Shown: piece after piece, positions 1-64,000 of the stretch | How positions within the stretch are numbered: the first letter of the stretch is position 1 | Layout: each line of letters starts with the position of its first letter | Assembly (NCBI RefSeq): GCF_000008545.1 | Contig: NC_000853.1 | Span: forward strand, 1,192,465-1,256,464 | DNA length: 64,000 nucleotides | Origin: Thermotoga maritima MSB8 | Lineage (GTDB): Bacteria > Thermotogota > Thermotogae > Thermotogales > Thermotogaceae | Direction of reading: 5' to 3' | Position numbers and translations under genes: made by a program | The notes under the pieces: generated by a model | Databases searched by the model: none | Told to the model about the DNA's origin: nothing | What the model saw: only the letters and a program-made list of their open reading frames with translations

Positions 1-666
1 ACGCAGGGCAAAAGCGTCCACTATGAAAACACTCTGGGGAGTCTCACCCCAGACCAGATAACCTTCTCCGTCTCTCCAGCTTGCCCTTTCCATTCGATAC
101 CGTCCATCTGCGAGAAGGAGAGTGGTACACTCCCTCTGCCAGTTCGGGTTTCTTTTAAAATCCGTTCTCGCCTTGAGGGCGTACATGTGGATCCTCTTTT
201 CGTCCGTTTCGAAGAACTTCACCGAACCCGTTCCATCTATTCTTCTGTCGAAGAAATAACTGTAGAGCTCTCTTCTCTTTTTGAAACCGTTCTTCTCGTA
301 AAATCGAACCGCCCTTTGATCATCCGCTACAACCTCAAGAACAACGCTTTTTACACCTTTCCACATGAGATGTTCCAGAGCATGTTTCAAAATCATATCC
401 GCAAGTCCCGTTCCTCTCTTCGGTTTGATCACTCCCATGGAGTCTATTCTACCCCTGTCTTTCCTTATGCACAGTAGGATGAATCCCACCGGAACATCAT
501 TTTCAAAAAACACGAAAGAATCGTCAAGAGAGATCGAATTTTCTCTCACATCGAGGTTGAAGTTGTAAACATCCCAGTTCACAGGCACCGCATAATCCTT
601 GAAAATCTCATTCACGAGGTTCACAAGATCTATCACAGAAACTTCGCTCGCTTTCTTTATTGTCAC
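1..666 (-). CDS. GNAT-family N-acetyltransferase, 3' end beyond window
   Basis: Open frame on the minus strand from a GTG start at 666 to the window edge; 222 codons are visible without a stop and the rest of the gene lies off the left end. The start codon overlaps the fliS stop by 4 bp, so it is translationally coupled. Residues 1-150 have the GNAT layout: beta strands around DVPVGFILL, then motif A with acetyl-CoA pyrophosphate-binding RGTGLAD at residues 84-90, then VLEVVADDQRAVRFYEKNGF as the strand-helix of motif B (the FYEKNGF signature). More sequence of unknown role follows. The substrate cannot be deduced. The neighbours (fliS, smc) do not point to a specific target. Confidence 0.85.
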   Translation of the reverse strand, partial: MTIKKASEVSVIDLVNLVNEIFKDYAVPVNWDVYNFNLDVRENSISLDDSFVFFENDVPVGFILLCIRKDRGRIDSMGVIKPKRGTGLADMILKHALEHLMWKGVKSVVLEVVADDQRAVRFYEKNGFKKRRELYSYFFDRRIDGTGSVKFFETDEKRIHMYALKARTDFKRNPNWQRECTTLLLADGRYRMERASWRDGEGYLVWGETPQSVFIVDAFALR

Positions 667-1076
667 CCCATGAGATTCAACCCCCCTTGCTTCTTTTCGG
701 GAGGAGTAACGTTCCCTGCTTTCTTCATAGCTTCTTTCCAGACTTCGAGCAGTTCTTCGAGCATCCCGCGAACTTCCCTGATTTTCTCCACATCCTTTTT
801 CACGTTCCCCTCTACGAGCCTCTGGAACATGTAGTTGTAGAGAGCTCTCAGATTCTGCGCGATCGTTCCTCCCTTTTCCATGTCGAGAGAGAGGTTGAGC
901 TCGGTGATGATGTCCTGCGCCCTCGTCACCTTCTCGTTGAATTCAACGAATTTTTTATCGGCCAGCAAATTCTCGGCCTCTTTCAGAACCTCTACCGCCT
1001 TCTCGTAGAGCATCTGAACGAGTTTGGCAGGACTTGCGGTCATCACCATCTTTTCAAGATAAGTGTTTTCTTTCAT
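663..1076 (-). CDS. fliS: Flagellar secretion chaperone FliS
   Basis: A 137-residue, almost wholly helical protein with the family's layout: N-terminal NTYLEKMVMTASPAKLVQMLYEKAVE, then three further amphipathic helices. The 'ASPxxLVxMLYExAV' stretch is the usual FliS signature. FliS binds the C-terminus of flagellin in the cytoplasm, keeps it from polymerising and hands it to the export apparatus. The gene sits 11 bp after an unknown ORF and overlaps the acetyltransferase start by 4 bp, inside the smc operon rather than a flagellar cluster. The length is typical and the ATG is preceded by GAGGTGAAAAG. The C-terminal Pro/Lys/Gly tail looks disordered. Confidence 0.92.
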   Translation of the reverse strand: MKENTYLEKMVMTASPAKLVQMLYEKAVEVLKEAENLLADKKFVEFNEKVTRAQDIITELNLSLDMEKGGTIAQNLRALYNYMFQRLVEGNVKKDVEKIREVRGMLEELLEVWKEAMKKAGNVTPPEKKQGGLNLMG

Positions 1077-1087
1077 CTTTTCACCTC

Positions 1088-1681
1088 TCAGGATGGTTCT
1101 TTCTGAAGCAGCTCTTCAACCCTCTTGAAAAACTCTTCGTAATATTCAAAAACGTCTTTGAGCTCTCCATCTATGAGATCCGCTATTTTCACCAGATCTT
1201 TGCTTTGAAGAGCGTTCACAAAGTCCGTGAGGATACGAACCAGATTCTCCTCTTCGACTTTCAGCCCGAGTTCTTTCGAATTGATTCCAGTGATCCTCAC
1301 AGTGTTCATACGGACGTTCTCCATTGCGTTCAGTCCTTCGGCAAGATCGTTTATACTCCTGTATCCCTCTGTGGTTCCAGCAACAACCGCGTCCGCCACT
1401 TTGCCGAGGAGAGGTTTCACCCGTTCTATATACCTGAGCACCTCTTCAATCGTTTCGAGGAGAAAATCCTTCAGCGGAGAGAGTTCCAGTTCGATCTCCA
1501 TTTCCTCGTTTATTTCCATCTGTTTCAGGTCTTCCAGTCTGGACAGAGGTTGTTCTTCGTGGTCTATAACTATTCTCTTCACAACGAGATTCCCTTTGTT
1601 TTCTCTCACTCGATTCAGAAGCTCTCCCAGTGTCTGGACCCCTTCAACAACTATCTCCTCGCCGTTCACGATCACCTTCAT
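1088..1681 (-). CDS. Unknown protein, beta-grasp-like N-terminus plus helical domain
   Basis: A 197-residue acidic protein that I do not recognise. Residues 1-70 (MKVIVNGEEIVVEGVQTLGE and on) alternate short strands and one helix like a small ubiquitin/ThiS-type fold. Residues 70-197 are helical and rich in Glu/Leu. No cysteines, signal peptide or membrane segment are visible. It overlaps the Nudix gene by 4 bp (ATGA) and precedes fliS by 11 bp, so it is certainly co-translated with them. A role as a flagellar or secretion co-chaperone is possible from its place before fliS, but that is only inference. The ATG start is fixed by the overlap. Confidence 0.75.
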   Translation of the reverse strand: MKVIVNGEEIVVEGVQTLGELLNRVRENKGNLVVKRIVIDHEEQPLSRLEDLKQMEINEEMEIELELSPLKDFLLETIEEVLRYIERVKPLLGKVADAVVAGTTEGYRSINDLAEGLNAMENVRMNTVRITGINSKELGLKVEEENLVRILTDFVNALQSKDLVKIADLIDGELKDVFEYYEEFFKRVEELLQKEPS

Positions 1682-2217
1682 CGAATCACTCCCTTCGCAA
1701 AGAAAAACCGTGTTAGCGCACAGATGGTTTTGGAATCTTCTATCTCCGCGTTCTTGAGCAGAGAAAGTGCTTCTTCAATGGGAACTTCTTTAACCTCGAT
1801 GAATTCATCCGGGTCTGTGTTCTGAGAGGTTTTCTCCAGGTCTTCGGCAGCGAATATGTGTATCACTTCCGTGGTGAAACCCGGTGTGGTGAAGATCTTT
1901 CCAAGATAAGAGAGCTTCTTCGCCCTGTAGCCCGTTTCCTCCTCGAGCTCTCTTTTTGCACATTCTTCCGGTGACTCTCCGGGATCCAGTTTTCCCGCGG
2001 GAAGCTCCAGAAGGACCTGCTCGATGGGATACCTGTACTGTTCAACGAACAGAATCTTCCCACCGAGCACGGGAACGATCACCACGGCACCGGGGTGATC
2101 CACCACTTCACGGGTGGACTCTCTGCCGTCTGGAAGCCTCACACGGTCCACCCTCACACTTATCATCTTTCCTTCGAAGACTCTTTTACTGTCTATCTTC
2201 TCTTCGTAGAACTTCAT
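1678..2217 (-). CDS. Nudix hydrolase, ADP-ribose pyrophosphatase type
   Basis: A 179-residue Nudix protein. The Nudix box G-x5-E-x7-REUxEExGU is intact at residues 75-97 (GKLDPGESPEECAKRELEEE, then TGY), with the metal-binding glutamates E90, E93 and E94. The upstream strand VVIVPVLGGKILFVEQYRYP and the EQYR motif are typical of the ADP-ribose pyrophosphatase subgroup, which splits ADP-ribose into AMP and ribose 5-phosphate in the cytoplasm. The gene begins 2 bp after the smc stop and overlaps the next gene by 4 bp. Exact substrate preference (ADP-ribose versus other nucleoside diphosphate sugars) cannot be told from sequence alone. Confidence 0.9.
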   Translation of the reverse strand: MKFYEEKIDSKRVFEGKMISVRVDRVRLPDGRESTREVVDHPGAVVIVPVLGGKILFVEQYRYPIEQVLLELPAGKLDPGESPEECAKRELEEETGYRAKKLSYLGKIFTTPGFTTEVIHIFAAEDLEKTSQNTDPDEFIEVKEVPIEEALSLLKNAEIEDSKTICALTRFFFAKGVIR

Positions 2218-2219
2218 CG

Positions 2220-5200
2220 CTACACCTCCAGTATTTTCTCCACCTCTACCGGAACGATGGCCGACACACCGTTCACCATGGTCACCCCATGTAGAAGATC
2301 GGCCGCTTCCATCACGATTTTATTGTGTGTGATCACGATGAACTGGGTGTGCTTCGAGTTCTCTTTGAGGAGCCTCTTGAACCTCTCTGCGTTGTAATCA
2401 TCGAGGGGAGAATCAACCTCGTCGAGCACGTAGAAGGGACTCGGTTTTATCTCCATGAGAGCGAAAAGCAGAGCCAGTCCCACGAGCGCCTTCTCGCCAC
2501 CCGAAAGAAGACTCAACTTCTGATCTCTTCTTCCCGGCTTTCTTATGGATATTTCAAAACCCGCATCGAGAATGCTCTTGGCTTCAGAAACGATGTTGAG
2601 TCTTCCTTCACCACCGAAGAAGAGCAGAGAAATGAACCTGTTGAAACTCTCGTTCACCCTCTGGTAAACGTCGAAGAGCAAGCTCTCCGCTTCTCGATCC
2701 GTTTTTTCTATGATCTCTTCGAGTTTTCGTTTTGCTTCCTCGAGATCTTCTTTCTGTTTCAGTATTTCCTCGTACTCTTCACGGAGTTTCTCGTACTCGT
2801 CTATCGCCGTGAGATCGACAGGACCGAGGTACTTTATTTTGTTCTCCAGATCTTTTATCTGTCTGTAAATCTCCTCGAGCTTTTCTTCGTCGAGCTCTTC
2901 AACGTCCTCTTCGTTTCCAGAGAACTCCTCCAAAAGGTTTGCTATCTTCAATCTGGTCTCCTGAAGAGCCAGATCTATCTGGTGGAGGTGATTTCTCAAT
3001 CTTTCCTTTTCTTCCTTCAGTTCGTCCATCCTGTTTTCTACTTCCTGAAGCTCTCGCATCTTTTCTTCTTTACCTGATCTGTGAAGTTTCATGGCTTCGA
3101 ACACACTGTCCATTTCTTTCTTCAAATGCTCGATTTCTCTTTCGTGTTCTCTTATGAACTTTCTGTAGTTTTCCATCTCTTCCTCAAGGCTTGTCATCTG
3201 CAGTTTTATGTCTTCTGTTTCCCGGGCAATGCGTTCTATCATTTTTCCCGTGTCGCGCATTTCCTTTTCGTATCGATCTTTTGTTTCCAAAAGATTTCCA
3301 ACCTCTGCCCTGAGCGTGAAGATCTTTTCGTTGAGTTCATCGAGAATCTTCTTTTCTTTCTCGAGTTCTTCGGAGTATTCGGTCAGCGATCTTTGGAGGT
3401 TTTCTCTGTTCTGCTTCAGCTCGTCGATCTCCTCGAAGATCTTTTCTCTTCTCGCGTTCAGTCCTTCCTCTTTTGCCCTGTACTCAACCAGGAGCTTCTC
3501 CAGATTTTCCACCTCTTCCTGAAGCTGATTGATAGATCTCAAGATCTCGGACAGAACGGTTTTGGTCGAAGACGATTTCCTGGAGAGTTCGAACAGTTCC
3601 CTCTGAACGAGCGCTTCCTGATTTTTCAGGTTTTCCTGTTCTGTCTTCAGACTGGCCAGTTCGTCCCTCTTTTCTGCGATTTGTCTCTCTGTTTCTTCCA
3701 TCTCCTGCTCCAGGTGCTTCAATTTTATGCGTCTTTCAAACACGTTGCTCGATCTTTCTTCCCTTCCTCCTGTTATGGCTCCTCTTCCGCTTATGAGTTC
3801 ACCGTCGAGGGTAGCGATTCTGGTGTTCAAGCGGTATTTTTTCTTCATTCTGATCGCGTCGTCTAGTGTTTCCACCACCACGGAATTCCCAAAGAGAAAT
3901 CCTCCCAGAACTTCCAAGTCCGAAGGAAATTTCACCAGATCAACAGCGTACCCCACAAATCCTCTTTCGTTTTCCAGACCGGATATCCTGTTGAATGAAC
4001 CGTCTATCAGATCGAGTGGAAGAATGGTCACCCTTCCCGCTTCGTTCTGTTTCAAAAATTCCACGATCGCTTTCGCTGTATCCACATTTCTCACCACGAT
4101 GTTCTGAGCCGTCCCACCGAGAAGCACGCTCACAGCGAGGGAATACTTTTCATCCACCTCTATCAGATTCGAAACCACGTCCACAAGTCCGGGAAAGCGC
4201 TCCTTTTCTTCGAAGACTGCCCTCACCGCCCTCGAGAATCCACGGTACTCTCGCATATCACGCTCGATCATTTCTTTTTCGAACTGGATCTCTCTCAATC
4301 TCTTCTCTTTCGCGTCTATTTCCAGATTGACCCTTCTGATCTCTCCCTCGATCTCTTCCAGTCTTTCACGAACAGCGTTCAATTCTTCTGTCAATTTTTT
4401 CTCCTCTTCATCGAGTTCTTCCACACGCCTGGATATCTCTTTGAACTCGTTCTTTTTATCTTCGAGCTCTCTTCTCCTCGTTAGTATCTGATTTTCTGTT
4501 ATTTTTCTCCTCTTTTCGAGGTCTTCGAGCGTTTCTCCTATCCTCAAAAGTTCGTTCTCCAGTTTGAGTATCTGCTTTTCTAACTTGGAGATTTCGTCTC
4601 TGACCCTCAGAAACTCTTTCTCCTTATCGTTGAATCTCGAAAGGAGATTTTCTTTCTCTTTTTCGAACTTTTCGAGCTCTTTCGCTTTCCTCTCGTAGTC
4701 TCCCATCACTCCTTTGAATATGTACTCCATCTCTTCAAGACGTTTTTTGTACTCTTCTCTTCGCTTCTCCAGTTCATCGAGCCTGGTGGACAATTCCACG
4801 TACTTGTTTTCACTGTCTGCGAGCTTTGAAGAGTAGAATCCTTTCATCTCCACGAGGTCGTTCTGTCTTTTCTTGTAGTCTTCGAGGAGTTTCGTGTAGC
4901 GTTCTATTTCCTGGTCCATCTCTCCGAACTCACTTCTCAGGGTGCTCCACTTCGTCTCCAGTTCCACCAGTTCTTTCTGGATGTTCTTTATCTTCTCGTT
5001 TGTCTTCTTTTCTTCTTCCTGGTAGAACTCCAGTTTTTTTCTTTCTCTCTTCAAAACGTTTCCGTAGTAGATCTTTTGAAGTTCCTCGAGCTGGGCCGTG
5101 TACTCTTTGAACCTCTCAGCGCGTTTGGCTTTGAGGTAGAGAGATTTCATCTGCCTTTCGCGCTCAAACAGAACGTCTTTCACCCTGTCGAGGTTCGCTT

Positions 5201-5732
5201 TCGTCCTTTCGAGGTTCAGCTCTGTTTCCTTTTTCTTCTCTCTGTATATGGAAACACCCGCCGCCTCTTCCAGCAGCAATCTCAGTTCTTCAGGTGAGGC
5301 ATTAACGATTCTGTCTATCTGTCCCTGTCCCACAATGGAATAGAAATCCACTCCAAGACCGGTACCCGCGAAGCGATCCCTGATGTCTTTCAATCTAACC
5401 GGGCTTCCGTTGAGGTAGTAAGTGTTTTCTCCCGTTCTCTTCAACTCACGGGCCACGGTTATTTCCTCTCCGTTTTCTTCAAAGACAAGCTCCACATAGG
5501 CAGAGCCAGCCGGTGGAAGGTTCTCCGATCCAGCAAAGATCATATCGAACTTTTCACTCGCGCGGAGTTCTTTCTTCGATTGTTCACCGAACACCCACTT
5601 TATGGCATCTATGATGTTGGATTTCCCGCTACCGTTGGGACCAACGATAGCGGTCACGCGATCGGAGAAACCTATCAGGGAAGGTCTTCCAAAGGATTTA
5701 AAACCTTTTAAGTAGAGTTTTTTCAGTCTCAA
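2220..5732 (-). CDS. smc: Chromosome partition protein SMC
   Basis: The structural maintenance of chromosomes ATPase, 1170 residues from a TTG start at 5732 that has a good ribosome site (GGAGGGGATCGG) immediately upstream. An open frame extends 50 codons further upstream, but it would cross the divergent promoter and has no support. Walker A GPNGSGKS lies at residues 31-38. Two very long heptad-rich coiled coils flank a hinge containing LLGGTAQNIVVRN near the middle. The C-terminal head has the signature LSGGEKA (about 1076-1082) and Walker B FYVLDEVD (about 1100-1107). SMC dimers with ScpAB load on DNA and compact and segregate the chromosome. No scpA or scpB gene is in the window. This is the first gene of the operon that includes fliS. 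Confidence 0.97.
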   Translation of the reverse strand: MRLKKLYLKGFKSFGRPSLIGFSDRVTAIVGPNGSGKSNIIDAIKWVFGEQSKKELRASEKFDMIFAGSENLPPAGSAYVELVFEENGEEITVARELKRTGENTYYLNGSPVRLKDIRDRFAGTGLGVDFYSIVGQGQIDRIVNASPEELRLLLEEAAGVSIYREKKKETELNLERTKANLDRVKDVLFERERQMKSLYLKAKRAERFKEYTAQLEELQKIYYGNVLKRERKKLEFYQEEEKKTNEKIKNIQKELVELETKWSTLRSEFGEMDQEIERYTKLLEDYKKRQNDLVEMKGFYSSKLADSENKYVELSTRLDELEKRREEYKKRLEEMEYIFKGVMGDYERKAKELEKFEKEKENLLSRFNDKEKEFLRVRDEISKLEKQILKLENELLRIGETLEDLEKRRKITENQILTRRRELEDKKNEFKEISRRVEELDEEEKKLTEELNAVRERLEEIEGEIRRVNLEIDAKEKRLREIQFEKEMIERDMREYRGFSRAVRAVFEEKERFPGLVDVVSNLIEVDEKYSLAVSVLLGGTAQNIVVRNVDTAKAIVEFLKQNEAGRVTILPLDLIDGSFNRISGLENERGFVGYAVDLVKFPSDLEVLGGFLFGNSVVVETLDDAIRMKKKYRLNTRIATLDGELISGRGAITGGREERSSNVFERRIKLKHLEQEMEETERQIAEKRDELASLKTEQENLKNQEALVQRELFELSRKSSSTKTVLSEILRSINQLQEEVENLEKLLVEYRAKEEGLNARREKIFEEIDELKQNRENLQRSLTEYSEELEKEKKILDELNEKIFTLRAEVGNLLETKDRYEKEMRDTGKMIERIARETEDIKLQMTSLEEEMENYRKFIREHEREIEHLKKEMDSVFEAMKLHRSGKEEKMRELQEVENRMDELKEEKERLRNHLHQIDLALQETRLKIANLLEEFSGNEEDVEELDEEKLEEIYRQIKDLENKIKYLGPVDLTAIDEYEKLREEYEEILKQKEDLEEAKRKLEEIIEKTDREAESLLFDVYQRVNESFNRFISLLFFGGEGRLNIVSEAKSILDAGFEISIRKPGRRDQKLSLLSGGEKALVGLALLFALMEIKPSPFYVLDEVDSPLDDYNAERFKRLLKENSKHTQFIVITHNKIVMEAADLLHGVTMVNGVSAIVPVEVEKILEV

Positions 5733-5751
5733 ACCGATCCCCTCCCACACG

Positions 5752-5804
5752 TTAGATTTTATCATTGTGGAGTGATAAAATTGATAACTGCAAGGAGGTG
5801 AAAA
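5752..5804. promoter_or_regulatory. Mirror-symmetric divergent promoter, smc / aldo-keto reductase
   Basis: The 73-bp space between the two start codons contains a perfect inverted repeat, TTTTATCA-8 bp-TGATAAAA (5757-5780). Read outward, each arm gives TGATAAAAT, an extended -10 box (TGnTAAAAT), on the plus strand at 5773-5781 and on the minus strand at 5764-5756. Predicted starts are near 5788 and 5749, well placed before the ribosome sites (AAGGAGGTG at 5792-5800 for the plus gene, GGAGGGG for smc). -35 elements are weak. The same repeat could instead be a repressor site. Confidence 0.55.
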
Positions 5805-5805
5805 T

Positions 5806-6945
5806 ATGCAGTACAGAGAATTCGGAAGAACCGGAGTGAAGACGTCGCTCCTCGGTTTTGGAGCCATGCGACTCCCCGTCATTGGAGAGGATCATTCAAA
5901 CATCGACGAAGAGAAAGCCATCGAAATGATCCGTTACGCCATCGATCACGGTGTGAACTACGTTGACACGGCCTATCCTTACCACGGAGGAAACAGTGAA
6001 AAAGTCGTGGGAAAAGCACTGAAAGACGGATACCGTGAGAAAGTTTTTCTCGCAACCAAATCTCCCGTCTGGCAGGTGGAAAAACACGAAGATTTTGAGA
6101 GAATTCTCGACGAACAGCTGGAGAAACTCCAGACGGATCACGTTGATATGTATCTCATGCACGCACTGAACAAAGAAAGATGGGAGAAGATCAAGAATCT
6201 GAGATTCTCCGATTTCTTCGAGAAAGCGAAAGCAAAAGGAAAGATAAGATTTGCGGGCTTTTCGTTCCATGACAGCTATCCAGTTTTTAAAGAGATCGTC
6301 GATGGGTACGACTGGGACTTCTGCCAGATACAGCTCAACTACATGGACGTGAACTACCAGGCAGGACTGAGAGGATTGAAATACGCTGGATCAAAGGGAC
6401 TTGCCGTTGTGATCATGGAACCTCTGAAAGGTGGAAAGCTCGCAAGACTTCCAGAGAAGGTCATGGAAATTCTGAGGAAATACAACAAGAACTGGTCTCC
6501 GGTAGAACTGAGCTTCAGATGGATTGGACATCATCCGGAGGTTTCCACCATATTGAGTGGAATGAGCACCCTCGAACAGGTGAAACAGAACATAGATATC
6601 ATGAGCAAGATCACTCCCGGCAATCTCACAGACGAAGATATGAAGATGATAGAAGAGATAAGAAAAACCCTCGAGTCTTTTGCTGTGATAAACTGTACTC
6701 AGTGTGGATACTGCATGCCGTGTCCGAACGGTGTGGATATCCCCGGAAACTTCCGTCTGTACAACGAAACCGTCATGTTCGAAGATTGGGAAGGTGGAAG
6801 AAGAACGTACAAATGGCTTGAAAGTCAAAAATCTGCTGCCTCTTTCTGCGTTGAATGTGGTGAATGCCTCAGCAAGTGTCCGCAAAAGCTCGACATACCG
6901 AACCTTCTGAAAAAAGTTCACAGGGAGCTGGCAGAGGTCAAATGA
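5806..6945 (+). CDS. Aldo/keto reductase with C-terminal two-cluster ferredoxin-like domain
   Basis: A 379-residue cytoplasmic oxidoreductase. Residues 1-280 form the AKR TIM barrel with the catalytic tetrad visible as D54 (NYVDTAYPY), Y59, K85 (LATKSP) and H119 (YLMHA). Residues 290-379 add a bacterial ferredoxin-type tail with C297/C300/C303/C306 and C348/C351/C354/C358, enough for two [4Fe-4S] clusters. This architecture is a known AKR subfamily in anaerobes, in which electrons may come from ferredoxin instead of, or as well as, NADPH. The gene has a strong ribosome site (AAGGAGGTG) and overlaps the next gene by 4 bp. With methylglyoxal synthase two genes downstream, reduction of methylglyoxal or a related aldehyde is a reasonable but unproved guess. 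Confidence 0.92.
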   Translation: MQYREFGRTGVKTSLLGFGAMRLPVIGEDHSNIDEEKAIEMIRYAIDHGVNYVDTAYPYHGGNSEKVVGKALKDGYREKVFLATKSPVWQVEKHEDFERILDEQLEKLQTDHVDMYLMHALNKERWEKIKNLRFSDFFEKAKAKGKIRFAGFSFHDSYPVFKEIVDGYDWDFCQIQLNYMDVNYQAGLRGLKYAGSKGLAVVIMEPLKGGKLARLPEKVMEILRKYNKNWSPVELSFRWIGHHPEVSTILSGMSTLEQVKQNIDIMSKITPGNLTDEDMKMIEEIRKTLESFAVINCTQCGYCMPCPNGVDIPGNFRLYNETVMFEDWEGGRRTYKWLESQKSAASFCVECGECLSKCPQKLDIPNLLKKVHRELAEVK

Positions 6946-8873
6946 AAAAACTCATCTGGCCGGTGCTCCTCGTGGGCACCGCCTTCCTGATCATTTATTC
7001 TTTCCTGATCGGCACCCCTCTTGAAATTCACTTAGCGACTCGCTGGGAAATTGCCCTTCCCAGAGTTCTTTTTCTTCTCGGATCTTTTTTGCTGAACACT
7101 TTGTTTTCCCTGACAGGATCGTACGTGGTTCTTTTCGGAAGCGTTTCTTTGTTTCTCGGCGCGCTGATGAATCTTCTGGAATTTTTCTTTGTTTATCCGC
7201 CTTTGTTCTATGCAGTCAAATTGATCTTTTACGTGGCCGGTTCTCTTCTGCTTCTAATTGGAATCTTCAGAGTATTTTTAAAACTGAAAAGATTCACCCT
7301 GATGTTCAGAGGACTCTTCGAGGAAAACAACGACATGGTGATATACTACGACCCATCTGGAAAGATCGTTGATGTGAATCCAGCCGCCGAGAGATTCCTG
7401 GGATACACCCGCATCGAGCTTCTCGGAAAAACCATAGAGGAGATTTCTAAGCCAGCTGAAGAAAAGGTGTTGTTTCAAATCTTGAATTTTTCACAGAATG
7501 GGATAAAGACTCTGGAAAGAGAATTTCTCTCAAAGGATGGAAGAACCATTCTGTGCGAGTGTAAATTGGTTCCGGTATATGAAGGAAAGAAGATCGCTAT
7601 GATTCAGGAAATCGCACGCCCCATCGATGATATAAGGAAAATAGAGGATCAGATCAGAAAAGAAAGAAAAAGATTCCTCACTTATTTCAACAACATTCCC
7701 GTTTTGAGTGTGATTCTGAGAGAAGATGGAACGGTTGAAGACGTGAACGAAGCAGGCTGCAAACTTTTGGGAGTGAACAGAGAACAGCTTCTGAACAAAA
7801 ACTGGTTCGACATGTTCCACGAAAGTTTTCCACACGAAACTTTTGAAAGATCGTTCAAAGAAAAAATGGTGCATGAAGGTAGAATAGATGGAAGAGTCAT
7901 AAGATGGGTGTTCATACCCCTTGAGGAGAACAGAGTGATGGTGACAGGCCTTGACATCACAGAATTGAAGGAAAATCTCACATCTCTGGAAAGTGACAAA
8001 AAATTCTATCAGCTTCTTCTGGATCTTTCAAAAAGCCTTCTATCGCTCGGATGGAACGATTTCGTGTTCAAACAGTATCTTTCTCCGCTCGGTGAAGTGT
8101 TCGGTTCAAAGAGTGTGGCCCTGTACGAAAAAAAGAACGGGAATTTTGTTCTGACAGCCTCTCTCAACGGTTCTTTCGAAGAGATTTTGTCCAGGATACC
8201 GGAAGACATAGATTGTGAGAATGAAATGTTGGGAATTCCTCTTGAGTACGAAACTGAAACTTTTGCAGTGCTTCTCATCGGCTGTGGAAAAACCGACGAG
8301 AGACTTTTTGAGATGGCCAGACTTTTGAAAAATTACCTAGAACTCATCTACTGGAAATTGAAGGGGGAGGAGAGGATCCTCTGGCTTGCCGAACGCGATT
8401 CCCTGACGGGTGTGTACAACAGAGAAGCGTTCGAAAACAGACTCGCTTACCTCATCAACCTTTCAAAAAGGTACAACAGAAAACTCTCCTTCGTCTTCAT
8501 CGATCTTGATGATTTCAAGCGTATAAACGACTCAAAAGGCCACCTGGTTGGAGATCGAGTTCTGAAGGAGTTTGTAAACAGACTCACTTCGCTTCTGAGA
8601 AAATCGGATGTAGTTGGTAGACTAGGAGGGGACGAATTCGGTATCGTACTCCCTGAAACGGATCGAACGGGAGCGGAAATTCTCATGAAGAGAATAGAAG
8701 AGCACTTCAGAGAACCTGTTCTAGTGGATGGAGAATTGTTTTCAGTGAATTTCAGCTACGGTATCAGCGTGTTCCCCGAAGACGGAGAGAGTGTGAAAGA
8801 ACTCCTGAAGGTCGCAGATGAAAGGATGTACATGAATAAATTCAGCAAGAAGAGGGGGAGAGAGAATGTCTGA
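6942..8873 (+). CDS. Membrane-anchored PAS-PAS-GGDEF diguanylate cyclase
   Basis: A 643-residue signalling protein starting at the ATG that overlaps the reductase stop (ATGA). Residues 1-115 hold about four hydrophobic membrane segments. Two PAS-like domains follow (about 125-235, with [20 protein letters not shown], and about 255-370, with [16 protein letters not shown]), then a less clear GAF-like or linker region. The C-terminal GGDEF domain begins at [14 protein letters not shown]. The active-site GGDEF is intact at 562-566 and an RKSD inhibitory site lies at 553-556. It should make cyclic di-GMP from two GTP in response to an unknown PAS ligand. It overlaps mgsA by 8 bp, so all three genes are translationally coupled. 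Confidence 0.92.
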
Positions 8874-9366
8874 CAGACCAAGAAGGTACAAGATATTTAT
8901 GGACAAAAAGAAGAGGATCGCTCTCATAGCACATGACAGAAGAAAGAGAGATCTTCTTGAGTGGGTGAGCTTCAATCTTGGAACGCTCTCCAAACACGAG
9001 CTTTACGCTACAGGTACAACCGGCGCTCTCCTTCAGGAAAAACTCGGTCTCAAAGTACACCGACTGAAAAGCGGACCCCTCGGTGGAGATCAGCAGATCG
9101 GTGCAATGATCGCCGAAGGGAAGATAGACGTGCTCATATTCTTCTGGGATCCTCTGGAACCTCAGGCACACGACGTGGATGTGAAAGCGCTCATCAGGAT
9201 AGCCACAGTGTACAACATCCCCGTCGCCATCACAAGATCCACAGCGGACTTCTTGATCTCCTCACCGCTCATGAACGATGTGTACGAGAAGATTCAGATA
9301 GACTACGAAGAAGAACTGGAAAGAAGAATCAGAAAAGTGGTGGAAGGCGAGGAGGAAGAGACTTAG
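8866..9366 (+). CDS. mgsA: Methylglyoxal synthase
   Basis: A 166-residue enzyme that converts dihydroxyacetone phosphate to methylglyoxal and phosphate, a bypass of lower glycolysis when phosphate is scarce. The family signature [14 protein letters not shown] is complete (G70 to I82), with D75 matching the catalytic aspartate. [16 protein letters not shown] (94-109) is equally diagnostic. The N-terminus carries a short basic extension of about 13 residues before the usual [13 protein letters not shown] start; an internal ATG at residue 12 is an alternative start. The gene overlaps the GGDEF gene by 8 bp and, tail to tail, the zinc-ribbon gene by 4 bp. Confidence 0.97.
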
Positions 9367-9569
9367 CTACAGCCCGAACACCCTCCACAGCTTCCACCAC
9401 ACGAGGAGGAAGAAGAACCACCCTGAACGGAGAAGGAAATCTTCCTGTACACTCTTTCCTTCTCCTTTGAGTTACACTTAGGACATCTCACCTCGTCTAT
9501 TTTGCTGTAAGAGGTGAATACCGTGTATTCTTCCCCACACTTTTTACACCTGAACGTGTAAGTGGGCAT
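9363..9569 (-). CDS. FmdB-type small zinc-ribbon protein with Cys/Gly/Ser tail
   Basis: A 68-residue protein. The N-terminal half is an FmdB/CxxC_CXXC_SSSS zinc ribbon ([15 protein letters not shown]) with C8/C11 and C29/C32 as ligands. The C-terminal 20 residues are a low-complexity Ser/Gly/Cys tail with four more cysteines (C57, C61, C64, C67). The family is described as putative regulatory protein and its function is not established. It follows the permease gene by 4 bp, so it is in that transcript. Its stop overlaps that of convergent mgsA by 4 bp, leaving no room for an ordinary terminator. Confidence 0.88.
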
Positions 9570-9573
9570 CGTT

Positions 9574-10539
9574 TCAGCCTCCCATAACGTATTGCTTCCA
9601 GAAGTTTTTCAGGAATATCAGAAACGGAAGCGCAATTAGAACACCACCGAAACTGAAAAGATCGCCGAGAATGAGTATCATGATCAGAATGATGAACCAG
9701 TGAACGTTCAAGGTGTTGCTCTGTATCTTTGGAGCGAGCACCCACATTTCCAGTTGATTTGCCGCGACGAGGATGATCGTTCCTATGAGAAGACCGCTCA
9801 GGCCATGAACGGAAAAGGCGAGCATCAGAAGAGGAATGGCAGATATCACCACCCCAAGATACGGAACGAAATCCGTCACGAAAGCAAGCATTCCTAAAAA
9901 GAACGCACTCGGTATTTTGAAAATGAAAGCACCAAAGCCAACAAACAGACCGACGAATATCGCAACGAGCACCTGACCACCCACGAACCTCTCGAACTCG
10001 GTGTAAGTAGTTTTCAGGAACTCTTTACCGTCACTGGGATTTGTGGGAAACAGGTAGTGTACATTTTCTTTTATGAGTCTCTTCAACGAGGACACGATAA
10101 AGGCCGTGATCACTATGAGTATGGCAGCCGTTATGAAAGAAGGAACGTAGCCTACGATTTTGTTCACAAGCGAGAGTGCCCCTTCTGAGAAGGATGCGCT
10201 GATGCTGCTCAAGATGGAAGACAACCATCCGGGTATGTCGATGTTTTCCAAACCCGATCTTATTCTGTCTATCTCAGAGAAGACCTTCTGGGCTTCTCTT
10301 ACGATCACCGGAAAGAAATTAACAGCCGAGTAGGCTATCGTGAGGAAGACCAGAACGTTCGATATCACGCGAGGAAGAACGCGCGGTTTTTTTATGAATA
10401 CCTCCAAAAATCGCGCAACGTAATCGATAATTATCGAAAGATACAGTCCCATTATCAGAGCGGTTATAATGAAAGGGGAAAGTTTTGCGAGTACTAAAAA
10501 CAGAACAAGATACAGCAGGGCAAAGTGTTTGTTCTTCAA
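9574..10539 (-). CDS. AI-2E transporter family (PerM-like) membrane protein
   Basis: A polytopic membrane protein of 321 residues from a TTG start at 10539, chosen because AAAGGAG lies 8 nt upstream. An open frame continues upstream but would run through the neighbouring divergent gene's promoter. About seven to eight hydrophobic segments are visible. The central PSFITAAILIVITAFIVSSL, the GLFVGFGAFIFKIPSAFFLG block and the C-terminal GDLFSFGGVLIALPFLIF are typical of the AI-2E/PerM family. Members export small molecules or ions; for example some are Na+/H+ antiporters and TqsA exports AI-2. The substrate here is unknown. It is co-transcribed with the zinc-ribbon gene. Confidence 0.88.
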   Translation of the reverse strand: MKNKHFALLYLVLFLVLAKLSPFIITALIMGLYLSIIIDYVARFLEVFIKKPRVLPRVISNVLVFLTIAYSAVNFFPVIVREAQKVFSEIDRIRSGLENIDIPGWLSSILSSISASFSEGALSLVNKIVGYVPSFITAAILIVITAFIVSSLKRLIKENVHYLFPTNPSDGKEFLKTTYTEFERFVGGQVLVAIFVGLFVGFGAFIFKIPSAFFLGMLAFVTDFVPYLGVVISAIPLLMLAFSVHGLSGLLIGTIILVAANQLEMWVLAPKIQSNTLNVHWFIILIMILILGDLFSFGGVLIALPFLIFLKNFWKQYVMGG

Positions 10540-10582
10540 GTTCTTCACTCCTTTCGATACTATTTTAGCAGAGGTGGGACAG

Positions 10583-11593
10583 TTGGAATCGTTGAGGGGG
10601 CTTTTGATTCTGTTCGTTTTAACGGGCCACGCCATCGTGGGGGTGTACAGAGACCTCACTTTTCTCGTTCCACTGCTCAGATTCGTGAGTCCTTCCGTTT
10701 TCGTCTTCGTGTATCTGTTCGGATATTCACAGGGAAGAGTGAAAAAGAATCCTTTGAAGATTCTCCAGAAGGCCTCTTCCTTCTTTCACTTCTATCTCTT
10801 CTGGGCTTCCCTTTCTTTCCTTGCTTATGTGTTGTTAGATGGAGAATATACAAACGTCTGGGTGACAAAGAGGGTTTTCAGCGTTGATGATTCAATACTC
10901 AAAAAATATCTGATCACCATCTTTTCTTTCACAGGATCGTGGCAGTACTATTTCGTACTGGTTGTAATGATTCTGCTGCTGATATCGATTTTCATAAAAG
11001 ATCCGCGGAAGATTCTGCCGTTTTCCTTCGCCGGAGCAGTTGTTAACTCATCCTTCGTGAGTTTCTGGTTCCTCACGAAGAACAGACTCCTTCCTCCCAT
11101 AGAAGGTGCCTTGATCACTTATCTCAATCCCGTTCACTGGCTTTTTCCATTTCTGATGGGATACAAAGACGCTGTCGAGAGAAAGAAGAGAGAACCACGA
11201 AAGCTATCTTTGTTCCTATACGTCTTTCTCTTTGCGATCGGATCTCTGGAGTACTGGAACGCGTACGGAAAGTTCCACACACTTTTGGGAGTCGATCAAT
11301 TTTCCCTCACAGGAGTGCTTCTGGGAATCTACAGTATAGAGGTGTTCACCTGGCTGGCTGAAAAAGTTAATCTGCCTTTTTTGAAAAGGATGGGAAGGTA
11401 TTCTTTCCTTCTCTTCATGATTCACATGCCGTTTCAGTGGATGTTCTACGTGTTCCTCGACTCTTTCGTAGATCTTCCCGAGTGGTGCTGGGTGATCATC
11501 ATGGTGATGTTTTCTTTGATCTTCATGGAGATTCTGCTGAAACTGTCACGGATCCTTCCAAAACCGGTAAGAAAAATAGTCATCGGGGCTTGA
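10583..11593 (+). CDS. Membrane acyltransferase (acyltransferase family 3 type)
   Basis: 336 residues from a TTG at 10583 preceded by GAGGTGGGACAG; the longer open frame upstream overlaps the divergent permease and is unlikely. The N-terminus LESLRGLLILFVLTGHAI has the R-G and H residues of the OafA/acyltransferase-3 family's first helix. About ten hydrophobic segments follow, ending in a long basic tail (LSRILPKPVRKIVIGA). Such enzymes O-acetylate cell-surface glycans or other hydrophobic acceptors across the membrane. The acceptor is unknown. Only 43 bp separate it from the divergent permease start, so the two promoters must reach into each other's 5' ends. Confidence 0.82.
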   Translation: MESLRGLLILFVLTGHAIVGVYRDLTFLVPLLRFVSPSVFVFVYLFGYSQGRVKKNPLKILQKASSFFHFYLFWASLSFLAYVLLDGEYTNVWVTKRVFSVDDSILKKYLITIFSFTGSWQYYFVLVVMILLLISIFIKDPRKILPFSFAGAVVNSSFVSFWFLTKNRLLPPIEGALITYLNPVHWLFPFLMGYKDAVERKKREPRKLSLFLYVFLFAIGSLEYWNAYGKFHTLLGVDQFSLTGVLLGIYSIEVFTWLAEKVNLPFLKRMGRYSFLLFMIHMPFQWMFYVFLDSFVDLPEWCWVIIMVMFSLIFMEILLKLSRILPKPVRKIVIGA

Positions 11594-11641
11594 TATCAAC
11601 CTTTTTTTCAACTTTTTCATTCATTTTACCATCGAGTCCAC

Positions 11642-11670
11642 TTGAAATTCAGGAAGGTATGTAGTACAAT
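11642..11670 (+). promoter_or_regulatory. Promoter of tRNA-Asn
   Basis: TTGAAA at 11642-11647 and TACAAT at 11665-11670 with an ideal 17-bp spacer. Transcription should begin near 11677, about 7 bp before the mature tRNA 5' end. Good match to the housekeeping sigma consensus. Confidence 0.8.
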
Positions 11671-11683
11671 TATCCGTGGAGGT

Positions 11684-11759
11684 TCCGGCGTAGCTCAACC
11701 GGTAGAGCGCCTGGCTGTTAACCAGGTGGTTGCAGGTTCGAGTCCTGCCGCCGGAGCCA
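11684..11759 (+). tRNA. tRNA-Asn (anticodon GTT)
   Basis: Cloverleaf readable by eye. Acceptor arm TCCGGCG (11684-11690) pairs with CGCCGGA (11749-11755), then discriminator G and an encoded CCA (11757-11759). The D-arm is GCTC...GAGC, the anticodon arm CCTGGCTGTTAACCAGG has anticodon GTT, and the T-arm is GCAGGTTCGAGTCCTGC. A T-run (CCATTTTTTTATTTT) follows directly and probably ends transcription. This tRNA forms the left border of the AT-rich segment carrying the KAP NTPase. Confidence 0.97.
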
Positions 11760-12140
11760 TTTTTTTATTTTATACCCTCCTTTTTTGGTATCCTCCACTT
11801 TGGTCACAGTTTTAAATCTTACTGTAGGAGTTGGCAAGATTGATATTTGTTTCAAACTCTTTCTAAGGTATACTTCCAACTTATCCATATATGAAAAATC
11901 AAACTCTATTTTTCGCTTGAAGGTTTGATGATAACGAGACCCTAAACTATTCTAAAACTATGATATCATTTGTGATGATAAATTCCAGCAAGTTAAAAAC
12001 TCTTCTTTTTGACAAGCAAGTGGTTAAACTTATGGAAGTTTTTAGAGAAATGATAAGCCAAGAAGCAGTTACAAAATATTTAAAAATTATTGAAACCAAC
12101 AAATGAGAGTCTGCCGTCGTTTATACAGGGGGGTAAAAGC
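11760..12140. other. AT-rich intergenic segment, left part of islet
   Basis: About 380 bp between tRNA-Asn and the KAP gene, clearly more AT-rich than the genes to the left. After the T-run that ends the tRNA transcript I see no second tRNA, no integrase and no long inverted repeat. A weak 5-bp stem (ATACC...GGTAT) occurs near 11775-11795. A 48-codon frame (11960-12106) is listed separately. No convincing -35/-10 pair for the KAP gene can be singled out because much of the stretch is A/T runs. Confidence 0.6.
11960..12106 (+). CDS. Possible 48-residue small protein upstream of KAP NTPase
   Basis: ATG-to-TGA frame of 49 codons giving a lysine-rich helical peptide (for example VVKLMEVFREMISQEAVTKY). 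It shares the AT-rich composition of the downstream gene and ends 34 bp before that gene's start. No ribosome site is visible before the ATG. An alternative in-frame ATG lies at 11975, and the frame is open a further 13 codons upstream. It could be a small partner of the KAP NTPase, a remnant of a larger gene, or chance. I do not recognise it. Confidence 0.3.
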   Translation: MISFVMINSSKLKTLLFDKQVVKLMEVFREMISQEAVTKYLKIIETNK

Positions 12141-14297
12141 ATGACTGAGAAAAAAATAATTCTTGCAGATGAACCTTTAAAATCTCCAGATCAAGACAAA
12201 CTGGGTTTTGCACCCTTTGCAAAAAGGATTGCTACTGTTATACAAAGTGTACAACTGAGGGAAAGCATAGTTTTTGCAGTATACGGTAAGTGGGGGTCTG
12301 GAAAAACAACTTTTATAAACTTTCTTACTTCTTATCTTAATCACGATAGCTCTATAACTATCGTCAAATTTGATCCTTGGTGGTTTAGTGAAAAAGAAGA
12401 CTTGATTCGACAATTCCTCAGCAACCTACAATTTACCTTAAATAAATCAACAAAGTTTAAAGATATTGCAAAAATGTTGAAACCTTATATAGAAACTCTT
12501 GGAGAGATTCCGAAATTTGGCTGGATTTTTAAAATAGCTAGCAGATTCAAAAAGAATTTGCAAAAAAGCGTTATTGAAACTAAAGAAGAAATCATCAATC
12601 GATTAAAAGAGAAAGACGGAAAAATAGTTGTAATAATAGATGATATAGATAGGCTCACAGCAAAAGAGATAAGAGAGCTTTTTACAATTGTTAAAGCAAT
12701 TGCAGATTTTCCAAATACTGTGTATATTCTTGCCTTTGATAAAGACATAGTGATAAGAGCTTTAGAGAAAGTACAGGAAGGAAAGGGTGAAGATTATTTA
12801 GAGAAAATTATTCAAATTCCCATAGAACTACCCTTAGCTGACAAAACTTCCATTAGAAAAATGTTGTTTGAAGAGCTTGACGCAGTACTGTCTGGAACAT
12901 CAAATGAACTTTTTGACTCCACCTACTGGAGGAATGTATATTGGGATGGAATCGATCCGTTTATTAATACGGTTAGAAATGTTAAAAGATTAATCAATAC
13001 GATAAGAGTAACCTATCCTTCTGTAAAAAATGAGGTTAATGCTGTAGATTTCATTGCTATCGAAACTCTTCGTGTTTTTTGTCCAGAAGTTTATAGTATT
13101 GTAAAAGATTATCCAGACATGTTTTGTGGATATAGTGGTGAAATCTATGATGTTTCACGACGTCACATAGAATTTTTAAAACAATTTCATCAAAATTGGT
13201 TATCTCGCTTAAACTTTCCAGATGATCTTAAAGAAAACATAAAAAACTTACTAAAGAGATTATTTCCTAAATTCGAAAGTGTTTTTGAAAACATCTATTA
13301 TGGACCAGATTGGGAGCGGGAATGGAGGAAAAAGTATAGAATATGCTGTAAAGAAATTTTCCCAAGGTTCTTTATTTTTTCTGTTCCGTCAGATGACTTA
13401 TCGAAACATGAAATGGATTTTATTTTGAGTTCTCTTCATAATAAAGAAGCTCTTATCGAACACTTAAAGCGCCTCGCTACACAAATTCGCTCTGACGGTT
13501 CTACAAGGCTCAGTATATTTTTAGAAAGAATGGAAGACTATGCTTCTGAAATTTCACAAGACTATATTCCAGTTGTTATTGAAGTTTTCTTTACTATAGG
13601 GGATAAACTCATAATCCCAGAAGATGAAAATAAAAGTTTTCTTATTCCTTGGGGAAACGATATTAGAATGGAAAGAATAATTTGGCGTCTTTTAAGGAGA
13701 TACGACAATAACAGTAAAAGATTTGAAGTCTTGAAAAACGCTTTTAAGAATGGACAGGCACTTTTTATGATGGTAAACGTGTTAATATTATTTTGGCAAC
13801 AACATAGAAAATACAGAGATGCCAAAGAATCTGATGCTATTTTACTGGATGAAAATCATTTAAAGACACTACAAGAGATAGTGTTAGACAAAATAAGAAA
13901 GGCGGTAGAAGAAGGCAGTTTGTTAAATACTCCTTCTCTTCCAGTTATTCTACATCAATGGCGAGAATGGGCAAATGAAGATGAAGTGAAGGAATGGGTA
14001 AAGGAAATCGTATTTTCAGATGAAAAACTACCGATATTCCTAACAAAATTTTTACAAAAAACGGTTTCATGGACAGAAACTAGTAGAGCGACTAATATTT
14101 ATTGGCAAATTGATCTAAATTGGTTGAAAGATTTTATAAATCTGGATTTTTTAGAGAAAAGATGCAATGAAATATTATCTAATGACTCGATTATTGGTAC
14201 ATTAGAAGATAAGCAAAAATTAGCCATAAGGCTCTTTTTGAATGAAAAAACTAAGAGTCTAGACAGCTCTACAGAAGAACAGGGGAAAGATGGTTGA
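12141..14297 (+). CDS. KAP-family P-loop NTPase (accessory gene)
   Basis: 718 residues from the ATG at 12141, which has CAGGGGGGTAAAAGC upstream; the in-frame ATG at 12090 has none. The N-terminus has the KAP layout: LADEPLKSPDQDKLGF, Walker A GKWGSGKT (49-56), FDPWWF (78-83), Walker B VVIIDDIDRL (163-172) and a sensor-like strand VYILAFD (194-200). KAP proteins often carry membrane helices between Walker A and B; none is evident here, so it is probably soluble or peripheral. The C-terminal 450 residues are helical and unrecognised. Base composition is much more AT-rich than either flank, which points to horizontal gain. KAP NTPases include the phage-exclusion protein PifA and QatA of the Qat defence system, so antiviral function is an inference worth testing. 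Confidence 0.88.
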   Translation: MTEKKIILADEPLKSPDQDKLGFAPFAKRIATVIQSVQLRESIVFAVYGKWGSGKTTFINFLTSYLNHDSSITIVKFDPWWFSEKEDLIRQFLSNLQFTLNKSTKFKDIAKMLKPYIETLGEIPKFGWIFKIASRFKKNLQKSVIETKEEIINRLKEKDGKIVVIIDDIDRLTAKEIRELFTIVKAIADFPNTVYILAFDKDIVIRALEKVQEGKGEDYLEKIIQIPIELPLADKTSIRKMLFEELDAVLSGTSNELFDSTYWRNVYWDGIDPFINTVRNVKRLINTIRVTYPSVKNEVNAVDFIAIETLRVFCPEVYSIVKDYPDMFCGYSGEIYDVSRRHIEFLKQFHQNWLSRLNFPDDLKENIKNLLKRLFPKFESVFENIYYGPDWEREWRKKYRICCKEIFPRFFIFSVPSDDLSKHEMDFILSSLHNKEALIEHLKRLATQIRSDGSTRLSIFLERMEDYASEISQDYIPVVIEVFFTIGDKLIIPEDENKSFLIPWGNDIRMERIIWRLLRRYDNNSKRFEVLKNAFKNGQALFMMVNVLILFWQQHRKYRDAKESDAILLDENHLKTLQEIVLDKIRKAVEEGSLLNTPSLPVILHQWREWANEDEVKEWVKEIVFSDEKLPIFLTKFLQKTVSWTETSRATNIYWQIDLNWLKDFINLDFLEKRCNEILSNDSIIGTLEDKQKLAIRLFLNEKTKSLDSSTEEQGKDG

Positions 14298-14319
14298 CTT
14301 CAATCCTGGTAGATTTCGA

Positions 14320-14622
14320 TCATTCAATAAGCAAGTATCTTTGAAGGAAACTGTACCATAGGAAAACTCCGACCGTAGAGTTACAAATTATTTCGATATA
14401 ACGGTTTCGATCTGTTAATCTTGCGCTAGCCCAGGGTTTCTGTTCCCTGAACTTACTCATTGCCGTCCACGATTCGATCAGATATCCTTCCACGTTTACA
14501 GTGTAGAAGAAGATGGAGAATATCAAAATGAACAGAGCGGTTGTTACCGCTATAGATGGAAGATAGTGCCTCAAATAAACAAAGATCGCAGATCCCCCCG
14601 AATCTGGAAATACCAACTTCAT
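14320..14622 (-). CDS. Doubtful small membrane protein or gene remnant
   Basis: A 100-codon frame between the KAP gene and galK. It encodes one clear hydrophobic segment (SIAVTTALFILIFSIFFYTV) and a second weaker one near the C-terminus (NSTVGVFLWYSFLQ). The ATG at 14622 lies only about a dozen bases past the galK terminator and lacks a ribosome site. No better internal start is seen. Base composition is intermediate between the islet and the native flank. It may be a real small membrane protein, a truncated remnant left by the insertion event, or spurious. Not recognised. Confidence 0.35.
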   Translation of the reverse strand: MKLVFPDSGGSAIFVYLRHYLPSIAVTTALFILIFSIFFYTVNVEGYLIESWTAMSKFREQKPWASARLTDRNRYIEIICNSTVGVFLWYSFLQRYLLIE

Positions 14623-14626
14623 TTTA

Positions 14627-14653
14627 ACAAAAAAGGGAGCTCATGGCTCCCTT
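14627..14653 (-). terminator. Rho-independent terminator of the gal operon
   Basis: Stem AAGGGAGC / GCTCCCTT (14633-14640 with 14646-14653), loop of 5, followed on the minus strand by TTTTTTGTT. It begins at the galK stop codon itself and ends the long galactan/galactose transcript. Confidence 0.85.
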
Positions 14654-15704
14654 AGATTTTTTGAACACCGTCTGAACTCTCTATCTCGTGGAAGATGAGA
14701 TCTATCCCGAAACGCTTCCTGTAAGACTCCACCAGCTCTTCTTTTATCTTCCCAAAAGCCCCCTTCTTTGAAAGAACGATCACTCCCCCTCCGAATCCGC
14801 CACCGACCATCCTCGCACCGAGGATACCTTCCTTTCCTCTCAAATAATCCACGATGAAATCCGTTTCCTCGCAGGAAACTTCGTACAGGTCTCTGAGACT
14901 CTCGTGAGAAGAAAAGAGCAGTTTTCCAAGGGTTTCAAAATCTCCTTCTTTCAAAGCCTGAACACTTTTCAGGACTCTTTCGTTTTCTTCGAGCACGTGC
15001 TGGGCACGTTTTCTCAGGGTGCCTGAGAGTCTTTCGAGATCTTCTTTTGTCACTTCTCGAAAGCTCTTTTTCTCAAGCGTTTTCAGTACCTCTTCGCACT
15101 CCTGTCTTCTTCTGTTGTACTCCGAAGAGGAGAGCTCGTGTTTAACGTTCGAGTCGACGAGGTTGATCTCGTAACCCTCCAATTTCAGAGGAACGTACTC
15201 GTACTCGAGCGTCATCGTGTCCAGAAAGATCGCGTGGTCTTTCTTTCCAAAAACGGCCGTGAACTGGTCCATGATGCCACACCTGACCCCCACGAACTCC
15301 ACTTCGGCTTCACGAGCGATCTTTACGAGTTCGAGTTTCGGAACGTTGAAACCGAAATATTCTGAAATCGCGTAAGCGGTCGCCACCTCGAGAGCGGCGG
15401 AACTGGAAAGACCCGCTCCTATGGGAAGATTGGAAGAAACGGAGATTTTAACAGGAGACACCCTGTAGCCCCTTTTTTCAAAAGAAGCGATGACTCCAGA
15501 GATGTAATCCGTCCATTTGTTGAGTTTCTCTATCTTTTCCATCTCCACCGTTTCGTTTACGTTTTCTGAGTGGAAGATGAATCTCTCTGAACCTTCTATC
15601 GAGAGAAACACGTATCTATTCACCGCAAACGGCAGAACGTAACCATCGTTGTAGTCGGTGTGCTCCCCGATGATGTTTATTCTTCCTGGTGCCTTCACTT
15701 TCAT
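14652..15704 (-). CDS. galK: Galactokinase
   Basis: 350 residues from the ATG at 15704, which overlaps the galT stop (ATGA). A longer upstream frame exists but lies inside galT. It phosphorylates galactose with ATP to galactose 1-phosphate, the entry step of the Leloir pathway. The GHMP-kinase motifs are complete: N-terminal galactokinase signature GRINIIGEHTDYNDGYVLP, ATP loop PIGAGLSSSAALEVA, catalytic-region VGVRCGIMDQF, and C-terminal RMVGGGFGGGVIVL. Last gene of the operon; the terminator stem starts at its stop codon. Confidence 0.97.
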   Translation of the reverse strand: MKVKAPGRINIIGEHTDYNDGYVLPFAVNRYVFLSIEGSERFIFHSENVNETVEMEKIEKLNKWTDYISGVIASFEKRGYRVSPVKISVSSNLPIGAGLSSSAALEVATAYAISEYFGFNVPKLELVKIAREAEVEFVGVRCGIMDQFTAVFGKKDHAIFLDTMTLEYEYVPLKLEGYEINLVDSNVKHELSSSEYNRRRQECEEVLKTLEKKSFREVTKEDLERLSGTLRKRAQHVLEENERVLKSVQALKEGDFETLGKLLFSSHESLRDLYEVSCEETDFIVDYLRGKEGILGARMVGGGFGGGVIVLSKKGAFGKIKEELVESYRKRFGIDLIFHEIESSDGVQKI

Positions 15705-16657
15705 ATTTCCACCTCCGTCTCTCTGAGTTGTCTCGCTGCTTCTTCGGGAACGACGGGGTTTATGAACGCCCATGTACCCGTCTCGACACTCGCCATCCAC
15801 TTCAGTTTATCTCTGTCTCGCTTCGGTGGGTTGAACTCCACGTGGAAGTGGAAGAAGTGAGACACGTCCTCTTCGTTGAACGGTGCCTGAAAGAACATCA
15901 TCATGTAGGGAAACTCCTGATCGAAGAGTTTGTCGTATTTTGCAGTCACCACCTTGAGAACTTTGGCGAACTCTTTCTTTTCTTCTTTCGAAAACTCCAG
16001 AAGAGTACTCACGTGTCTCTTCGGATAGATGTGCACTTCGTACGGAAAGCGTGCGTAGAAAGGAACGAGAGCGAGGAAATGTTCCGTCTCGTAAACTTTT
16101 CTCTCCTCTCCTTCGCTCTCCAGGACCTCGCAGATGGGGCACTTCCTTTTCTCTTCGTACCATTTTCTCATCGCGCCTATCTTCACTTCTATTCTCTTTG
16201 GAAGGAAGGGGAACGCGTATATCTGACCGTGCGGGTGTGGAAGGGAAGCACCGACTTCCTTTCCGCGGTTTTCGAAAATGAAGATATATTTCACAAAGTC
16301 GTGCTGAGAAAGGTCCCTTGTTCTGTCCACCCACATCTCAACGAGCTTTTCTATCTGCTTCAAAGGCATTCCAGGAAGTGCTGTGTTGTGATCCGAGGTG
16401 TAGACGACCACCTCGCAGACACCGCGGGACTCTTCTTTCCTGAAAGGTCCCTTCTCTTTCCAGTTCACAGGAGGTGGATCTTTTTTCAGAGAAGGATACC
16501 TGTTCTCGAAGGTGACAAGATCGTACTCCTCGGGAAGTTCGAGGCCTCCAACACAGATAGGACACTCCGTCTTCGATGGTTGTACCGGTCTTTTCTGTGT
16601 GGCTGCAGAAACGATCACCCATTCATCTGTGAGCGGATTGTACCTGAGTTCCATCAT
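15701..16657 (-). CDS. galT: Galactose-1-phosphate uridylyltransferase
   Basis: 318 residues. Exchanges UMP between UDP-glucose and galactose 1-phosphate through a uridylyl-histidine intermediate. The active-site HPHGQ is at 141-145, with H143 the nucleophile. Two CPIC pairs (C32/C35 and C173/C176) can bind structural zinc. The start overlaps the alpha-galactosidase stop by 4 bp; two adjacent ATG codons (16657 and 16654) are possible. galE is not in the window, so UDP-galactose must be recycled by an epimerase encoded elsewhere. Confidence 0.96.
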
Positions 16658-18312
16658 TCTCTCTCACCCTCTTCGTAGAAGTAGAAGTTTCTTCCGTCTT
16701 CTCTTTTGACGACTCTTTTTTTCAGGGAGGACTTTCCTTCTTTTTCCAGGTGGTACTCTCTGCTGTTCAGATCGACCACGATCTTGACGTTTCCTGAGAG
16801 AGTGCCAGACGAGACGATCTCGTATCTCAGATCCTCCGACATGATGTTTTGAACCCGTGGTCTTCCACCGAGGAGTTCGAGCGTTTCTTTCAGAACCTTT
16901 TTTCCATGATCTCTGACGAGCGAGAGATCATCGCTTTCTATGATCATGTTGTCGAGCACTCCACACGTGTACGAGTAGAGCTCCTTTTCCTTCTGTGTGA
17001 GATCCGTTTTCTCCTCTCTCAGTATCAGACAGTCGGGGTCGTTCAGCCAGAACCTGTCGTGCATGAAGTACCTCGTTATGGCGTTTCTCAGCGCCCATCT
17101 TGCAGCGGGAGCTCCGTTGTCTTCTATATGTTCTCCCCAGAACGGCGCAGTGTCAGGTCCTATCCTCATCCCGTCGACGCATCCCACTGCGGGAAGAAGG
17201 GGAGAGCCGCATCCGAGGATGAAAGAATCTTCTCCCACCGCTTTTCTGATCGTCTCAATCCCTTTTCTGAACGCCTGAATTGGTGTTATGTTCTTTTTTC
17301 TTTCTCCTGGAACGGCACCCGCGAAGAGAAAGTCGATCTTGAAGTACCTGTAGCCCATCTTTCTCAGAGATGAGAAGAGATCGAAAAGCCAGTTCAGAAC
17401 CTCATCTTTCGAAAGATCGAGGGCGTATATCTTTTTGTTCCAGTTTCTGTAAGCCATCTTCGGCTCTCCGTTTTCCTTCACTACCCAGTCCGGATGTTCG
17501 TTGAATACATCCGAGGTTTCAGAAACACTGAACGGGGCGGTCCATATGCCCGGGATGAAACCGTTTTCCGCTATAACTTTTGCCATCTCTTCCACCGATG
17601 GAAAGTCTCCTCTTGTCACGAGCCAGTCACCTATGTCCTTTTCGTAGGCGTCGTCTATCTGGAAGACCTCGAACGGGAAATTCTTCGCGAGCTTCAGGTT
17701 CTTGAGGGTCTCTTCCCAGGTGAGATCAAGGAAGTAATGGTACCAGCTGCACCATCCAGTGGGTGTGTGTTTTGGAACTCTCGCGTTGTTTTCCATTCCG
17801 ACGAGTTCCGCGTATTTCTCCAGAAGAAGGGGTGTGTTGGGATCCTCGAGTACAACGAGAGGTTCAAGAGGAACAAAGTCGTCGAACTCGACATCGAAAT
17901 ATTCGAGGTATGCCACAAGTTCCCCATCTTCCACAGCGAAGAAAGGATGTGCGATTTTCGAACTCAGAAAACCGTACACTTTTCCTTCTTCAGCCACGAA
18001 ATAGTCGCTCTGGAGGTTCCTTTCAAGTACATCGGGCACCACCGAAGCGGTGTATCTCCAGTTCGGATCTATTTCAGGTGGTTTGAAAGAAAAGGCATCG
18101 ACCACCCTGCACGGTCCCCAGGACTGCCAGTTGTTCACAAGTACCTTTTCCGGTGCTTTCGTTCGAAGAACCTCAAGCCTTCCCGGACTTCCCTTCACCC
18201 TGCCGGAGATCTTCCAGCCAAGGTGTATCTTCTCCACCGCGAACTCAACTGTGAAGTTTTTCTCTTTGAGAACGAATCTTCCCTCTCTGAAGGTCTTTCC
18301 GAATATTTCCAC
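16654..18312 (-). CDS. galA: Alpha-galactosidase, GH36
   Basis: 552 residues from a GTG at 18312, with GAGGTG 7 nt upstream; this equals the known length of the T. maritima enzyme. Hydrolyses terminal alpha-1,6-galactosyl residues from raffinose-type sugars and galactomannan fragments. No signal peptide, so cytoplasmic. Counting from this start, the nucleophile is D327 in [10 protein letters not shown] and the acid/base is in [10 protein letters not shown] (D387 in the characterised enzyme). The barrel motif [10 protein letters not shown] is present. It lies between lacZ and galT, coupled to both, and would release galactose for galKT. It also links this locus to the mannanase locus, since galactomannan needs both enzymes. 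Confidence 0.95.
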
Positions 18313-18317
18313 ACAGA

Positions 18318-22558
<4,241 letters not shown>

Positions 22559-32375: not shown

Positions 32376-32390
32376 TCAAACCAACCTCCT

Positions 32391-34862
32391 TCATTCTTTA
32401 ACTGCACCCCTTGTAAGACCACTCACGAGATACCTCTGGAGTGAGAGGAACAAAATCACCATCGGTGTCATTCCAAGAAGGGCTGCCGCTGTGAAAAGTC
32501 CCCATTCCGTTTCATATGGACCTGTGGCGAACGCTTGAAGACCAAGAGCGTACGTGTAGTGCCTCACATTTTGAAGGATTATCCTCGCAACAACGTATTC
32601 GTTGAACGTTCCAATGAAGACCAGCAGGAACACCACCGTGAGAATTGGTCTTGCAAGTGGAATTATGATCTTGTAGAAACTCTGGAAGCGCGTTGCTCCA
32701 TCGACGATGGCTGCCTCCTCAAGCGAGGTGGGAATCGTGTCGTAGAAACCTTTTATCAAGTACATGTTGTAGGCGATGTTGGTGAGGTATGCGAAGATCA
32801 ATCCACCGAGAGTGTCAATTCCTATGAATGGAATGTACTTTCCCATGAAGTTCAGAAGGTCGTATATGGCAATCATGAAGATCACACCCGGGAACATCTG
32901 TATCAGAAGGAGTGCCATGATTCCGTAACGCCTTCCAAAGAACCTCATTCTGCTGAATGGATAAGCCGCTATAGCACACACGGTCGTTGTTATGAATGCC
33001 ACTATCAGGGATACAATCACGGAGTTGAGAACCCACAGCCAGAAATAGTGTTTCGTTTTCTGTTTCCAGATCTGGTCTATTCTGAAAAGCTCTCTGTCTA
33101 TATTTCTCAGGTCTTTCTTAACTTCGGAGAACGGTACAAGGTCAATCAGGTTACCGGCCCGCCTCGATGCAACTGACATGTTCGCCCTGACTTTGTTGAC
33201 GAAATCCATCTTCACAATGTCGTACATTCTGCTCAGAACACTCGAAGACACGTACACTCCCTGAGATGAAAGGGATATGAAATCACCGTAAGATCTTTCG
33301 AGGTCGCTTAGTGAGGTGTGCATTTCTTCCAGTATTGCTTTCAGATTCTCTGGGAAAACATCGAATTTGCTTGCAAAATCTCTGTACTCTTCTATCCACC
33401 GCATCTCCTTTACCGCTCTGGATATTCTGCTGTAGAGTTCGTCTTTCTTCCAGTAAGAATTCATAAAATTGCGAAGAGTCTTCAAAGCGGAGGAGTATCT
33501 GAGAAGATCAGTTTTTTTGAAAGCTTTAACTCTTTCAAGTGAGGAAATTGTTTTCTCAAGCTCGTATCTGAAGACGATCAGGTTCAATGTTCTCTGAGGC
33601 TCCAATAGTTTCTGCTGAACCTCAGAAATTTTCTGCTGATACTCAGAAATTTTCGCAGTTAGATCCTTTTCCTGGATTTCAAGATCTTTTAGACGCTCAT
33701 TGAGAACGTTCAGAACCGCTATTCTGTCTTTTATGCTGGCAATAGTCTCGGCGGTTTCTTTCAGAATTCTGATGAGTCTTGGATGCAACTCTTCGTAAAT
33801 TTTCACAAGATCGGAGAAAAGGAGACGGTTTCTCAAGTCTTCGCTTCCTTCGGAGAGTTTTGTAAGCTCCTTTTTCAATTCTACAAGTGAATTTTTCAAC
33901 GAATCGTATTCAGCGAAAGAGCCCATTTCATTGAGGAATTTATTCAGCATCTGAACAGCTTCTGAGACGTTTCGTGAGAATTCTTCATCATTCACAGGAA
34001 ACGGGCTGCGCAACGCAGTTTGTCTTATTTGTTCCCTGAGATTGTTGAGTTCTGAAAGTGAGATCTTTATTCTTTCCAGCTCCGGTATTATGTCTTTTTC
34101 GATCACGAGATTGGCTTCCATTACATTATCCTGAAGAGCGCTATACTGTTGTCTGAGAGAAGACATCTCCTCCTTCACAGCATTCAGTTCTCTTTGAGTT
34201 TCTTTAATGAGTCCATCGTATCCATCAGCCAATTTTTCGTAGCTTTCTTTCAGACTCTCTATCGCTTTTTCGTATCCGTCTCTTGTACCGGTGTCAACAC
34301 CCGTGAACCTTTCCAGTAACTCTTTCAACGCCTTGTGAGCTGTTGAATTGTATCTTTCCTTTGAAAGAACGAGATAAAGAGCCGCTCTGTTTTCTACCGA
34401 ATCACTCAGATCCGGTATCTGGATGGATGAAAGAAGTTCTCTCATTTCCTCGATCGTTCTGTTTTTTATCTCTTCGGAGTGATCGTTCAAAAAAGCATCA
34501 ACTTTTTCAAAGGAATTCACAGCGTCGTTCAATCTAGTCTCCGTCTCTGACAGATAGGCTTTCACTTTTTCGATAGAACTCTCTACAGCGTCTTTGAGTT
34601 CTTCCTCAGACCAGGTATCGTAAGGTTTTACCTTTGAAATCATTGCCTGGAGATCCTGCACTAGAAAAGGAAGATTCTTTTCGGGTGCCACAAGATCCCT
34701 GTAGTGTTGCAGAGTCAGTCGTGATGTGAACAGTTTTGATGAAAAGGCCGCTTCATCTCTTCTGAGAGACGTTGTTACTACCCAGACAACGGGAAACAAA
34801 ATCACCGCAATTATAAAAATGAGAAAGATGTGTGTAAAGATATTCCCTCTTCTCTGCACCAT
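32391..34862 (-). CDS. malG: MalG-type sugar ABC permease with about 570-residue coiled-coil insertion
   Basis: 823 residues, nearly three times the usual MalG length of about 280-300. Residues 10-32 are the first membrane helix (HIFLIFIIAVILFPVVWVVTTSL). Residues about 35-603 are a hydrophilic heptad-rich region predicted to lie outside the membrane. The remaining five helices start at KHYFWLWVLNSVIVS (604) and contain the docking motif LEEAAIVDGATRFQSF near 714. No frameshift or stop interrupts the insertion. I recall the T. maritima orthologue is similarly long. The start overlaps malF by 1 bp (TAATG). No ATPase gene accompanies this system. Confidence 0.93.
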   Translation of the reverse strand: MVQRRGNIFTHIFLIFIIAVILFPVVWVVTTSLRRDEAAFSSKLFTSRLTLQHYRDLVAPEKNLPFLVQDLQAMISKVKPYDTWSEEELKDAVESSIEKVKAYLSETETRLNDAVNSFEKVDAFLNDHSEEIKNRTIEEMRELLSSIQIPDLSDSVENRAALYLVLSKERYNSTAHKALKELLERFTGVDTGTRDGYEKAIESLKESYEKLADGYDGLIKETQRELNAVKEEMSSLRQQYSALQDNVMEANLVIEKDIIPELERIKISLSELNNLREQIRQTALRSPFPVNDEEFSRNVSEAVQMLNKFLNEMGSFAEYDSLKNSLVELKKELTKLSEGSEDLRNRLLFSDLVKIYEELHPRLIRILKETAETIASIKDRIAVLNVLNERLKDLEIQEKDLTAKISEYQQKISEVQQKLLEPQRTLNLIVFRYELEKTISSLERVKAFKKTDLLRYSSALKTLRNFMNSYWKKDELYSRISRAVKEMRWIEEYRDFASKFDVFPENLKAILEEMHTSLSDLERSYGDFISLSSQGVYVSSSVLSRMYDIVKMDFVNKVRANMSVASRRAGNLIDLVPFSEVKKDLRNIDRELFRIDQIWKQKTKHYFWLWVLNSVIVSLIVAFITTTVCAIAAYPFSRMRFFGRRYGIMALLLIQMFPGVIFMIAIYDLLNFMGKYIPFIGIDTLGGLIFAYLTNIAYNMYLIKGFYDTIPTSLEEAAIVDGATRFQSFYKIIIPLARPILTVVFLLVFIGTFNEYVVARIILQNVRHYTYALGLQAFATGPYETEWGLFTAAALLGMTPMVILFLSLQRYLVSGLTRGAVKE

Positions 34863-36595
34863 TATCTGCTCACCTCTTCGAATGCACCGGACAGCTTGAA
34901 GTTTACGAAGCTGATTCCTCCAACTAGGAAGAAGATGAGTATTGAAATGGCACTGGCAAAACCGAAATCCTGTCCCTGACCACCTTCAAACGCCAGTTTG
35001 TAGACGTAAGAGATCAAAATGTCCGTGTATCCTGTTGGAGTGGTCGAGTTAGGAATTGGAGGCCCACCACCCGTAATCAGATATATGATTGTGAAGTTGT
35101 TGAAACTGAAAGCGAAACTGCTGACGAGGAGTGGTGCAATGATGGTCATAAGGAGTGGGAAGGTGATGTGTACGAATCTCCTGAATCTTCCTGCACCATC
35201 TATTGCCGCCACCTCGTAGAGCTCTGGTGGAATGCTCTGAAGGGCACCGAGTGAGATCGTCATCATGTACGGGAACGTGAGCCAGACGTTGACGAGAAGG
35301 ACCCCCACACGTGCCCAGAAGGGATCGTTGAACCATTTTATTGGTTCAAGGCCAAAAAGAGGTAAAAGGAACTTGTTGATCACACCGTAAGACTCGTTCA
35401 GAAGTCCATTGCGCCAGACCAGAGCCGAAATGAAAACTGGAATGGCCCAGGGAATGATCAGAAGCGTCCTGTAGAGGTTTCTTCCCTTGAGTCTTGGATT
35501 GTTCAAAACGAGCGCAAACGGAAGTCCCACAGCGAGGGAAAGGACCACGCTGAGAACAGCCCACACGAAAGTCCAGAGAAATATTCTGAAGAAAGGACCG
35601 GAAACCTTTGGATCTTTAACGATCCTCAGGAAGTTTTTCCATCCCACAAAATCTATGAATCCAACAAGGAACGTCTCGTTCCCATTTTCGTCCACATCAT
35701 AGAAAGCACCTTCACGTTCTACCACTTCTCTTCCCGTGAGATTGTTCACCACTGTGGTTGTTATCTTCATTTTCACACCGTCGTATATCTCTTTGTAAGC
35801 CAATCTGTAGAGTCTCTCCACGTACATGAATCTCCATTCTCCATCCGGAGCAATTCTCAGGGCCAATTTTTTTCCATCGGGAAGCACGTATTCTGCGTTC
35901 ACCAGATAACCCTGAGCTATTCTGCTCTTGAAGTAAGGTGCATTCAACCTCAGAATCTCGTCATCGGGTGAGTAGAAGCTCTTGTAGGTCTTCTCACCAC
36001 GTACTACAAGATTGATCTCCGAGAGATCCGCAGGCCATGGAACGATCCTGAAGGTGTCGCCGTTCAGTGAGATCGTTTCACCCGTGATCGGAACCAGATT
36101 GAACTGACTCAGGAGGACCTCCTGACCTCGTGCAACAACTGGTTTCGGTCTTTCACCAAGGAAAATGGTATCTCCCGTTTTGAAAAGTATTAGGAAGTCA
36201 TCAGTGGGAGAGAGACCATCGTACACCACAAACACCTTATATGAAACAGGAGTCGAATCTACCACATAAGAAAAATTTGGGTCATAGAGAAGTCTCTCTA
36301 TAGCTTCCTGTCTCGACATGAAGTGGCCCGTTCCATAATTGGTGAATGCCACTTTGAAGGTGAAGTATATCGGATAGAGTACAAGAACAAAAAGCAGAAT
36401 AAGAGCAGGTATGGTGTATCTGTAAGGATATCCCCTTGGGTTGATGATGAAGAAATCTATTAGAACTAACAGAGAGAAAAGCACTATCGAAAGTTCGTAA
36501 TACTCGTTCTGGAAAAGAAAAACACCTGCCCAGAAAAGAGCGATGTTCAGAATGGCAAGAAGAAACCAGAGAAACAATTTAACGATGTTTTTCAC
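34862..36595 (-). CDS. malF: MalF-type sugar ABC permease
   Basis: 577 residues from a GTG at 36595 (GGGAGGGAAAACA upstream). Three N-terminal membrane helices are followed by a large extracytoplasmic domain of about 240 residues (from FKVAFTNYGTGHFM to VKDPKVSGPFF), equivalent to the MalF P2 domain. The permease core follows with the EAA motif ELYEVAAIDGAGRFRRF. The length is close to proteobacterial MalF. It partners MalG and the binding protein encoded just upstream. The substrate is probably galactan- or arabinogalactan-derived oligosaccharide given the adjoining GH53 gene, although the protein is usually annotated as a maltose permease. Confidence 0.93.
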   Translation of the reverse strand: MKNIVKLFLWFLLAILNIALFWAGVFLFQNEYYELSIVLFSLLVLIDFFIINPRGYPYRYTIPALILLFVLVLYPIYFTFKVAFTNYGTGHFMSRQEAIERLLYDPNFSYVVDSTPVSYKVFVVYDGLSPTDDFLILFKTGDTIFLGERPKPVVARGQEVLLSQFNLVPITGETISLNGDTFRIVPWPADLSEINLVVRGEKTYKSFYSPDDEILRLNAPYFKSRIAQGYLVNAEYVLPDGKKLALRIAPDGEWRFMYVERLYRLAYKEIYDGVKMKITTTVVNNLTGREVVEREGAFYDVDENGNETFLVGFIDFVGWKNFLRIVKDPKVSGPFFRIFLWTFVWAVLSVVLSLAVGLPFALVLNNPRLKGRNLYRTLLIIPWAIPVFISALVWRNGLLNESYGVINKFLLPLFGLEPIKWFNDPFWARVGVLLVNVWLTFPYMMTISLGALQSIPPELYEVAAIDGAGRFRRFVHITFPLLMTIIAPLLVSSFAFSFNNFTIIYLITGGGPPIPNSTTPTGYTDILISYVYKLAFEGGQGQDFGFASAISILIFFLVGGISFVNFKLSGAFEEVSR

Positions 36596-36621
36596 TGTTT
36601 TCCCTCCCTGAACGTATGGAA

Positions 36622-36641
36622 GGGGCTGGGGACCCAGCCCC
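36622..36641 (-). other. Intercistronic hairpin between malE and malF
   Basis: Perfect 9-bp arms GGGGCTGGG / CCCAGCCCC with a 2-nt loop, 14 bp after the malE stop. No U-run follows on the minus strand (CTTCCATACG), so it probably protects the malE 3' end or lowers downstream expression. Confidence 0.7.
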
Positions 36642-36655
36642 GTAAAAGTTTTATG

Positions 36656-37831
36656 TTACTGAATCTGAGCTTTGATTCTTTCAACGGCGTTTTTGAGCGC
36701 TTCTTCGACCGTTGCTTTTCCGTTCACAACGAGATTGAGCGCATCGTTCATAGCGGCCCAGACAGCGGCCATCTGTGGAACGTTGGGCATTGGAATACCG
36801 TTGGCTGCGCTCAGTGTGAAGCCAACTACGTCTGGGTTATCTTTCACAAGTTCGAGCACGTCCTTTCTGGAGGGAAGTCTTGGATCTCCAAGGTAGATTC
36901 TGTACATCGTTTCCTTTTTTGCAATGAAACTGGTCAGGAATTCGATGGCAAGGAGTTTGTTTGGGGATTTTGCGTTCACCATGAAGCCCTGGACCCCAAC
37001 GAAAGGTCTTGCAGGAACGCCAGGTTCCAGATCGGGGATTGGGGCTACACCATAGTCTATTCCTGCATCCTTGTACGCCTTAATGGCCCACGGTCCGTTG
37101 ATGATCATCGCCGCCTGGCCTTCCCTGAACATGGAATCCATGATCTGATAATTGTCACTGGGATCCAGTATTCCCTCATCAACCAATCTTTTGAGGAGTT
37201 TCACACCCTTGATGGCTCCTTCGTTGGCCAGTCCGATATCGTTGACGTCCAGTCCTTTTTCTGTCTGTTTGAATACGTATCCACCGTATCCGAAAATGAA
37301 AGGAGCAATGTAGTAAAACTCGGCCGCTGAGGTGATGAAACCTCTCACTTCTCCTCCAAATTCTTCATCGATCTGTTTTGCTATTTCTATAAGCTCGTCC
37401 ATGGTCTTTGGGGGTTCAGGAACATAGTCCTTGTTGTAGATGAGTGCGATCGCTTCCATGGCGTAAGGAATACCGTAGAGTTTTCCACCGTAAGAGAACG
37501 CGTTGAGAGCGGTTTCATAGAAGTTTTTCAGGTCACTGAAGTTTGGAATGGGTTCGATCAAACCGTTGACTGCGAGTTCGCCTACCCAGTCGTGTGCTCC
37601 AACGATGATATCTGCACCCTGTCCCTCAGGAGCTGCTGTTAGGAACTTAGACTTGATGTCTTGGAAGTTCACGTACTGCACTTCAACCTCTACGCCGTAC
37701 TTCGCCTTGAACTCCTCTCCGAGTTTCTGAAGGATGTCAACCTGCTTCTCAGAGCACCAGATGGTGAGTTTCGGTTGGGCGAGGACAACTAGAGAAACGA
37801 CAAGCAAAGCGATCACCAGAAATTTTTTCAT
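36656..37831 (-). CDS. malE: Sugar ABC transporter substrate-binding protein (MalE-like)
   Basis: 391 residues from the ATG at 37831 (AAGGAGGTGAAGGTGGT upstream). An upstream in-frame extension would translate the operator repeats and is rejected. Signal peptide MKKFLVIALLVVSLVVLA, cleaved near AQP. The mature protein is SBP family 1: LTIWCSEKQVDILQKLGEEF, a Cys-containing first strand typical of the MalE/extracellular family 1, with the hinge strand GVQGFMVNAKS. I recall that T. maritima has two or three MalE paralogues with different di- and trisaccharide specificities, so the ligand should not be assumed to be maltose. The operon context suggests galacto- or related oligosaccharides. Confidence 0.92.
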   Translation of the reverse strand: MKKFLVIALLVVSLVVLAQPKLTIWCSEKQVDILQKLGEEFKAKYGVEVEVQYVNFQDIKSKFLTAAPEGQGADIIVGAHDWVGELAVNGLIEPIPNFSDLKNFYETALNAFSYGGKLYGIPYAMEAIALIYNKDYVPEPPKTMDELIEIAKQIDEEFGGEVRGFITSAAEFYYIAPFIFGYGGYVFKQTEKGLDVNDIGLANEGAIKGVKLLKRLVDEGILDPSDNYQIMDSMFREGQAAMIINGPWAIKAYKDAGIDYGVAPIPDLEPGVPARPFVGVQGFMVNAKSPNKLLAIEFLTSFIAKKETMYRIYLGDPRLPSRKDVLELVKDNPDVVGFTLSAANGIPMPNVPQMAAVWAAMNDALNLVVNGKATVEEALKNAVERIKAQIQ

Positions 37832-37867
37832 ACCACCTTCACCTCCTTGCGGGTAGATATTACCATA

Positions 37868-37902
37868 CGTAAACGTTACCGTGAAAGTTACCGTGATGTC
37901 AA
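37868..37902 (-). promoter_or_regulatory. malE promoter with tandem LacI-type operators
   Basis: Two 14-mers, CGTAAACGTTACCG (37868-37881) and CGTGAAAGTTACCG (37880-37893), resemble the perfect palindrome at 29422-29435 (shared CGT.AA.GTT..CG). A 10-bp direct repeat GTTACCGTGA occurs twice at a 12-bp period (37875-37884, 37887-37896). TTGACA on the minus strand (37902-37897) is a consensus -35, with TAACGT 18 bp downstream as a weak -10. The repressor gene of this locus is the likely ligand. Confidence 0.65.
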
Positions 37903-37909
37903 GCGACAT

Positions 37910-38157
37910 CCCGAGGAGATTTTCAACGTTATTTCCAAATAATTTCCTGGAATCGACTTTTACGTCCAGAAAACGAATATTTCTGTGTTTCGTTTACATA
38001 ATCTGGACTCTTTTGGTCTAAATTTCCCTCTTCGTTCTCTTCGAAACTGTTTTTTATCTCTACTAATTAGGTTGACATTATTGATTCAGAAGAGTAAAAT
38101 TACTCTTGTGTTGTGATTGTGAAAACTTTCTCTTTCAATCCCGAGGAGGTGTGATGA
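37910..38157. other. Divergent intergenic region, malE / mbx operon
   Basis: About 250 bp beyond the malE operator with no open frame of note. The left two thirds are AT-rich with pyrimidine runs (TTTTTTATCTCTACTAATTAG). The mbx promoter lies at its right end (listed separately), followed by a 5' leader of about 50 nt. No stable hairpin is evident in the leader. Confidence 0.6.
38072..38100 (+). promoter_or_regulatory. Promoter of the Mbx-type operon
   Basis: TTGACA at 38072-38077 and TAAAAT at 38095-38100, spacer exactly 17 bp; start predicted near 38107. A short dyad AGAGTAAAATTACTCT overlaps the -10 (GAGTAA...TTACTC) and might be a regulator site. Confidence 0.8.
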
Positions 38158-38625
38158 GTGAGCGTTTTTCTGACGAGTTTGATATTGTGGCTCGTGATCA
38201 CCAGGTTTTCCTACTCGGAACTACTCGCAGGAATCGTGGTTTCTCTAGCCGTGTCTTTGATTTTTCGAAAGTACCACGGTATCAGATTCGATGCGAAACT
38301 ACCACTGAGGATCGTCCGGTACGCGGTGATGTTCCTTCCCATCTTTATCATAGAGATGGTGAAAGCCAACATCGATGTTGCATTGAGGGTCTTGAATCCA
38401 CGCCTTCCGCTCAAACCGGGCTTCGTTGAATTAAAAACGAATCTGAAAAAAGATGCTTCCCGCCTCTTTCTTGCCAACAGCATAACCCTCACCCCTGGAA
38501 CGCTCAGTGTAGATGTGAAAGACGACAGGATTTTCGTCCACTGGATCGAAGTGAAATCCACCGAAGAGAAAGAAAGATACATTTCCGGAAAATTCGAAAG
38601 ACTCATCAAGGGGGTGTTCGAATGA
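38158..38625 (+). CDS. mbxA: Mrp antiporter subunit MnhE-like (MbxA)
   Basis: 155 residues from a GTG at 38158, with GAGGAGGTG 8 nt upstream; the ATG 4 bp earlier is in another frame. Two or three N-terminal membrane helices (LILWLVITRFSYSELLAGIV) then a soluble part containing LRVLNPRLPLKPGFVELKTN and the strand NSITLTPGTLSVDV, the most conserved MnhE motif. First subunit of the cation/proton antiporter module. Overlaps the next gene by 4 bp. Confidence 0.9.
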   Translation: MSVFLTSLILWLVITRFSYSELLAGIVVSLAVSLIFRKYHGIRFDAKLPLRIVRYAVMFLPIFIIEMVKANIDVALRVLNPRLPLKPGFVELKTNLKKDASRLFLANSITLTPGTLSVDVKDDRIFVHWIEVKSTEEKERYISGKFERLIKGVFE

Positions 38626-38870
38626 GTTTGCTGTTCTTCGTTCTCGTTGGAGCCGGTGTTCTGCTTTCATTCATCAGGGTAATAATAGGTCCCACCTCCT
38701 CTGACAGAGTAGCGGCTCTCGATACGATGAACGTTATGCTGACAGGACTCATAGTCTTCCTCGCCTACGTCTTCGACAGAGCAATTTATCTGGATATCGC
38801 CCTTGTTTACGCCCTTCTTTCTTTTCTGGAGACGATCATCGTATCCCGCTATCTGGAGGGGAGAAAATGA
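38622..38870 (+). CDS. mbxB: Mrp antiporter subunit MnhF-like (MbxB)
   Basis: 82 residues, three membrane helices, with the MnhF signature GPTSSDRVAALDTMNVMLTG between helices one and two. Small accessory subunit of the Mrp-type antiporter module; 4-bp overlaps on both sides keep it stoichiometric with its neighbours. Confidence 0.9.
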   Translation: MSLLFFVLVGAGVLLSFIRVIIGPTSSDRVAALDTMNVMLTGLIVFLAYVFDRAIYLDIALVYALLSFLETIIVSRYLEGRK

Positions 38871-39190
38871 ACGAGGTTATCGGAGAGGTGCTGATAGCGA
38901 TAGGAGCGTTTTTCTACTTTCTCGGAGGTCTCGGTGTTTTCAGAATGCCGGACGTTTACAACAGACTCCAGGCGGGTACCAAGGCCACGACTCTTGGAAC
39001 CTTCTCAACCGTGTTGGGAATCGGCATCGCAAAACCGGAATTTCTTTTGAAAGCCATCGTTATCATCGCGTTCATCGCTCTTACAAATCCTGTTGGAAGT
39101 TCTGTGCTGGCTCGAGCTTCTTACCTTTCTGGTGTGAAACCGTGTGAGTGCACGGTCATCGACGAATACAAAGGTGGTGATGAAGGATGA
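38867..39190 (+). CDS. mbxC: Mrp antiporter subunit MnhG-like (MbxC)
   Basis: 107 residues, three helices with the MnhG motif FRMPDVYNRLQAGTKATTLG after the first. The C-terminus (PCECTVIDEYKGGDEG) carries two cysteines, unusual for the family. Overlaps both neighbours by 4 bp. Confidence 0.9.
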   Translation: MNEVIGEVLIAIGAFFYFLGGLGVFRMPDVYNRLQAGTKATTLGTFSTVLGIGIAKPEFLLKAIVIIAFIALTNPVGSSVLARASYLSGVKPCECTVIDEYKGGDEG

Positions 39191-39429
39191 ATCTGCTGAT
39201 ATGGCTGACTGGAGGTATGATGCTGATCGCCGCTTTCTTTGCAGTTGAAGCGAGAAAAATTCTGGACAGCGTCATAGCCTTCTCATCGCTCAGTCTCCTT
39301 TCGGTGTTTCTTTTCATCATCATGAAAGCTCCCGATGTTGCCATAACGGAAGCATCGGTTGGCGCGGGTCTCACAACGGCTGTTCTTCTCATCACACTCT
39401 TCAAAATGGGAAAGGATGATGAAAGATGA
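39187..39429 (+). CDS. mbxD: MbhD/DUF4040-type membrane subunit (MbxD)
   Basis: 80 residues with three hydrophobic helices. KAPDVAITEASVGAGLTTAV is the conserved motif of the MbhD/DUF4040 family, which corresponds to part of MrpA in stand-alone antiporters and contains a glutamate in the proton path. 4-bp overlaps on both sides. Confidence 0.88.
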   Translation: MNLLIWLTGGMMLIAAFFAVEARKILDSVIAFSSLSLLSVFLFIIMKAPDVAITEASVGAGLTTAVLLITLFKMGKDDER

Positions 39430-40190
39430 GAAGATTCTTCGCCATTCTTATATCGGCCGCGTTCGTCTACGTGATGCTTTCGTTCATCACCACTTTGGAA
39501 CCATTTGGAAAGATCGATCTCTCCAGAAGAGTCTCCGTTCATTACCTGGCGAAGGATGTAAACACCGTTGATTCCAGAAAATGGATCGAGGGAAACTTGC
39601 AAGTACCTTCTGAAAGAAGAATATACGGCGAATCGAATTTAGAAGACGGAAGTGCCAACGTGGTGACATCAATTGTCGTCAACTACAGATCTTTCGACAC
39701 TCTGGGAGAAGTGACTGTGCTTCTTGCCGCTGCCATCGGTGTGGGAACGATCCTTCGAGGAAGCAGGAGGATGAAATACAGAAGAGAGCCGAATTTCATT
39801 CTCAAGGTGAGCACAGGAATCCTTCTGCCTTTGATCCTGATGTTCGGTGTTTACATATTCGTTCACGGCCACCTCTCACCCGGTGGTGGATTTCCCGGAG
39901 GTACCGTCATAGCCGCAGCGATTCTGCTTTTATATCTCTCGAACGAAGAATTCACATTGAACGAAGGAAGAGCAAAGCTTCTCGAAGGATCGATGGGTGC
40001 TCTCTACGTTCTTGTGGGATTGATCGGTCTGCTCACCGGCGGTGCTTTCCTTTACAACTTTCTGTCTACGGGAAGAGTAGGAGATCTCTTCAGTGCCGGT
40101 GTGGTTCCCGTTGTTTACATCATCATCGGTCTCAAAGTCGGATCGGAACTCTCCGGAGTTATATCAGAGATACACCGGAAGGGAGAGTGA
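39426..40190 (+). CDS. mbxF: Fused MbhE-MnhB membrane subunit (MbxF-like)
   Basis: 254 residues in two parts. Residues 1-110 match MbhE (membrane helix, a soluble loop, then VVNYRSFDTLGEVTVLLAAA, the diagnostic segment). Residues 120-254 match MnhB (KVSTGILLPLILMFGVYIFV, then HGHLSPGGGFPGGTVIAAA, the MnhB signature). In Mbh-type hydrogenases these are often separate proteins; the fusion agrees with Mbx-type clusters. Six or seven helices in total. Confidence 0.87.
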   Translation: MRRFFAILISAAFVYVMLSFITTLEPFGKIDLSRRVSVHYLAKDVNTVDSRKWIEGNLQVPSERRIYGESNLEDGSANVVTSIVVNYRSFDTLGEVTVLLAAAIGVGTILRGSRRMKYRREPNFILKVSTGILLPLILMFGVYIFVHGHLSPGGGFPGGTVIAAAILLLYLSNEEFTLNEGRAKLLEGSMGALYVLVGLIGLLTGGAFLYNFLSTGRVGDLFSAGVVPVVYIIIGLKVGSELSGVISEIHRKGE

Positions 40191-40196
40191 TTCGAG

Positions 40197-40535
40197 ATGA
40201 TCTATGTGATATCCATTCTCCTCGCAGGAATAGGAATTTACGGCTTGCTCACGCAGAAAAATCTCTTCAAGCATCTCGTCTCACTCACAATCATCGATAC
40301 GGCTGTTAACCTGTTCATAATAGCGCTTGGTTACAGAGAAGGAGACGCACCCATATACACAGACAGAGTCATGAACTTCTCGCTGAACTTCGTTGACCCT
40401 CTACCACAGGCTCTCGTTCTCACAGCGATCGTCATAGGTGTTGGTGTGCTGGCACTCGGAGCTTCTCTTCTCGTTCGGATCAAAGAAAAACACTCCTCAC
40501 TTGATCTCGAAGAGATGAAGGGAGTGAAAGAATGA
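40197..40535 (+). CDS. mbxG: MnhC/NuoK-like subunit (MbxG)
   Basis: 112 residues, three helices, homologous to MnhC and NuoK. The conserved segment PLPQALVLTAIVIGVGVLAL is in the last helix. Separated from the preceding gene by 6 bp and overlapping the next by 4 bp. Confidence 0.88.
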   Translation: MIYVISILLAGIGIYGLLTQKNLFKHLVSLTIIDTAVNLFIIALGYREGDAPIYTDRVMNFSLNFVDPLPQALVLTAIVIGVGVLALGASLLVRIKEKHSSLDLEEMKGVKE

Positions 40536-41932
40536 TCAGCCTGCTCGTGGCTGTGCCACTCCTCGCGGCTTTCGTTTCGCTTTTCTGGAAAAAGGCGTCA
40601 GATGTTCTGTTCTCGCTGGTGGCTCTGTTCAACGTGATCGTAGTTCTCAGCAAGTGGTTTCCGGGCGTCGTGGAGATTCATGCCATGGGAAACTGGAAAC
40701 CGCCGTTTGGTATAAACCTCGTTCTGGACGATGCCAGTTTTTACGCTGCTTTGATCGTGAATCTCATCTTTTTAATGGTTTCGTTTCTTCCGGTGGAGAC
40801 AAAGAAAGGATACGAAACCTCTCTCATGCTCCTTCTGGGGGCCACGAACGGATTCGTTCTGACGGGAGATCTCTTCAACTCGTTCGTCTTCATGGAAATA
40901 ATCACGATAACGGCGGTCACGACAGCCGCGAAGAGAGAAAATTTCTACAACGCTTACAAATACCTGATACTCGGTGGCATTGCTGGATCGTTCTATCTTC
41001 TGGCAACAATCTTCGCCTACGGCGCAACGGGAAGTTTGAATATGGCGCACATCGCAATGGTTGGACTTTCTGGAAGCTCTCTACTTGCGGTGACCATGCT
41101 TTACACGATCGGTCTTGGAGTTGAGGCGAAACTGTTCCCGTTGAACGGATGGGTCCCCGGAGTTTATGGTGGAAACGAGGTCTCTCCGATCGTTCTCGGA
41201 ACGGCCGTTTCGTTCGCTGCTCTTTATATGCTCGGAAGACTCTTTGGAACGGTATTCCATGGCAGTGGATTGAACACTCTGTACGTTCTCTCCCTCGTTA
41301 CGATCCTGACCGGTGAAATGGCGGCTCTCAGAGAGTCCAGACTGTTGAGAACTTTCGCTTATTCGAGTGTTGCACAAGCCGGAGTTGTGGCTGCGATGAT
41401 ATCTAAGGGAACGGAAAATGCCTTGAATCTTGCGTATTTTCATCTCACGAACGATGTTATAGCGAAGTTCGTGATCTTTCTCGTGGCAGGTTTTCTGGTT
41501 TACAGTTACAGAGATCTGAATGGAGTTTTCAGAAAACACAAATTGCTTGGAATTTCTTTCAGCATGGCCACGTTTTCTCTGGTAGGGTTTCCAATGTTCG
41601 CAGGCTTTCAGAGCAAGATCAGGATGATCATGGAAGCTTTCTCAACGAAAGATTTCCTGTTTCCGGCTGTGCTTCTCATAGCTACAGCCATTGAGGTTGG
41701 ATACGTGATCAGATGGAACGTGAGACTCTGGTTCGAAGAAGAAACCTTTGAGGAAAGATCGAAAGTACCTCTCACGATCGGGTTTTTCTCTTTTGCCCTC
41801 GCGATCCTTCTCGTTGTCGTCTTTCTGCAGCCCGATGTGTTTCTTGAAGGAACACAAAAGATGGCAAAAGCCCTTCTGGACACAGAAAGTTATGTGAACG
41901 GTGTCTTTTCTGCGGTGAAGGGAGGGATGTGA
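40532..41932 (+). CDS. mbxH: Antiporter-like subunit NuoM/N/MnhD type (MbxH)
   Basis: 466 residues with about 14 membrane helices. A glutamate in FNSFVFMEIITITAVT and lysine in GVEAKLFPLNGWVPGVYGG match the charged residues of the proton channel in NuoM/MnhD. First of two antiporter-like proteins in the operon. Ends 1 bp before the next start. Confidence 0.93.
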   Translation: MISLLVAVPLLAAFVSLFWKKASDVLFSLVALFNVIVVLSKWFPGVVEIHAMGNWKPPFGINLVLDDASFYAALIVNLIFLMVSFLPVETKKGYETSLMLLLGATNGFVLTGDLFNSFVFMEIITITAVTTAAKRENFYNAYKYLILGGIAGSFYLLATIFAYGATGSLNMAHIAMVGLSGSSLLAVTMLYTIGLGVEAKLFPLNGWVPGVYGGNEVSPIVLGTAVSFAALYMLGRLFGTVFHGSGLNTLYVLSLVTILTGEMAALRESRLLRTFAYSSVAQAGVVAAMISKGTENALNLAYFHLTNDVIAKFVIFLVAGFLVYSYRDLNGVFRKHKLLGISFSMATFSLVGFPMFAGFQSKIRMIMEAFSTKDFLFPAVLLIATAIEVGYVIRWNVRLWFEEETFEERSKVPLTIGFFSFALAILLVVVFLQPDVFLEGTQKMAKALLDTESYVNGVFSAVKGGM

Positions 41933-41933
41933 C

Positions 41934-43814
41934 GTGGCACTGGGTCTTCTCCCATTAGTTCTCCTCACACTTTCCATTTTCATCTACCTCGTCTCGAAGA
42001 TGAGCTGGAAAATGGGAGCGCTTCTGAATTTTCTGGCAGGGCTCTTCACTATTCTGTACGTCTTCACATTGAAGGTGGGCACTTTTGAGAAGCTGGACCT
42101 GTTCGGTTTAAATATCCAGTTTGAATGGACAAACGTATCTTTCTATTTCTCTTTTGTCAGTCTTCTGGTGATTGTGTCCGTGATGCTCTTTTCCACGAAG
42201 TGGCTTGAGACTCAAAAGTATCGAGCAAGCTACAATATGTTCCTGCTCATGGTAACGGCGGGATCACTCGGTGTCTTCATGGCTGCTGATCTCATCACGC
42301 TCTACGTTTTCTGGGAGATAGCAGTTCTCTCTTCGCTACTGATCGTTCCCATGGAAAAGAAAGAGGCACGAAAAGCAGTTGTTGTATACGCGGTCATGAG
42401 TGCTGTGGGAACGTACGCTTTCCTCTACGGAACGTTTCTCGCGTATCAGAGATATGGAACGTTGAACATACACGGCATAGCACAGGGTATGCTCAACGAC
42501 ACTTCGATAGGGTTCAAAATGGCTGTGTTTTTGCTCTTGAGCGCGGCCGGTATAGCAAAAAGTGGAATATTTCCATTACACATCTGGCTTAGAGAGACTC
42601 ATGGTCTTGCACCAAATGCGTTTTCTTCAGTACTTTCCGGACAGTTCATCAAACTCGGAAACTACATCTTTTTACTCGTTCTCTCCGTTATACCTTCCTT
42701 GAAAGTCTTCTCAGAAGTCACCGTTTATTCGGGAATCCCTCTTCCAAATTACATCCTCATCGCTCTTGGAAACGTGTCGATCGTGATAGGAACACTCATG
42801 GCAATAAAGCAGGACGATATGAAGATGCTCATGGCTTATTCCTCGGTTGCGAACGGAGGTTACATCCTGATAGGAATCGGCACCATGGATCCACTGGGCT
42901 TCGAAGGAGGAATGTTCCACATCTTCAACCACGCAGTCGCTTCTGCGGTTATATTCATGGCTTTCGCTGCGGTCATTTACAGAACGAAAACACAGAAGAT
43001 CAGCGAAATGGGTGGTCTGATCCACAAAATGCCCGTTACTTTCCTGGTTTATCTCTTCTCCATCATCTCTCTTGCCGGAATTCCTCCGATGAGTGGCTTC
43101 ATCTCGAAGTGGATGATCTACCAGGCACTGGTCAGAAAGGGTATGTTCATAACCGCTTTCTTGGCATTCTTTGGATCGATAGGATCTTTCCTATACGTCT
43201 TCAGGCCACTTGCAGGGGTGTTCCTGGGACAGCTTCCCAGAAAGTACAGGGACGTGAAAGAAGCCCCCGCTGTGATGCTGACACCCATGGTTCTTCTTGT
43301 TCTCATCAGTTTCTTTCTGGGTGTATGGCCTTTCCCCATTCTCCAGGCGATCGAAAAAATCAGGGTGGATCTGGATGTCGCACCTTCATTCAAAATATCT
43401 GATCCGGAGAACTGGCTTGTGAAGGGATTCGCGGGAAGCTGGAATCCCGTGCTCGTCTTCGGTCTATTTCTTGTGGGCTTCATCGTTGCTTACATCCTTT
43501 ACTCTCTCTTTCCAAGGCCAAAGAAAGTGGACCTTCTGGCACCTCACAGGGAGGAGGGAACGCCCATCAACATCTACACGGGCGGAGAGTTCATATACAA
43601 TCCAGATCTCTACCACTACAACACGAAATTCTACGCGGGTTTTGAAAGAATGTACGAAAAACATCCATCGTGGGAGAAACTCCTCAAAATGTTCGGGAAG
43701 CTGTTCCACGACGCTGGAGAATGGATACACAGCTGGTTCTTCGAACCTTCCTCCTCGGCTTACACTTTCTGGGTTGTTGTGACTCTACTTCTCGTATTCT
43801 GGGTGAGGTGGTGA
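41934..43814 (+). CDS. Second antiporter-like subunit (MbxH', NuoL/MnhA-like)
   Basis: 626 residues from a GTG at 41934. About 14 helices share the NuoL/M core (TLYVFWEIAVLSSLLIV, SGIFPLHIWLRETHGLAPNA, HIFNHAVASAVIF). A C-terminal extension of about 120 residues follows with a hydrophilic stretch and a last helix (AYTFWVVVTLLLVFW). Two antiporter-like subunits in tandem are typical of Mbx, whereas Mbh hydrogenases have one. This supports the Mbx assignment. Confidence 0.92.
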   Translation: MALGLLPLVLLTLSIFIYLVSKMSWKMGALLNFLAGLFTILYVFTLKVGTFEKLDLFGLNIQFEWTNVSFYFSFVSLLVIVSVMLFSTKWLETQKYRASYNMFLLMVTAGSLGVFMAADLITLYVFWEIAVLSSLLIVPMEKKEARKAVVVYAVMSAVGTYAFLYGTFLAYQRYGTLNIHGIAQGMLNDTSIGFKMAVFLLLSAAGIAKSGIFPLHIWLRETHGLAPNAFSSVLSGQFIKLGNYIFLLVLSVIPSLKVFSEVTVYSGIPLPNYILIALGNVSIVIGTLMAIKQDDMKMLMAYSSVANGGYILIGIGTMDPLGFEGGMFHIFNHAVASAVIFMAFAAVIYRTKTQKISEMGGLIHKMPVTFLVYLFSIISLAGIPPMSGFISKWMIYQALVRKGMFITAFLAFFGSIGSFLYVFRPLAGVFLGQLPRKYRDVKEAPAVMLTPMVLLVLISFFLGVWPFPILQAIEKIRVDLDVAPSFKISDPENWLVKGFAGSWNPVLVFGLFLVGFIVAYILYSLFPRPKKVDLLAPHREEGTPINIYTGGEFIYNPDLYHYNTKFYAGFERMYEKHPSWEKLLKMFGKLFHDAGEWIHSWFFEPSSSAYTFWVVVTLLLVFWVRW

Positions 43815-43818
43815 GAGG

Positions 43819-44700
43819 ATGATAAAAGCACTGTTCAACCTCGTTCTTGCCTTCTTTCTCGTTCTATCTCTTGAGGGAATCGCAAGGAAAATAGTCGCGA
43901 GGGTCCAGAGGAGAATAGGACCTCCCTGGTACCAGAACTTCATAGATGTCTTCAAGGCGCTGTCGAAACATCCCTTCAGCAACGGTTGGGTCTTCGATTT
44001 TGGAGTCCTGATGGCACTCGGAGGATCCGTCGCAACGGCCATGCTCATGCCTCTCGGCTCCTTGAAATGGACTCCGTTCCCAAACACAGATAACTTCTTC
44101 GTGATCACGTACCTGTTCACCGTTGGTGCCCTCGGCATGGCGATGGGAATGGTGGGAAGCGGAAACCCCTGGGCTTCCATAGGTATAAGCAGGGCGCTCA
44201 CACAGATGCTCGGCTACGAACTACCGTTCCTGGTTGTTATGGCATCCGTCATATTCAACTATAAAACCGCGTCGATACACCAGTTGATAACCTTTCAAGG
44301 AGAGAAATGGAACCTGTTCAGTATGCCTCTTGGTGCAATTGTGGCGTTCATCTCACTCATCGGAATGATGGGAAAGAAACCCTTCGACATCGCTATCGCT
44401 CCCGCTGAAATAGCCTCCGGTCCCATGGTGGAACTGTCTGGAAAGTATCTCGGTCTTCTTCAGATCATGCATGACTTCTCACTGTTCGTGGAAATCTCCC
44501 TCTTTGTGAACGTGTTTCTCGGTGGTGGGAGCCTCGGCTGGTTCCTCGTGAAATTCGTGACCGTCTGGGTCGTAGCAGTTCTCATCTCTTCTGTTCTTCC
44601 GAGGTTCAGAATAGAACAGATGCTGAAGTTCTACTGGGGTGTTCCTCTTGGACTTGCCTTTTTGAACGCGCTCTTTGTGGTGCTCGGTTTGACACTCTGA
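43819..44700 (+). CDS. mbxM: NuoH/MbhM-like membrane subunit (MbxM)
   Basis: 293 residues, eight helices, homologous to NuoH, the subunit linking the hydrophilic arm to the membrane arm. Conserved loops are visible: GIARKIVARVQRRIGPPWYQ, the acidic loop KKPFDIAIAPAEIASGPMVE and a last helix ending GLTL. RBS GAGAGG 5 bp before the ATG. Confidence 0.93.
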   Translation: MIKALFNLVLAFFLVLSLEGIARKIVARVQRRIGPPWYQNFIDVFKALSKHPFSNGWVFDFGVLMALGGSVATAMLMPLGSLKWTPFPNTDNFFVITYLFTVGALGMAMGMVGSGNPWASIGISRALTQMLGYELPFLVVMASVIFNYKTASIHQLITFQGEKWNLFSMPLGAIVAFISLIGMMGKKPFDIAIAPAEIASGPMVELSGKYLGLLQIMHDFSLFVEISLFVNVFLGGGSLGWFLVKFVTVWVVAVLISSVLPRFRIEQMLKFYWGVPLGLAFLNALFVVLGLTL

Positions 44701-44712
44701 GGAGGTGATCCG

Positions 44713-45249
44713 ATGAAAGAAAGAAGCATCTGGGAAAGAATAGCAGACAATCTAAGATCGCGTTCCATATGGATGCTCCATTACTGTACCGGATGTGGTG
44801 CCGTCGAGCTACCACCTTCCATGACCTCGAGATTCGACATGGAAAGGTTCGGCATAGCTCCCATGGCAACGCCGAGGCAGGCCGATATCCTTCTCATCAC
44901 AGGATACCTGAACACGAAGACCCTCAGGAGAGTGATATACACGTACGAACAGATGCCCGATCCAAAGTACGTCGTGGGCTTTGGAAGCTGCACCATAAAC
45001 GGTGGTATATACTTCGACTCCTACGCAACGGTGAACAGGCTCGATTACTACATACCCGTCGATGTGTATATAGCCGGCTGCATGCCAAGGCCAGAAGCAA
45101 TTCTTGAGGCCTTCAACTACCTGATGGAAAAGATCAGAAAAGGTGAAGCGGACGGCTGGAAAAGGTACAGGGAGAACTACGAGTGGTACAAACAGAATCA
45201 GATCCGCTCCCTCGGGGAGGTGTATGTGCATGACGAATTCCATGAGTGA
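44713..45249 (+). CDS. mbxJ: NuoB/MbhJ-like small subunit with proximal [4Fe-4S] cluster (MbxJ)
   Basis: 178 residues. The four cluster ligands are C25 and C28 (HYCTGCGAVE), C93 (GFGSCTINGG) and C123 (IAGCMPRPEA), matching the proximal/N2 cluster of NiFe hydrogenases and complex I. It carries the last Fe-S relay before the active-site region of the large subunit. RBS GAGGAGGTG; its 3' end overlaps the next gene by 20 bp. Confidence 0.95.
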   Translation: MKERSIWERIADNLRSRSIWMLHYCTGCGAVELPPSMTSRFDMERFGIAPMATPRQADILLITGYLNTKTLRRVIYTYEQMPDPKYVVGFGSCTINGGIYFDSYATVNRLDYYIPVDVYIAGCMPRPEAILEAFNYLMEKIRKGEADGWKRYRENYEWYKQNQIRSLGEVYVHDEFHE

Positions 45250-45757
45250 TGCGTTGAAAACTCTGGAAGTTTTCCGGCCAGAGGTCGAAGAAATAGACGA
45301 AAGGGAAGTGAAGCTGTCCGTCGCACCGGATAGAGTTATTGCCGTGCTGGAAACGTTGAAATCTCTTGGATACTCTCACCTTTCGTTGATGACCTGCATA
45401 GACTGGATCGAGGACAGTCAGTTCGAGCTGGTGTACATCCTCTTCTCGTGGAAAGACGGCGGGAAATTCATCGTTACAACGAGGATAGACAGAAACAATC
45501 CGCAGTTTGTAACAGTGAAGGAAATATGGCCTGTTGCGAGGTTCTACGAGAGAGAAATCCACGAGTTCTTCGGCGTGAAGTTCTCTGGAAACGAGGATAT
45601 GAAGCCGCTTTTCTTAGAACTCTGGGACGACAAACCACCCCTCAGAAAGGACTTCGATCCTCTCGAGTACTCCAGAAGAAAATTCCCCGGAAGGGAGTAC
45701 CAGAAAGACGTGATAGACGAGGCGAAAAAGATATTCAGAGGTGAGATCAATGGGTGA
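45230..45757 (+). CDS. mbxK: NuoC/MbhK-like subunit (MbxK)
   Basis: 175 residues from the ATG at 45230 (GGGGAGG upstream; the in-frame ATG at 45224 is too close to it). NuoC 30-kDa family motif PVARFYEREIHEFFGVKFSG and C-terminal PLRKDFDPLEYSRRKFPGR are present. Structural partner of the large subunit, kept separate rather than fused. Overlaps its upstream neighbour by 20 bp and the large subunit by 8 bp. Confidence 0.92.
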   Translation: MTNSMSDALKTLEVFRPEVEEIDEREVKLSVAPDRVIAVLETLKSLGYSHLSLMTCIDWIEDSQFELVYILFSWKDGGKFIVTTRIDRNNPQFVTVKEIWPVARFYEREIHEFFGVKFSGNEDMKPLFLELWDDKPPLRKDFDPLEYSRRKFPGREYQKDVIDEAKKIFRGEING

Positions 45758-46856
45758 AACGAAACTCTTTTTCGGGCCGAATCACCCGGGAATGCACGGA
45801 AATTTCTCCGTTCACATGTACGTGGAGGGAGACATCGTAAAGAAGGCAAGACCTGTACCTGGTTTTCTTCACAGAGGATTTGAAAAACTCATGGAAAGGC
45901 GTTACTGGTATTCCAACATCTCACTCATACCGAGAATCTGTGTTCCCGAGCCGGACATCAACGAAATATGCTACGCTATGGCAATCGAGAAGATAGCAAA
46001 GGTCGAAGTTCCAGAAAGGGCCCAGTGGATACGGATGATCGTTCTGGAACTTGCAAGGATAGCGAATCACATCTGGACCGTTGGAGGAATAGGAGGTCCC
46101 CTCGGACTGTACACGGCGTCTCACTGGGGAGTGGCCGATAGGGACAGAATTCTCGATATATTCGAGGCACTGAGCGGTGCGAGAGTGTACCATATGTACA
46201 TCATTCCCGGCGGTGTGAGAAAGAACATGACACCAAAAATTGAAGAAATGATCTGGAAGACACTCGACTACATAGAGTCAAGACTGCCCGATTATGAAAA
46301 CCTGATCTTCAAAAACAGGATCGTCCATTCGAGGCTCAGGGGAAGACTCATTCTCACAAGAGAACAGGCTGTGGAGATGGGGGTCACCGGCGTTGGTTTG
46401 AGAGCCACTGGCGTGGAGTACGACATAAGGAAGGTGGATCCTTACCTGTTCTACGACAGGGTGGAGTTTGAGGTTCCAACGGCAACAGACGGAGACGCTT
46501 TCAGCAGGGTCTATCTGAAGTTCAAAGAGATACCTCAGAGTATAAAAATCATCAGACAGGCTCTGGAGAAGATGCCACAGGCTGACAGAGTTAACGTTCC
46601 TATCGGTCGTGGGAACGGTCTCAGAAGAATCGTTCCAAAGGGTATGGCTTACGCGCATGTGGAATCGACGAGAGGCGAATACGGATTCTTCGTCGTCTCC
46701 GATGGAAAAAACAAACCCTACAGAGTGGCGGTGAGGGGAGCTTCTTATCCTCAGGGACTCTACGGAATAGAAAAGTACCTTCCAGGAACGAGAATAGAAG
46801 ACGTCCCCATCTGGCTCGCTACGATGGACGTCTGCGCACCTGAAATAGACAGGTGA
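45750..46856 (+). CDS. mbxL: NuoD/MbhL-like large subunit lacking full NiFe ligand set (MbxL)
   Basis: 368 residues from the ATG at 45750 (GAGGTGAGATCA upstream). Fold hallmarks: GPNHPGMHG at the N-terminus, GFLHRGFEKLMERRYW, a central VGGIGGPLG and a C-terminal GLYGIEKYLPGTRIEDVPIW. In NiFe hydrogenases the metal is held by CxxC near each end. Here the N-terminal motif reads RICVPE (C64, E67) and the C-terminal motif reads DVCAPE (C362, E365). Only the first Cys of each pair remains, the second being Glu. A standard four-thiolate NiFe site is therefore not expected and H2 production by this complex is unlikely. This fits the Mbx/MBS group rather than Mbh. Confidence 0.93.
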   Translation: MGETKLFFGPNHPGMHGNFSVHMYVEGDIVKKARPVPGFLHRGFEKLMERRYWYSNISLIPRICVPEPDINEICYAMAIEKIAKVEVPERAQWIRMIVLELARIANHIWTVGGIGGPLGLYTASHWGVADRDRILDIFEALSGARVYHMYIIPGGVRKNMTPKIEEMIWKTLDYIESRLPDYENLIFKNRIVHSRLRGRLILTREQAVEMGVTGVGLRATGVEYDIRKVDPYLFYDRVEFEVPTATDGDAFSRVYLKFKEIPQSIKIIRQALEKMPQADRVNVPIGRGNGLRRIVPKGMAYAHVESTRGEYGFFVVSDGKNKPYRVAVRGASYPQGLYGIEKYLPGTRIEDVPIWLATMDVCAPEIDR

Positions 46857-46868
46857 GGGGTGAGAAAA

Positions 46869-48716
46869 ATGGCAGTCCAGAAGCTACCAGAAAAGGATTT
46901 CTTTGCTCCTCTGAAGGCATGGAAATTTCTTGTCAGAAAACCGGTTACAATAGAGGTTCCAAACAAAATCAGGAGAGAAGCTTCGGAAAGATACAGAGGA
47001 TTCCACGTGAACGACTGGGGAAAGTGCATAGGGTGCGGTACATGCGCAAAGATCTGCCCAACCGATGCCATAACCATGGTGGAGGTCCCGGATCTCACTC
47101 AAGAAGATGGAAAACTTCCGCAAAGACCCGTCATAGATTACGGCAGGTGTTCTTTCTGTGCGCTCTGCGTTGACATCTGCACAACGGGTTCACTCAAGAT
47201 GACGAGGGAATACATCCACATCTCGGAAGATCCGGAAGACTTCATCTTTATGCCAACGGATAAGGGATTGAACGCGAAAAAAGGTCTCTACGAATTTGGA
47301 AAGGCACCCCTCGGCTGGGTGAGGGATGAGAACTCTGAGCTGCTCGATCTCGAAAGAATAGAAATGCCCGTGGAACCACCGGAAGTCAGGATCAAATCTT
47401 TCATAGAAATCGTGAAAGGATACAGTAGAGAACAGGCCATGCAGGAGGCCGCCAGGTGTGTGGAGTGCGGTGTGTGTACCTACACCTGTCCCGAACACAT
47501 GGACATACCCCAGTACATAAAATCCGTGTACGAGGACAATCTGGAAGAAGGACTGAGATGGCTCTACAGAACGAATCCTCTCTCAATGGTCTGTGGAAGG
47601 GTCTGTACTCACAGGTGTGAAACCGCCTGTTCTGTGGGAGTCAGAGGAGAACCCGTTGCGATTCAGTGGTTGAAAAGGTACATAGTGGACAGCATTCCTC
47701 TCGAGAGATACGGAGAGATCCTGGACATAAAACCGGAGAGAAAAGGAAAGAGTGTGGGAATCATAGGATCGGGTCCCGCTGGGCTCGCCGCAGCCTACTT
47801 TCTTGCCACCATGGGATACGATGTTACCATATACGAATCGGAATCAAAACCTGGTGGTGTGATGAGGTACGGTATTCCAAAATACCGACTTCCCGATGAA
47901 GCGCTGGACAAGGATATCGCATTCATCGAGGCGCTCGGGGTGAAAATTCTACTCAACACGAGAGTCGTCCAGGATGTGTCTTTCGAAGATGTCAGAAAGA
48001 GACACGATGTTGTCTTTCTTGCAACAGGCTTCGGTCTTGGAAGGTCAACGGGTGTTCCGGGGACCGATCACCCAGATGTGAAACAGGCACTCCCCTTGCT
48101 CAAGATGATAAGGGACTACCTGAGGGGAGATGGTCCAAAGCCACCGGTCCCAGAGAGACTCGTTGTCATCGGTGGAGGAAACGTCGCGATGGATATCTCC
48201 AGGTCGATGGCAAGACTTCAGTTCATGGAGTACGGAAGGGTGAACGTTCAGGTGCTTTCACTTGAAGGATGCTTCGAGGACATGCCGGCTGATATGGAAG
48301 AAATAGAAGAGGCTCTCGAAGAGGGTATCGTCATAAATCCAGGATGGGGACCGATGGAAGTCGTGATAGAGAACGACAGGATAAAAGGTGTGAAATTCAA
48401 AAAATGTGTCAGTGTGTTCGACGGCGAAGGACGGTTCAATCCACAGTTTGACGAAAAAGAACAAATCTTTGTAGAAGCGGACATGGTCGTAGAAGCGATT
48501 GGACAGGCACCAGATTATTCCTACTTACCCGAAGAAATACGAAGCAAACTCGAATTTTTCAGAGGAAGAATCAAAACAAACGAGTACAATCAGACCTCTG
48601 TGGAATGGTTGTTTGCAGGAGGAGACATCGTTCACGGACCGGATATCATTCACGGTATTGCAGATGGATACGCCGCGGCAAAAGGGATAGACATGTACCT
48701 GAGAAAGGAAAAATGA
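46869..48716 (+). CDS. NuoI-like ferredoxin domain fused to GltD-like NAD(P)H flavoprotein
   Basis: 615 residues from the ATG at 46869 (GGTGAGGGGTGAGAAAA upstream). Residues 1-115 are NuoI/MbhN-like with two [4Fe-4S] motifs: C53/C56/C59/C63 and C94/C97/C100/C104. Residues 185-615 resemble glutamate synthase small subunit/NfnB: Cys motifs C197/C200/C203/C207 and C242/C246/C250/C254, FAD site GIIGSGPAG (297-305) followed by ESESKPGG, and NAD(P) site VVIGGGNVAMD, ending in GDIVHGPDIIHGIADGYAAA. It is not a glutamate synthase, as no large subunit gene is present. It probably provides an electron entry or exit to NAD(P)H or ferredoxin for the Mbx-type complex. Last gene of the operon. Confidence 0.93.
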   Translation: MAVQKLPEKDFFAPLKAWKFLVRKPVTIEVPNKIRREASERYRGFHVNDWGKCIGCGTCAKICPTDAITMVEVPDLTQEDGKLPQRPVIDYGRCSFCALCVDICTTGSLKMTREYIHISEDPEDFIFMPTDKGLNAKKGLYEFGKAPLGWVRDENSELLDLERIEMPVEPPEVRIKSFIEIVKGYSREQAMQEAARCVECGVCTYTCPEHMDIPQYIKSVYEDNLEEGLRWLYRTNPLSMVCGRVCTHRCETACSVGVRGEPVAIQWLKRYIVDSIPLERYGEILDIKPERKGKSVGIIGSGPAGLAAAYFLATMGYDVTIYESESKPGGVMRYGIPKYRLPDEALDKDIAFIEALGVKILLNTRVVQDVSFEDVRKRHDVVFLATGFGLGRSTGVPGTDHPDVKQALPLLKMIRDYLRGDGPKPPVPERLVVIGGGNVAMDISRSMARLQFMEYGRVNVQVLSLEGCFEDMPADMEEIEEALEEGIVINPGWGPMEVVIENDRIKGVKFKKCVSVFDGEGRFNPQFDEKEQIFVEADMVVEAIGQAPDYSYLPEEIRSKLEFFRGRIKTNEYNQTSVEWLFAGGDIVHGPDIIHGIADGYAAAKGIDMYLRKEK

Positions 48717-48742
48717 AAAAGCCCCTCTCCGGAGGGGCTTTT
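48717..48742. terminator. Bidirectional terminator, mbx operon / LacI gene
   Basis: Perfect stem AGCCCCTC-TCCG-GAGGGGCT flanked by AAAAA on the left and TTTTAT on the right, so it works on both strands. It lies between two convergent transcripts and overlaps the stop codon of the minus-strand regulator. Confidence 0.9.
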
Positions 48743-49727
48743 ATAACTGTTTAACGGATTCTCTCTCAACGATCTCAACGGGTAGAACGACTCTTCGTGC
48801 AACGCCTTTTTTTCCAGAAAGTCTCTCGTAAAGAATCTCAAAGGCCACTCTTCCCATCTCTTCCCTCGGTTGCCTCACCGTGGTGAGTGGAGGAATGGTG
48901 TAGCTTGATATTGGATCGTCGTCGAATCCCATGACAGAAACTTCATCGGGAACGAGTACACCGAGATCGTGTAGTGCCTTGAGCGCACCGAAGGCCGAAA
49001 GATCGTTTATTGCAAAGATCGCAGTGAAATCCCTGCCGTGTTTTTTCAGGTACCTTTCCACCGCGTGGTAGCCGTGTTCGGCAAAATAACCGCACGGTGT
49101 GACTTTCACGTCTATTCCGTGTCTTGTGCTGTAATCTATGAAACCTCTTTCTCTGTCGGAAAAAGAATAAATGTCTTTTCTACCCTTCAAAAGGAGAACC
49201 TTTCTGTGACCCTTTTCCAGAAGGTACTTCGCACACATCCTTCCAGCGGCGTAGTTGTCGATGCCAACGTTGTCGAGCCTGATCTCCGGTTCTTCCCTGT
49301 CCACCACAACAACTGGAATGGCACTCTTTATCAATCTTTCGAGTTGTTCCTCGTCCTTCTTCGACGAGCAGACTATGATACCATCCACTCTTTTCGCAAA
49401 GAAAACCTCCAGTCTTTCCAGCTCCACAGAGGTCCTGTGAAGTGTTGTTGAAATCATGAGGGTGAAGTCTCTCTTTATCGCTTCTTTTTCTATGCCCGTC
49501 AATATCTCGTTGTAGTGAAAGCCCCCAAAGTTGGGGACGAGAACTCCTATAGTTCTCTTTAAAACAGCCCCTTTCACAGCGTACACGGGGTGATAGTTGA
49601 GCTTTCTGATGGCATCGATTACCTTCTTTCTCGTCTCTTCCGAGACGTTGTTGTAGCCGTTTATCACACGTGAGACGGTTGCTATAGAAACACCTGCGAG
49701 TTTTGCCACATCTTTGATGGAGGCCAT
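48741..49727 (-). CDS. LacI-family repressor of the mannan locus
   Basis: 328 residues. [23 protein letters not shown] with hinge segment [11 protein letters not shown], then effector domain from [20 protein letters not shown]. It starts 1 bp after the ABC ATPase stop and is thus the last gene of the manno-oligosaccharide transporter operon. Its effector is unknown; a mannose- or glucose-type oligosaccharide is likely from context. No perfect LacI palindrome is seen at the operon's own promoter, so its target may lie elsewhere. Confidence 0.93.
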
Positions 49728-49728
49728 T

Positions 49729-50676
49729 TCAATCCCCTGCCTTCAAACAGAGTACCTTATGATTCTCCTCTACCTCTACCATTGCTGGCTTTTGAACAAG
49801 ACACCTTTCATCCCTTATAGGACACCTGTCGTAGTACTTGCACGGTGCGTTAGACGAAGAGACGAGTTCCGGGATGAATCTCTTGCTGAGATCCCACTTT
49901 CTGTCTATCTCCGGAACGGATTCGAGGAGCATCTTAGTATAAGGATGAATCGGGTTGTGAAAAACCTTCTCGGTGTCTCCCATTTCCACTATGTTTCCCC
50001 TGTACATGATGAAGGTCTCATCGCTGATGTAATAGCCAAGAGAAAGGTCGTGGGTGATAAAGATAACGGACATTCCTCTCTCACGCAGATCACCGAGAAG
50101 GTTCAGTATGTCCACCCTCGTGGAAGCGTCGAGCATGCTGATGATCTCATCGGCTATCAGAAGTTCCACGTTGAGAAGGAGCGTTCTCGCGATGAGTATT
50201 CTCTGAAGCTGTCCTCCACTGAGCTGATGCGGGTATTTTCCTAAGATTTCACGTGGGTTCATTCCAACCGAAGCGATCACTTCTTCCATCTTGGTTCTTC
50301 TTTCAGAAGCGGGGGTGTCCGGAAAGAATTCCTCAAACACCATGTCCAGAACCCTGTCTATTTTGTATATGGGATTGAAAGATGAGAACGGATCCTGAAA
50401 GACTCCCTGTACTTTTCTGTAGTATTCTCTGAGTTCTCTTCCTTTTATTTGAGTTATGTCTCTCCCGTTTAACAGTATCTGACCAGATGAAGGTCTTATG
50501 AGTTTCAGGATGAGCTTACCCACGGTGGTCTTTCCGCTTCCACTCTCTCCTATGAGAGATACGATCCTGGATCGCTCTATTTCAAAAGAAACGTCATCAA
50601 CCGCTTTGAGTCTTTCCTTACCGAAGAAACCCAGAGGGAACTCCTTCGTCAAATTTTGAACCTTCAGAAGACTCAA
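49729..50676 (-). CDS. ABC transporter ATPase (OppF type), manno-oligosaccharide system
   Basis: 315 residues from a TTG at 50676 that overlaps the previous stop (TTGA), with AGAGGTGATGCAAA upstream. Walker A GESGSGKTT, signature LSGGQLQR, Walker B LLIADEIIS (Glu kept, usual Pro lost), switch IFITHDLS, C-terminal Cys cluster CKYYDRCPIRDERC. Second ATPase of the operon; pairs with the following entry. Confidence 0.94.
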   Translation of the reverse strand: MSLLKVQNLTKEFPLGFFGKERLKAVDDVSFEIERSRIVSLIGESGSGKTTVGKLILKLIRPSSGQILLNGRDITQIKGRELREYYRKVQGVFQDPFSSFNPIYKIDRVLDMVFEEFFPDTPASERRTKMEEVIASVGMNPREILGKYPHQLSGGQLQRILIARTLLLNVELLIADEIISMLDASTRVDILNLLGDLRERGMSVIFITHDLSLGYYISDETFIMYRGNIVEMGDTEKVFHNPIHPYTKMLLESVPEIDRKWDLSKRFIPELVSSSNAPCKYYDRCPIRDERCLVQKPAMVEVEENHKVLCLKAGD

Positions 50677-51644
50677 TTTGCATCACCTCTTTCGAAAAGC
50701 CAGCATGAGACCTTTCTCCCATCAACGTCGAACACTGGTGGATCCTGTTCACACTTCTCGAACGCGTAAGGACACCTGTCTCTGAATCTACATCCCGGTC
50801 CTATGTTGAGAAGACTGGGTGGATATCCCGGGATTCCCTTGAGCTTCGTCTGGGAATATCTGACACCTATCTTCGGAAGTGAAGAAAGAAGCATCTTGGT
50901 GTAAGGGTGAAGGGGTTCTTGGATGATGTCTTCCATTGGAGAGATTTCCGCCACTCTTCCCGCGTAGAGCACCATCACCTTGTCTGCGATCTGATAAAGG
51001 ACCGAGAGATCGTGTGTTATGAACGCGAGTGATCCCATGATTTCCTTTTCTCTCATCTCATAAAGCATCTGTATAACCGATCTTTGAGAACTCACATCCA
51101 GGGCTGATGTGATCTCATCGGCTATGAGGACATCGGGATTCATCAATGTAGAGATCACCATCACCATTCTCTGCTTCATTCCTCCAGAGAGTTCGATCGG
51201 ATACATGTTTAGAACTTTCTTTCCAAGGTTGACGATCTCGAGCCTTTCCTCGATAACATCTTTTTTTCTTTCAAAACTTTCTCCGTGTTCGTGCAGAAGG
51301 TCGTCTATGATCTGTTTTATCTTTTTCGTCGGGTTCATAGCGTCCATGGCATACTGTGGTATGATGGAGATCTTTTCGTACCTCACTTTCCTGAGCTCTT
51401 TTGGAGATAGTGCCATGATGTTCTTTCCATCGAGGATCGCTTCTCCTCCCATGTACTTCATGGGAGGTTTCAAAAGGATCAAGCCGTTTCCAAGAGTGGA
51501 CTTTCCACAGCCAGATTCACCCGCAATTCCAAGGATTTCACCTCTTTTTATATCGAAACTCACCCCATCGACGGCCTTCACGTAGCCGTAGAGGGTTCTG
51601 TAATAAATTCTCAGATCTCTGACATCCAGTACCACTTCAGCCAC
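50673..51644 (-). CDS. ABC transporter ATPase (OppD type), manno-oligosaccharide system
   Basis: About 323 residues from a GTG at 51644; the GTG at 51653 overlapping the permease stop is an alternative start. Walker A GESGCGKST, Q-loop SIIPQYAMDAMNP, signature LSGGMKQR, Walker B VLIADEITS, switch AFITHDLS, Cys tail GCRFRDRCPYAFEKC. OppD-like subunit. Tight coupling with both neighbours. Confidence 0.93.
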   Translation of the reverse strand: MAEVVLDVRDLRIYYRTLYGYVKAVDGVSFDIKRGEILGIAGESGCGKSTLGNGLILLKPPMKYMGGEAILDGKNIMALSPKELRKVRYEKISIIPQYAMDAMNPTKKIKQIIDDLLHEHGESFERKKDVIEERLEIVNLGKKVLNMYPIELSGGMKQRMVMVISTLMNPDVLIADEITSALDVSSQRSVIQMLYEMREKEIMGSLAFITHDLSVLYQIADKVMVLYAGRVAEISPMEDIIQEPLHPYTKMLLSSLPKIGVRYSQTKLKGIPGYPPSLLNIGPGCRFRDRCPYAFEKCEQDPPVFDVDGRKVSCWLFERGDAN

Positions 51645-51649
51645 GCCTA

Positions 51650-52498
51650 TCACATCTCCCTGAGCTTAGGATTGAAGACTTCATCAAGGCCAGCATTCAT
51701 AACGTAAAGAGTTGCAACCATGAGAGTGATCACCGCACCGGGAGTGATCGCCCACCACCACATGCCAAGCTGTATAGCGTTCCAGAGAGTGGCCTGCTGC
51801 ATCATGATTCCGAGGGAGATACCCCTTGTCGGACCAAGACCGATGAAGTCGAGCCCCGTAGCTGCAAGAATGGCACCGCCGAACTGGAGAATGAACACCA
51901 TGAAAACGTAGGACATCATGTTGGGCATGATCTCACCGAAAATTATTTTCATAGGTTTCCTCGCGGTGATTCTTGCAAGATCTACGAACTCTCTTGTTTT
52001 CAAGGAGAGAGTCTGTGCCCTGACAGCCCTCGCGGTCCAGGGCCAGGCGGTGAGACCGATTATGATACTCTCGATGAACACTCCCCTGTAGGGAAGGTAC
52101 GCCGCTATGATGATGAGGAGTGCAAGTGTTGGTATCACCATGAGTATGTTGGTGAACATCATCAGAAGTTCGTCGAACCATCCACCTTTGTATCCTGCAA
52201 CAAAACCAATGAGAAGCCCAATGACCGTTGCCAGAGTTCCTCCAAGGACTCCCACGAACAAGGAGCTTCTGAGACCGTAGACGAGCTGTGTGAAAATGTC
52301 CTGACCGAAGGTGTTGGTCCCGAGCCAGTGCTCTTTGCTCGGAGGTTGATATCCAGGTCCCACAAAAGCAAGGGGATCCTTATAAGGTGAAAGATAAGGT
52401 CCTACCAGAGCCAGGATGATCAACCCGGCGTACACACATATGGCAAAAATGACCTTTTTATTTTTCAAGAAGAAATGGACGAATTCTTTTCTCGTCAT
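51650..52498 (-). CDS. ABC transporter permease (OppC type), manno-oligosaccharide system
   Basis: 282 residues from the ATG at 52498 (GGGAGAGG 10 nt upstream); a TTG three codons earlier overlaps the previous stop. Six helices: LGTNTFGQDIFTQLVYGLRS after the first helix, the docking loop with VRAQTLSLKTREFVDLARIT, and a C-terminal helix AVITLMVATLYVMNAGLDEV. Partner of the OppB-type permease. Confidence 0.92.
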   Translation of the reverse strand: MTRKEFVHFFLKNKKVIFAICVYAGLIILALVGPYLSPYKDPLAFVGPGYQPPSKEHWLGTNTFGQDIFTQLVYGLRSSLFVGVLGGTLATVIGLLIGFVAGYKGGWFDELLMMFTNILMVIPTLALLIIIAAYLPYRGVFIESIIIGLTAWPWTARAVRAQTLSLKTREFVDLARITARKPMKIIFGEIMPNMMSYVFMVFILQFGGAILAATGLDFIGLGPTRGISLGIMMQQATLWNAIQLGMWWWAITPGAVITLMVATLYVMNAGLDEVFNPKLREM

Positions 52499-52503
52499 GG
52501 CTA

Positions 52504-53493
52504 TCAAACCTCTCCCGAATAGGATTTTCTGATTCTGGGATCTATGATAACGTAGAAGATATCAACGAGGAAATTGGCAAGAAGCACTCCAAGGATGATG
52601 AACAAAAAGCACCCCTGAATCAGGAAATAATCCTGGTTCAAAATTCCCTGCATGAGGATGTATCCTATACCGGGGTAGGAGAAGACGATTTCCGTTGTGA
52701 GAGCACCTGCAACCACCGTTCCGAGCTGGATGGCAAGACCGGTGATCTGCGGGAGGATGGCGTTTCTGTAAGCGTATTTCCTTATGAGTCTCTGAGACGA
52801 TCCGAGCGCCTCGAGATATCTGGAATAGTTCGCTTCCAGTTCGTAGATGATCATGTTCCTCATACCTATTGCCCAGCCCCCGAGCATCACAAGGAACAGA
52901 GAACCAAATGGAAGTACCCAGTGGTGCAGAAAATCGAGTATGAAATCCCAGGAGAATGAAGGTGTTATTCCAAAGCTGTAAGCACCTGCGAGGGGAAACA
53001 GAGGTATAACCACACCGAATATCCAGGCAAGAAGAATACCAAACCAGAAGTAGGGAGATGCTGTCAGAGTGTAAAAAACAGGCAGTGCAAAGTTATCGAG
53101 TCTCTTTTTCCTTGCAACGAAAGCTCCAAATCTGTTTCCTATCGCAAAACTCAGAAGAACGGCTGGAAGAAGCACTATCAGCGAGTAAGGCAAGGCACGA
53201 GCTATCACTTTTGCAACTGGTTGAGGATACATGTAGATGCTTATACCAAGGTCACCTCTGAAAAGCGCTTTCCAGAAATTGATGTACTGCTCCCAGAGGG
53301 GTTTGTCGAGACCAAAAGCCTGAGTGAAGTAGCTTTGAAGAACCTTGACAGATTCTGGAAGTCCGGCGAACCTTGAGATCAGAAAATTTATAGGGTTTCC
53401 TGGCATAAATCGAGGAATAGCCCAGTCAATTGTGACGGCAAAAAAGAAGGTCAGAATGTAGATCAGGATCTTCTTTGTAAGATACTTTCTCAA
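52504..53493 (-). CDS. ABC transporter permease (OppB type), manno-oligosaccharide system
   Basis: 329 residues from a TTG at 53493 with GGAGGTAGGAGTC upstream. N-terminal membrane helix, WAIPRFMPGNPINFLISRFA, then the five-helix core with TEIVFSYPGIGYILMQGIL near the end, a typical OppB/DppB signature. It follows the binding-protein gene after a GC-rich hairpin. Confidence 0.93.
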   Translation of the reverse strand: MRKYLTKKILIYILTFFFAVTIDWAIPRFMPGNPINFLISRFAGLPESVKVLQSYFTQAFGLDKPLWEQYINFWKALFRGDLGISIYMYPQPVAKVIARALPYSLIVLLPAVLLSFAIGNRFGAFVARKKRLDNFALPVFYTLTASPYFWFGILLAWIFGVVIPLFPLAGAYSFGITPSFSWDFILDFLHHWVLPFGSLFLVMLGGWAIGMRNMIIYELEANYSRYLEALGSSQRLIRKYAYRNAILPQITGLAIQLGTVVAGALTTEIVFSYPGIGYILMQGILNQDYFLIQGCFLFIILGVLLANFLVDIFYVIIDPRIRKSYSGEV

Positions 53494-53520
53494 GACTCCT
53501 ACCTCCTTCTTTTTTTAAAA

Positions 53521-53540
53521 CCCCGCCCCGAGGGGCGGGG
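53521..53540 (-). terminator. Hairpin after binding-protein gene, partial terminator
   Basis: Perfect 9-bp stem CCCCGCCCC / GGGGCGGGG with a 2-nt loop, 8 bp after the stop codon. On the minus strand it is followed by TTTTAAAAAAAG, a short U-tract, so partial termination before the permease genes is likely. Confidence 0.7.
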
Positions 53541-53548
53541 TCATCATT

Positions 53549-55222
53549 TTACTTTGCTTCAATACCAAAGAGCGTCTTGATTCCTGTGAGCTGCCACCAG
53601 CCGTTCCAGCCTATCGGGACAGCGTACGGATTCTTCTCCGTTGGCCAGTTGGTCCACACAGCTTCAGAAGCCTGGAACCATGCACCGTTGTACCACAGAG
53701 GAATGAACGGCAGATCCTTGAGCAGTATCTCTGACAGCTTGGCTACTACTTCTTTAATTTTAGCATCATCATTGCTTCTGTTGAGTTCGTCGAGAAGAGT
53801 CTCAACTTCAGGATTGGCGTACTTTCCAAAGTTTCCGGAGTAGGAGTACTCGGATTCTACTGCATCCGGATAGAACACACCGTTGAAATAGGACCAGATG
53901 GTAGCGGAAACACCGGTTGTAAAGTTGTTGAGTATGAGATCGAACTTTCCACCGTAGAGGTCGTCTGCGTATTTGGAGTAGTCGGGGTATTTAGGTTCGA
54001 CGTTGATTCCGACTTTCACGAGATCTTCTGCAATGGACTGGATAGAAACCATCCAGTCGGTCCATCCGTACGGACACTCAATCGTGAGCTTGAACGGCTT
54101 TCCGTTCGGATCTTCTCTGAATCCATCCTTGTTCACATCTTTGAATCCAAGCTCGTCGAGGATCTTCTTTGCCATCTCCGGATCGTACTTGAATCCGTAC
54201 TTATCGACGACTTCTTTCGGATAGTACTTCATGTAACCGGGAAGCGGCAGGATTCCAGCGGGATTGGCAGCCGTCACCATGTTCTCGTAAGCTCTGGTAA
54301 CGATCTTCTCGGGATTGATAGCGTAAGCCATTGCTCTTCTGAACTCAGGTATGCTGAGAGGATACTTATTCACGTTGATGTAGATTCCTGCGGTGTTGGC
54401 CGGGAGCATGTAAGGAGCGTTTTCATACCAGGTGACGATTCCGTATGCTTTCTTCAAAACCGGAACACCCGGCAGGAAGAAGTTGCTCCAGTCGAGTTCT
54501 CCTTTCATGAGCATTCCTACTGCGACATTGTTGCTGAGCACTCTCAGTTCCACGATCCTTTCAGGTTTGGGATCGTAACCGAGTTCTCTGATGCCCCACC
54601 AGTTCCCGTTCTTCTTGAATACACATCTGTCGTCTGCCCAGCTTTCAACGTAGTACGGACCGGATCCAACTGGATTTTCATTGGCCGCCTGAAGAACTTC
54701 TTCCTCTGTTTTGTTTTCCCAGATGTGTTTTGGTACGATCGGTGTGTTGATGAGCATCTGTTTCCATTCCTGGTACCTCGGGTCGGAGAAGACGAACTTC
54801 AGCGTTCGTTCATCGACCCTTTCGATCCTGCCGAGCCAGTTCCACACAGGACTGTAGCTGATACCAGTGTACTTCTTGGCGATTTCAAAGGTGAAAACCA
54901 CGTCGTCTGCCGTGAGAGGAACTCCGTCCTGCCATCTGAGACCCTTTCTGAGCGTGAGTACGTATTCGTTGTTGCTGACCCATTCTCCTTTTTCTGCAAG
55001 CCACGGCTCGAACTTGTCGTTCAGAGGATCGTAGAGGAACAGAGGTTCATAGACAAGACCGATGGTTCCCGCAACCGCGTTCCATGGTGTGAACGGGTTC
55101 CAGTTGGATGGAGGAGACCACAGCGCTCCACCCCAGTAGAGCGTTTTGTTTCTCTCAAAAGTCTGTCCGAAAACCGAAACCAGTGCCAGGACCAGAACGA
55201 GAACGACTAAAAACCTTTTCAT
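53549..55222 (-). CDS. Manno-oligosaccharide-binding protein, SBP family 5
   Basis: 557 residues. Signal peptide MKRFLVVLVLVLALVSVFG, cleaved before QTFERN. The mature protein starts LYWGGALWSPPSNWNPFTPW, a sugar-binding variant of the peptide-binding family 5 fold that has aromatic residues suited to stacking sugars. The paralogue at 57507-59189 is easily aligned over its whole length. I recall that the T. maritima orthologue binds beta-mannobiose and cello-oligosaccharides. First gene of the operon 55222 to 48741. Ends in IPLWYNGAWF...WTNWPTEKNP, shared with the paralogue. Confidence 0.92.
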   Translation of the reverse strand: MKRFLVVLVLVLALVSVFGQTFERNKTLYWGGALWSPPSNWNPFTPWNAVAGTIGLVYEPLFLYDPLNDKFEPWLAEKGEWVSNNEYVLTLRKGLRWQDGVPLTADDVVFTFEIAKKYTGISYSPVWNWLGRIERVDERTLKFVFSDPRYQEWKQMLINTPIVPKHIWENKTEEEVLQAANENPVGSGPYYVESWADDRCVFKKNGNWWGIRELGYDPKPERIVELRVLSNNVAVGMLMKGELDWSNFFLPGVPVLKKAYGIVTWYENAPYMLPANTAGIYINVNKYPLSIPEFRRAMAYAINPEKIVTRAYENMVTAANPAGILPLPGYMKYYPKEVVDKYGFKYDPEMAKKILDELGFKDVNKDGFREDPNGKPFKLTIECPYGWTDWMVSIQSIAEDLVKVGINVEPKYPDYSKYADDLYGGKFDLILNNFTTGVSATIWSYFNGVFYPDAVESEYSYSGNFGKYANPEVETLLDELNRSNDDAKIKEVVAKLSEILLKDLPFIPLWYNGAWFQASEAVWTNWPTEKNPYAVPIGWNGWWQLTGIKTLFGIEAK

Positions 55223-55264
55223 AAGAACACCCCCTTAAAAGAGTATGAGATCGCTATCTCCACG

Positions 55265-55297
55265 TGTAAATGTACAGTGAAAATGTTTACATTCCAA
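55265..55297 (-). promoter_or_regulatory. Promoter and candidate regulator site of the mannan transporter operon
   Basis: On the minus strand TTGGAA (55297-55292) and TACATT (55274-55269) with a 17-bp spacer. An inverted repeat TGTAAA...TTTACA (55265-55270 with 55286-55291) brackets the spacer and -10. A GTAAA/TTTAC pair also occurs before the mannanase gene (61222-61234), so a shared regulator, perhaps the ROK protein encoded next door, is possible. Confidence 0.5.
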
Positions 55298-55353
55298 ATC
55301 CAGTCTCCCGGGATTATCAAGATTTATTTCTGATTATTTGCAACAACTTTTCT

Positions 55354-56460
55354 TTAACTCGTTGTTACTCTCTCGAGATAATTTTCCAGTGCGTGTACGG
55401 CTGCTCCAAAGGCGATCACCGGTTCCTGCACTTTCGAAAAACTCATGTCCACACTGTGTTTGTAAAGAAGGTGTGTTTCCACTTCGATTTTGATCTTTTT
55501 CAGAAAATTCTCACCAAGTTCTTTGAAAAACCCTCCTATGACGATCTTCGATATCCCAAAAAGATGTATCAAATTCAAAAGACCTATACTGAAATACCTC
55601 GCTATGTCATCAAAGTACTCTTTCACGCGAACATCACCAGAATCTCTTGCTTCAGCCAGAGAGCTGAATCCCATAGAAAGAACGTGTTTCAGAACAACAT
55701 TTTCGTTGCACACATCTTCCAGGAAGACGTACTCGTTTCCATTGAAAACCCTGGTGTATCCGATCTCTCCTGCGTATCCGTTTTCTCCCCGGTAGAGTTC
55801 TCCATCGATGATGATGCCAGCTCCTATTCCCTTTCCTGTCAGGATCCAGGCGAAAGAGTCATCCCGCTTTGTATACCACTTTTCTCCCACGGCTCCCATG
55901 TCCGCGTCGTTCTCCACCCAGACCTCGATGCCGTACTTCTCTTTCAAAAGGTTCGCCAGAGGAATCTGTGAAAGTGGAAAGTTTCTCGGATCTATGATGA
56001 TGCCTCTTTCAGTATCTATCGGTCCAGGAGCTGCCACTGTCAACGCTGAAAGTTTACTGCCGAGTTTTTCCATCATATCTTTTGCGCGGTCTATAATTCT
56101 GTACATGACATTCAACGTTTCCTCTCTATCGCTCTGAGATGGAAGAGGATGTGCTTCGTGTGCGAGAATGTTCATACTGGCATCTATGAGACAGGCAGCT
56201 ATTTCGTCCCTCGTCACCTCTATACCGAGAACATAAGCACAATTCGGTGAGATTTTCAAAGATTTTGTGGGTCTTCCCACCCCCTTCGGAGAATCTTTCT
56301 CTTCAACGACGATCCCCTTCTCCAGGAATATCTTTGCGATCTCACCAACTGTGGTCTTGGTGAGACCGAGTTCCTCCGCGAGTTCTACACGCGACACGGG
56401 TGATTTCATTATTCGTTTCAGAATCCTCGATATGTTTTCTGCTCTCACCGATTTCGGCAA
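55354..56460 (-). CDS. ROK-family transcriptional regulator of the mannan locus
   Basis: 368 residues from a TTG at 56460 (GGAAGTGAGAAC upstream). Winged HTH at residues 8-60 (SPVSRVELAEELGLTKTTVG), then the ROK sugar-kinase fold: AYVLGIEVTRDEIAACLID, VAAPGPIDTERGIIIDP, WVENDADMGAVGEKW, and the glycine-rich GKGIGAGIIIDGELYRGENG with GYAGEIGY. The canonical ROK zinc motif CxCGxxGC is not found; instead the region reads VFLEDVCNENVVLKH, so zinc is probably absent. XylR/NagC-like repressor; effector likely mannose or an oligosaccharide. I recall it is called ManR in T. maritima regulon studies. It lies 13 bp after the GH130 gene. Confidence 0.92.
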   Translation of the reverse strand: MPKSVRAENISRILKRIMKSPVSRVELAEELGLTKTTVGEIAKIFLEKGIVVEEKDSPKGVGRPTKSLKISPNCAYVLGIEVTRDEIAACLIDASMNILAHEAHPLPSQSDREETLNVMYRIIDRAKDMMEKLGSKLSALTVAAPGPIDTERGIIIDPRNFPLSQIPLANLLKEKYGIEVWVENDADMGAVGEKWYTKRDDSFAWILTGKGIGAGIIIDGELYRGENGYAGEIGYTRVFNGNEYVFLEDVCNENVVLKHVLSMGFSSLAEARDSGDVRVKEYFDDIARYFSIGLLNLIHLFGISKIVIGGFFKELGENFLKKIKIEVETHLLYKHSVDMSFSKVQEPVIAFGAAVHALENYLERVTTS

Positions 56461-56473
56461 GTTCTCACTTCCT

Positions 56474-57454
56474 TCACATAGAATTTCTTTTCACAAAATC
56501 CACGATCTCGTCGATGTATCCAAATGCAAGGGCCACGTGGGTGTCTGCCGCACCGTAGTATATTGCAACTCTTCCTGTGTCGGCGTCGCAGAGCGCGGCA
56601 CACGGAAAGACAACGTTTGGAACGAAGCCCACCGTTTCGTACTCTTCTTCCGGCGTCAGAAGATAGTACCTCGACCTGTAGAGAACCTTGCTGGGATCGT
56701 CGAGATCGAGGAGAGCTGCTCCAAAACTGTACACGTAGCCGTTGCAGGTGAGTGTCACACCGTGGTATATGAGCAGCCATCCTTCGCTGGTTTCTATTGG
56801 ATACGGTCCCGCTCCTATTTTGAGGTTCTCCCACCAGTTGTAACTGCTTCTTCCCAAGACGAACCTGTGGTTACCCCAGTGTATCATATCGGGGCTTTCA
56901 CTGAGAAATATGTCTCCAAACGGGGTGTGACCGTTGTCGCTCGGTCTGTTGAGCATCACATATTTCCCATTTATCTTCCTTGGGAAGAGAACTCCGTTTC
57001 TGTTGAATGGAACGTAAGCGTTCGGAAGTCGAACGAACGTTTTGAAATCCTTGGTCATGCCCACTCCAATCGTGGGGCCGTGGTCGTCTGTACAGAAGGT
57101 TATGTAGTAAGTATCCTCTATCTTCACTACCCTTGGATCGTAAGCGTAACTCGGCTGGAACGGTTCTCCATTCACATCCACCCACTGTATCTCTTCTGGC
57201 TCTATTTCCCAGTTTATTCCGTCTTTACTCCTTCCGAAGTGAAGGAAGGGCCTTGTGTTCTTGTGATCGATCCTGAACACCCCCACAAACTCTCCGTTGT
57301 ACGGTACAACTGCGGAGTTGAAGACTCTTGCTCCCTTTGGAACCGGGTTTCTTCCAATTATCGGGTTTTTGCTGTATCTCCACACAGGACCAGTGTAGCC
57401 TTCCGGCCTTTCTTCCCAGGGAATGTTTGGAATTTTCTCCGTAAACACTTTCAT
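56474..57454 (-). CDS. GH130 beta-mannoside phosphorylase-type enzyme
   Basis: 326 residues from the ATG at 57454 (AAGGAGGGAAGCATGG upstream). Five-bladed beta-propeller of family GH130, marked by FNSAVVPYNGEFVGVFR, SYAYDPRVVKIEDTYYITF (with the catalytic-region Asp), GPTIGVGMTKDF and GAGPYPIETSEGWLLIYHGV. Family members phosphorolyse beta-1,4-mannosyl-glucose, mannobiose or mannosyl-GlcNAc. No signal peptide, so cytoplasmic. Beside a mannanase and an importer, it most likely yields mannose 1-phosphate from imported manno-oligosaccharides. Which acceptor sugar it uses cannot be decided by eye. It is encoded between the second binding protein and the ROK regulator. Confidence 0.93.
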   Translation of the reverse strand: MKVFTEKIPNIPWEERPEGYTGPVWRYSKNPIIGRNPVPKGARVFNSAVVPYNGEFVGVFRIDHKNTRPFLHFGRSKDGINWEIEPEEIQWVDVNGEPFQPSYAYDPRVVKIEDTYYITFCTDDHGPTIGVGMTKDFKTFVRLPNAYVPFNRNGVLFPRKINGKYVMLNRPSDNGHTPFGDIFLSESPDMIHWGNHRFVLGRSSYNWWENLKIGAGPYPIETSEGWLLIYHGVTLTCNGYVYSFGAALLDLDDPSKVLYRSRYYLLTPEEEYETVGFVPNVVFPCAALCDADTGRVAIYYGAADTHVALAFGYIDEIVDFVKRNSM

Positions 57455-57480
57455 CCATGCTTCCCTCCTTAGATTTAGAG

Positions 57481-57500
57481 CCCCACCCAAGAGGGTGGGG
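57481..57500 (-). other. Intercistronic hairpin after second mannan binding-protein gene
   Basis: Stem CCCCACCC / GGGTGGGG with an AAGA loop, 6 bp after the stop codon, without a U-run on the minus strand (CTCTAAATC). Same position and kind as the hairpins after the other three binding-protein genes. Confidence 0.7.
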
Positions 57501-57506
57501 GAAAAT

Positions 57507-59189
57507 TTATTTTGCCGGTTTGAGATTAAATAGAATTTTCAAGGCACCAGTTTGCCACCAGTTGGCCCAACCACATGGCCAGGCATATGGATTATGTTCG
57601 TTGGGCCAGTTAGTCCACACGTTATCTTGTGTTATAAACGCCATCGCTCCATACCAGAGAGGGATGAAAGGTAGATCTTTTAAAAGGATCTCTCCAAGTT
57701 TTCCACAGAGTTCGGTGACTTTCTCAACATTGTCAAGTGGTGTCCTGTTGAGTTCTTCAAGTAAACTTTCCACCTCGGGATTCTGGTATCTTCCATAATT
57801 TCCTGTGTAAGAGAATTCAGATTCTAAAGCATCAGGATAGAAAATAGTATTGAAATATGTCCAGGGAGTGCTGCTTATACCTGTTCCATTGGCATTCATT
57901 TCTATATCGAATTCTCCTTTGTACATGTTTTCATAGTATTTGGAAGAATCCGGGAAGTATGGTTCAGCGTTTATTCCAACCACCTTGAGTTGATCTACTA
58001 TCACCTGAATTGCCTGCATCCAGTCGGTCCATCCATACGGACACTCGATGGTGAGCTTAATGGGTTTTCCATCTGGGGTTTCTCTGAAACCATCTCCATT
58101 TACATCCCTGAATCCAAGCTTATCAAGAATACTTTTCGCCTCTTCAGGATCGTATTTGAAACCATGCTTTTCTACAACTTCTTTTGGATAGTACTTCATC
58201 CAAACAGAATTCGGAAGAAAACCAAGGGGATCTGCTTTTAAGACGGCTCCTTCATAGACTCTTTGAACTATTGGATCTGCATTTATCGACATAGCAATTG
58301 CTCTTCTGAACTCGGGAAGGCTAAGAGGATATTTTCGTGCATTGAGGAAAAGACCAACAACCGTTGATGAGAGGTGATACGGTGGTTCGTCGTACCATGT
58401 ATTGAGATTATAAACTTTTTTCAAAATGGGAACACCTGGGAGCATGAAATTACTGAAGTCCAGTTCTCCTTTCATCAACATGCCGAGCGCCACGTTGTTA
58501 CTGAGGACTCTCACTATAACAACGTATTTCGGAGCAGGTTTCACACCCATAACTTTTGTTCCCCACCAATTCTCAAAACGCTCGAAAATCATTTTATTCT
58601 GGTCCCACGAGTGAGCAACATATGGGCCTGATCCCAATGGATACTCATTTGATGATTGAAGTATAGTGGTTTCATCTTTTTCTTCCCAAATATGTTTTGG
58701 AACAATTGGAAGTGTATAGAGGAGTTCATTCCATTCATGATATCGAGGATCTTTGAACACAAAAATGACGGTTCTGTTGTCGGGTGTTTCAATATGATCA
58801 AGCCATTCCCAAACACTACTGTAATGTATTCCCTTGTACTTCTTAGCTATTTCGAAAGTAAATCGAACGTCTTCTGATGTCAATGGAACATTATCATGCC
58901 AGTATATACCCTCTCTCAATACAACCCTGTAAGTCTTACTGTCTAACCATTCACCTTTTTCTGCAAGCCATGGATCAAAATTTCCAGTGAGTGGATCGTA
59001 AAAGAACATTGTTTCATAGACAAGTCCAGTTGTTCCTGGTACCGCATTCCACGGAGTGAACGGATTCCAATTAGAAGGAGGAGACCACAGAGAACCTCCA
59101 TAGTACATAGTTTCGTTTCGTTCTAAAACTTGGGAGAACAGACTTGAGAAAAGAAAAACAACCACGAATACCAGTAAAAATCTTTTCAT
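57507..59189 (-). CDS. Second manno-oligosaccharide-binding protein, paralogue of 53549-55222
   Basis: 560 residues from the ATG at 59189 (GGAGGTATGTGAAT upstream). Signal peptide MKRFLLVFVVVFLFSSLFS. The mature start ERNETMYYGGSLWSPPSNWN and much of the chain match the paralogue closely (NPFTPWNAV, RLTIECPYGWTDWM-like LTIECPYGWTDWM, WTNWPNEHNPYAWP). The coding DNA is more AT-rich and less codon-biased than the paralogue, so the two copies have different histories. No permease or ATPase genes are adjacent; it may feed the permeases of the 48741-55222 operon. It follows the mannanase gene with its ribosome site inside that gene's last codons. Confidence 0.92.
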   Translation of the reverse strand: MKRFLLVFVVVFLFSSLFSQVLERNETMYYGGSLWSPPSNWNPFTPWNAVPGTTGLVYETMFFYDPLTGNFDPWLAEKGEWLDSKTYRVVLREGIYWHDNVPLTSEDVRFTFEIAKKYKGIHYSSVWEWLDHIETPDNRTVIFVFKDPRYHEWNELLYTLPIVPKHIWEEKDETTILQSSNEYPLGSGPYVAHSWDQNKMIFERFENWWGTKVMGVKPAPKYVVIVRVLSNNVALGMLMKGELDFSNFMLPGVPILKKVYNLNTWYDEPPYHLSSTVVGLFLNARKYPLSLPEFRRAIAMSINADPIVQRVYEGAVLKADPLGFLPNSVWMKYYPKEVVEKHGFKYDPEEAKSILDKLGFRDVNGDGFRETPDGKPIKLTIECPYGWTDWMQAIQVIVDQLKVVGINAEPYFPDSSKYYENMYKGEFDIEMNANGTGISSTPWTYFNTIFYPDALESEFSYTGNYGRYQNPEVESLLEELNRTPLDNVEKVTELCGKLGEILLKDLPFIPLWYGAMAFITQDNVWTNWPNEHNPYAWPCGWANWWQTGALKILFNLKPAK

Positions 59190-59191
59190 AT

Positions 59192-61201
59192 TCACATACC
59201 TCCTGTTCTTTTATAAAGTCTCACATTATCGATGAAAATCGGTCCATCGTACCTCAGATGATCACCGACAACTCCTATGTGAAGTTCTTTCACCCCCGCT
59301 GTTCTGTCGAACTCAATTCTTACATGGAATCTTCTGTACTCTTTTCCGCCGAAAGTGATGATCTCCGCACTTTCCACGTTCGCGTTGTTCATGTCGAGGC
59401 CTATCTTCACCCAGCCGGGGTTCAGAACCGCGTACGGCCTCAACCTTCCCTTGAGTCCCTCGACGTTTGGAATGTAGATGTCGTACTCGAGGATCTCACA
59501 TTCTGAGAGTCTTTCGAACTTCCTTGCTACTCTCACTTCTTCCCAGTCGCTCTTTCCGGGCAGTTTCACGTTCAGCTGCAGTGCTCCATTTCCCACCTCA
59601 CCGTTCCATTCAATGTCAGGTGACCCGAACTCTGCCTGCCAGGTTCCGCTGTTCCACCAGTTTTTCACCTCTTCTGGAGAGGAAAAATCAACTTCCTCTG
59701 CGAGCACGTACCGTGCTTCGTTCACCACTTTCGCTTTGATAGAGTCTTTCACCGTTTTTCCCTGAAAGTGGCCTTCAAGGAACATTTCATGTTCTCCATC
59801 CGGGATCCGGGTTGTGTCGAGATCAAAGCCGTAAATTCCGTATCCGAGATGCTCTATCTCATTTTCAAAAACCAGATCTTCGACTTTGACAGACAACTTT
59901 TCAAACGTGTTGCTGTAGTCGAAAACACCAGCCCTCACTTCCACGGTCTTTTTGATCTCCATGCCGTCTTTTGGAAGGATGAAAGAGCAGGTGTCTTCTC
60001 TTATGTCTTCACCTGTGTTGAACAGCTTCGCGTATTCTCTTATCAGTTCCGCTTCTGGACTGTCGTCGTTCACTATTCTGAAACCGTCGTAGTCCGGATA
60101 GTACCCTCTCTCGTCTCTGTCCGAACCTTCCCCGATTCCCGCGAGCATCCAGAACATCGCTCCATCTCCACCGAGATCGTAGACCAGATCGTTCCAGAGT
60201 CTGTAGATGGCCGTTCTGTTAACTGGCGCACTCTTTGGAATTCCATATTCTTCCAGAACAACGGGTTTTCCGATCTCTTTTGCGATCTTTATGTGGTCTT
60301 CTATCCACTTCGCTCCCCACTGGGCATAGTTCTCTGGACTGACACCCCAGTGGGACGGATAGAGGTGGAACGTGCCGAAGTCCACCGTCTCTATCGAAAG
60401 GAGCTTCTTCCAGTCAACACCGGACCAGCCGTTGTAGGCCCACTCGGCTTCTCCACCGTAAGGTTTGAATCCTTCGTAGTTGCTGAAGAATCCTTCGTCC
60501 CCCACAGCCACGAGGTGGTTGGGATCCAGACTCTTTATGTAGGAGCTCATCTCCTTCACCCACTCAACGAGCGTGTTCCCCGATTTGTCCGTCTCACAGC
60601 GCGGTTCGTTTGCAAGCTCCCAGGCCATGATGGTGGGCTCTTCCCTGTAAGGAACTCCCGTGTAGGTATTGACATGGTTTACGAGAAAGGAGACGTACTT
60701 TTTGTACTCTTCTTTGATCTTCTCATCTCTGTAGAAATCGTCGTGATGGGTTCCTCCAAACCACCTCACGTACTGGTTCATTCCACCGAAGTCGTCCCAG
60801 TTGTTCACAAGAACAATGACAAGTTTTATACCGAGTTCTTTCGCTTTCGCAACTGTGTAGTCGAGTCTTTCGAAACCGCTCTGGGCGTTCGATATTCCTT
60901 CTGGCACCCCGAAAACACCGGGCTCAGGATGCATGTAGGTGTTCTTGTCTCTGCAGTAACTCTCCCCGTCGAGGAAACCCCAGATTCTGAGGACCTTTAT
61001 ACCCATGTCTCTGGCACTCTCCAGAACACTGTCTATCATTCTGTTGCTCTTGTAGTGCATGTAGTAGTTGTTGCTTCCAATGAATCTGAATTCTTTTCCG
61101 TTCAGAGCGAATTTTCCGTTTTCCACTTTCACGAACTCGTCACTTGCAAAGAGAACGAAAGAGAGCTCAACGATCAATAAAATGAACATAAATCTACGCA
61201 T
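59192..61201 (-). CDS. man5: Secreted endo-1,4-beta-mannanase, GH5 with C-terminal CBM27
   Basis: 669 residues. Signal peptide at residues 1-19 (FMFILLIVELSFVLFA). GH5 barrel about 20-400: FIGSNNYYMHYKSNRMID, acid/base E199 in WELANEPRCE, nucleophile glutamate in PVVLEEYGIP (E317/E318), HDDFYRD and DFGTFHLYPSHWG conserved around the cleft. An Ig-like linker (400-490) is followed by CBM27 (about 495-669), with tryptophans in NWWNSGTWQAEFGSPDIEW that stack on mannan. T. maritima's CBM27 was characterised from this protein, as I recall. It cuts mannan and galactomannan outside the cell. First gene of the operon continuing with the second binding protein, GH130 and ROK genes. Confidence 0.96.
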   Translation of the reverse strand: MRRFMFILLIVELSFVLFASDEFVKVENGKFALNGKEFRFIGSNNYYMHYKSNRMIDSVLESARDMGIKVLRIWGFLDGESYCRDKNTYMHPEPGVFGVPEGISNAQSGFERLDYTVAKAKELGIKLVIVLVNNWDDFGGMNQYVRWFGGTHHDDFYRDEKIKEEYKKYVSFLVNHVNTYTGVPYREEPTIMAWELANEPRCETDKSGNTLVEWVKEMSSYIKSLDPNHLVAVGDEGFFSNYEGFKPYGGEAEWAYNGWSGVDWKKLLSIETVDFGTFHLYPSHWGVSPENYAQWGAKWIEDHIKIAKEIGKPVVLEEYGIPKSAPVNRTAIYRLWNDLVYDLGGDGAMFWMLAGIGEGSDRDERGYYPDYDGFRIVNDDSPEAELIREYAKLFNTGEDIREDTCSFILPKDGMEIKKTVEVRAGVFDYSNTFEKLSVKVEDLVFENEIEHLGYGIYGFDLDTTRIPDGEHEMFLEGHFQGKTVKDSIKAKVVNEARYVLAEEVDFSSPEEVKNWWNSGTWQAEFGSPDIEWNGEVGNGALQLNVKLPGKSDWEEVRVARKFERLSECEILEYDIYIPNVEGLKGRLRPYAVLNPGWVKIGLDMNNANVESAEIITFGGKEYRRFHVRIEFDRTAGVKELHIGVVGDHLRYDGPIFIDNVRLYKRTGGM

Positions 61202-61221
61202 ACCGATACCTCCCGTTAATT

Positions 61222-61288
61222 AGTAAACTTTACTTATTTATCAGGGTCATCGAGAAAAAATGTACCATTCGGACTTCTGCAAAGTCAA
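61222..61288 (-). promoter_or_regulatory. Mannanase promoter and candidate operator
   Basis: On the minus strand TTGACT (61288-61283) and TACATT (61264-61259) with an 18-bp spacer. Downstream, AGTAAACTTTACT (61222-61234) is an inverted repeat with 1-bp centre between the predicted start site and the ribosome site, fit for a repressor roadblock. It resembles the GTAAA/TTTAC dyad at 55265-55291. Confidence 0.5.
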
Positions 61289-61359
61289 GTCCTATTTTTC
61301 GTGATTTTCGAGTTTTATTTGTGAAAGTGAGCAATTATTTCCGATTAGAATCTAAAATC

Positions 61360-62160
61360 TCAAAATCTCTTCGGTTTGAACACTCCTTCCAGGTTTTCGA
61401 AGTGTTTCTTCCTCTCCCGGTATATTCTTTGGAACGTTTCCTTGAAGAGCACATCCACAACGGCGATCTCTCCGATGTTCTCCCTGAGGAATTCGTAGGT
61501 GTCGTACTTCACGGGCGGGCTTTGAAGCACCAGATGAACCACCTTGGCGAGTTCTGACTGTCTGTTCGTTGTGATTGCGATCGTCTTCGCTCCCATGTCT
61601 TTTGCCACCTGGGTGGATTTCACCGTGTCTCTGATGTTTCCCGTGTGACTGATCGAGATCACCAGGTCTTCACCGGTCAGATTCACGGCCTCTATCACCT
61701 GAACGTGCGGGTCGTTGGAAAAGAACGTGTGGAAGCCAAGAAGAGAGAACTTCAGGCTCGCGTACTCAGAAACCACTCCCGAGAGTCCCACACCGAAGAA
61801 AAGAATGCGGTGGGCGGAGAGTATCCACTCCACCGCCTTTTCCACGTTCTTCATATCGAGGGTGTCCTTGAGCCTTCTGAGGATGTCTATCTCCTCGTCT
61901 ATGAAATCTCTTCTTTCTATGGTTTCTTCGAGCCCGCTGAGTTCTCTTGCAAGTGCGATCTTGAAGGCCTGGTAACCTTCGAAATCGAGCTTTTTGATCA
62001 TCCTGTGAATCGTGGTTTCGCTCACACCCACGATCTTTGCGAACTCTGTGATCGAGTAGTGGATGACATCGTCCGGCCTTTCGAGCACGTAATCCGCGAC
62101 TTTGCGCTCTGCAGGACTGAACTGTGTGTAGACGTTCAGAATTTTATCTCTTATCTTCAA
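61360..62160 (-). CDS. RpiR/MurR-family regulator with SIS domain
   Basis: 266 residues from a TTG at 62160 (AGGGAGGAATGGAAAG upstream); the ORF is longer but the extra N-terminus lies inside the preceding gene. The HTH_6 domain occupies 1-75 (TQFSPAERKVADYVLERPDD, then ITEFAKIVGVSETTIHRMIK). The SIS sugar-phosphate-binding domain is at about 105-240 (ILFFGVGLSGVVSEYASLKF, VISISHTGNIRDTV). Binds a phosphosugar and controls sugar genes. It overlaps the GT81-like gene by 17 bp, so it probably regulates glycoside synthesis in the same operon. Confidence 0.92.
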   Translation of the reverse strand: MKIRDKILNVYTQFSPAERKVADYVLERPDDVIHYSITEFAKIVGVSETTIHRMIKKLDFEGYQAFKIALARELSGLEETIERRDFIDEEIDILRRLKDTLDMKNVEKAVEWILSAHRILFFGVGLSGVVSEYASLKFSLLGFHTFFSNDPHVQVIEAVNLTGEDLVISISHTGNIRDTVKSTQVAKDMGAKTIAITTNRQSELAKVVHLVLQSPPVKYDTYEFLRENIGEIAVVDVLFKETFQRIYRERKKHFENLEGVFKPKRF

Positions 62161-63286
62161 CTTTCCATTCCTCCCTGAGCGAGTGTTTCTTCTCCAGAAA
62201 CACATCGAGCTGTTCGTACACGTACCTTTCTGCCTCTTCATCCGATAGAGATTTTACCTCTTCCGCAAAGCGTGCGGTTCTCGCGAAGTAGAACGGCAGA
62301 AGATTTTCCACCACTTTTTTGTCCCTTGTTTTCCTGTACTGAACAGCGCTCCTGTAGAGGGTGTCGACCCAGGAAGAGAGGCTCAGTGTACCGCTCTCTT
62401 TCACTTCCGACAGGATACCGCGATCTATGTATTCCACTTCTTCAAGGGTTTCTCTTGCGAGTTTTTTGAGGTTTCCAATGTCTATACTCATAGAAGGAAC
62501 TTCCTCTTGAGGAGTTTCACCATAGATGGGAACGTCTTCTATTTTCCATATTTCTTTCCAGACGTTTTCGTAGGTGATCACAAGTTCAAAAAGCGTTCCC
62601 ACGACCTGAAGGAACATTCCTTTAAGGTGTTTTCCCGGGTCCTTCACGTCGTGCACCTTGGTTCCAAGAGCTGCCTGAACAACCCTTCCAGATTCGTTTA
62701 TGGCGGTTGTGGTCATCCATATGTCGATCCCGAATCTTGCAACGTCCGTGTTCCAGATCTCTTTTGGCTTTCCCAGGTAAATCTCGAGGAGCTTTCTTCC
62801 CACACCGAAATCCCCACCAATGGGCTGGCGCACCTTTTTACCGTAGAGAACAGCCGTCATAGGAAAACACACGTTGTTCGTGATCGTGCCGTCGAACCTG
62901 TGCCTCAGGTAGAAGGGAGTGACGTAATCTGCCTCCCCTTTCAAAACAGGTCCTGCGAGTCTTTCCACCCACCAGGGTTTGACACTCCGAAGATCCGCGT
63001 CGAGAAAGACGACCGCCTCCGCATCCTGCTTCAGGGCAAACTCCATGATCGCTCTCATCGCGCTTCCCTTTCCGGGAAGGCCTTCATAAACGAAGCTCTC
63101 TTTGGGAAGACCGAAAGTATCGGTCTCCATGAAGCGCTCTCTTGTCCCATCTGCCGATCCTCCATCGGAGTTCACGATCATACCATCACCATCGAAGAAA
63201 TCTACAATTCCCTGCGCCGCTGTTCTCGCAACGTGAGAAATCGTTTCGGCGTTGTTGTAACTCGGTATCCCCACAACCACTTTCAT
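62144..63286 (-). CDS. Glycosyltransferase GT81-like, glucosylglycerate-type synthase
   Basis: 380 residues from the ATG at 63286, which overlaps the GT4 stop by 4 bp (GGGAGGTATTACC upstream); the long N-terminal extension of the frame is rejected. GT-A fold: VVVGIPSYNNAETI, NSDGGSADGTRE, metal-binding DADLRS (96-101), then TPFYLRHRFDGTITNNVCFP and the acceptor-loop motif QPIGGDFGVG. These match glucosyl-3-phosphoglycerate or glucosylglycerate synthases (GT81). The C-terminus is a helical extension with many Glu/Lys. Predicted role is making a charged compatible solute for heat or salt stress. Donor and acceptor cannot be fixed from sequence. Confidence 0.85.
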   Translation of the reverse strand: MKVVVGIPSYNNAETISHVARTAAQGIVDFFDGDGMIVNSDGGSADGTRERFMETDTFGLPKESFVYEGLPGKGSAMRAIMEFALKQDAEAVVFLDADLRSVKPWWVERLAGPVLKGEADYVTPFYLRHRFDGTITNNVCFPMTAVLYGKKVRQPIGGDFGVGRKLLEIYLGKPKEIWNTDVARFGIDIWMTTTAINESGRVVQAALGTKVHDVKDPGKHLKGMFLQVVGTLFELVITYENVWKEIWKIEDVPIYGETPQEEVPSMSIDIGNLKKLARETLEEVEYIDRGILSEVKESGTLSLSSWVDTLYRSAVQYRKTRDKKVVENLLPFYFARTARFAEEVKSLSDEEAERYVYEQLDVFLEKKHSLREEWKVEDKR

Positions 63287-64000
63287 GGTAATACCTCCCT
63301 GCTCAGTATGTCTTCTAGTCTCTCTAAACTGAAGTGCCTCTTTCCCACTTCGAAGTTGTGTTCGACAGTCTCCCTGTAAAGAGACGGATCGAAGAGGAGA
63401 CGAGAAATTTCCTCGACGGCCTTTTTCAAAATCCTCTCGTCCACCTTTACAAGGCCGTTCTCTCTGAAGCATCGATCTCCAAGACTGACGTATTTCAGGC
63501 CGGCTGGTTTTATATCTGATTTGAAGACTTCGTACTCGAAAAGCACCACGGGCTTTTTGGCTGCGATCGCTTCCAGAAGCTGATTCCCCCATCCCTCGAG
63601 TATCGATGGATACGTGACAAAATCGGCGGCGTTGTAGAGCTTCCAGAACAAAGAGGTGTTTTTTCTCACTTCCTCGCTCAGGACAAGAAGCGATACTCCT
63701 TTTGAAGAAGCGTATTCTTTGAGTTCTTTCAGATACTCTTCGTCTTCGCAGATACCGGAAAAGAGAAGGATCACTTCTCCGCTGTATCTCTCTCCGTTGT
63801 AGAGATCAGCTTCTTTTTTCGATGTCAGTGTTTCCTTCAGAAGTGACACCACATCTATCGAAAGTTCGATCGTTTTTCTTCTATCGATTCTGGTTGCCTG
63901 GAGGGCCACAATCGTGCCAGGCGCTATCTGAAGTTCTTCTCTCACCCTGTGGTACATCTCTTCAGAAGTGATGGGAGAGCTGAAATCCATGACGTTTGGC
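63283..64000 (-). CDS. GT4-type glycosyltransferase, 5' end beyond window
   Basis: The C-terminal 239 codons are visible, and the frame is open through the right window edge (PNVMDFSS precedes the first internal Met). Domain: GT-B C-terminal half with IVALQATRIDRRKTIELSID, VILLFSGICEDEEYLKEL and the nucleotide-sugar-binding signature FVTYPSILEGWGNQLLEAIA, which has the E(x7)E arrangement. Probably adds mannose or glucose to the product of the coupled GT81-like enzyme, as in mannosylglucosylglycerate synthesis of Petrotoga (inference). The stop overlaps the GT81-like start (ATGA). Confidence 0.87.
   Translation of the reverse strand, partial: PNVMDFSSPITSEEMYHRVREELQIAPGTIVALQATRIDRRKTIELSIDVVSLLKETLTSKKEADLYNGERYSGEVILLFSGICEDEEYLKELKEYASSKGVSLLVLSEEVRKNTSLFWKLYNAADFVTYPSILEGWGNQLLEAIAAKKPVVLFEYEVFKSDIKPAGLKYVSLGDRCFRENGLVKVDERILKKAVEEISRLLFDPSLYRETVEHNFEVGKRHFSLERLEDILSREVLP

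Follow-up and report, generated by a model that had tools for sequence, protein, structure and literature searches.

Two overlapping divergent extended -10 promoters very probably lie back to back between smc and a reductase gene set in Thermotoga maritima

Classical overlapping divergent promoters lie on opposite strands, and the regions that polymerase binds at the two of them overlap. In bidirectional promoters (Warman et al. 2026, PMC12825309) the two starts are most often 18 bp apart, spacings of 10 and 23 bp being also common. Five bidirectional promoters of E. coli showed little competition at basal activity, being too weak for it at that level, and competition can appear once one direction is activated (PMC12825309). 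In T. maritima, the extended -10 mode has the highest information for 63% of the transcription units, transcription starts 7 bp after the -10, and the leaders include a short class of 11-17 nt, lengths of 18-25 nt being underrepresented (Latif et al. 2013, PMC3636130). A word search of the available text of that paper for 'divergent' and 'bidirectional' finds no discussion of overlapping divergent pairs.

The window (the whole stretch of 64,000 nucleotides that was analysed) contains an intergenic gap of 73 bp, at 5733-5805, from which smc (minus strand) and a reductase gene (plus strand) diverge. Its features are the following.

2220..5732, minus strand: smc, TTG start (NCBIfam TIGR02168 SMC_prok_B, 1184.8 bits)
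5739..5745, minus strand: Shine-Dalgarno sequence of smc, GGAGGGG in the minus-strand reading, from the sequence
5749 (could be 1-2 nt off), minus strand: predicted smc transcription start, placed 7 bp after the -10 as in PMC3636130
5751..5755, minus strand: CTAAC immediately past the smc -10 (GTTAG on the plus strand), invariant in 8/8 genomes
5756..5764, minus strand: smc-side extended -10 box TGATAAAAT, hexamer TAAAAT at 5761-5756, invariant in 8/8 gaps
5765..5772, no strand: 8-bp spacer TTGTGGAG between the boxes, length constant in 8/8, seven of its eight columns variable
5773..5781, plus strand: reductase-side extended -10 box TGATAAAAT, hexamer TAAAAT at 5776-5781, TGnTA[A/G]AAT in 8/8
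5788 (could be 1-2 nt off), plus strand: predicted reductase transcription start, placed 7 bp after the -10 as in PMC3636130
5793..5800, plus strand: Shine-Dalgarno sequence of the reductase gene, AGGAGGTG, all eight columns invariant in eight genomes
5806..6945, plus strand: aldo/keto reductase with a 4Fe-4S dicluster domain, ATG start (Pfam)

We take TM1182 and TM1183 to be the locus names at this smc/reductase gap. The reductase gene is the first of an overlapping set on the plus strand, followed by a PAS-GGDEF frame from 6942 and an MGS-like frame at 8866-9366 (overlapping reading frames, Pfam), while smc is followed on the minus strand by a NUDIX frame, a frame without Pfam match and FliS. 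The preliminary description had placed smc on one side and reductase, GGDEF and MGS-like genes on the other, and the domain matches agree with these contents. The Shine-Dalgarno sequences of both genes stand at the expected positions. In that of smc, four of the seven columns are invariant among the eight genomes compared, and the remaining three differ in G004 only. On the minus strand the smc frame stays open upstream (5733-5882), across the whole promoter gap and as far as an ATG at 5882, and automatic gene calling could therefore place the smc start too far upstream. In five of seven relatives this open stretch is shorter by 39-49 aa, which supports the TTG at 5732 as the smc start.

The gap had been reported to contain an inverted repeat, TTTTATCA-N8-TGATAAAA, at 5757-5780, and this repeat is exact. 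Its perfect arms reach 1 bp further out (A at 5756, T at 5781), which gives a 9+8+9 palindrome, ATTTTATCA-TTGTGGAG-TGATAAAAT, at 5756-5781. The 1,860,725-bp genome has a single exact copy, and with up to two mismatches the palindrome is found at three places, its own site and two more. When three mismatches to the shorter, reported pattern were allowed, the window gave two matches versus 0.63 expected, a number reached in 9 of 100 shuffles and not significant. The window contains 16 perfect repeats with 9-bp arms (loop 3-20), of which only the smc/reductase palindrome has arms with eight or more A/T positions; sequences from an order-1 Markov null (20 runs) contained 0.25 such repeats on average and never more than two. 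As all 9-bp-arm repeats together also exceed this null (16 versus a mean of 6.85 and a maximum of 11), the palindrome counts alone are weak evidence. The bare palindrome is thus unusual, though possible by chance. Stronger evidence against chance than the palindrome as such is the promoter reading of its arms: TGNTANAAT and its complement occur just eight times in the 64 kb, and two of these eight are the palindrome arms.

Two similar structures were found elsewhere. At L175 (1501-1524; G000 C1:1831815-1831838), a copy of the palindrome with two mismatches sits downstream of a divergent-looking Shine-Dalgarno sequence, and the last T of the -10 hexamer is missing from both of its arms. In a related genome, L163 (G009 C1:295175-295199) contains another perfect pair of 9-bp arms, ATTATAACA-N7-TGTTATAAT, so that perfect symmetry arises elsewhere too.

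The arms had also been described as mirror-image extended -10 boxes, and this part of the description stands: each arm reads outward as TG-A-TAAAAT toward its own gene, and the boxes are kept in 8/8 genomes. Both arms consist of a TGn element and a TATAAT-like hexamer (consensus TGnTAnAAT). Where a spacer of 17 bp would place the -35 boxes, the sequence is TAGATT on the plus strand and TCAATT on the minus strand, matching TTGACA at three and two of six positions, respectively (by eye), and a simple sigma-70 scan, which demands a -35 match, found no promoter in the gap. Neither promoter would have a good -35 box, because its place is occupied by the -10 region of the other promoter. The TG element would supply the contact instead, and the smc and reductase promoters would accordingly be of the kind that works in the extended -10 mode. 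The inner part of CTAAC would also serve as the -35 position of the reductase promoter.

The predicted leaders are about 17 nt (smc) and about 18 nt (reductase), with about 39 bp from one predicted start to the other. These lengths would roughly fit the short leader class of T. maritima; the plus-strand leader of 18 nt is at the edge of the underrepresented 18-25 nt range, which counts against it. In its TGn plus hexamer and weak -35, as well as in its predicted leaders of 17-18 nt and very short promoter gap, the locus resembles the RpoD extended -10 promoters of T. maritima (PMC3636130). It differs from the promoters described there in that the two boxes face apart with only 8 bp between them. 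A word search of the main text of PMC3636130 finds no mention of TM1182, TM1183 or smc, and among the titles and abstract openings listed in literature searches there was no paper on the smc/reductase gap; mapped starts may well be printed in the supplement of PMC3636130.

The two promoters resemble classical overlapping divergent promoters in lying on opposite strands, and overlapping polymerase binding is predicted here. RNA polymerase covers a promoter from about -55 to +20, and with the boxes at these positions two polymerases would cover nearly the same DNA. They differ from the classical kind in that both lack a good -35 and in that their -10 boxes are identical in T. maritima.

The same geometry bears on the proposal, made in the preliminary description, that smc and the reductase operon share a single symmetric promoter, and on a bidirectional promoter of the Warman/Grainger type with one -10 read on both strands. 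Such promoters are reported to be common in prokaryotes (PMC12825309), and the locus is similar to them in that a symmetric sequence would be read in both directions and in the steric exclusion that would be expected. This class, however, has starts 7-25 bp apart and -10 positions that overlap reciprocally (PMC10268837), whereas the gap contains two separate, non-overlapping -10 boxes 8 bp apart with predicted starts about 39 bp from each other, and its symmetry is kept in only three of eight genomes. We therefore regard the single promoter as extremely improbable.

The conservation of the gap was compared among relatives. Among 14 genomes of the family, the reductase search gave a match at any level in 12 and a close copy (69-100% identity) in eight, and in all eight of the latter smc adjoins the reductase gene divergently. 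In five further family members (G001, G002, G003, G011 and G013) smc is present, and no close reductase copy was found; inspection by eye of the 160 bp before their smc genes revealed no TGATAAAAT. No smc match was obtained in G012. A further 80 reductase relatives (44-60% identity) were left out of the gap comparison, as a search for the smc N-terminus at their loci gave a single weak match (L055, 42 aa).

In the alignment of the eight gaps, the two extended -10 boxes are present in every genome and the N8 between them is of constant length. Perfect symmetry of the arms is restricted to three of the eight, T. maritima itself, G006 and G007, so that the boxes persist throughout and the perfect match of the arms does not. 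Invariant columns make up 16 of 18 in the arms versus 22 of 55 in the rest of the gap, where they largely belong to the Shine-Dalgarno sequences (Fisher P = 0.00026, a test that treats columns as independent and overstates independence among eight close relatives, seven of them of one genus).

The two arms are conserved in different ways. All nine columns of the smc arm are invariant, including the n of TGn, which is A in 8/8 genomes, and the arm lies within an invariant stretch of 15 bp, GTTAGATTTTATCAT, at 5751-5765 (8/8 genomes). The reductase arm has seven invariant columns of nine, the variable ones being 5775 (the n of TGn) and 5778 (hexamer position 3); n is A in three genomes, C in three and T in two, and hexamer position 3 is G in one genome. 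The more distant G004 carries C at the n of the reductase arm, so that the symmetric state may be a derived one. The 15-bp stretch exceeds what a bare extended -10 would need, and some further constraint may act on the smc side; in GTTAGATTTTATCAT, the start region of smc and the reductase -35 position may be combined.

This difference between the arms (9/9 versus 7/9 invariant columns) could be taken to mean that only one promoter works, most likely the invariant smc arm, the other arm being a decoy or a minor start. We consider this highly improbable, as the reductase arm varies only where an extended -10 tolerates variation, its predicted leader has a roughly fitting length, and the window contains no other plus-strand TGNTANAAT.

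The pattern of variation also distinguishes a symmetric element from two promoters. One symmetric promoter or an operator for a dimer would predict matched arms, whereas two separate promoters predict a free n. In the eight gaps the variation falls on the free positions of a promoter while TG and hexamer are kept, which favours two promoters. The rarity by composition of an AT-rich perfect repeat with 9-bp arms, and the conservation of the smc arm beyond a bare -10, would also suit an operator at which a dimeric regulator of both genes binds. Yet the half-sites are not conserved together (n fixed as A on the left in 8/8; A, C or T on the right), and there is no sign of a regulon among the three places of the genome with up to two mismatches: the one at 887077 is another back-to-back promoter pair, and the one at 1831815 has arms that each lack the final hexamer T. 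The length of the gap, 73 bp, also speaks against an operator: median promoter gaps in T. maritima are 78 bp without a known transcription factor site and 161 bp with one (PMC3636130). An operator is thus, in our estimate, very unlikely.

Taken together, these features make it very probable that the repeat represents two independent, overlapping divergent sigma-A extended -10 promoters, placed back to back in the 73-bp gap. The left promoter would drive smc, and probably also the minus-strand genes that follow it, while the right promoter would drive the plus-strand reductase / GGDEF / MGS-like set. The perfect palindrome is most likely a by-product of both arms matching one consensus; it would be perfect here and in two near relatives only because both arms carry the same version of TGnTAnAAT. 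Two polymerases probably could not occupy the gap together, so that initiation events would exclude each other. Such mutual exclusion, which the preliminary description had also proposed, is plausible from the geometry and the extent of the polymerase footprint. Because median promoter information is higher in T. maritima than in E. coli (8.7 versus 5.9 bits, PMC3636130), competition of this sort merits attention in this organism.

Back-to-back pairs were then counted in other genomes and elsewhere in this one, with the patterns ATTTTAnCA or ATTATAnCA followed by N0-30 and TGnTAnAAT; other hexamers are missed by these patterns, and the counts are lower bounds. The T. maritima genome has at least nine distinct places of this kind versus none for the reversed controls. 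Their spacers are 2, 2, 5, 6, 8, 8, 8, 10 and 25 bp, and only the smc pair, one of the nine, has identical arms. Seven of the nine pairs lie between divergent genes, which in our judgement are mostly unrelated in function. Besides smc and the reductase, the flanking products are an ABC transporter and a protein without Pfam match, DHH-CBS and MreB, radical SAM and a Pol III gamma-related protein, nucleotidyl transferase and ribosomal L9, and RecJ and HD. In six of the nine pairs, each side has a start that follows an SD-like 4- or 5-mer and lies no more than 40 nt from the -10 (a permissive test, in which a start opens a frame longer than 60 aa or one still open at the end of the locus). In L135 and L140, just one of the two sides has a start of this type, with an SD-like mer, close to the box.

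The L133 pair is flanked by fliF and, opposite, by an open frame that reads like an ABC ATPase (by eye); the ATG that opens this frame follows the -10 by 7 nt and has no Shine-Dalgarno sequence. This fliF / ABC-ATPase-like pair (L133, 1501-1530) is a possible candidate for a leaderless message; PMC3636130 reports that such messages were not detected in T. maritima.

Within the genus, both patterns were matched in 7/7 genomes and in no control. Sites in these genomes that look like those of T. maritima keep the spacer or differ from it by one, as judged from the strings alone, synteny being checked for the smc site only. A module of fixed spacer was considered, three of the nine T. maritima spacers being 8, and was rejected, as the spacer shifts by one in lookalike sites (9 in G010, 11 in G009). 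Across the class, at least 89 of 98 genomes contain the first pattern; several of them also match the controls, and the spacers are spread broadly, so no preferred spacer is claimed from the class.

The recurrence of such pairs raises the idea of a Thermotoga module, in which two extended -10 boxes stand back to back, separated by about 2-10 bp, each on the -35 of the other, and polymerase must choose one direction. We regard this module as unlikely. If it existed, exclusion alone, with no regulator involved, would couple the firing of unlinked operons in a genome whose compactness leaves no room for regulators. The sets coupled in this way would be smc and the methylglyoxal/c-di-GMP genes, mreB and a DHH-CBS protein, ribosomal protein L9 and a nucleotidyl transferase, and recJ and an HD protein. 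The smc/reductase gap is a clean case of a palindrome with the look of an operator or symmetric promoter that is better explained by two back-to-back consensus boxes, the tell-tale being the free n of TGn. The pairs would also give a small, countable set of gaps in T. maritima for measuring, free of any regulator, the possible exclusion of polymerase between operons.

What the first reader, a model, noticed from the sequence alone, without database searches (positions are those of the whole stretch)
11760..14622. AT-rich KAP NTPase islet next to tRNA-Asn
Between tRNA-Asn and the galK terminator lies about 2.9 kb whose first 2.5 kb is much more AT-rich than either side. It carries one large KAP-family NTPase gene and possible small frames, with no integrase or IS. 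As I recall, the gene order on both sides matches T. maritima, where this position has no such gene. KAP NTPases include phage-exclusion PifA and QatA of the Qat defence system, so this could be a compact defence gene. The 450-residue C-terminal part has no domain I recognise and may be a new effector.
Basis: partly seen in the sequence, partly recalled or inferred. Interest (0 to 1): 0.72.

Follow-up and report, generated by a model that had tools for sequence, protein, structure and literature searches.

The report
PifA-like defence gene beside tRNA-Asn
Thermotoga maritima carries one recently acquired, low-GC gene that is a full-length relative of PifA, the protein by which the E. coli F plasmid excludes phage T7; it sits beside a tRNA gene where other Thermotoga species carry other antiviral genes, so it is probably a defence gene of a known family and not a new effector.

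Summary
The islet is real: a 718-codon KAP NTPase gene (12141-14297, +) at 32.6% GC and 26% GC3, against window medians of 47.6% and 54.4%. The gene is absent from the six other Thermotoga species held; four have a diguanylate cyclase (GGDEF) gene there, and remnants of that gene lie to the right of the KAP gene. The protein matches PADLOC's PifA model from end to end (E 3e-113), and its C-terminal half aligns with F-plasmid PifA (hhalign E 3e-16). So the C-terminus is the PifA-family alpha-solenoid, not a new domain. Closest relatives are a Thermoanaerobacter copy flanked by restriction-modification and ApeA-like genes, and a Thermococci archaeon copy. Four other relatives sit inside DISARM operons. 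The same tRNA-Asn site holds type III-F CRISPR, Mrr and GmrSD-like genes in a second Thermotoga species, and a cas6 gene in a third. Best reading: a horizontally acquired, stand-alone PifA-like anti-phage ATPase at a defence-gene site. Phage exclusion itself is untested. New member of a known kind, moderate interest.

The parts
11684..11759 (+). tRNA-Asn (GTT), left edge of the variable site
   Evidence: ARAGORN; the same tRNA in the same place in the other six Thermotoga genomes
11771..14333 (.). Acquired islet (left edge 11771-11787, right edge 14298-14334)
   Evidence: Homology to relatives ends at 11770-11786 and resumes at about 14334; right edge: match to G001 and G005 reached by 0 of 500 shuffles; GC 30-34%
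12127..12134 (+). Ribosome-binding site AGGGGGGT
   Evidence: read directly from the sequence
12141..14297 (+). PifA-like KAP NTPase gene, 718 aa
   Evidence: Pfam KAP_NTPase E 7e-85; PADLOC PifA E 2.9e-113, protein 8-683 on profile 6-703 of 720
12285..12308 (+). Walker A, GKWGSGKT (residues 49-56)
   Evidence: G49, W51, G52, G54, K55 invariant in 48 homologues
12633..12656 (+). Walker B, IDDIDRL region (residues 165-172)
   Evidence: D167 and R171 invariant, D168 and D170 nearly so
13086..14294 (+). C-terminal helical solenoid, residues 316-718
   Evidence: AlphaFold2 pLDDT 92.2; hhalign to F PifA 437-730, E 2.6e-16
14334..14378 (-). Remnant of the GGDEF gene, C-terminal piece (residues 478-492 of the G001 protein)
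   Evidence: tblastn 73% over 15 aa, E 0.10, in the expected place; DNA 78.7% over 47 bp
14430..14622 (-). Remnant of the GGDEF gene, N-terminal piece
   Evidence: 75% over 44 aa, E 9e-15; DNA 88.8% to G001

Best explanation
The islet is a one-gene insertion carrying a full-length PifA-family KAP NTPase, acquired horizontally (probably from a thermophile of Thermoanaerobacter type) next to tRNA-Asn, at a site that Thermotoga species use repeatedly for antiviral genes. Shown: family membership over the full length, intact ATPase motifs, foreign composition, absence from congeners, purifying selection between close copies, and defence-gene surroundings of relatives and of the site. Inferred: it is a stand-alone anti-phage (or anti-plasmid) protein. 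Mechanism, inferred: the AAA+-like KAP domain (residues about 20-315) binds ATP and probably oligomerises; the C-terminal alpha-solenoid (316-718) acts as the sensor and partner surface that recognises a phage product; nucleotide-driven assembly then stops the infection by an abortive response, as proposed for PifA. The protein has no predicted transmembrane segment of its own, so any membrane action would be peripheral.
For: PADLOC PifA end to end, E 2.9e-113. Direct blastp to F PifA 22% over 689 alignment columns, E 6e-34. C-terminal profile to F PifA E 2.6e-16. Walker A and B conserved. Absent from six congeners and found in 2 of 103 Thermotogota genomes, one of them broken. Outlier codon use. 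Ka/Ks about 0.22 to the Thermococci copy. Thermoanaerobacter copy flanked by a type II R-M set and a PDC-S58/ApeA-like gene. Four relatives inside drmD-drmMI-[KAP]-drmA operons. Relatives on 1,049 plasmid records and 50 viral contigs. Same site: type III-F CRISPR, Mrr, PDC-S26 and GmrSD-N in G003, Cas6b in G004. The ATPase core is structurally closest to RdrA of the RADAR defence system, Z 16.7 against about 13 for ORC/Cdc6.
Against: No experiment was possible, and nothing here identifies a trigger or an effect. Sequence identity to the one tested member is only 22%. PifC, the partner of PifA on F, is missing. F PifA protects against few phages, and later authors suggest it may not have evolved as immunity (PMC8594841). 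The surroundings of relatives were sampled, not tested against a control set of genes, and most relatives examined are not in a recognisable defence cluster.
Confidence: 0.6

Rival explanations
1. A PifA-like protein whose main role is not immunity, for example regulation or maintenance of a mobile element (plasmid or prophage) from which it was cut loose; phage exclusion would be a side effect.
For: Many relatives are on plasmids and viral contigs. BASEL authors note that PifA hits very few phages and may have other functions (PMC8594841).
Against: The T. maritima gene stands alone in a chromosome without other element genes, and relatives occur inside DISARM operons and next to R-M genes.
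Confidence: 0.2
2. A leftover of a larger multi-gene defence system (DISARM-like or Qat-like) whose partners were lost, so that the gene alone does nothing now.
For: Four relatives are embedded in DISARM operons; the locus shows deletions, since the GGDEF gene beside it is reduced to two remnants.
Against: The closest relatives (Thermoanaerobacter L060, Thermococci L079) are not in DISARM operons, and F PifA acts without DISARM genes. The ORF is intact with a good RBS.
Confidence: 0.12
3. A recently acquired, neutral gene on its way to decay.
For: The Thermoanaerobacter and G060 copies are frame-broken, showing that copies are easily lost; composition is not ameliorated.
Against: All 718 codons are open, motifs are intact, and Ka/Ks is about 0.22 to the Thermococci copy, although part of that selection may pre-date the transfer.
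Confidence: 0.08

Closest known systems
PifA of the E. coli F plasmid (phage T7 exclusion; L055:12446-14671)
   Same: Full-length homology: KAP NTPase domain plus the same C-terminal helical region; similar length (718 against 741 aa); no strong transmembrane segment by hydropathy in either.
   Different: 22% identity; no pifC upstream; chromosomal in a hyperthermophile; the T7 triggers (gp1.2, gp10) are not expected here.
KAP gene of Thermoanaerobacter thermocopriae (L060) and of a Thermococci archaeon (L079)
   Same: About 60% and 63% identity over the aligned parts; group support 0.999 in the tree.
   Different: L060 is split by a frameshift in a draft assembly whose neighbouring methyltransferase is split too, and lies in an R-M/ApeA-like cluster; L079 is cut by a contig end beside a respiratory complex I operon.
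KAP gene inside DISARM operons (L059, L062, L063, L073)
   Same: 35-38% identity over most of the length, same 22-member clade in the tree.
   Different: They are flanked by drmD, drmMI, drmA and drmB; the T. maritima gene has no partners.
QatA of the Qat defence system
   Same: KAP NTPase domain.
   Different: 52.6 bits against the NCBIfam cut-off of 600; matches are partial; no qatBCD neighbours.
RdrA of the RADAR defence system
   Same: Predicted ATPase core plus first helices superpose (Z 16.7, rmsd 4.5, 339 residues).
   Different: 15% identity; no RdrB deaminase gene in the islet; the C-terminal region beyond about residue 400 is not covered.

Membership tests
PifA family (PADLOC PDLC02361) | Match to the PifA model along its whole length | tested here: met
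   E 2.9e-113, profile 6-703 of 720; F PifA itself scores 963 bits against 378 here
PifA family (PADLOC PDLC02361) | PifA-type C-terminal region beyond the KAP domain | tested here: met
   hhalign of the C-terminal profile against F PifA 437-730, probability 98.7, E 2.6e-16
PifA family (PADLOC PDLC02361) | Intact Walker A and Walker B | tested here: met
   GKWGSGKT and IDDIDRL, conserved positions in 48 homologues
PifA family (PADLOC PDLC02361) | Exclusion of a phage | not testable with these tools
   needs infection assays
F-plasmid pif operon (pifC-pifA) | pifC repressor gene adjacent, as on F | tested here: not met
   No other gene in the islet; so it is a member of the protein family, not a pif operon
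KAP NTPase superfamily (PF07693) | Score above the Pfam cut-off | tested here: met
   285 bits against a cut-off of 20
KAP NTPase superfamily (PF07693) | Transmembrane segments inserted between Walker A and B (common in the superfamily, not universal and not defining; from memory) | tested here: not met
   Highest 19-residue hydropathy in that region 1.33; some relatives reach 1.9-2.5
Qat system | QatA above its curated cut-off with qatB, qatC, qatD beside it | tested here: not met
   52.6 bits against 600; no neighbours in the islet
DISARM | drmA and drmB present with drmMI/drmD | tested here: not met
   None in the islet; only relatives elsewhere are in such operons
RADAR (RdrA) | RdrA full-length fold with an rdrB gene beside it | tested here: inconclusive
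   ATPase core superposes with Z 16.7, C-terminal part not covered, no rdrB in the islet
tRNA-integrated mobile element | Integrase and a duplicated tRNA 3' end at the far side | tested here: not met
   No integrase ORF and no repeat of the tRNA end among the repeats of 11600-14700

The most novel reading that the evidence does not exclude
PifA-like KAP ATPases form a widespread antiviral family in bacteria and archaea, working both as single genes (T. maritima) and as a built-in component of DISARM operons, with the helical C-terminal solenoid as a common phage sensor; and the tRNA-Asn site in Thermotoga is a genus-wide defence-gene hot spot.
Probability: 0.35. Interest if true: 0.55.

Novelty: new member of a known kind. 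Interest (0 to 1): 0.4.

Why it matters
It gives the type species of Thermotoga, for which I know of no isolated phage, a concrete candidate antiviral protein that is presumably thermostable, has no predicted transmembrane segment and is confidently modelled, and so is a practical subject for working out how PifA acts, which is still poorly understood. It also points to one tRNA-Asn site to inspect for antiviral genes in any new Thermotoga genome, and to KAP proteins as members of some DISARM operons.

Tried and rejected
tRNA-end duplication at the right edge of the islet: none. Upstream small ORFs as partner genes: homology to the closest relatives stops just upstream of the KAP start. A GGDEF remnant on the left of the KAP gene beyond the T-rich stretch: not better than shuffles against three of four relatives, 41 of 500 shuffles reach it against the fourth. 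Weak hits of the protein in other Thermotogales (E 1e-6 to 1e-4) are partial matches over the P-loop part in ORFs of other lengths, and the 64-residue hit shared by G000, G001 and G002 lies in a 126-residue frame. Solved structures by sequence: only P-loop matches, E about 0.002. C-terminal fold in the PDB: no Foldseek match at E 0.001 or below; best VIA-align Z 7.6, generic alpha-solenoids, which does not show that the fold is new. Viral fold library: ATPase-core matches only. Recurrent partner gene among 80 relatives: none apart from the DISARM set. A maximum-likelihood tree did not finish; FastTree was used. Literature on T. maritima locus tags for this gene: none found (the tags were guessed from memory).

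Full report
Observation. The window holds tRNA-Asn(GTT) at 11684-11759, followed by a stretch of 30-34% GC that ends near 14300, against 42-52% on both sides. It contains one gene, 718 codons from ATG 12141 with AGGGGGGT just upstream to the stop at 14295-14297. Among 44 non-overlapping ORFs of the window it has the lowest GC3 (26%, median 54%) and the second largest codon-usage distance (0.305, median 0.134). There is no integrase or IS in the islet.

Which genome. The genome that holds the window is a single contig of 1,860,725 bp. AE000512, T. maritima, is listed with exactly that length in PMC2412878.

The site in other Thermotoga species. All seven Thermotoga genomes held share the flanks, but only this one has the KAP gene. 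In G001 and G006, tRNA-Asn and galK are separated by one gene of 516-533 codons on the minus strand; in G002 the same gene is split into two overlapping frames. It is a diguanylate cyclase: GGDEF E 8e-31. In G005 its middle and front are replaced by a TnpB-like ORF of an IS605-type element (identification by eye). In T. maritima it is a ruin: residues 1-44 survive at 14574-14443 (75% identity, E 9e-15) and residues 478-492 at 14378-14334 (73%, E 0.10, but where expected and supported at DNA level). So the KAP gene was inserted between the tRNA and the 3' end of the GGDEF gene, and the GGDEF gene lost its middle. The right edge at about 14334 is firm (0 of 500 shuffles) and could reach 14298; the left edge lies at 11771-11787.

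A recurrent insertion site. In G003 the same interval is about 17 kb long and begins with two tRNA-Asn genes 6.2 kb apart, the first with an altered acceptor end. Between and after them lie type III-F CRISPR genes (Cas10 E 1e-235, Cas5, Cas11, Cas7), a type IV Mrr enzyme, a PDC-S26 candidate and a GmrSD N-terminal domain protein. In G004 a contig ends shortly after tRNA-Asn within a Cas6b gene. So three of seven species carry antiviral or probable antiviral genes at this one tRNA. I did not measure how variable other tRNA sites are, so 'hot spot' is a description, not a statistic.

What the protein is. Pfam KAP_NTPase covers residues 23-294 (E 7e-85). PADLOC's PifA model matches residues 8 to 683 and covers 6-703 of 720 profile positions (E 2.9e-113). 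F-plasmid PifA, fetched from NC_002483, scores 963 bits on the same model and aligns directly with the window protein at 22% identity over 689 alignment columns, E 6e-34. To check that this is more than the ATPase domain, I built a profile of the C-terminal part alone from 47 family sequences without F PifA and compared it with F PifA: 275 columns, PifA residues 437-730, E 2.6e-16. The 'new effector' is therefore the shared PifA-family C-terminus.

Closest relatives and their surroundings. Thermoanaerobacter thermocopriae (60%) and a Thermococci archaeon (63% over the 247 residues before its contig ends) group with the T. maritima protein with support 0.999. The Thermoanaerobacter copy lies next to a type II restriction enzyme, a cytosine methyltransferase, a nicking endonuclease and a PDC-S58/ApeA-like protein; it is frameshifted in a draft in which the methyltransferase is split too, so sequencing error is possible. 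Only 1 of 20 genomes of that family has the gene, and 2 of 103 in Thermotogota, the second broken: a patchy, horizontal pattern. Within the 22-member clade with support 0.999, four copies (L059, L062, L063, L073) lie inside operons with DrmD, DrmMI and DrmA models at very low E-values. Ka/Ks between T. maritima and the Thermococci copy is about 0.22.

Structure. The full-length model has mean pLDDT 89.8 and the C-terminal part alone 92.2. The ATPase core superposes best on RdrA of RADAR (Z 16.7, 339 residues), ahead of ORC/Cdc6 at about Z 13; RdrA forms heptamers (PMC9994260). The C-terminal part is a helical solenoid with only generic matches (Z up to 7.6). There is no predicted transmembrane segment. 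Published work on F PifA reports that sensitivity of T7 depends on phage gp1.2 and, in part, capsid protein gp10, and that membrane depolarisation has been proposed, but also that very few phages are affected (PMC8594841; PMC11990801).

How it probably works. Shown: an intact KAP ATPase with the PifA C-terminus. Inferred by likeness to STAND/AAA+ antiviral ATPases: ATP-dependent assembly and recognition of a phage product by the solenoid, ending in an abortive response. I rate defence as the role at about 0.7 and this particular mechanism lower; the overall statement at 0.6.

Novelty. A new member of a known kind. The two points that go beyond bookkeeping are the repeated use of one tRNA-Asn by antiviral genes in Thermotoga and the presence of PifA-like KAP genes inside DISARM operons. 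A search of open papers for DISARM together with KAP listed no title or abstract on this, which is weak evidence of novelty.

Noticed in passing
L044:2070-2145 and L044:8265-8340 (Thermotoga species G003): Two tRNA-Asn genes 6.2 kb apart; the first has an altered acceptor end (CCGCCGTTGCCA for CCGCCGGAGCCA). The segment between them carries type III-F CRISPR effector genes, as if that module had entered at the tRNA.
   Followed up: partly
L059, L062, L063, L073: A PifA-like KAP gene lies inside DISARM operons (drmD, drmMI, KAP, drmA, drmB) of several bacteria.
   Followed up: partly
window 14334-14622: The GGDEF (diguanylate cyclase) gene that other Thermotoga have between tRNA-Asn and galK is reduced to two remnants in T. 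maritima, and interrupted by a TnpB-type ORF in G005.
   Followed up: yes
L044:12825-14011: PDC-S26-like nuclease gene in G003 is split into two overlapping frames, probably a frameshift.
   Followed up: no
window 11960-12106: A 48-codon frame upstream of the KAP gene (MISFVMINSSKLKTLLFDKQ...) with no counterpart upstream of the closest relatives.
   Followed up: no
L047:6711-8914 (G060, same class): The only other PifA-like gene in 103 Thermotogota genomes is broken by a frame change near residue 350.
   Followed up: partly
G000:C1:644942-645460 (-): A second, weak KAP_NTPase match (26 bits, E 3e-6) elsewhere in the T. maritima genome.
   Followed up: no

Follow-up and report, generated by a model that had tools for sequence, protein, structure and literature searches.

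What is the function of a GltD/NfnB-type flavoprotein that is fused to an electron-input subunit of a complex-I-like membrane enzyme? The question is raised by a gene located at 46869-48716, on the + strand of the window, that is, of the whole stretch of 64,000 nucleotides of Thermotoga maritima MSB8 DNA analysed here. The genome carrying this gene is a single contig of 1,860,725 bp. A preliminary description had proposed an ion-pumping ferredoxin:NAD(P)+ oxidoreductase, or a confurcating entry of electrons into a membrane complex, rather than sulfur reduction.

The fused chain and its cofactor sites

The gene encodes one uninterrupted chain of 615 residues, without internal stop. A Shine-Dalgarno-like sequence is found upstream of the ATG at 46869, and an alternative in-frame GTG at 46860 would add three residues. 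The label TM1217 is deduced from a synteny table (PMC2246101). A NuoI/MbsN-type domain with two [4Fe-4S] motifs comes first and is followed by a complete Fe-S/FAD/NAD(P) module of the GltD/NfnB type, with the following features:

46869-48716, + strand: fusion gene TM1217 (MbsN plus GltD-type flavoprotein), 615 residues, NCBIfam PRK13984
46869-47243, + strand: NuoI/MbsN-type domain, residues 1-125 (P. furiosus MbsN 6u8y_N, E 1.2e-27)
47025-47057, + strand: first NuoI-type cluster motif, C53-C63, invariant in 32 fusions
47148-47180, + strand: second NuoI-type cluster motif, C94-C104, invariant in 32 fusions
47349-48713, + strand: GltD/NfnB-type module, residues 161-615 (T. maritima NfnB 4ylf_B, E 2.6e-77; model Z about 45 to NfnL/NfnB)
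47457-47489, + strand: GltD-type motif C197-C207, invariant in 32 fusions
47592-47630, + strand: GltD-type motif C242-C254, invariant in 32 fusions
47673-47675, + strand: K269, aligned with the cluster ligand K170 of StnC; Glu in NfnB
47751-47783, + strand: FAD-binding GxGxxG region, residues 295-305
47886-47888, + strand: R340, aligned with the FAD-N5 arginine (R187 of T. maritima NfnB)
48171-48194, + strand: NAD(P)-binding GGGNVAMD, residues 435-442
48258-48266, + strand: S464-L465-E466, where NfnB, NfnABC and GltD have YRR; predicts NAD(H)

The eight NuoI-type cysteines (C53/56/59/63 and C94/97/100/104), the eight of GltD type (C197/200/203/207 and C242/246/250/254), the FAD glycines G300/G302 and the NAD(P) glycines G435-G437 are all invariant in the 32 aligned fusion sequences. 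Translation and alignment therefore confirm that the chain is a true fusion of 615 residues, with eight NuoI-type and eight further cysteines and complete FAD and NAD(P) sites, as first described. Pfam recognizes Fer4-type domains (49-107), Fer4_20 (174-275) and Pyr_redox_2 (295-595). The NCBIfam model NF010590/PRK13984, "putative oxidoreductase", in which this two-domain architecture is already catalogued, spans residues 1-615 with 1215 bits against a cut-off of 946. An AlphaFold model of the chain has a mean pLDDT of 84.5 and a pTM of 0.81. Its residues 157-613 superpose on P. furiosus NfnL (Z 45, 1.9 Å); a second fold comparison took residues 171-615, and the NuoI half was judged on sequence. 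The model does not define how the two halves sit relative to each other.

Translation of the halves as separate polypeptides was considered and rejected. The SD scores of the start-like codons in the linker are weak (-3 to -6 kcal/mol), and no credible internal start was found just before the flavin domain. One SD-like site precedes the GTG codon 198, inside a cysteine motif, and a start there would drop the first ligand. Both halves thus appear to form one polypeptide. A chance open reading frame was also rejected, as the frame is kept across most Thermotogota families, far beyond chance.

The operon and its probable sulfur-reducing site

The fusion gene is the last of 13 genes on the same strand, encoding counterparts of MbsA, B, C, D, E, G, H, H', M, J, K and L followed by the N-fusion, so that its assignment to a membrane complex in the preliminary description holds. 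Upstream of it and around the operon are found:

38072-38100, + strand: promoter-like site upstream of the operon, 11/12 (consensus match only, in a region no richer in such matches than shuffled sequence)
38158-38625, + strand: MbsA-like (MnhE-type) subunit
38622-38870, + strand: MbsB-like (MnhF-type) subunit, type by position and size
38867-39190, + strand: MbsC-like (MnhG-type) subunit, type by position and size
39187-39429, + strand: MbsD-like subunit (Pfam MbhD)
39426-40190, + strand: MbsE-like subunit (MbhE and MnhB in one chain)
40197-40535, + strand: MbsG-like (MnhC/NuoK-type) subunit
40532-41932, + strand: MbsH-like antiporter subunit, central-axis Lys lost (6u8y_H, E 1.4e-56)
41934-43814, + strand: MbsH'-like antiporter subunit, Glu/Lys/His axis intact (6u8y_X, E 1.2e-63)
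43819-44700, + strand: MbsM-like (NuoH-type) subunit
44713-45249, + strand: MbsJ-like (NuoB-type) subunit with C25, C28, C93 and C123 (6u8y_J, gap-free, E 6.8e-73)
45143-45757, + strand: MbsK-like (NuoC-type) subunit, start codon uncertain
45741-46856, + strand: MbsL-like (NuoD-type) subunit; C67 and C365 correspond to MbsL C85 and C385 (6u8y_L, E 1.1e-110)
48717-48742, no strand assigned: terminator-like hairpin of 11 pairs between the fusion gene and a convergent lacI-type gene (consensus match only)

The operon is flanked by the divergent gene of a sugar-binding protein from a maltose-type operon (36656-37909) and, beyond the terminator-like hairpin, by the convergent gene of a LacI-type regulator (48741-49727). 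For J, L, N, H and H' alike, the best PDB match is a chain of the archaeal MBS (6u8y). Gene order is constant in the other Thermotogota neighbourhoods read, contig-end cuts aside. NuoE, NuoF and NuoG are absent from the 13 genes, where the GltD-type module is found instead.

In the literature, the mbx operon, counted as twelve genes, was reported to be acquired from Thermococcales (PMC2246101), and MBX was described as a 13-subunit, predicted ferredoxin-driven sulfur reductase homologous to archaeal MBS (PMC9431562). In the available parts of these two sources, no mention of the flavin half was found. Beyond the synteny table, no description of TM1217 as a part of MBX was found in a search that left key subscription papers outside, and an earlier description is possible.

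MBS reduces polysulfide at the proximal cluster carried by three MbsJ cysteines, C28, C93 and C123, and C25 of MbsJ and C85/C385 of MbsL are dispensable in MBS mutants (PMC7684303). The MbsJ-like protein of the operon aligns without gaps to that of P. furiosus, and C28/C93/C123 are invariant in the 25 MbsJ sequences having the MBS loop length. In one locus (L043, genome G004), C25 is replaced by Ala and both MbsL cysteines are gone, with the three proximal-cluster ligands kept. As the mutant data would allow, this locus would be a natural parallel to the published MBS mutants. In addition, mbxA is induced 4.36-fold with S0, as measured by qRT-PCR (PMC9431562). These ligands and this induction argue against the idea that the complex serves a function other than sulfur reduction. 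Because the three-Cys catalytic site of MBS is conserved, a shift of function away from sulfur is unlikely. The sulfur phenotype is uninformative as a test, reduction of S0 or thiosulfate being recorded for nearly all Thermotogae. T. maritima also possesses a soluble NSR. A Thermotoga genome devoid of the operon (G092) is apparently that of T. petrophila, a species listed with S0 as electron acceptor; MBX would therefore not be needed for S0 reduction.

Of the two antiporter subunits in the membrane arm, MbsH' retains the Glu/Lys/His axis known from MBS. In MbsH the Glu is kept, the equivalent of K250 is lost (uncharged) in 24 of 24 Thermotogota loci and H330 is replaced in 19 of the 24, in a comparison that rests on one archaeal MbsH, that of P. 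furiosus. One of the two predicted proton paths may thus be impaired. This would suit a lower driving force, and a link with an NADH port is speculative.

The flavin module and the spread of the fusion

Does the flavin module bifurcate electrons? The corresponding module of StnC is reported to be non-bifurcating; K170 is a ligand of its proximal cluster, at a position occupied by Glu in NfnB (PMC10482914). Lys is found at this position (K269) in all 32 aligned fusions and in NfnA of NfnABC, and the NfnB sequences have Glu. Since E. coli GltD also has Glu, this residue is not by itself a mark of bifurcation. The N5-arginine (R340) is kept in the fusion and occurs alike in bifurcating NfnB and non-bifurcating StnC. 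The main-clade operons were found to lack an NfnA-like [2Fe-2S] subunit. None is encoded beside the T. maritima fusion gene, and separate nfnAB genes occur elsewhere in that genome. In five family f8 loci (L038, L039, L041, L042 and L066), the fusion gene is immediately followed by nfnA and nfnB in the same orientation. The Lys at the proximal cluster disfavours bifurcation or confurcation by the module.

A YRR motif closes the second strand of the NAD(P) site in NfnB, GltD and NfnABC. The main-clade fusions have (S/C/A)LE and the f8 fusions YRR. How acidic and YRR motifs are to be read is general knowledge on the Rossmann fold. We read these motifs as indicating NADH in T. maritima and most relatives and NADPH in family f8, a preference that hangs on one short motif. 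No literature naming the 2'-phosphate ligands for this nucleotide site was found.

The distribution was surveyed in 103 Thermotogota genomes, calling MBX-type NuoD at E below 1e-100. This subunit is present in 70 genomes; the fusion is found in 69 of them and in none of the 33 others. The 69 comprise 55 genomes over the model cut-off, four with partial sequences (most at contig ends), one of family f6 and nine of family f8. Among 14 control genomes, one is above the cut-off, presumably T. maritima. The question whether the fusion is confined to Thermotogales, raised at the outset, is answered in the negative by this survey inside the phylum, since the fusion is spread over most Thermotogota families.

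The sole exception, G017 of family f8, has an unfused MbsN of 164 residues (L065:14000-14800), then a flavin remnant, nfnA and nfnB. The remnant covers the flavin domain's final 84 residues, is 76% identical to L038, contains stops and directly follows the linker; the remaining operon is intact. As the remnant lies between MbsN and nfnA, the flavin half would have been deleted internally, although in this genome of many contigs, 87% complete, the deletion could be an assembly error. The operon-less genome G092 lacks the equivalent of window positions 38003-48508, with flanks kept at 95% DNA identity (L090) and the final 68 codons of the fusion gene left as a remnant. In T. petrophila, TM1217 adjoins TM1204 (PMC2246101). 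The gap with its intact flanks and the TM1217-TM1204 junction thus indicate loss of operon and fusion as a block.

In a flavin-domain tree, all fusions form one clade (support 95/99) with long branches. Constrained trees were rejected for an origin of the flavin half from Thermotogota NfnB, with the main clade grouped with NfnB (p-AU 0.0009), and for a grouping of the f8 fusions with NfnABC (p-AU 0.006), in an analysis with few references, long branches and groups named after the tree had been seen. The simplest reading would be a single fusion, followed later by a change of cofactor. An exact peptide-pattern search of genome contigs was near-empty outside the phylum, with patterns that also missed most Thermotogota. 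The plasmid matches examined were not the fusion but YgfT-, PreT- or NfnB-like proteins, or a longer FAD oxidoreductase. In a Ruminococcus-like genome, a chain of 735 residues (L064:8689-10893) joins a ferredoxin-like start to a GltD-type module having the Lys and YRR, and groups with NfnABC in the tree.

Electron entry into the complex and comparison with known systems

We favour, with a probability of about 0.55, a reading of the fusion as the electron-input subunit (MbsN) of an MBS-type, ion-pumping polysulfide/sulfane reductase, extended by a linear GltD-type dehydrogenase module. In this reading, NADH (NADPH in family f8) would give a hydride to FAD. From there electrons would move one at a time, first over the two [4Fe-4S] clusters of the GltD-type module and next over the two of the NuoI-type domain, and would reduce polysulfide at the three-Cys cluster of MbsJ. 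The energy released would drive H+ or Na+ translocation through the Mrp-like membrane arm. The NuoI-type domain would sit where free ferredoxin sits beside NfnB, and reduced ferredoxin might feed the same clusters as an alternative to the nucleotide. The direction of flow, the nucleotide, the acceptor and ion pumping are what we infer here; the fusion, the operon, the conservation of ligands and catalytic site and the split of cofactor motifs are seen in the sequence. For this reading we count the invariant cysteines and glycines, the MBS gene set, the three MbsJ ligands, kept in L043 too, K269, the SLE motif, the constant gene order, the co-occurrence, the block loss and the induction of mbxA. 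Against it we count the S0 reduction without MBX, the soluble NSR, the short nucleotide motif, the placement of the halves and the small driving force of NADH. Polysulfide is at about -260 mV. With NADH as sole donor the driving force would thus be small, the E' of NADH being about -280 mV (PMC10482914).

Considering the same cofactor sites, other modes of electron entry may be envisaged. In the preliminary description, ferredoxin would be oxidised at the NuoI-type clusters and NAD(P)+ reduced at FAD, in a reaction coupled to pumping. One chain does hold all the sites needed, and T. maritima must rebalance its ferredoxin and nicotinamide pools. However, a Na+-pumping Rnf already serves ferredoxin:NAD+ in this organism (PMC7414866). 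Moreover, electrons going from ferredoxin to NAD(P) through the chain could skip the MbsJ cluster, yet the MBS-type catalytic site is conserved. They would by-pass the proximal cluster, the presumed coupling site of complex-I-like enzymes. For these reasons FAD is preferred as an input rather than an output. The loss of the flavin half from the otherwise intact G017 operon is a further argument, and we regard this mode as quite improbable. Of what had been proposed, the nicotinamide link to the complex is supported by the sequence, and the opposition to sulfur reduction is not. The confurcating variant, in which a bifurcating FAD would take electrons from reduced ferredoxin and NAD(P)H at once and so drive the reduction of polysulfide, would agree with R340 and with the nfnA and nfnB genes following the fusion in f8. 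It is disfavoured by K269, found as in non-bifurcating StnC instead of the Glu of NfnB, by the occurrence of the N5-arginine in StnC too, and by the missing NfnA-like subunit in main-clade operons, which makes it somewhat more improbable still.

Two linear inputs are also conceivable. Ferredoxin, which P. furiosus MBS uses (PMC7684303), would be the main energy-coupling donor and the flavin module a two-way valve equilibrating NAD(P)H with the Fe-S chain. G017, which retains MBX minus the flavin half, would fit such an arrangement. Nevertheless, the flavin half is conserved in all but one of the 70 genomes and none of its cofactor residues varies among the 32 aligned sequences, so that it is probably more than a side valve, and we consider this possibility unlikely. 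As to the automatic annotation as a glutamate synthase beta subunit, it reflects the homology of the C-terminal half to GltD. The N-terminal NuoI domain, the location in the MBX operon, the full-length match to PRK13984, small-subunit models scoring far below their cut-offs and the lack of an adjacent large subunit leave it next to no probability. The only near-full-length PF01645 match lies about 0.82 Mb away. The preliminary description was right to doubt the annotation.

According to the favoured reading, the pump would probably be driven directly by NADH, or by NADPH in one family, an input that the known archaeal relative does not have. More tentatively, the complex would be a relative of complex I that became NADH-driven independently of NuoEFG, through fusion of a GltD-type module to its NuoI-type subunit, with one family using NADPH and the axis of one pump subunit lost in keeping with the lower energy that NADH provides. 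In the published model, T. maritima MBX is a ferredoxin-driven homologue of archaeal MBS (PMC9431562). A built-in NAD(P)H port, if true, would alter the calculated ATP yield of sulfur-linked growth and would be a second independent route by which a complex-I-like machine gained nicotinamide input. It is directly testable in the purified thermostable complex.

Like P. furiosus MBS (6u8y; PMC7684303), the Thermotoga operon has 13 genes with the same kind of subunit set and letters, an MbsJ proximal cluster with three Cys ligands and a loop of equal length, three residues shorter than in MBH, two of the four [NiFe] cysteines left in the NuoD-type subunit (C67, C365), the MbsH/H' duplication and a single-chain MbsE. 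Unlike in P. furiosus, where MbsN has 208 residues, MbsN carries a GltD-type flavoprotein, and the charged axis of MbsH, a property rather than a defining criterion, is not intact, whereas that of MbsH' is. The GltD-type module is placed in a larger complex, with Lys at the proximal-cluster position, as in StnC of Sporomusa ovata and in NfnA of NfnABC (8oh5, 9bov, 9n5u). In StnC it feeds a linear Fe-S chain, as proposed here, but there it is joined to a NuoG-type module and acts together with a NuoF-type flavin subunit that bifurcates, whereas the partner in the fusion is a NuoI-type domain in a membrane pump. Both NfnA sequences of NfnABC have YRR, unlike the T. maritima fusion. NfnB/NfnL (4ylf, 5jca), the best sequence and fold matches of the C-terminal half, differ by Glu instead of Lys, by YRR, by their pairing with NfnA and by bifurcation. 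AegA/YgfT of E. coli and Salmonella likewise have, in a single chain, a ferredoxin-type Fe-S domain and after it a GltD-type module, but they score far below the PRK13984 level, are not encoded in an operon for a membrane pump and carry Glu and YRR. NF010590/PRK13984 is the same family over its full length, under a name that assigns neither function nor complex. Finally, where complex I takes NADH through NuoEFG, the MBX operon has a GltD-type module instead.
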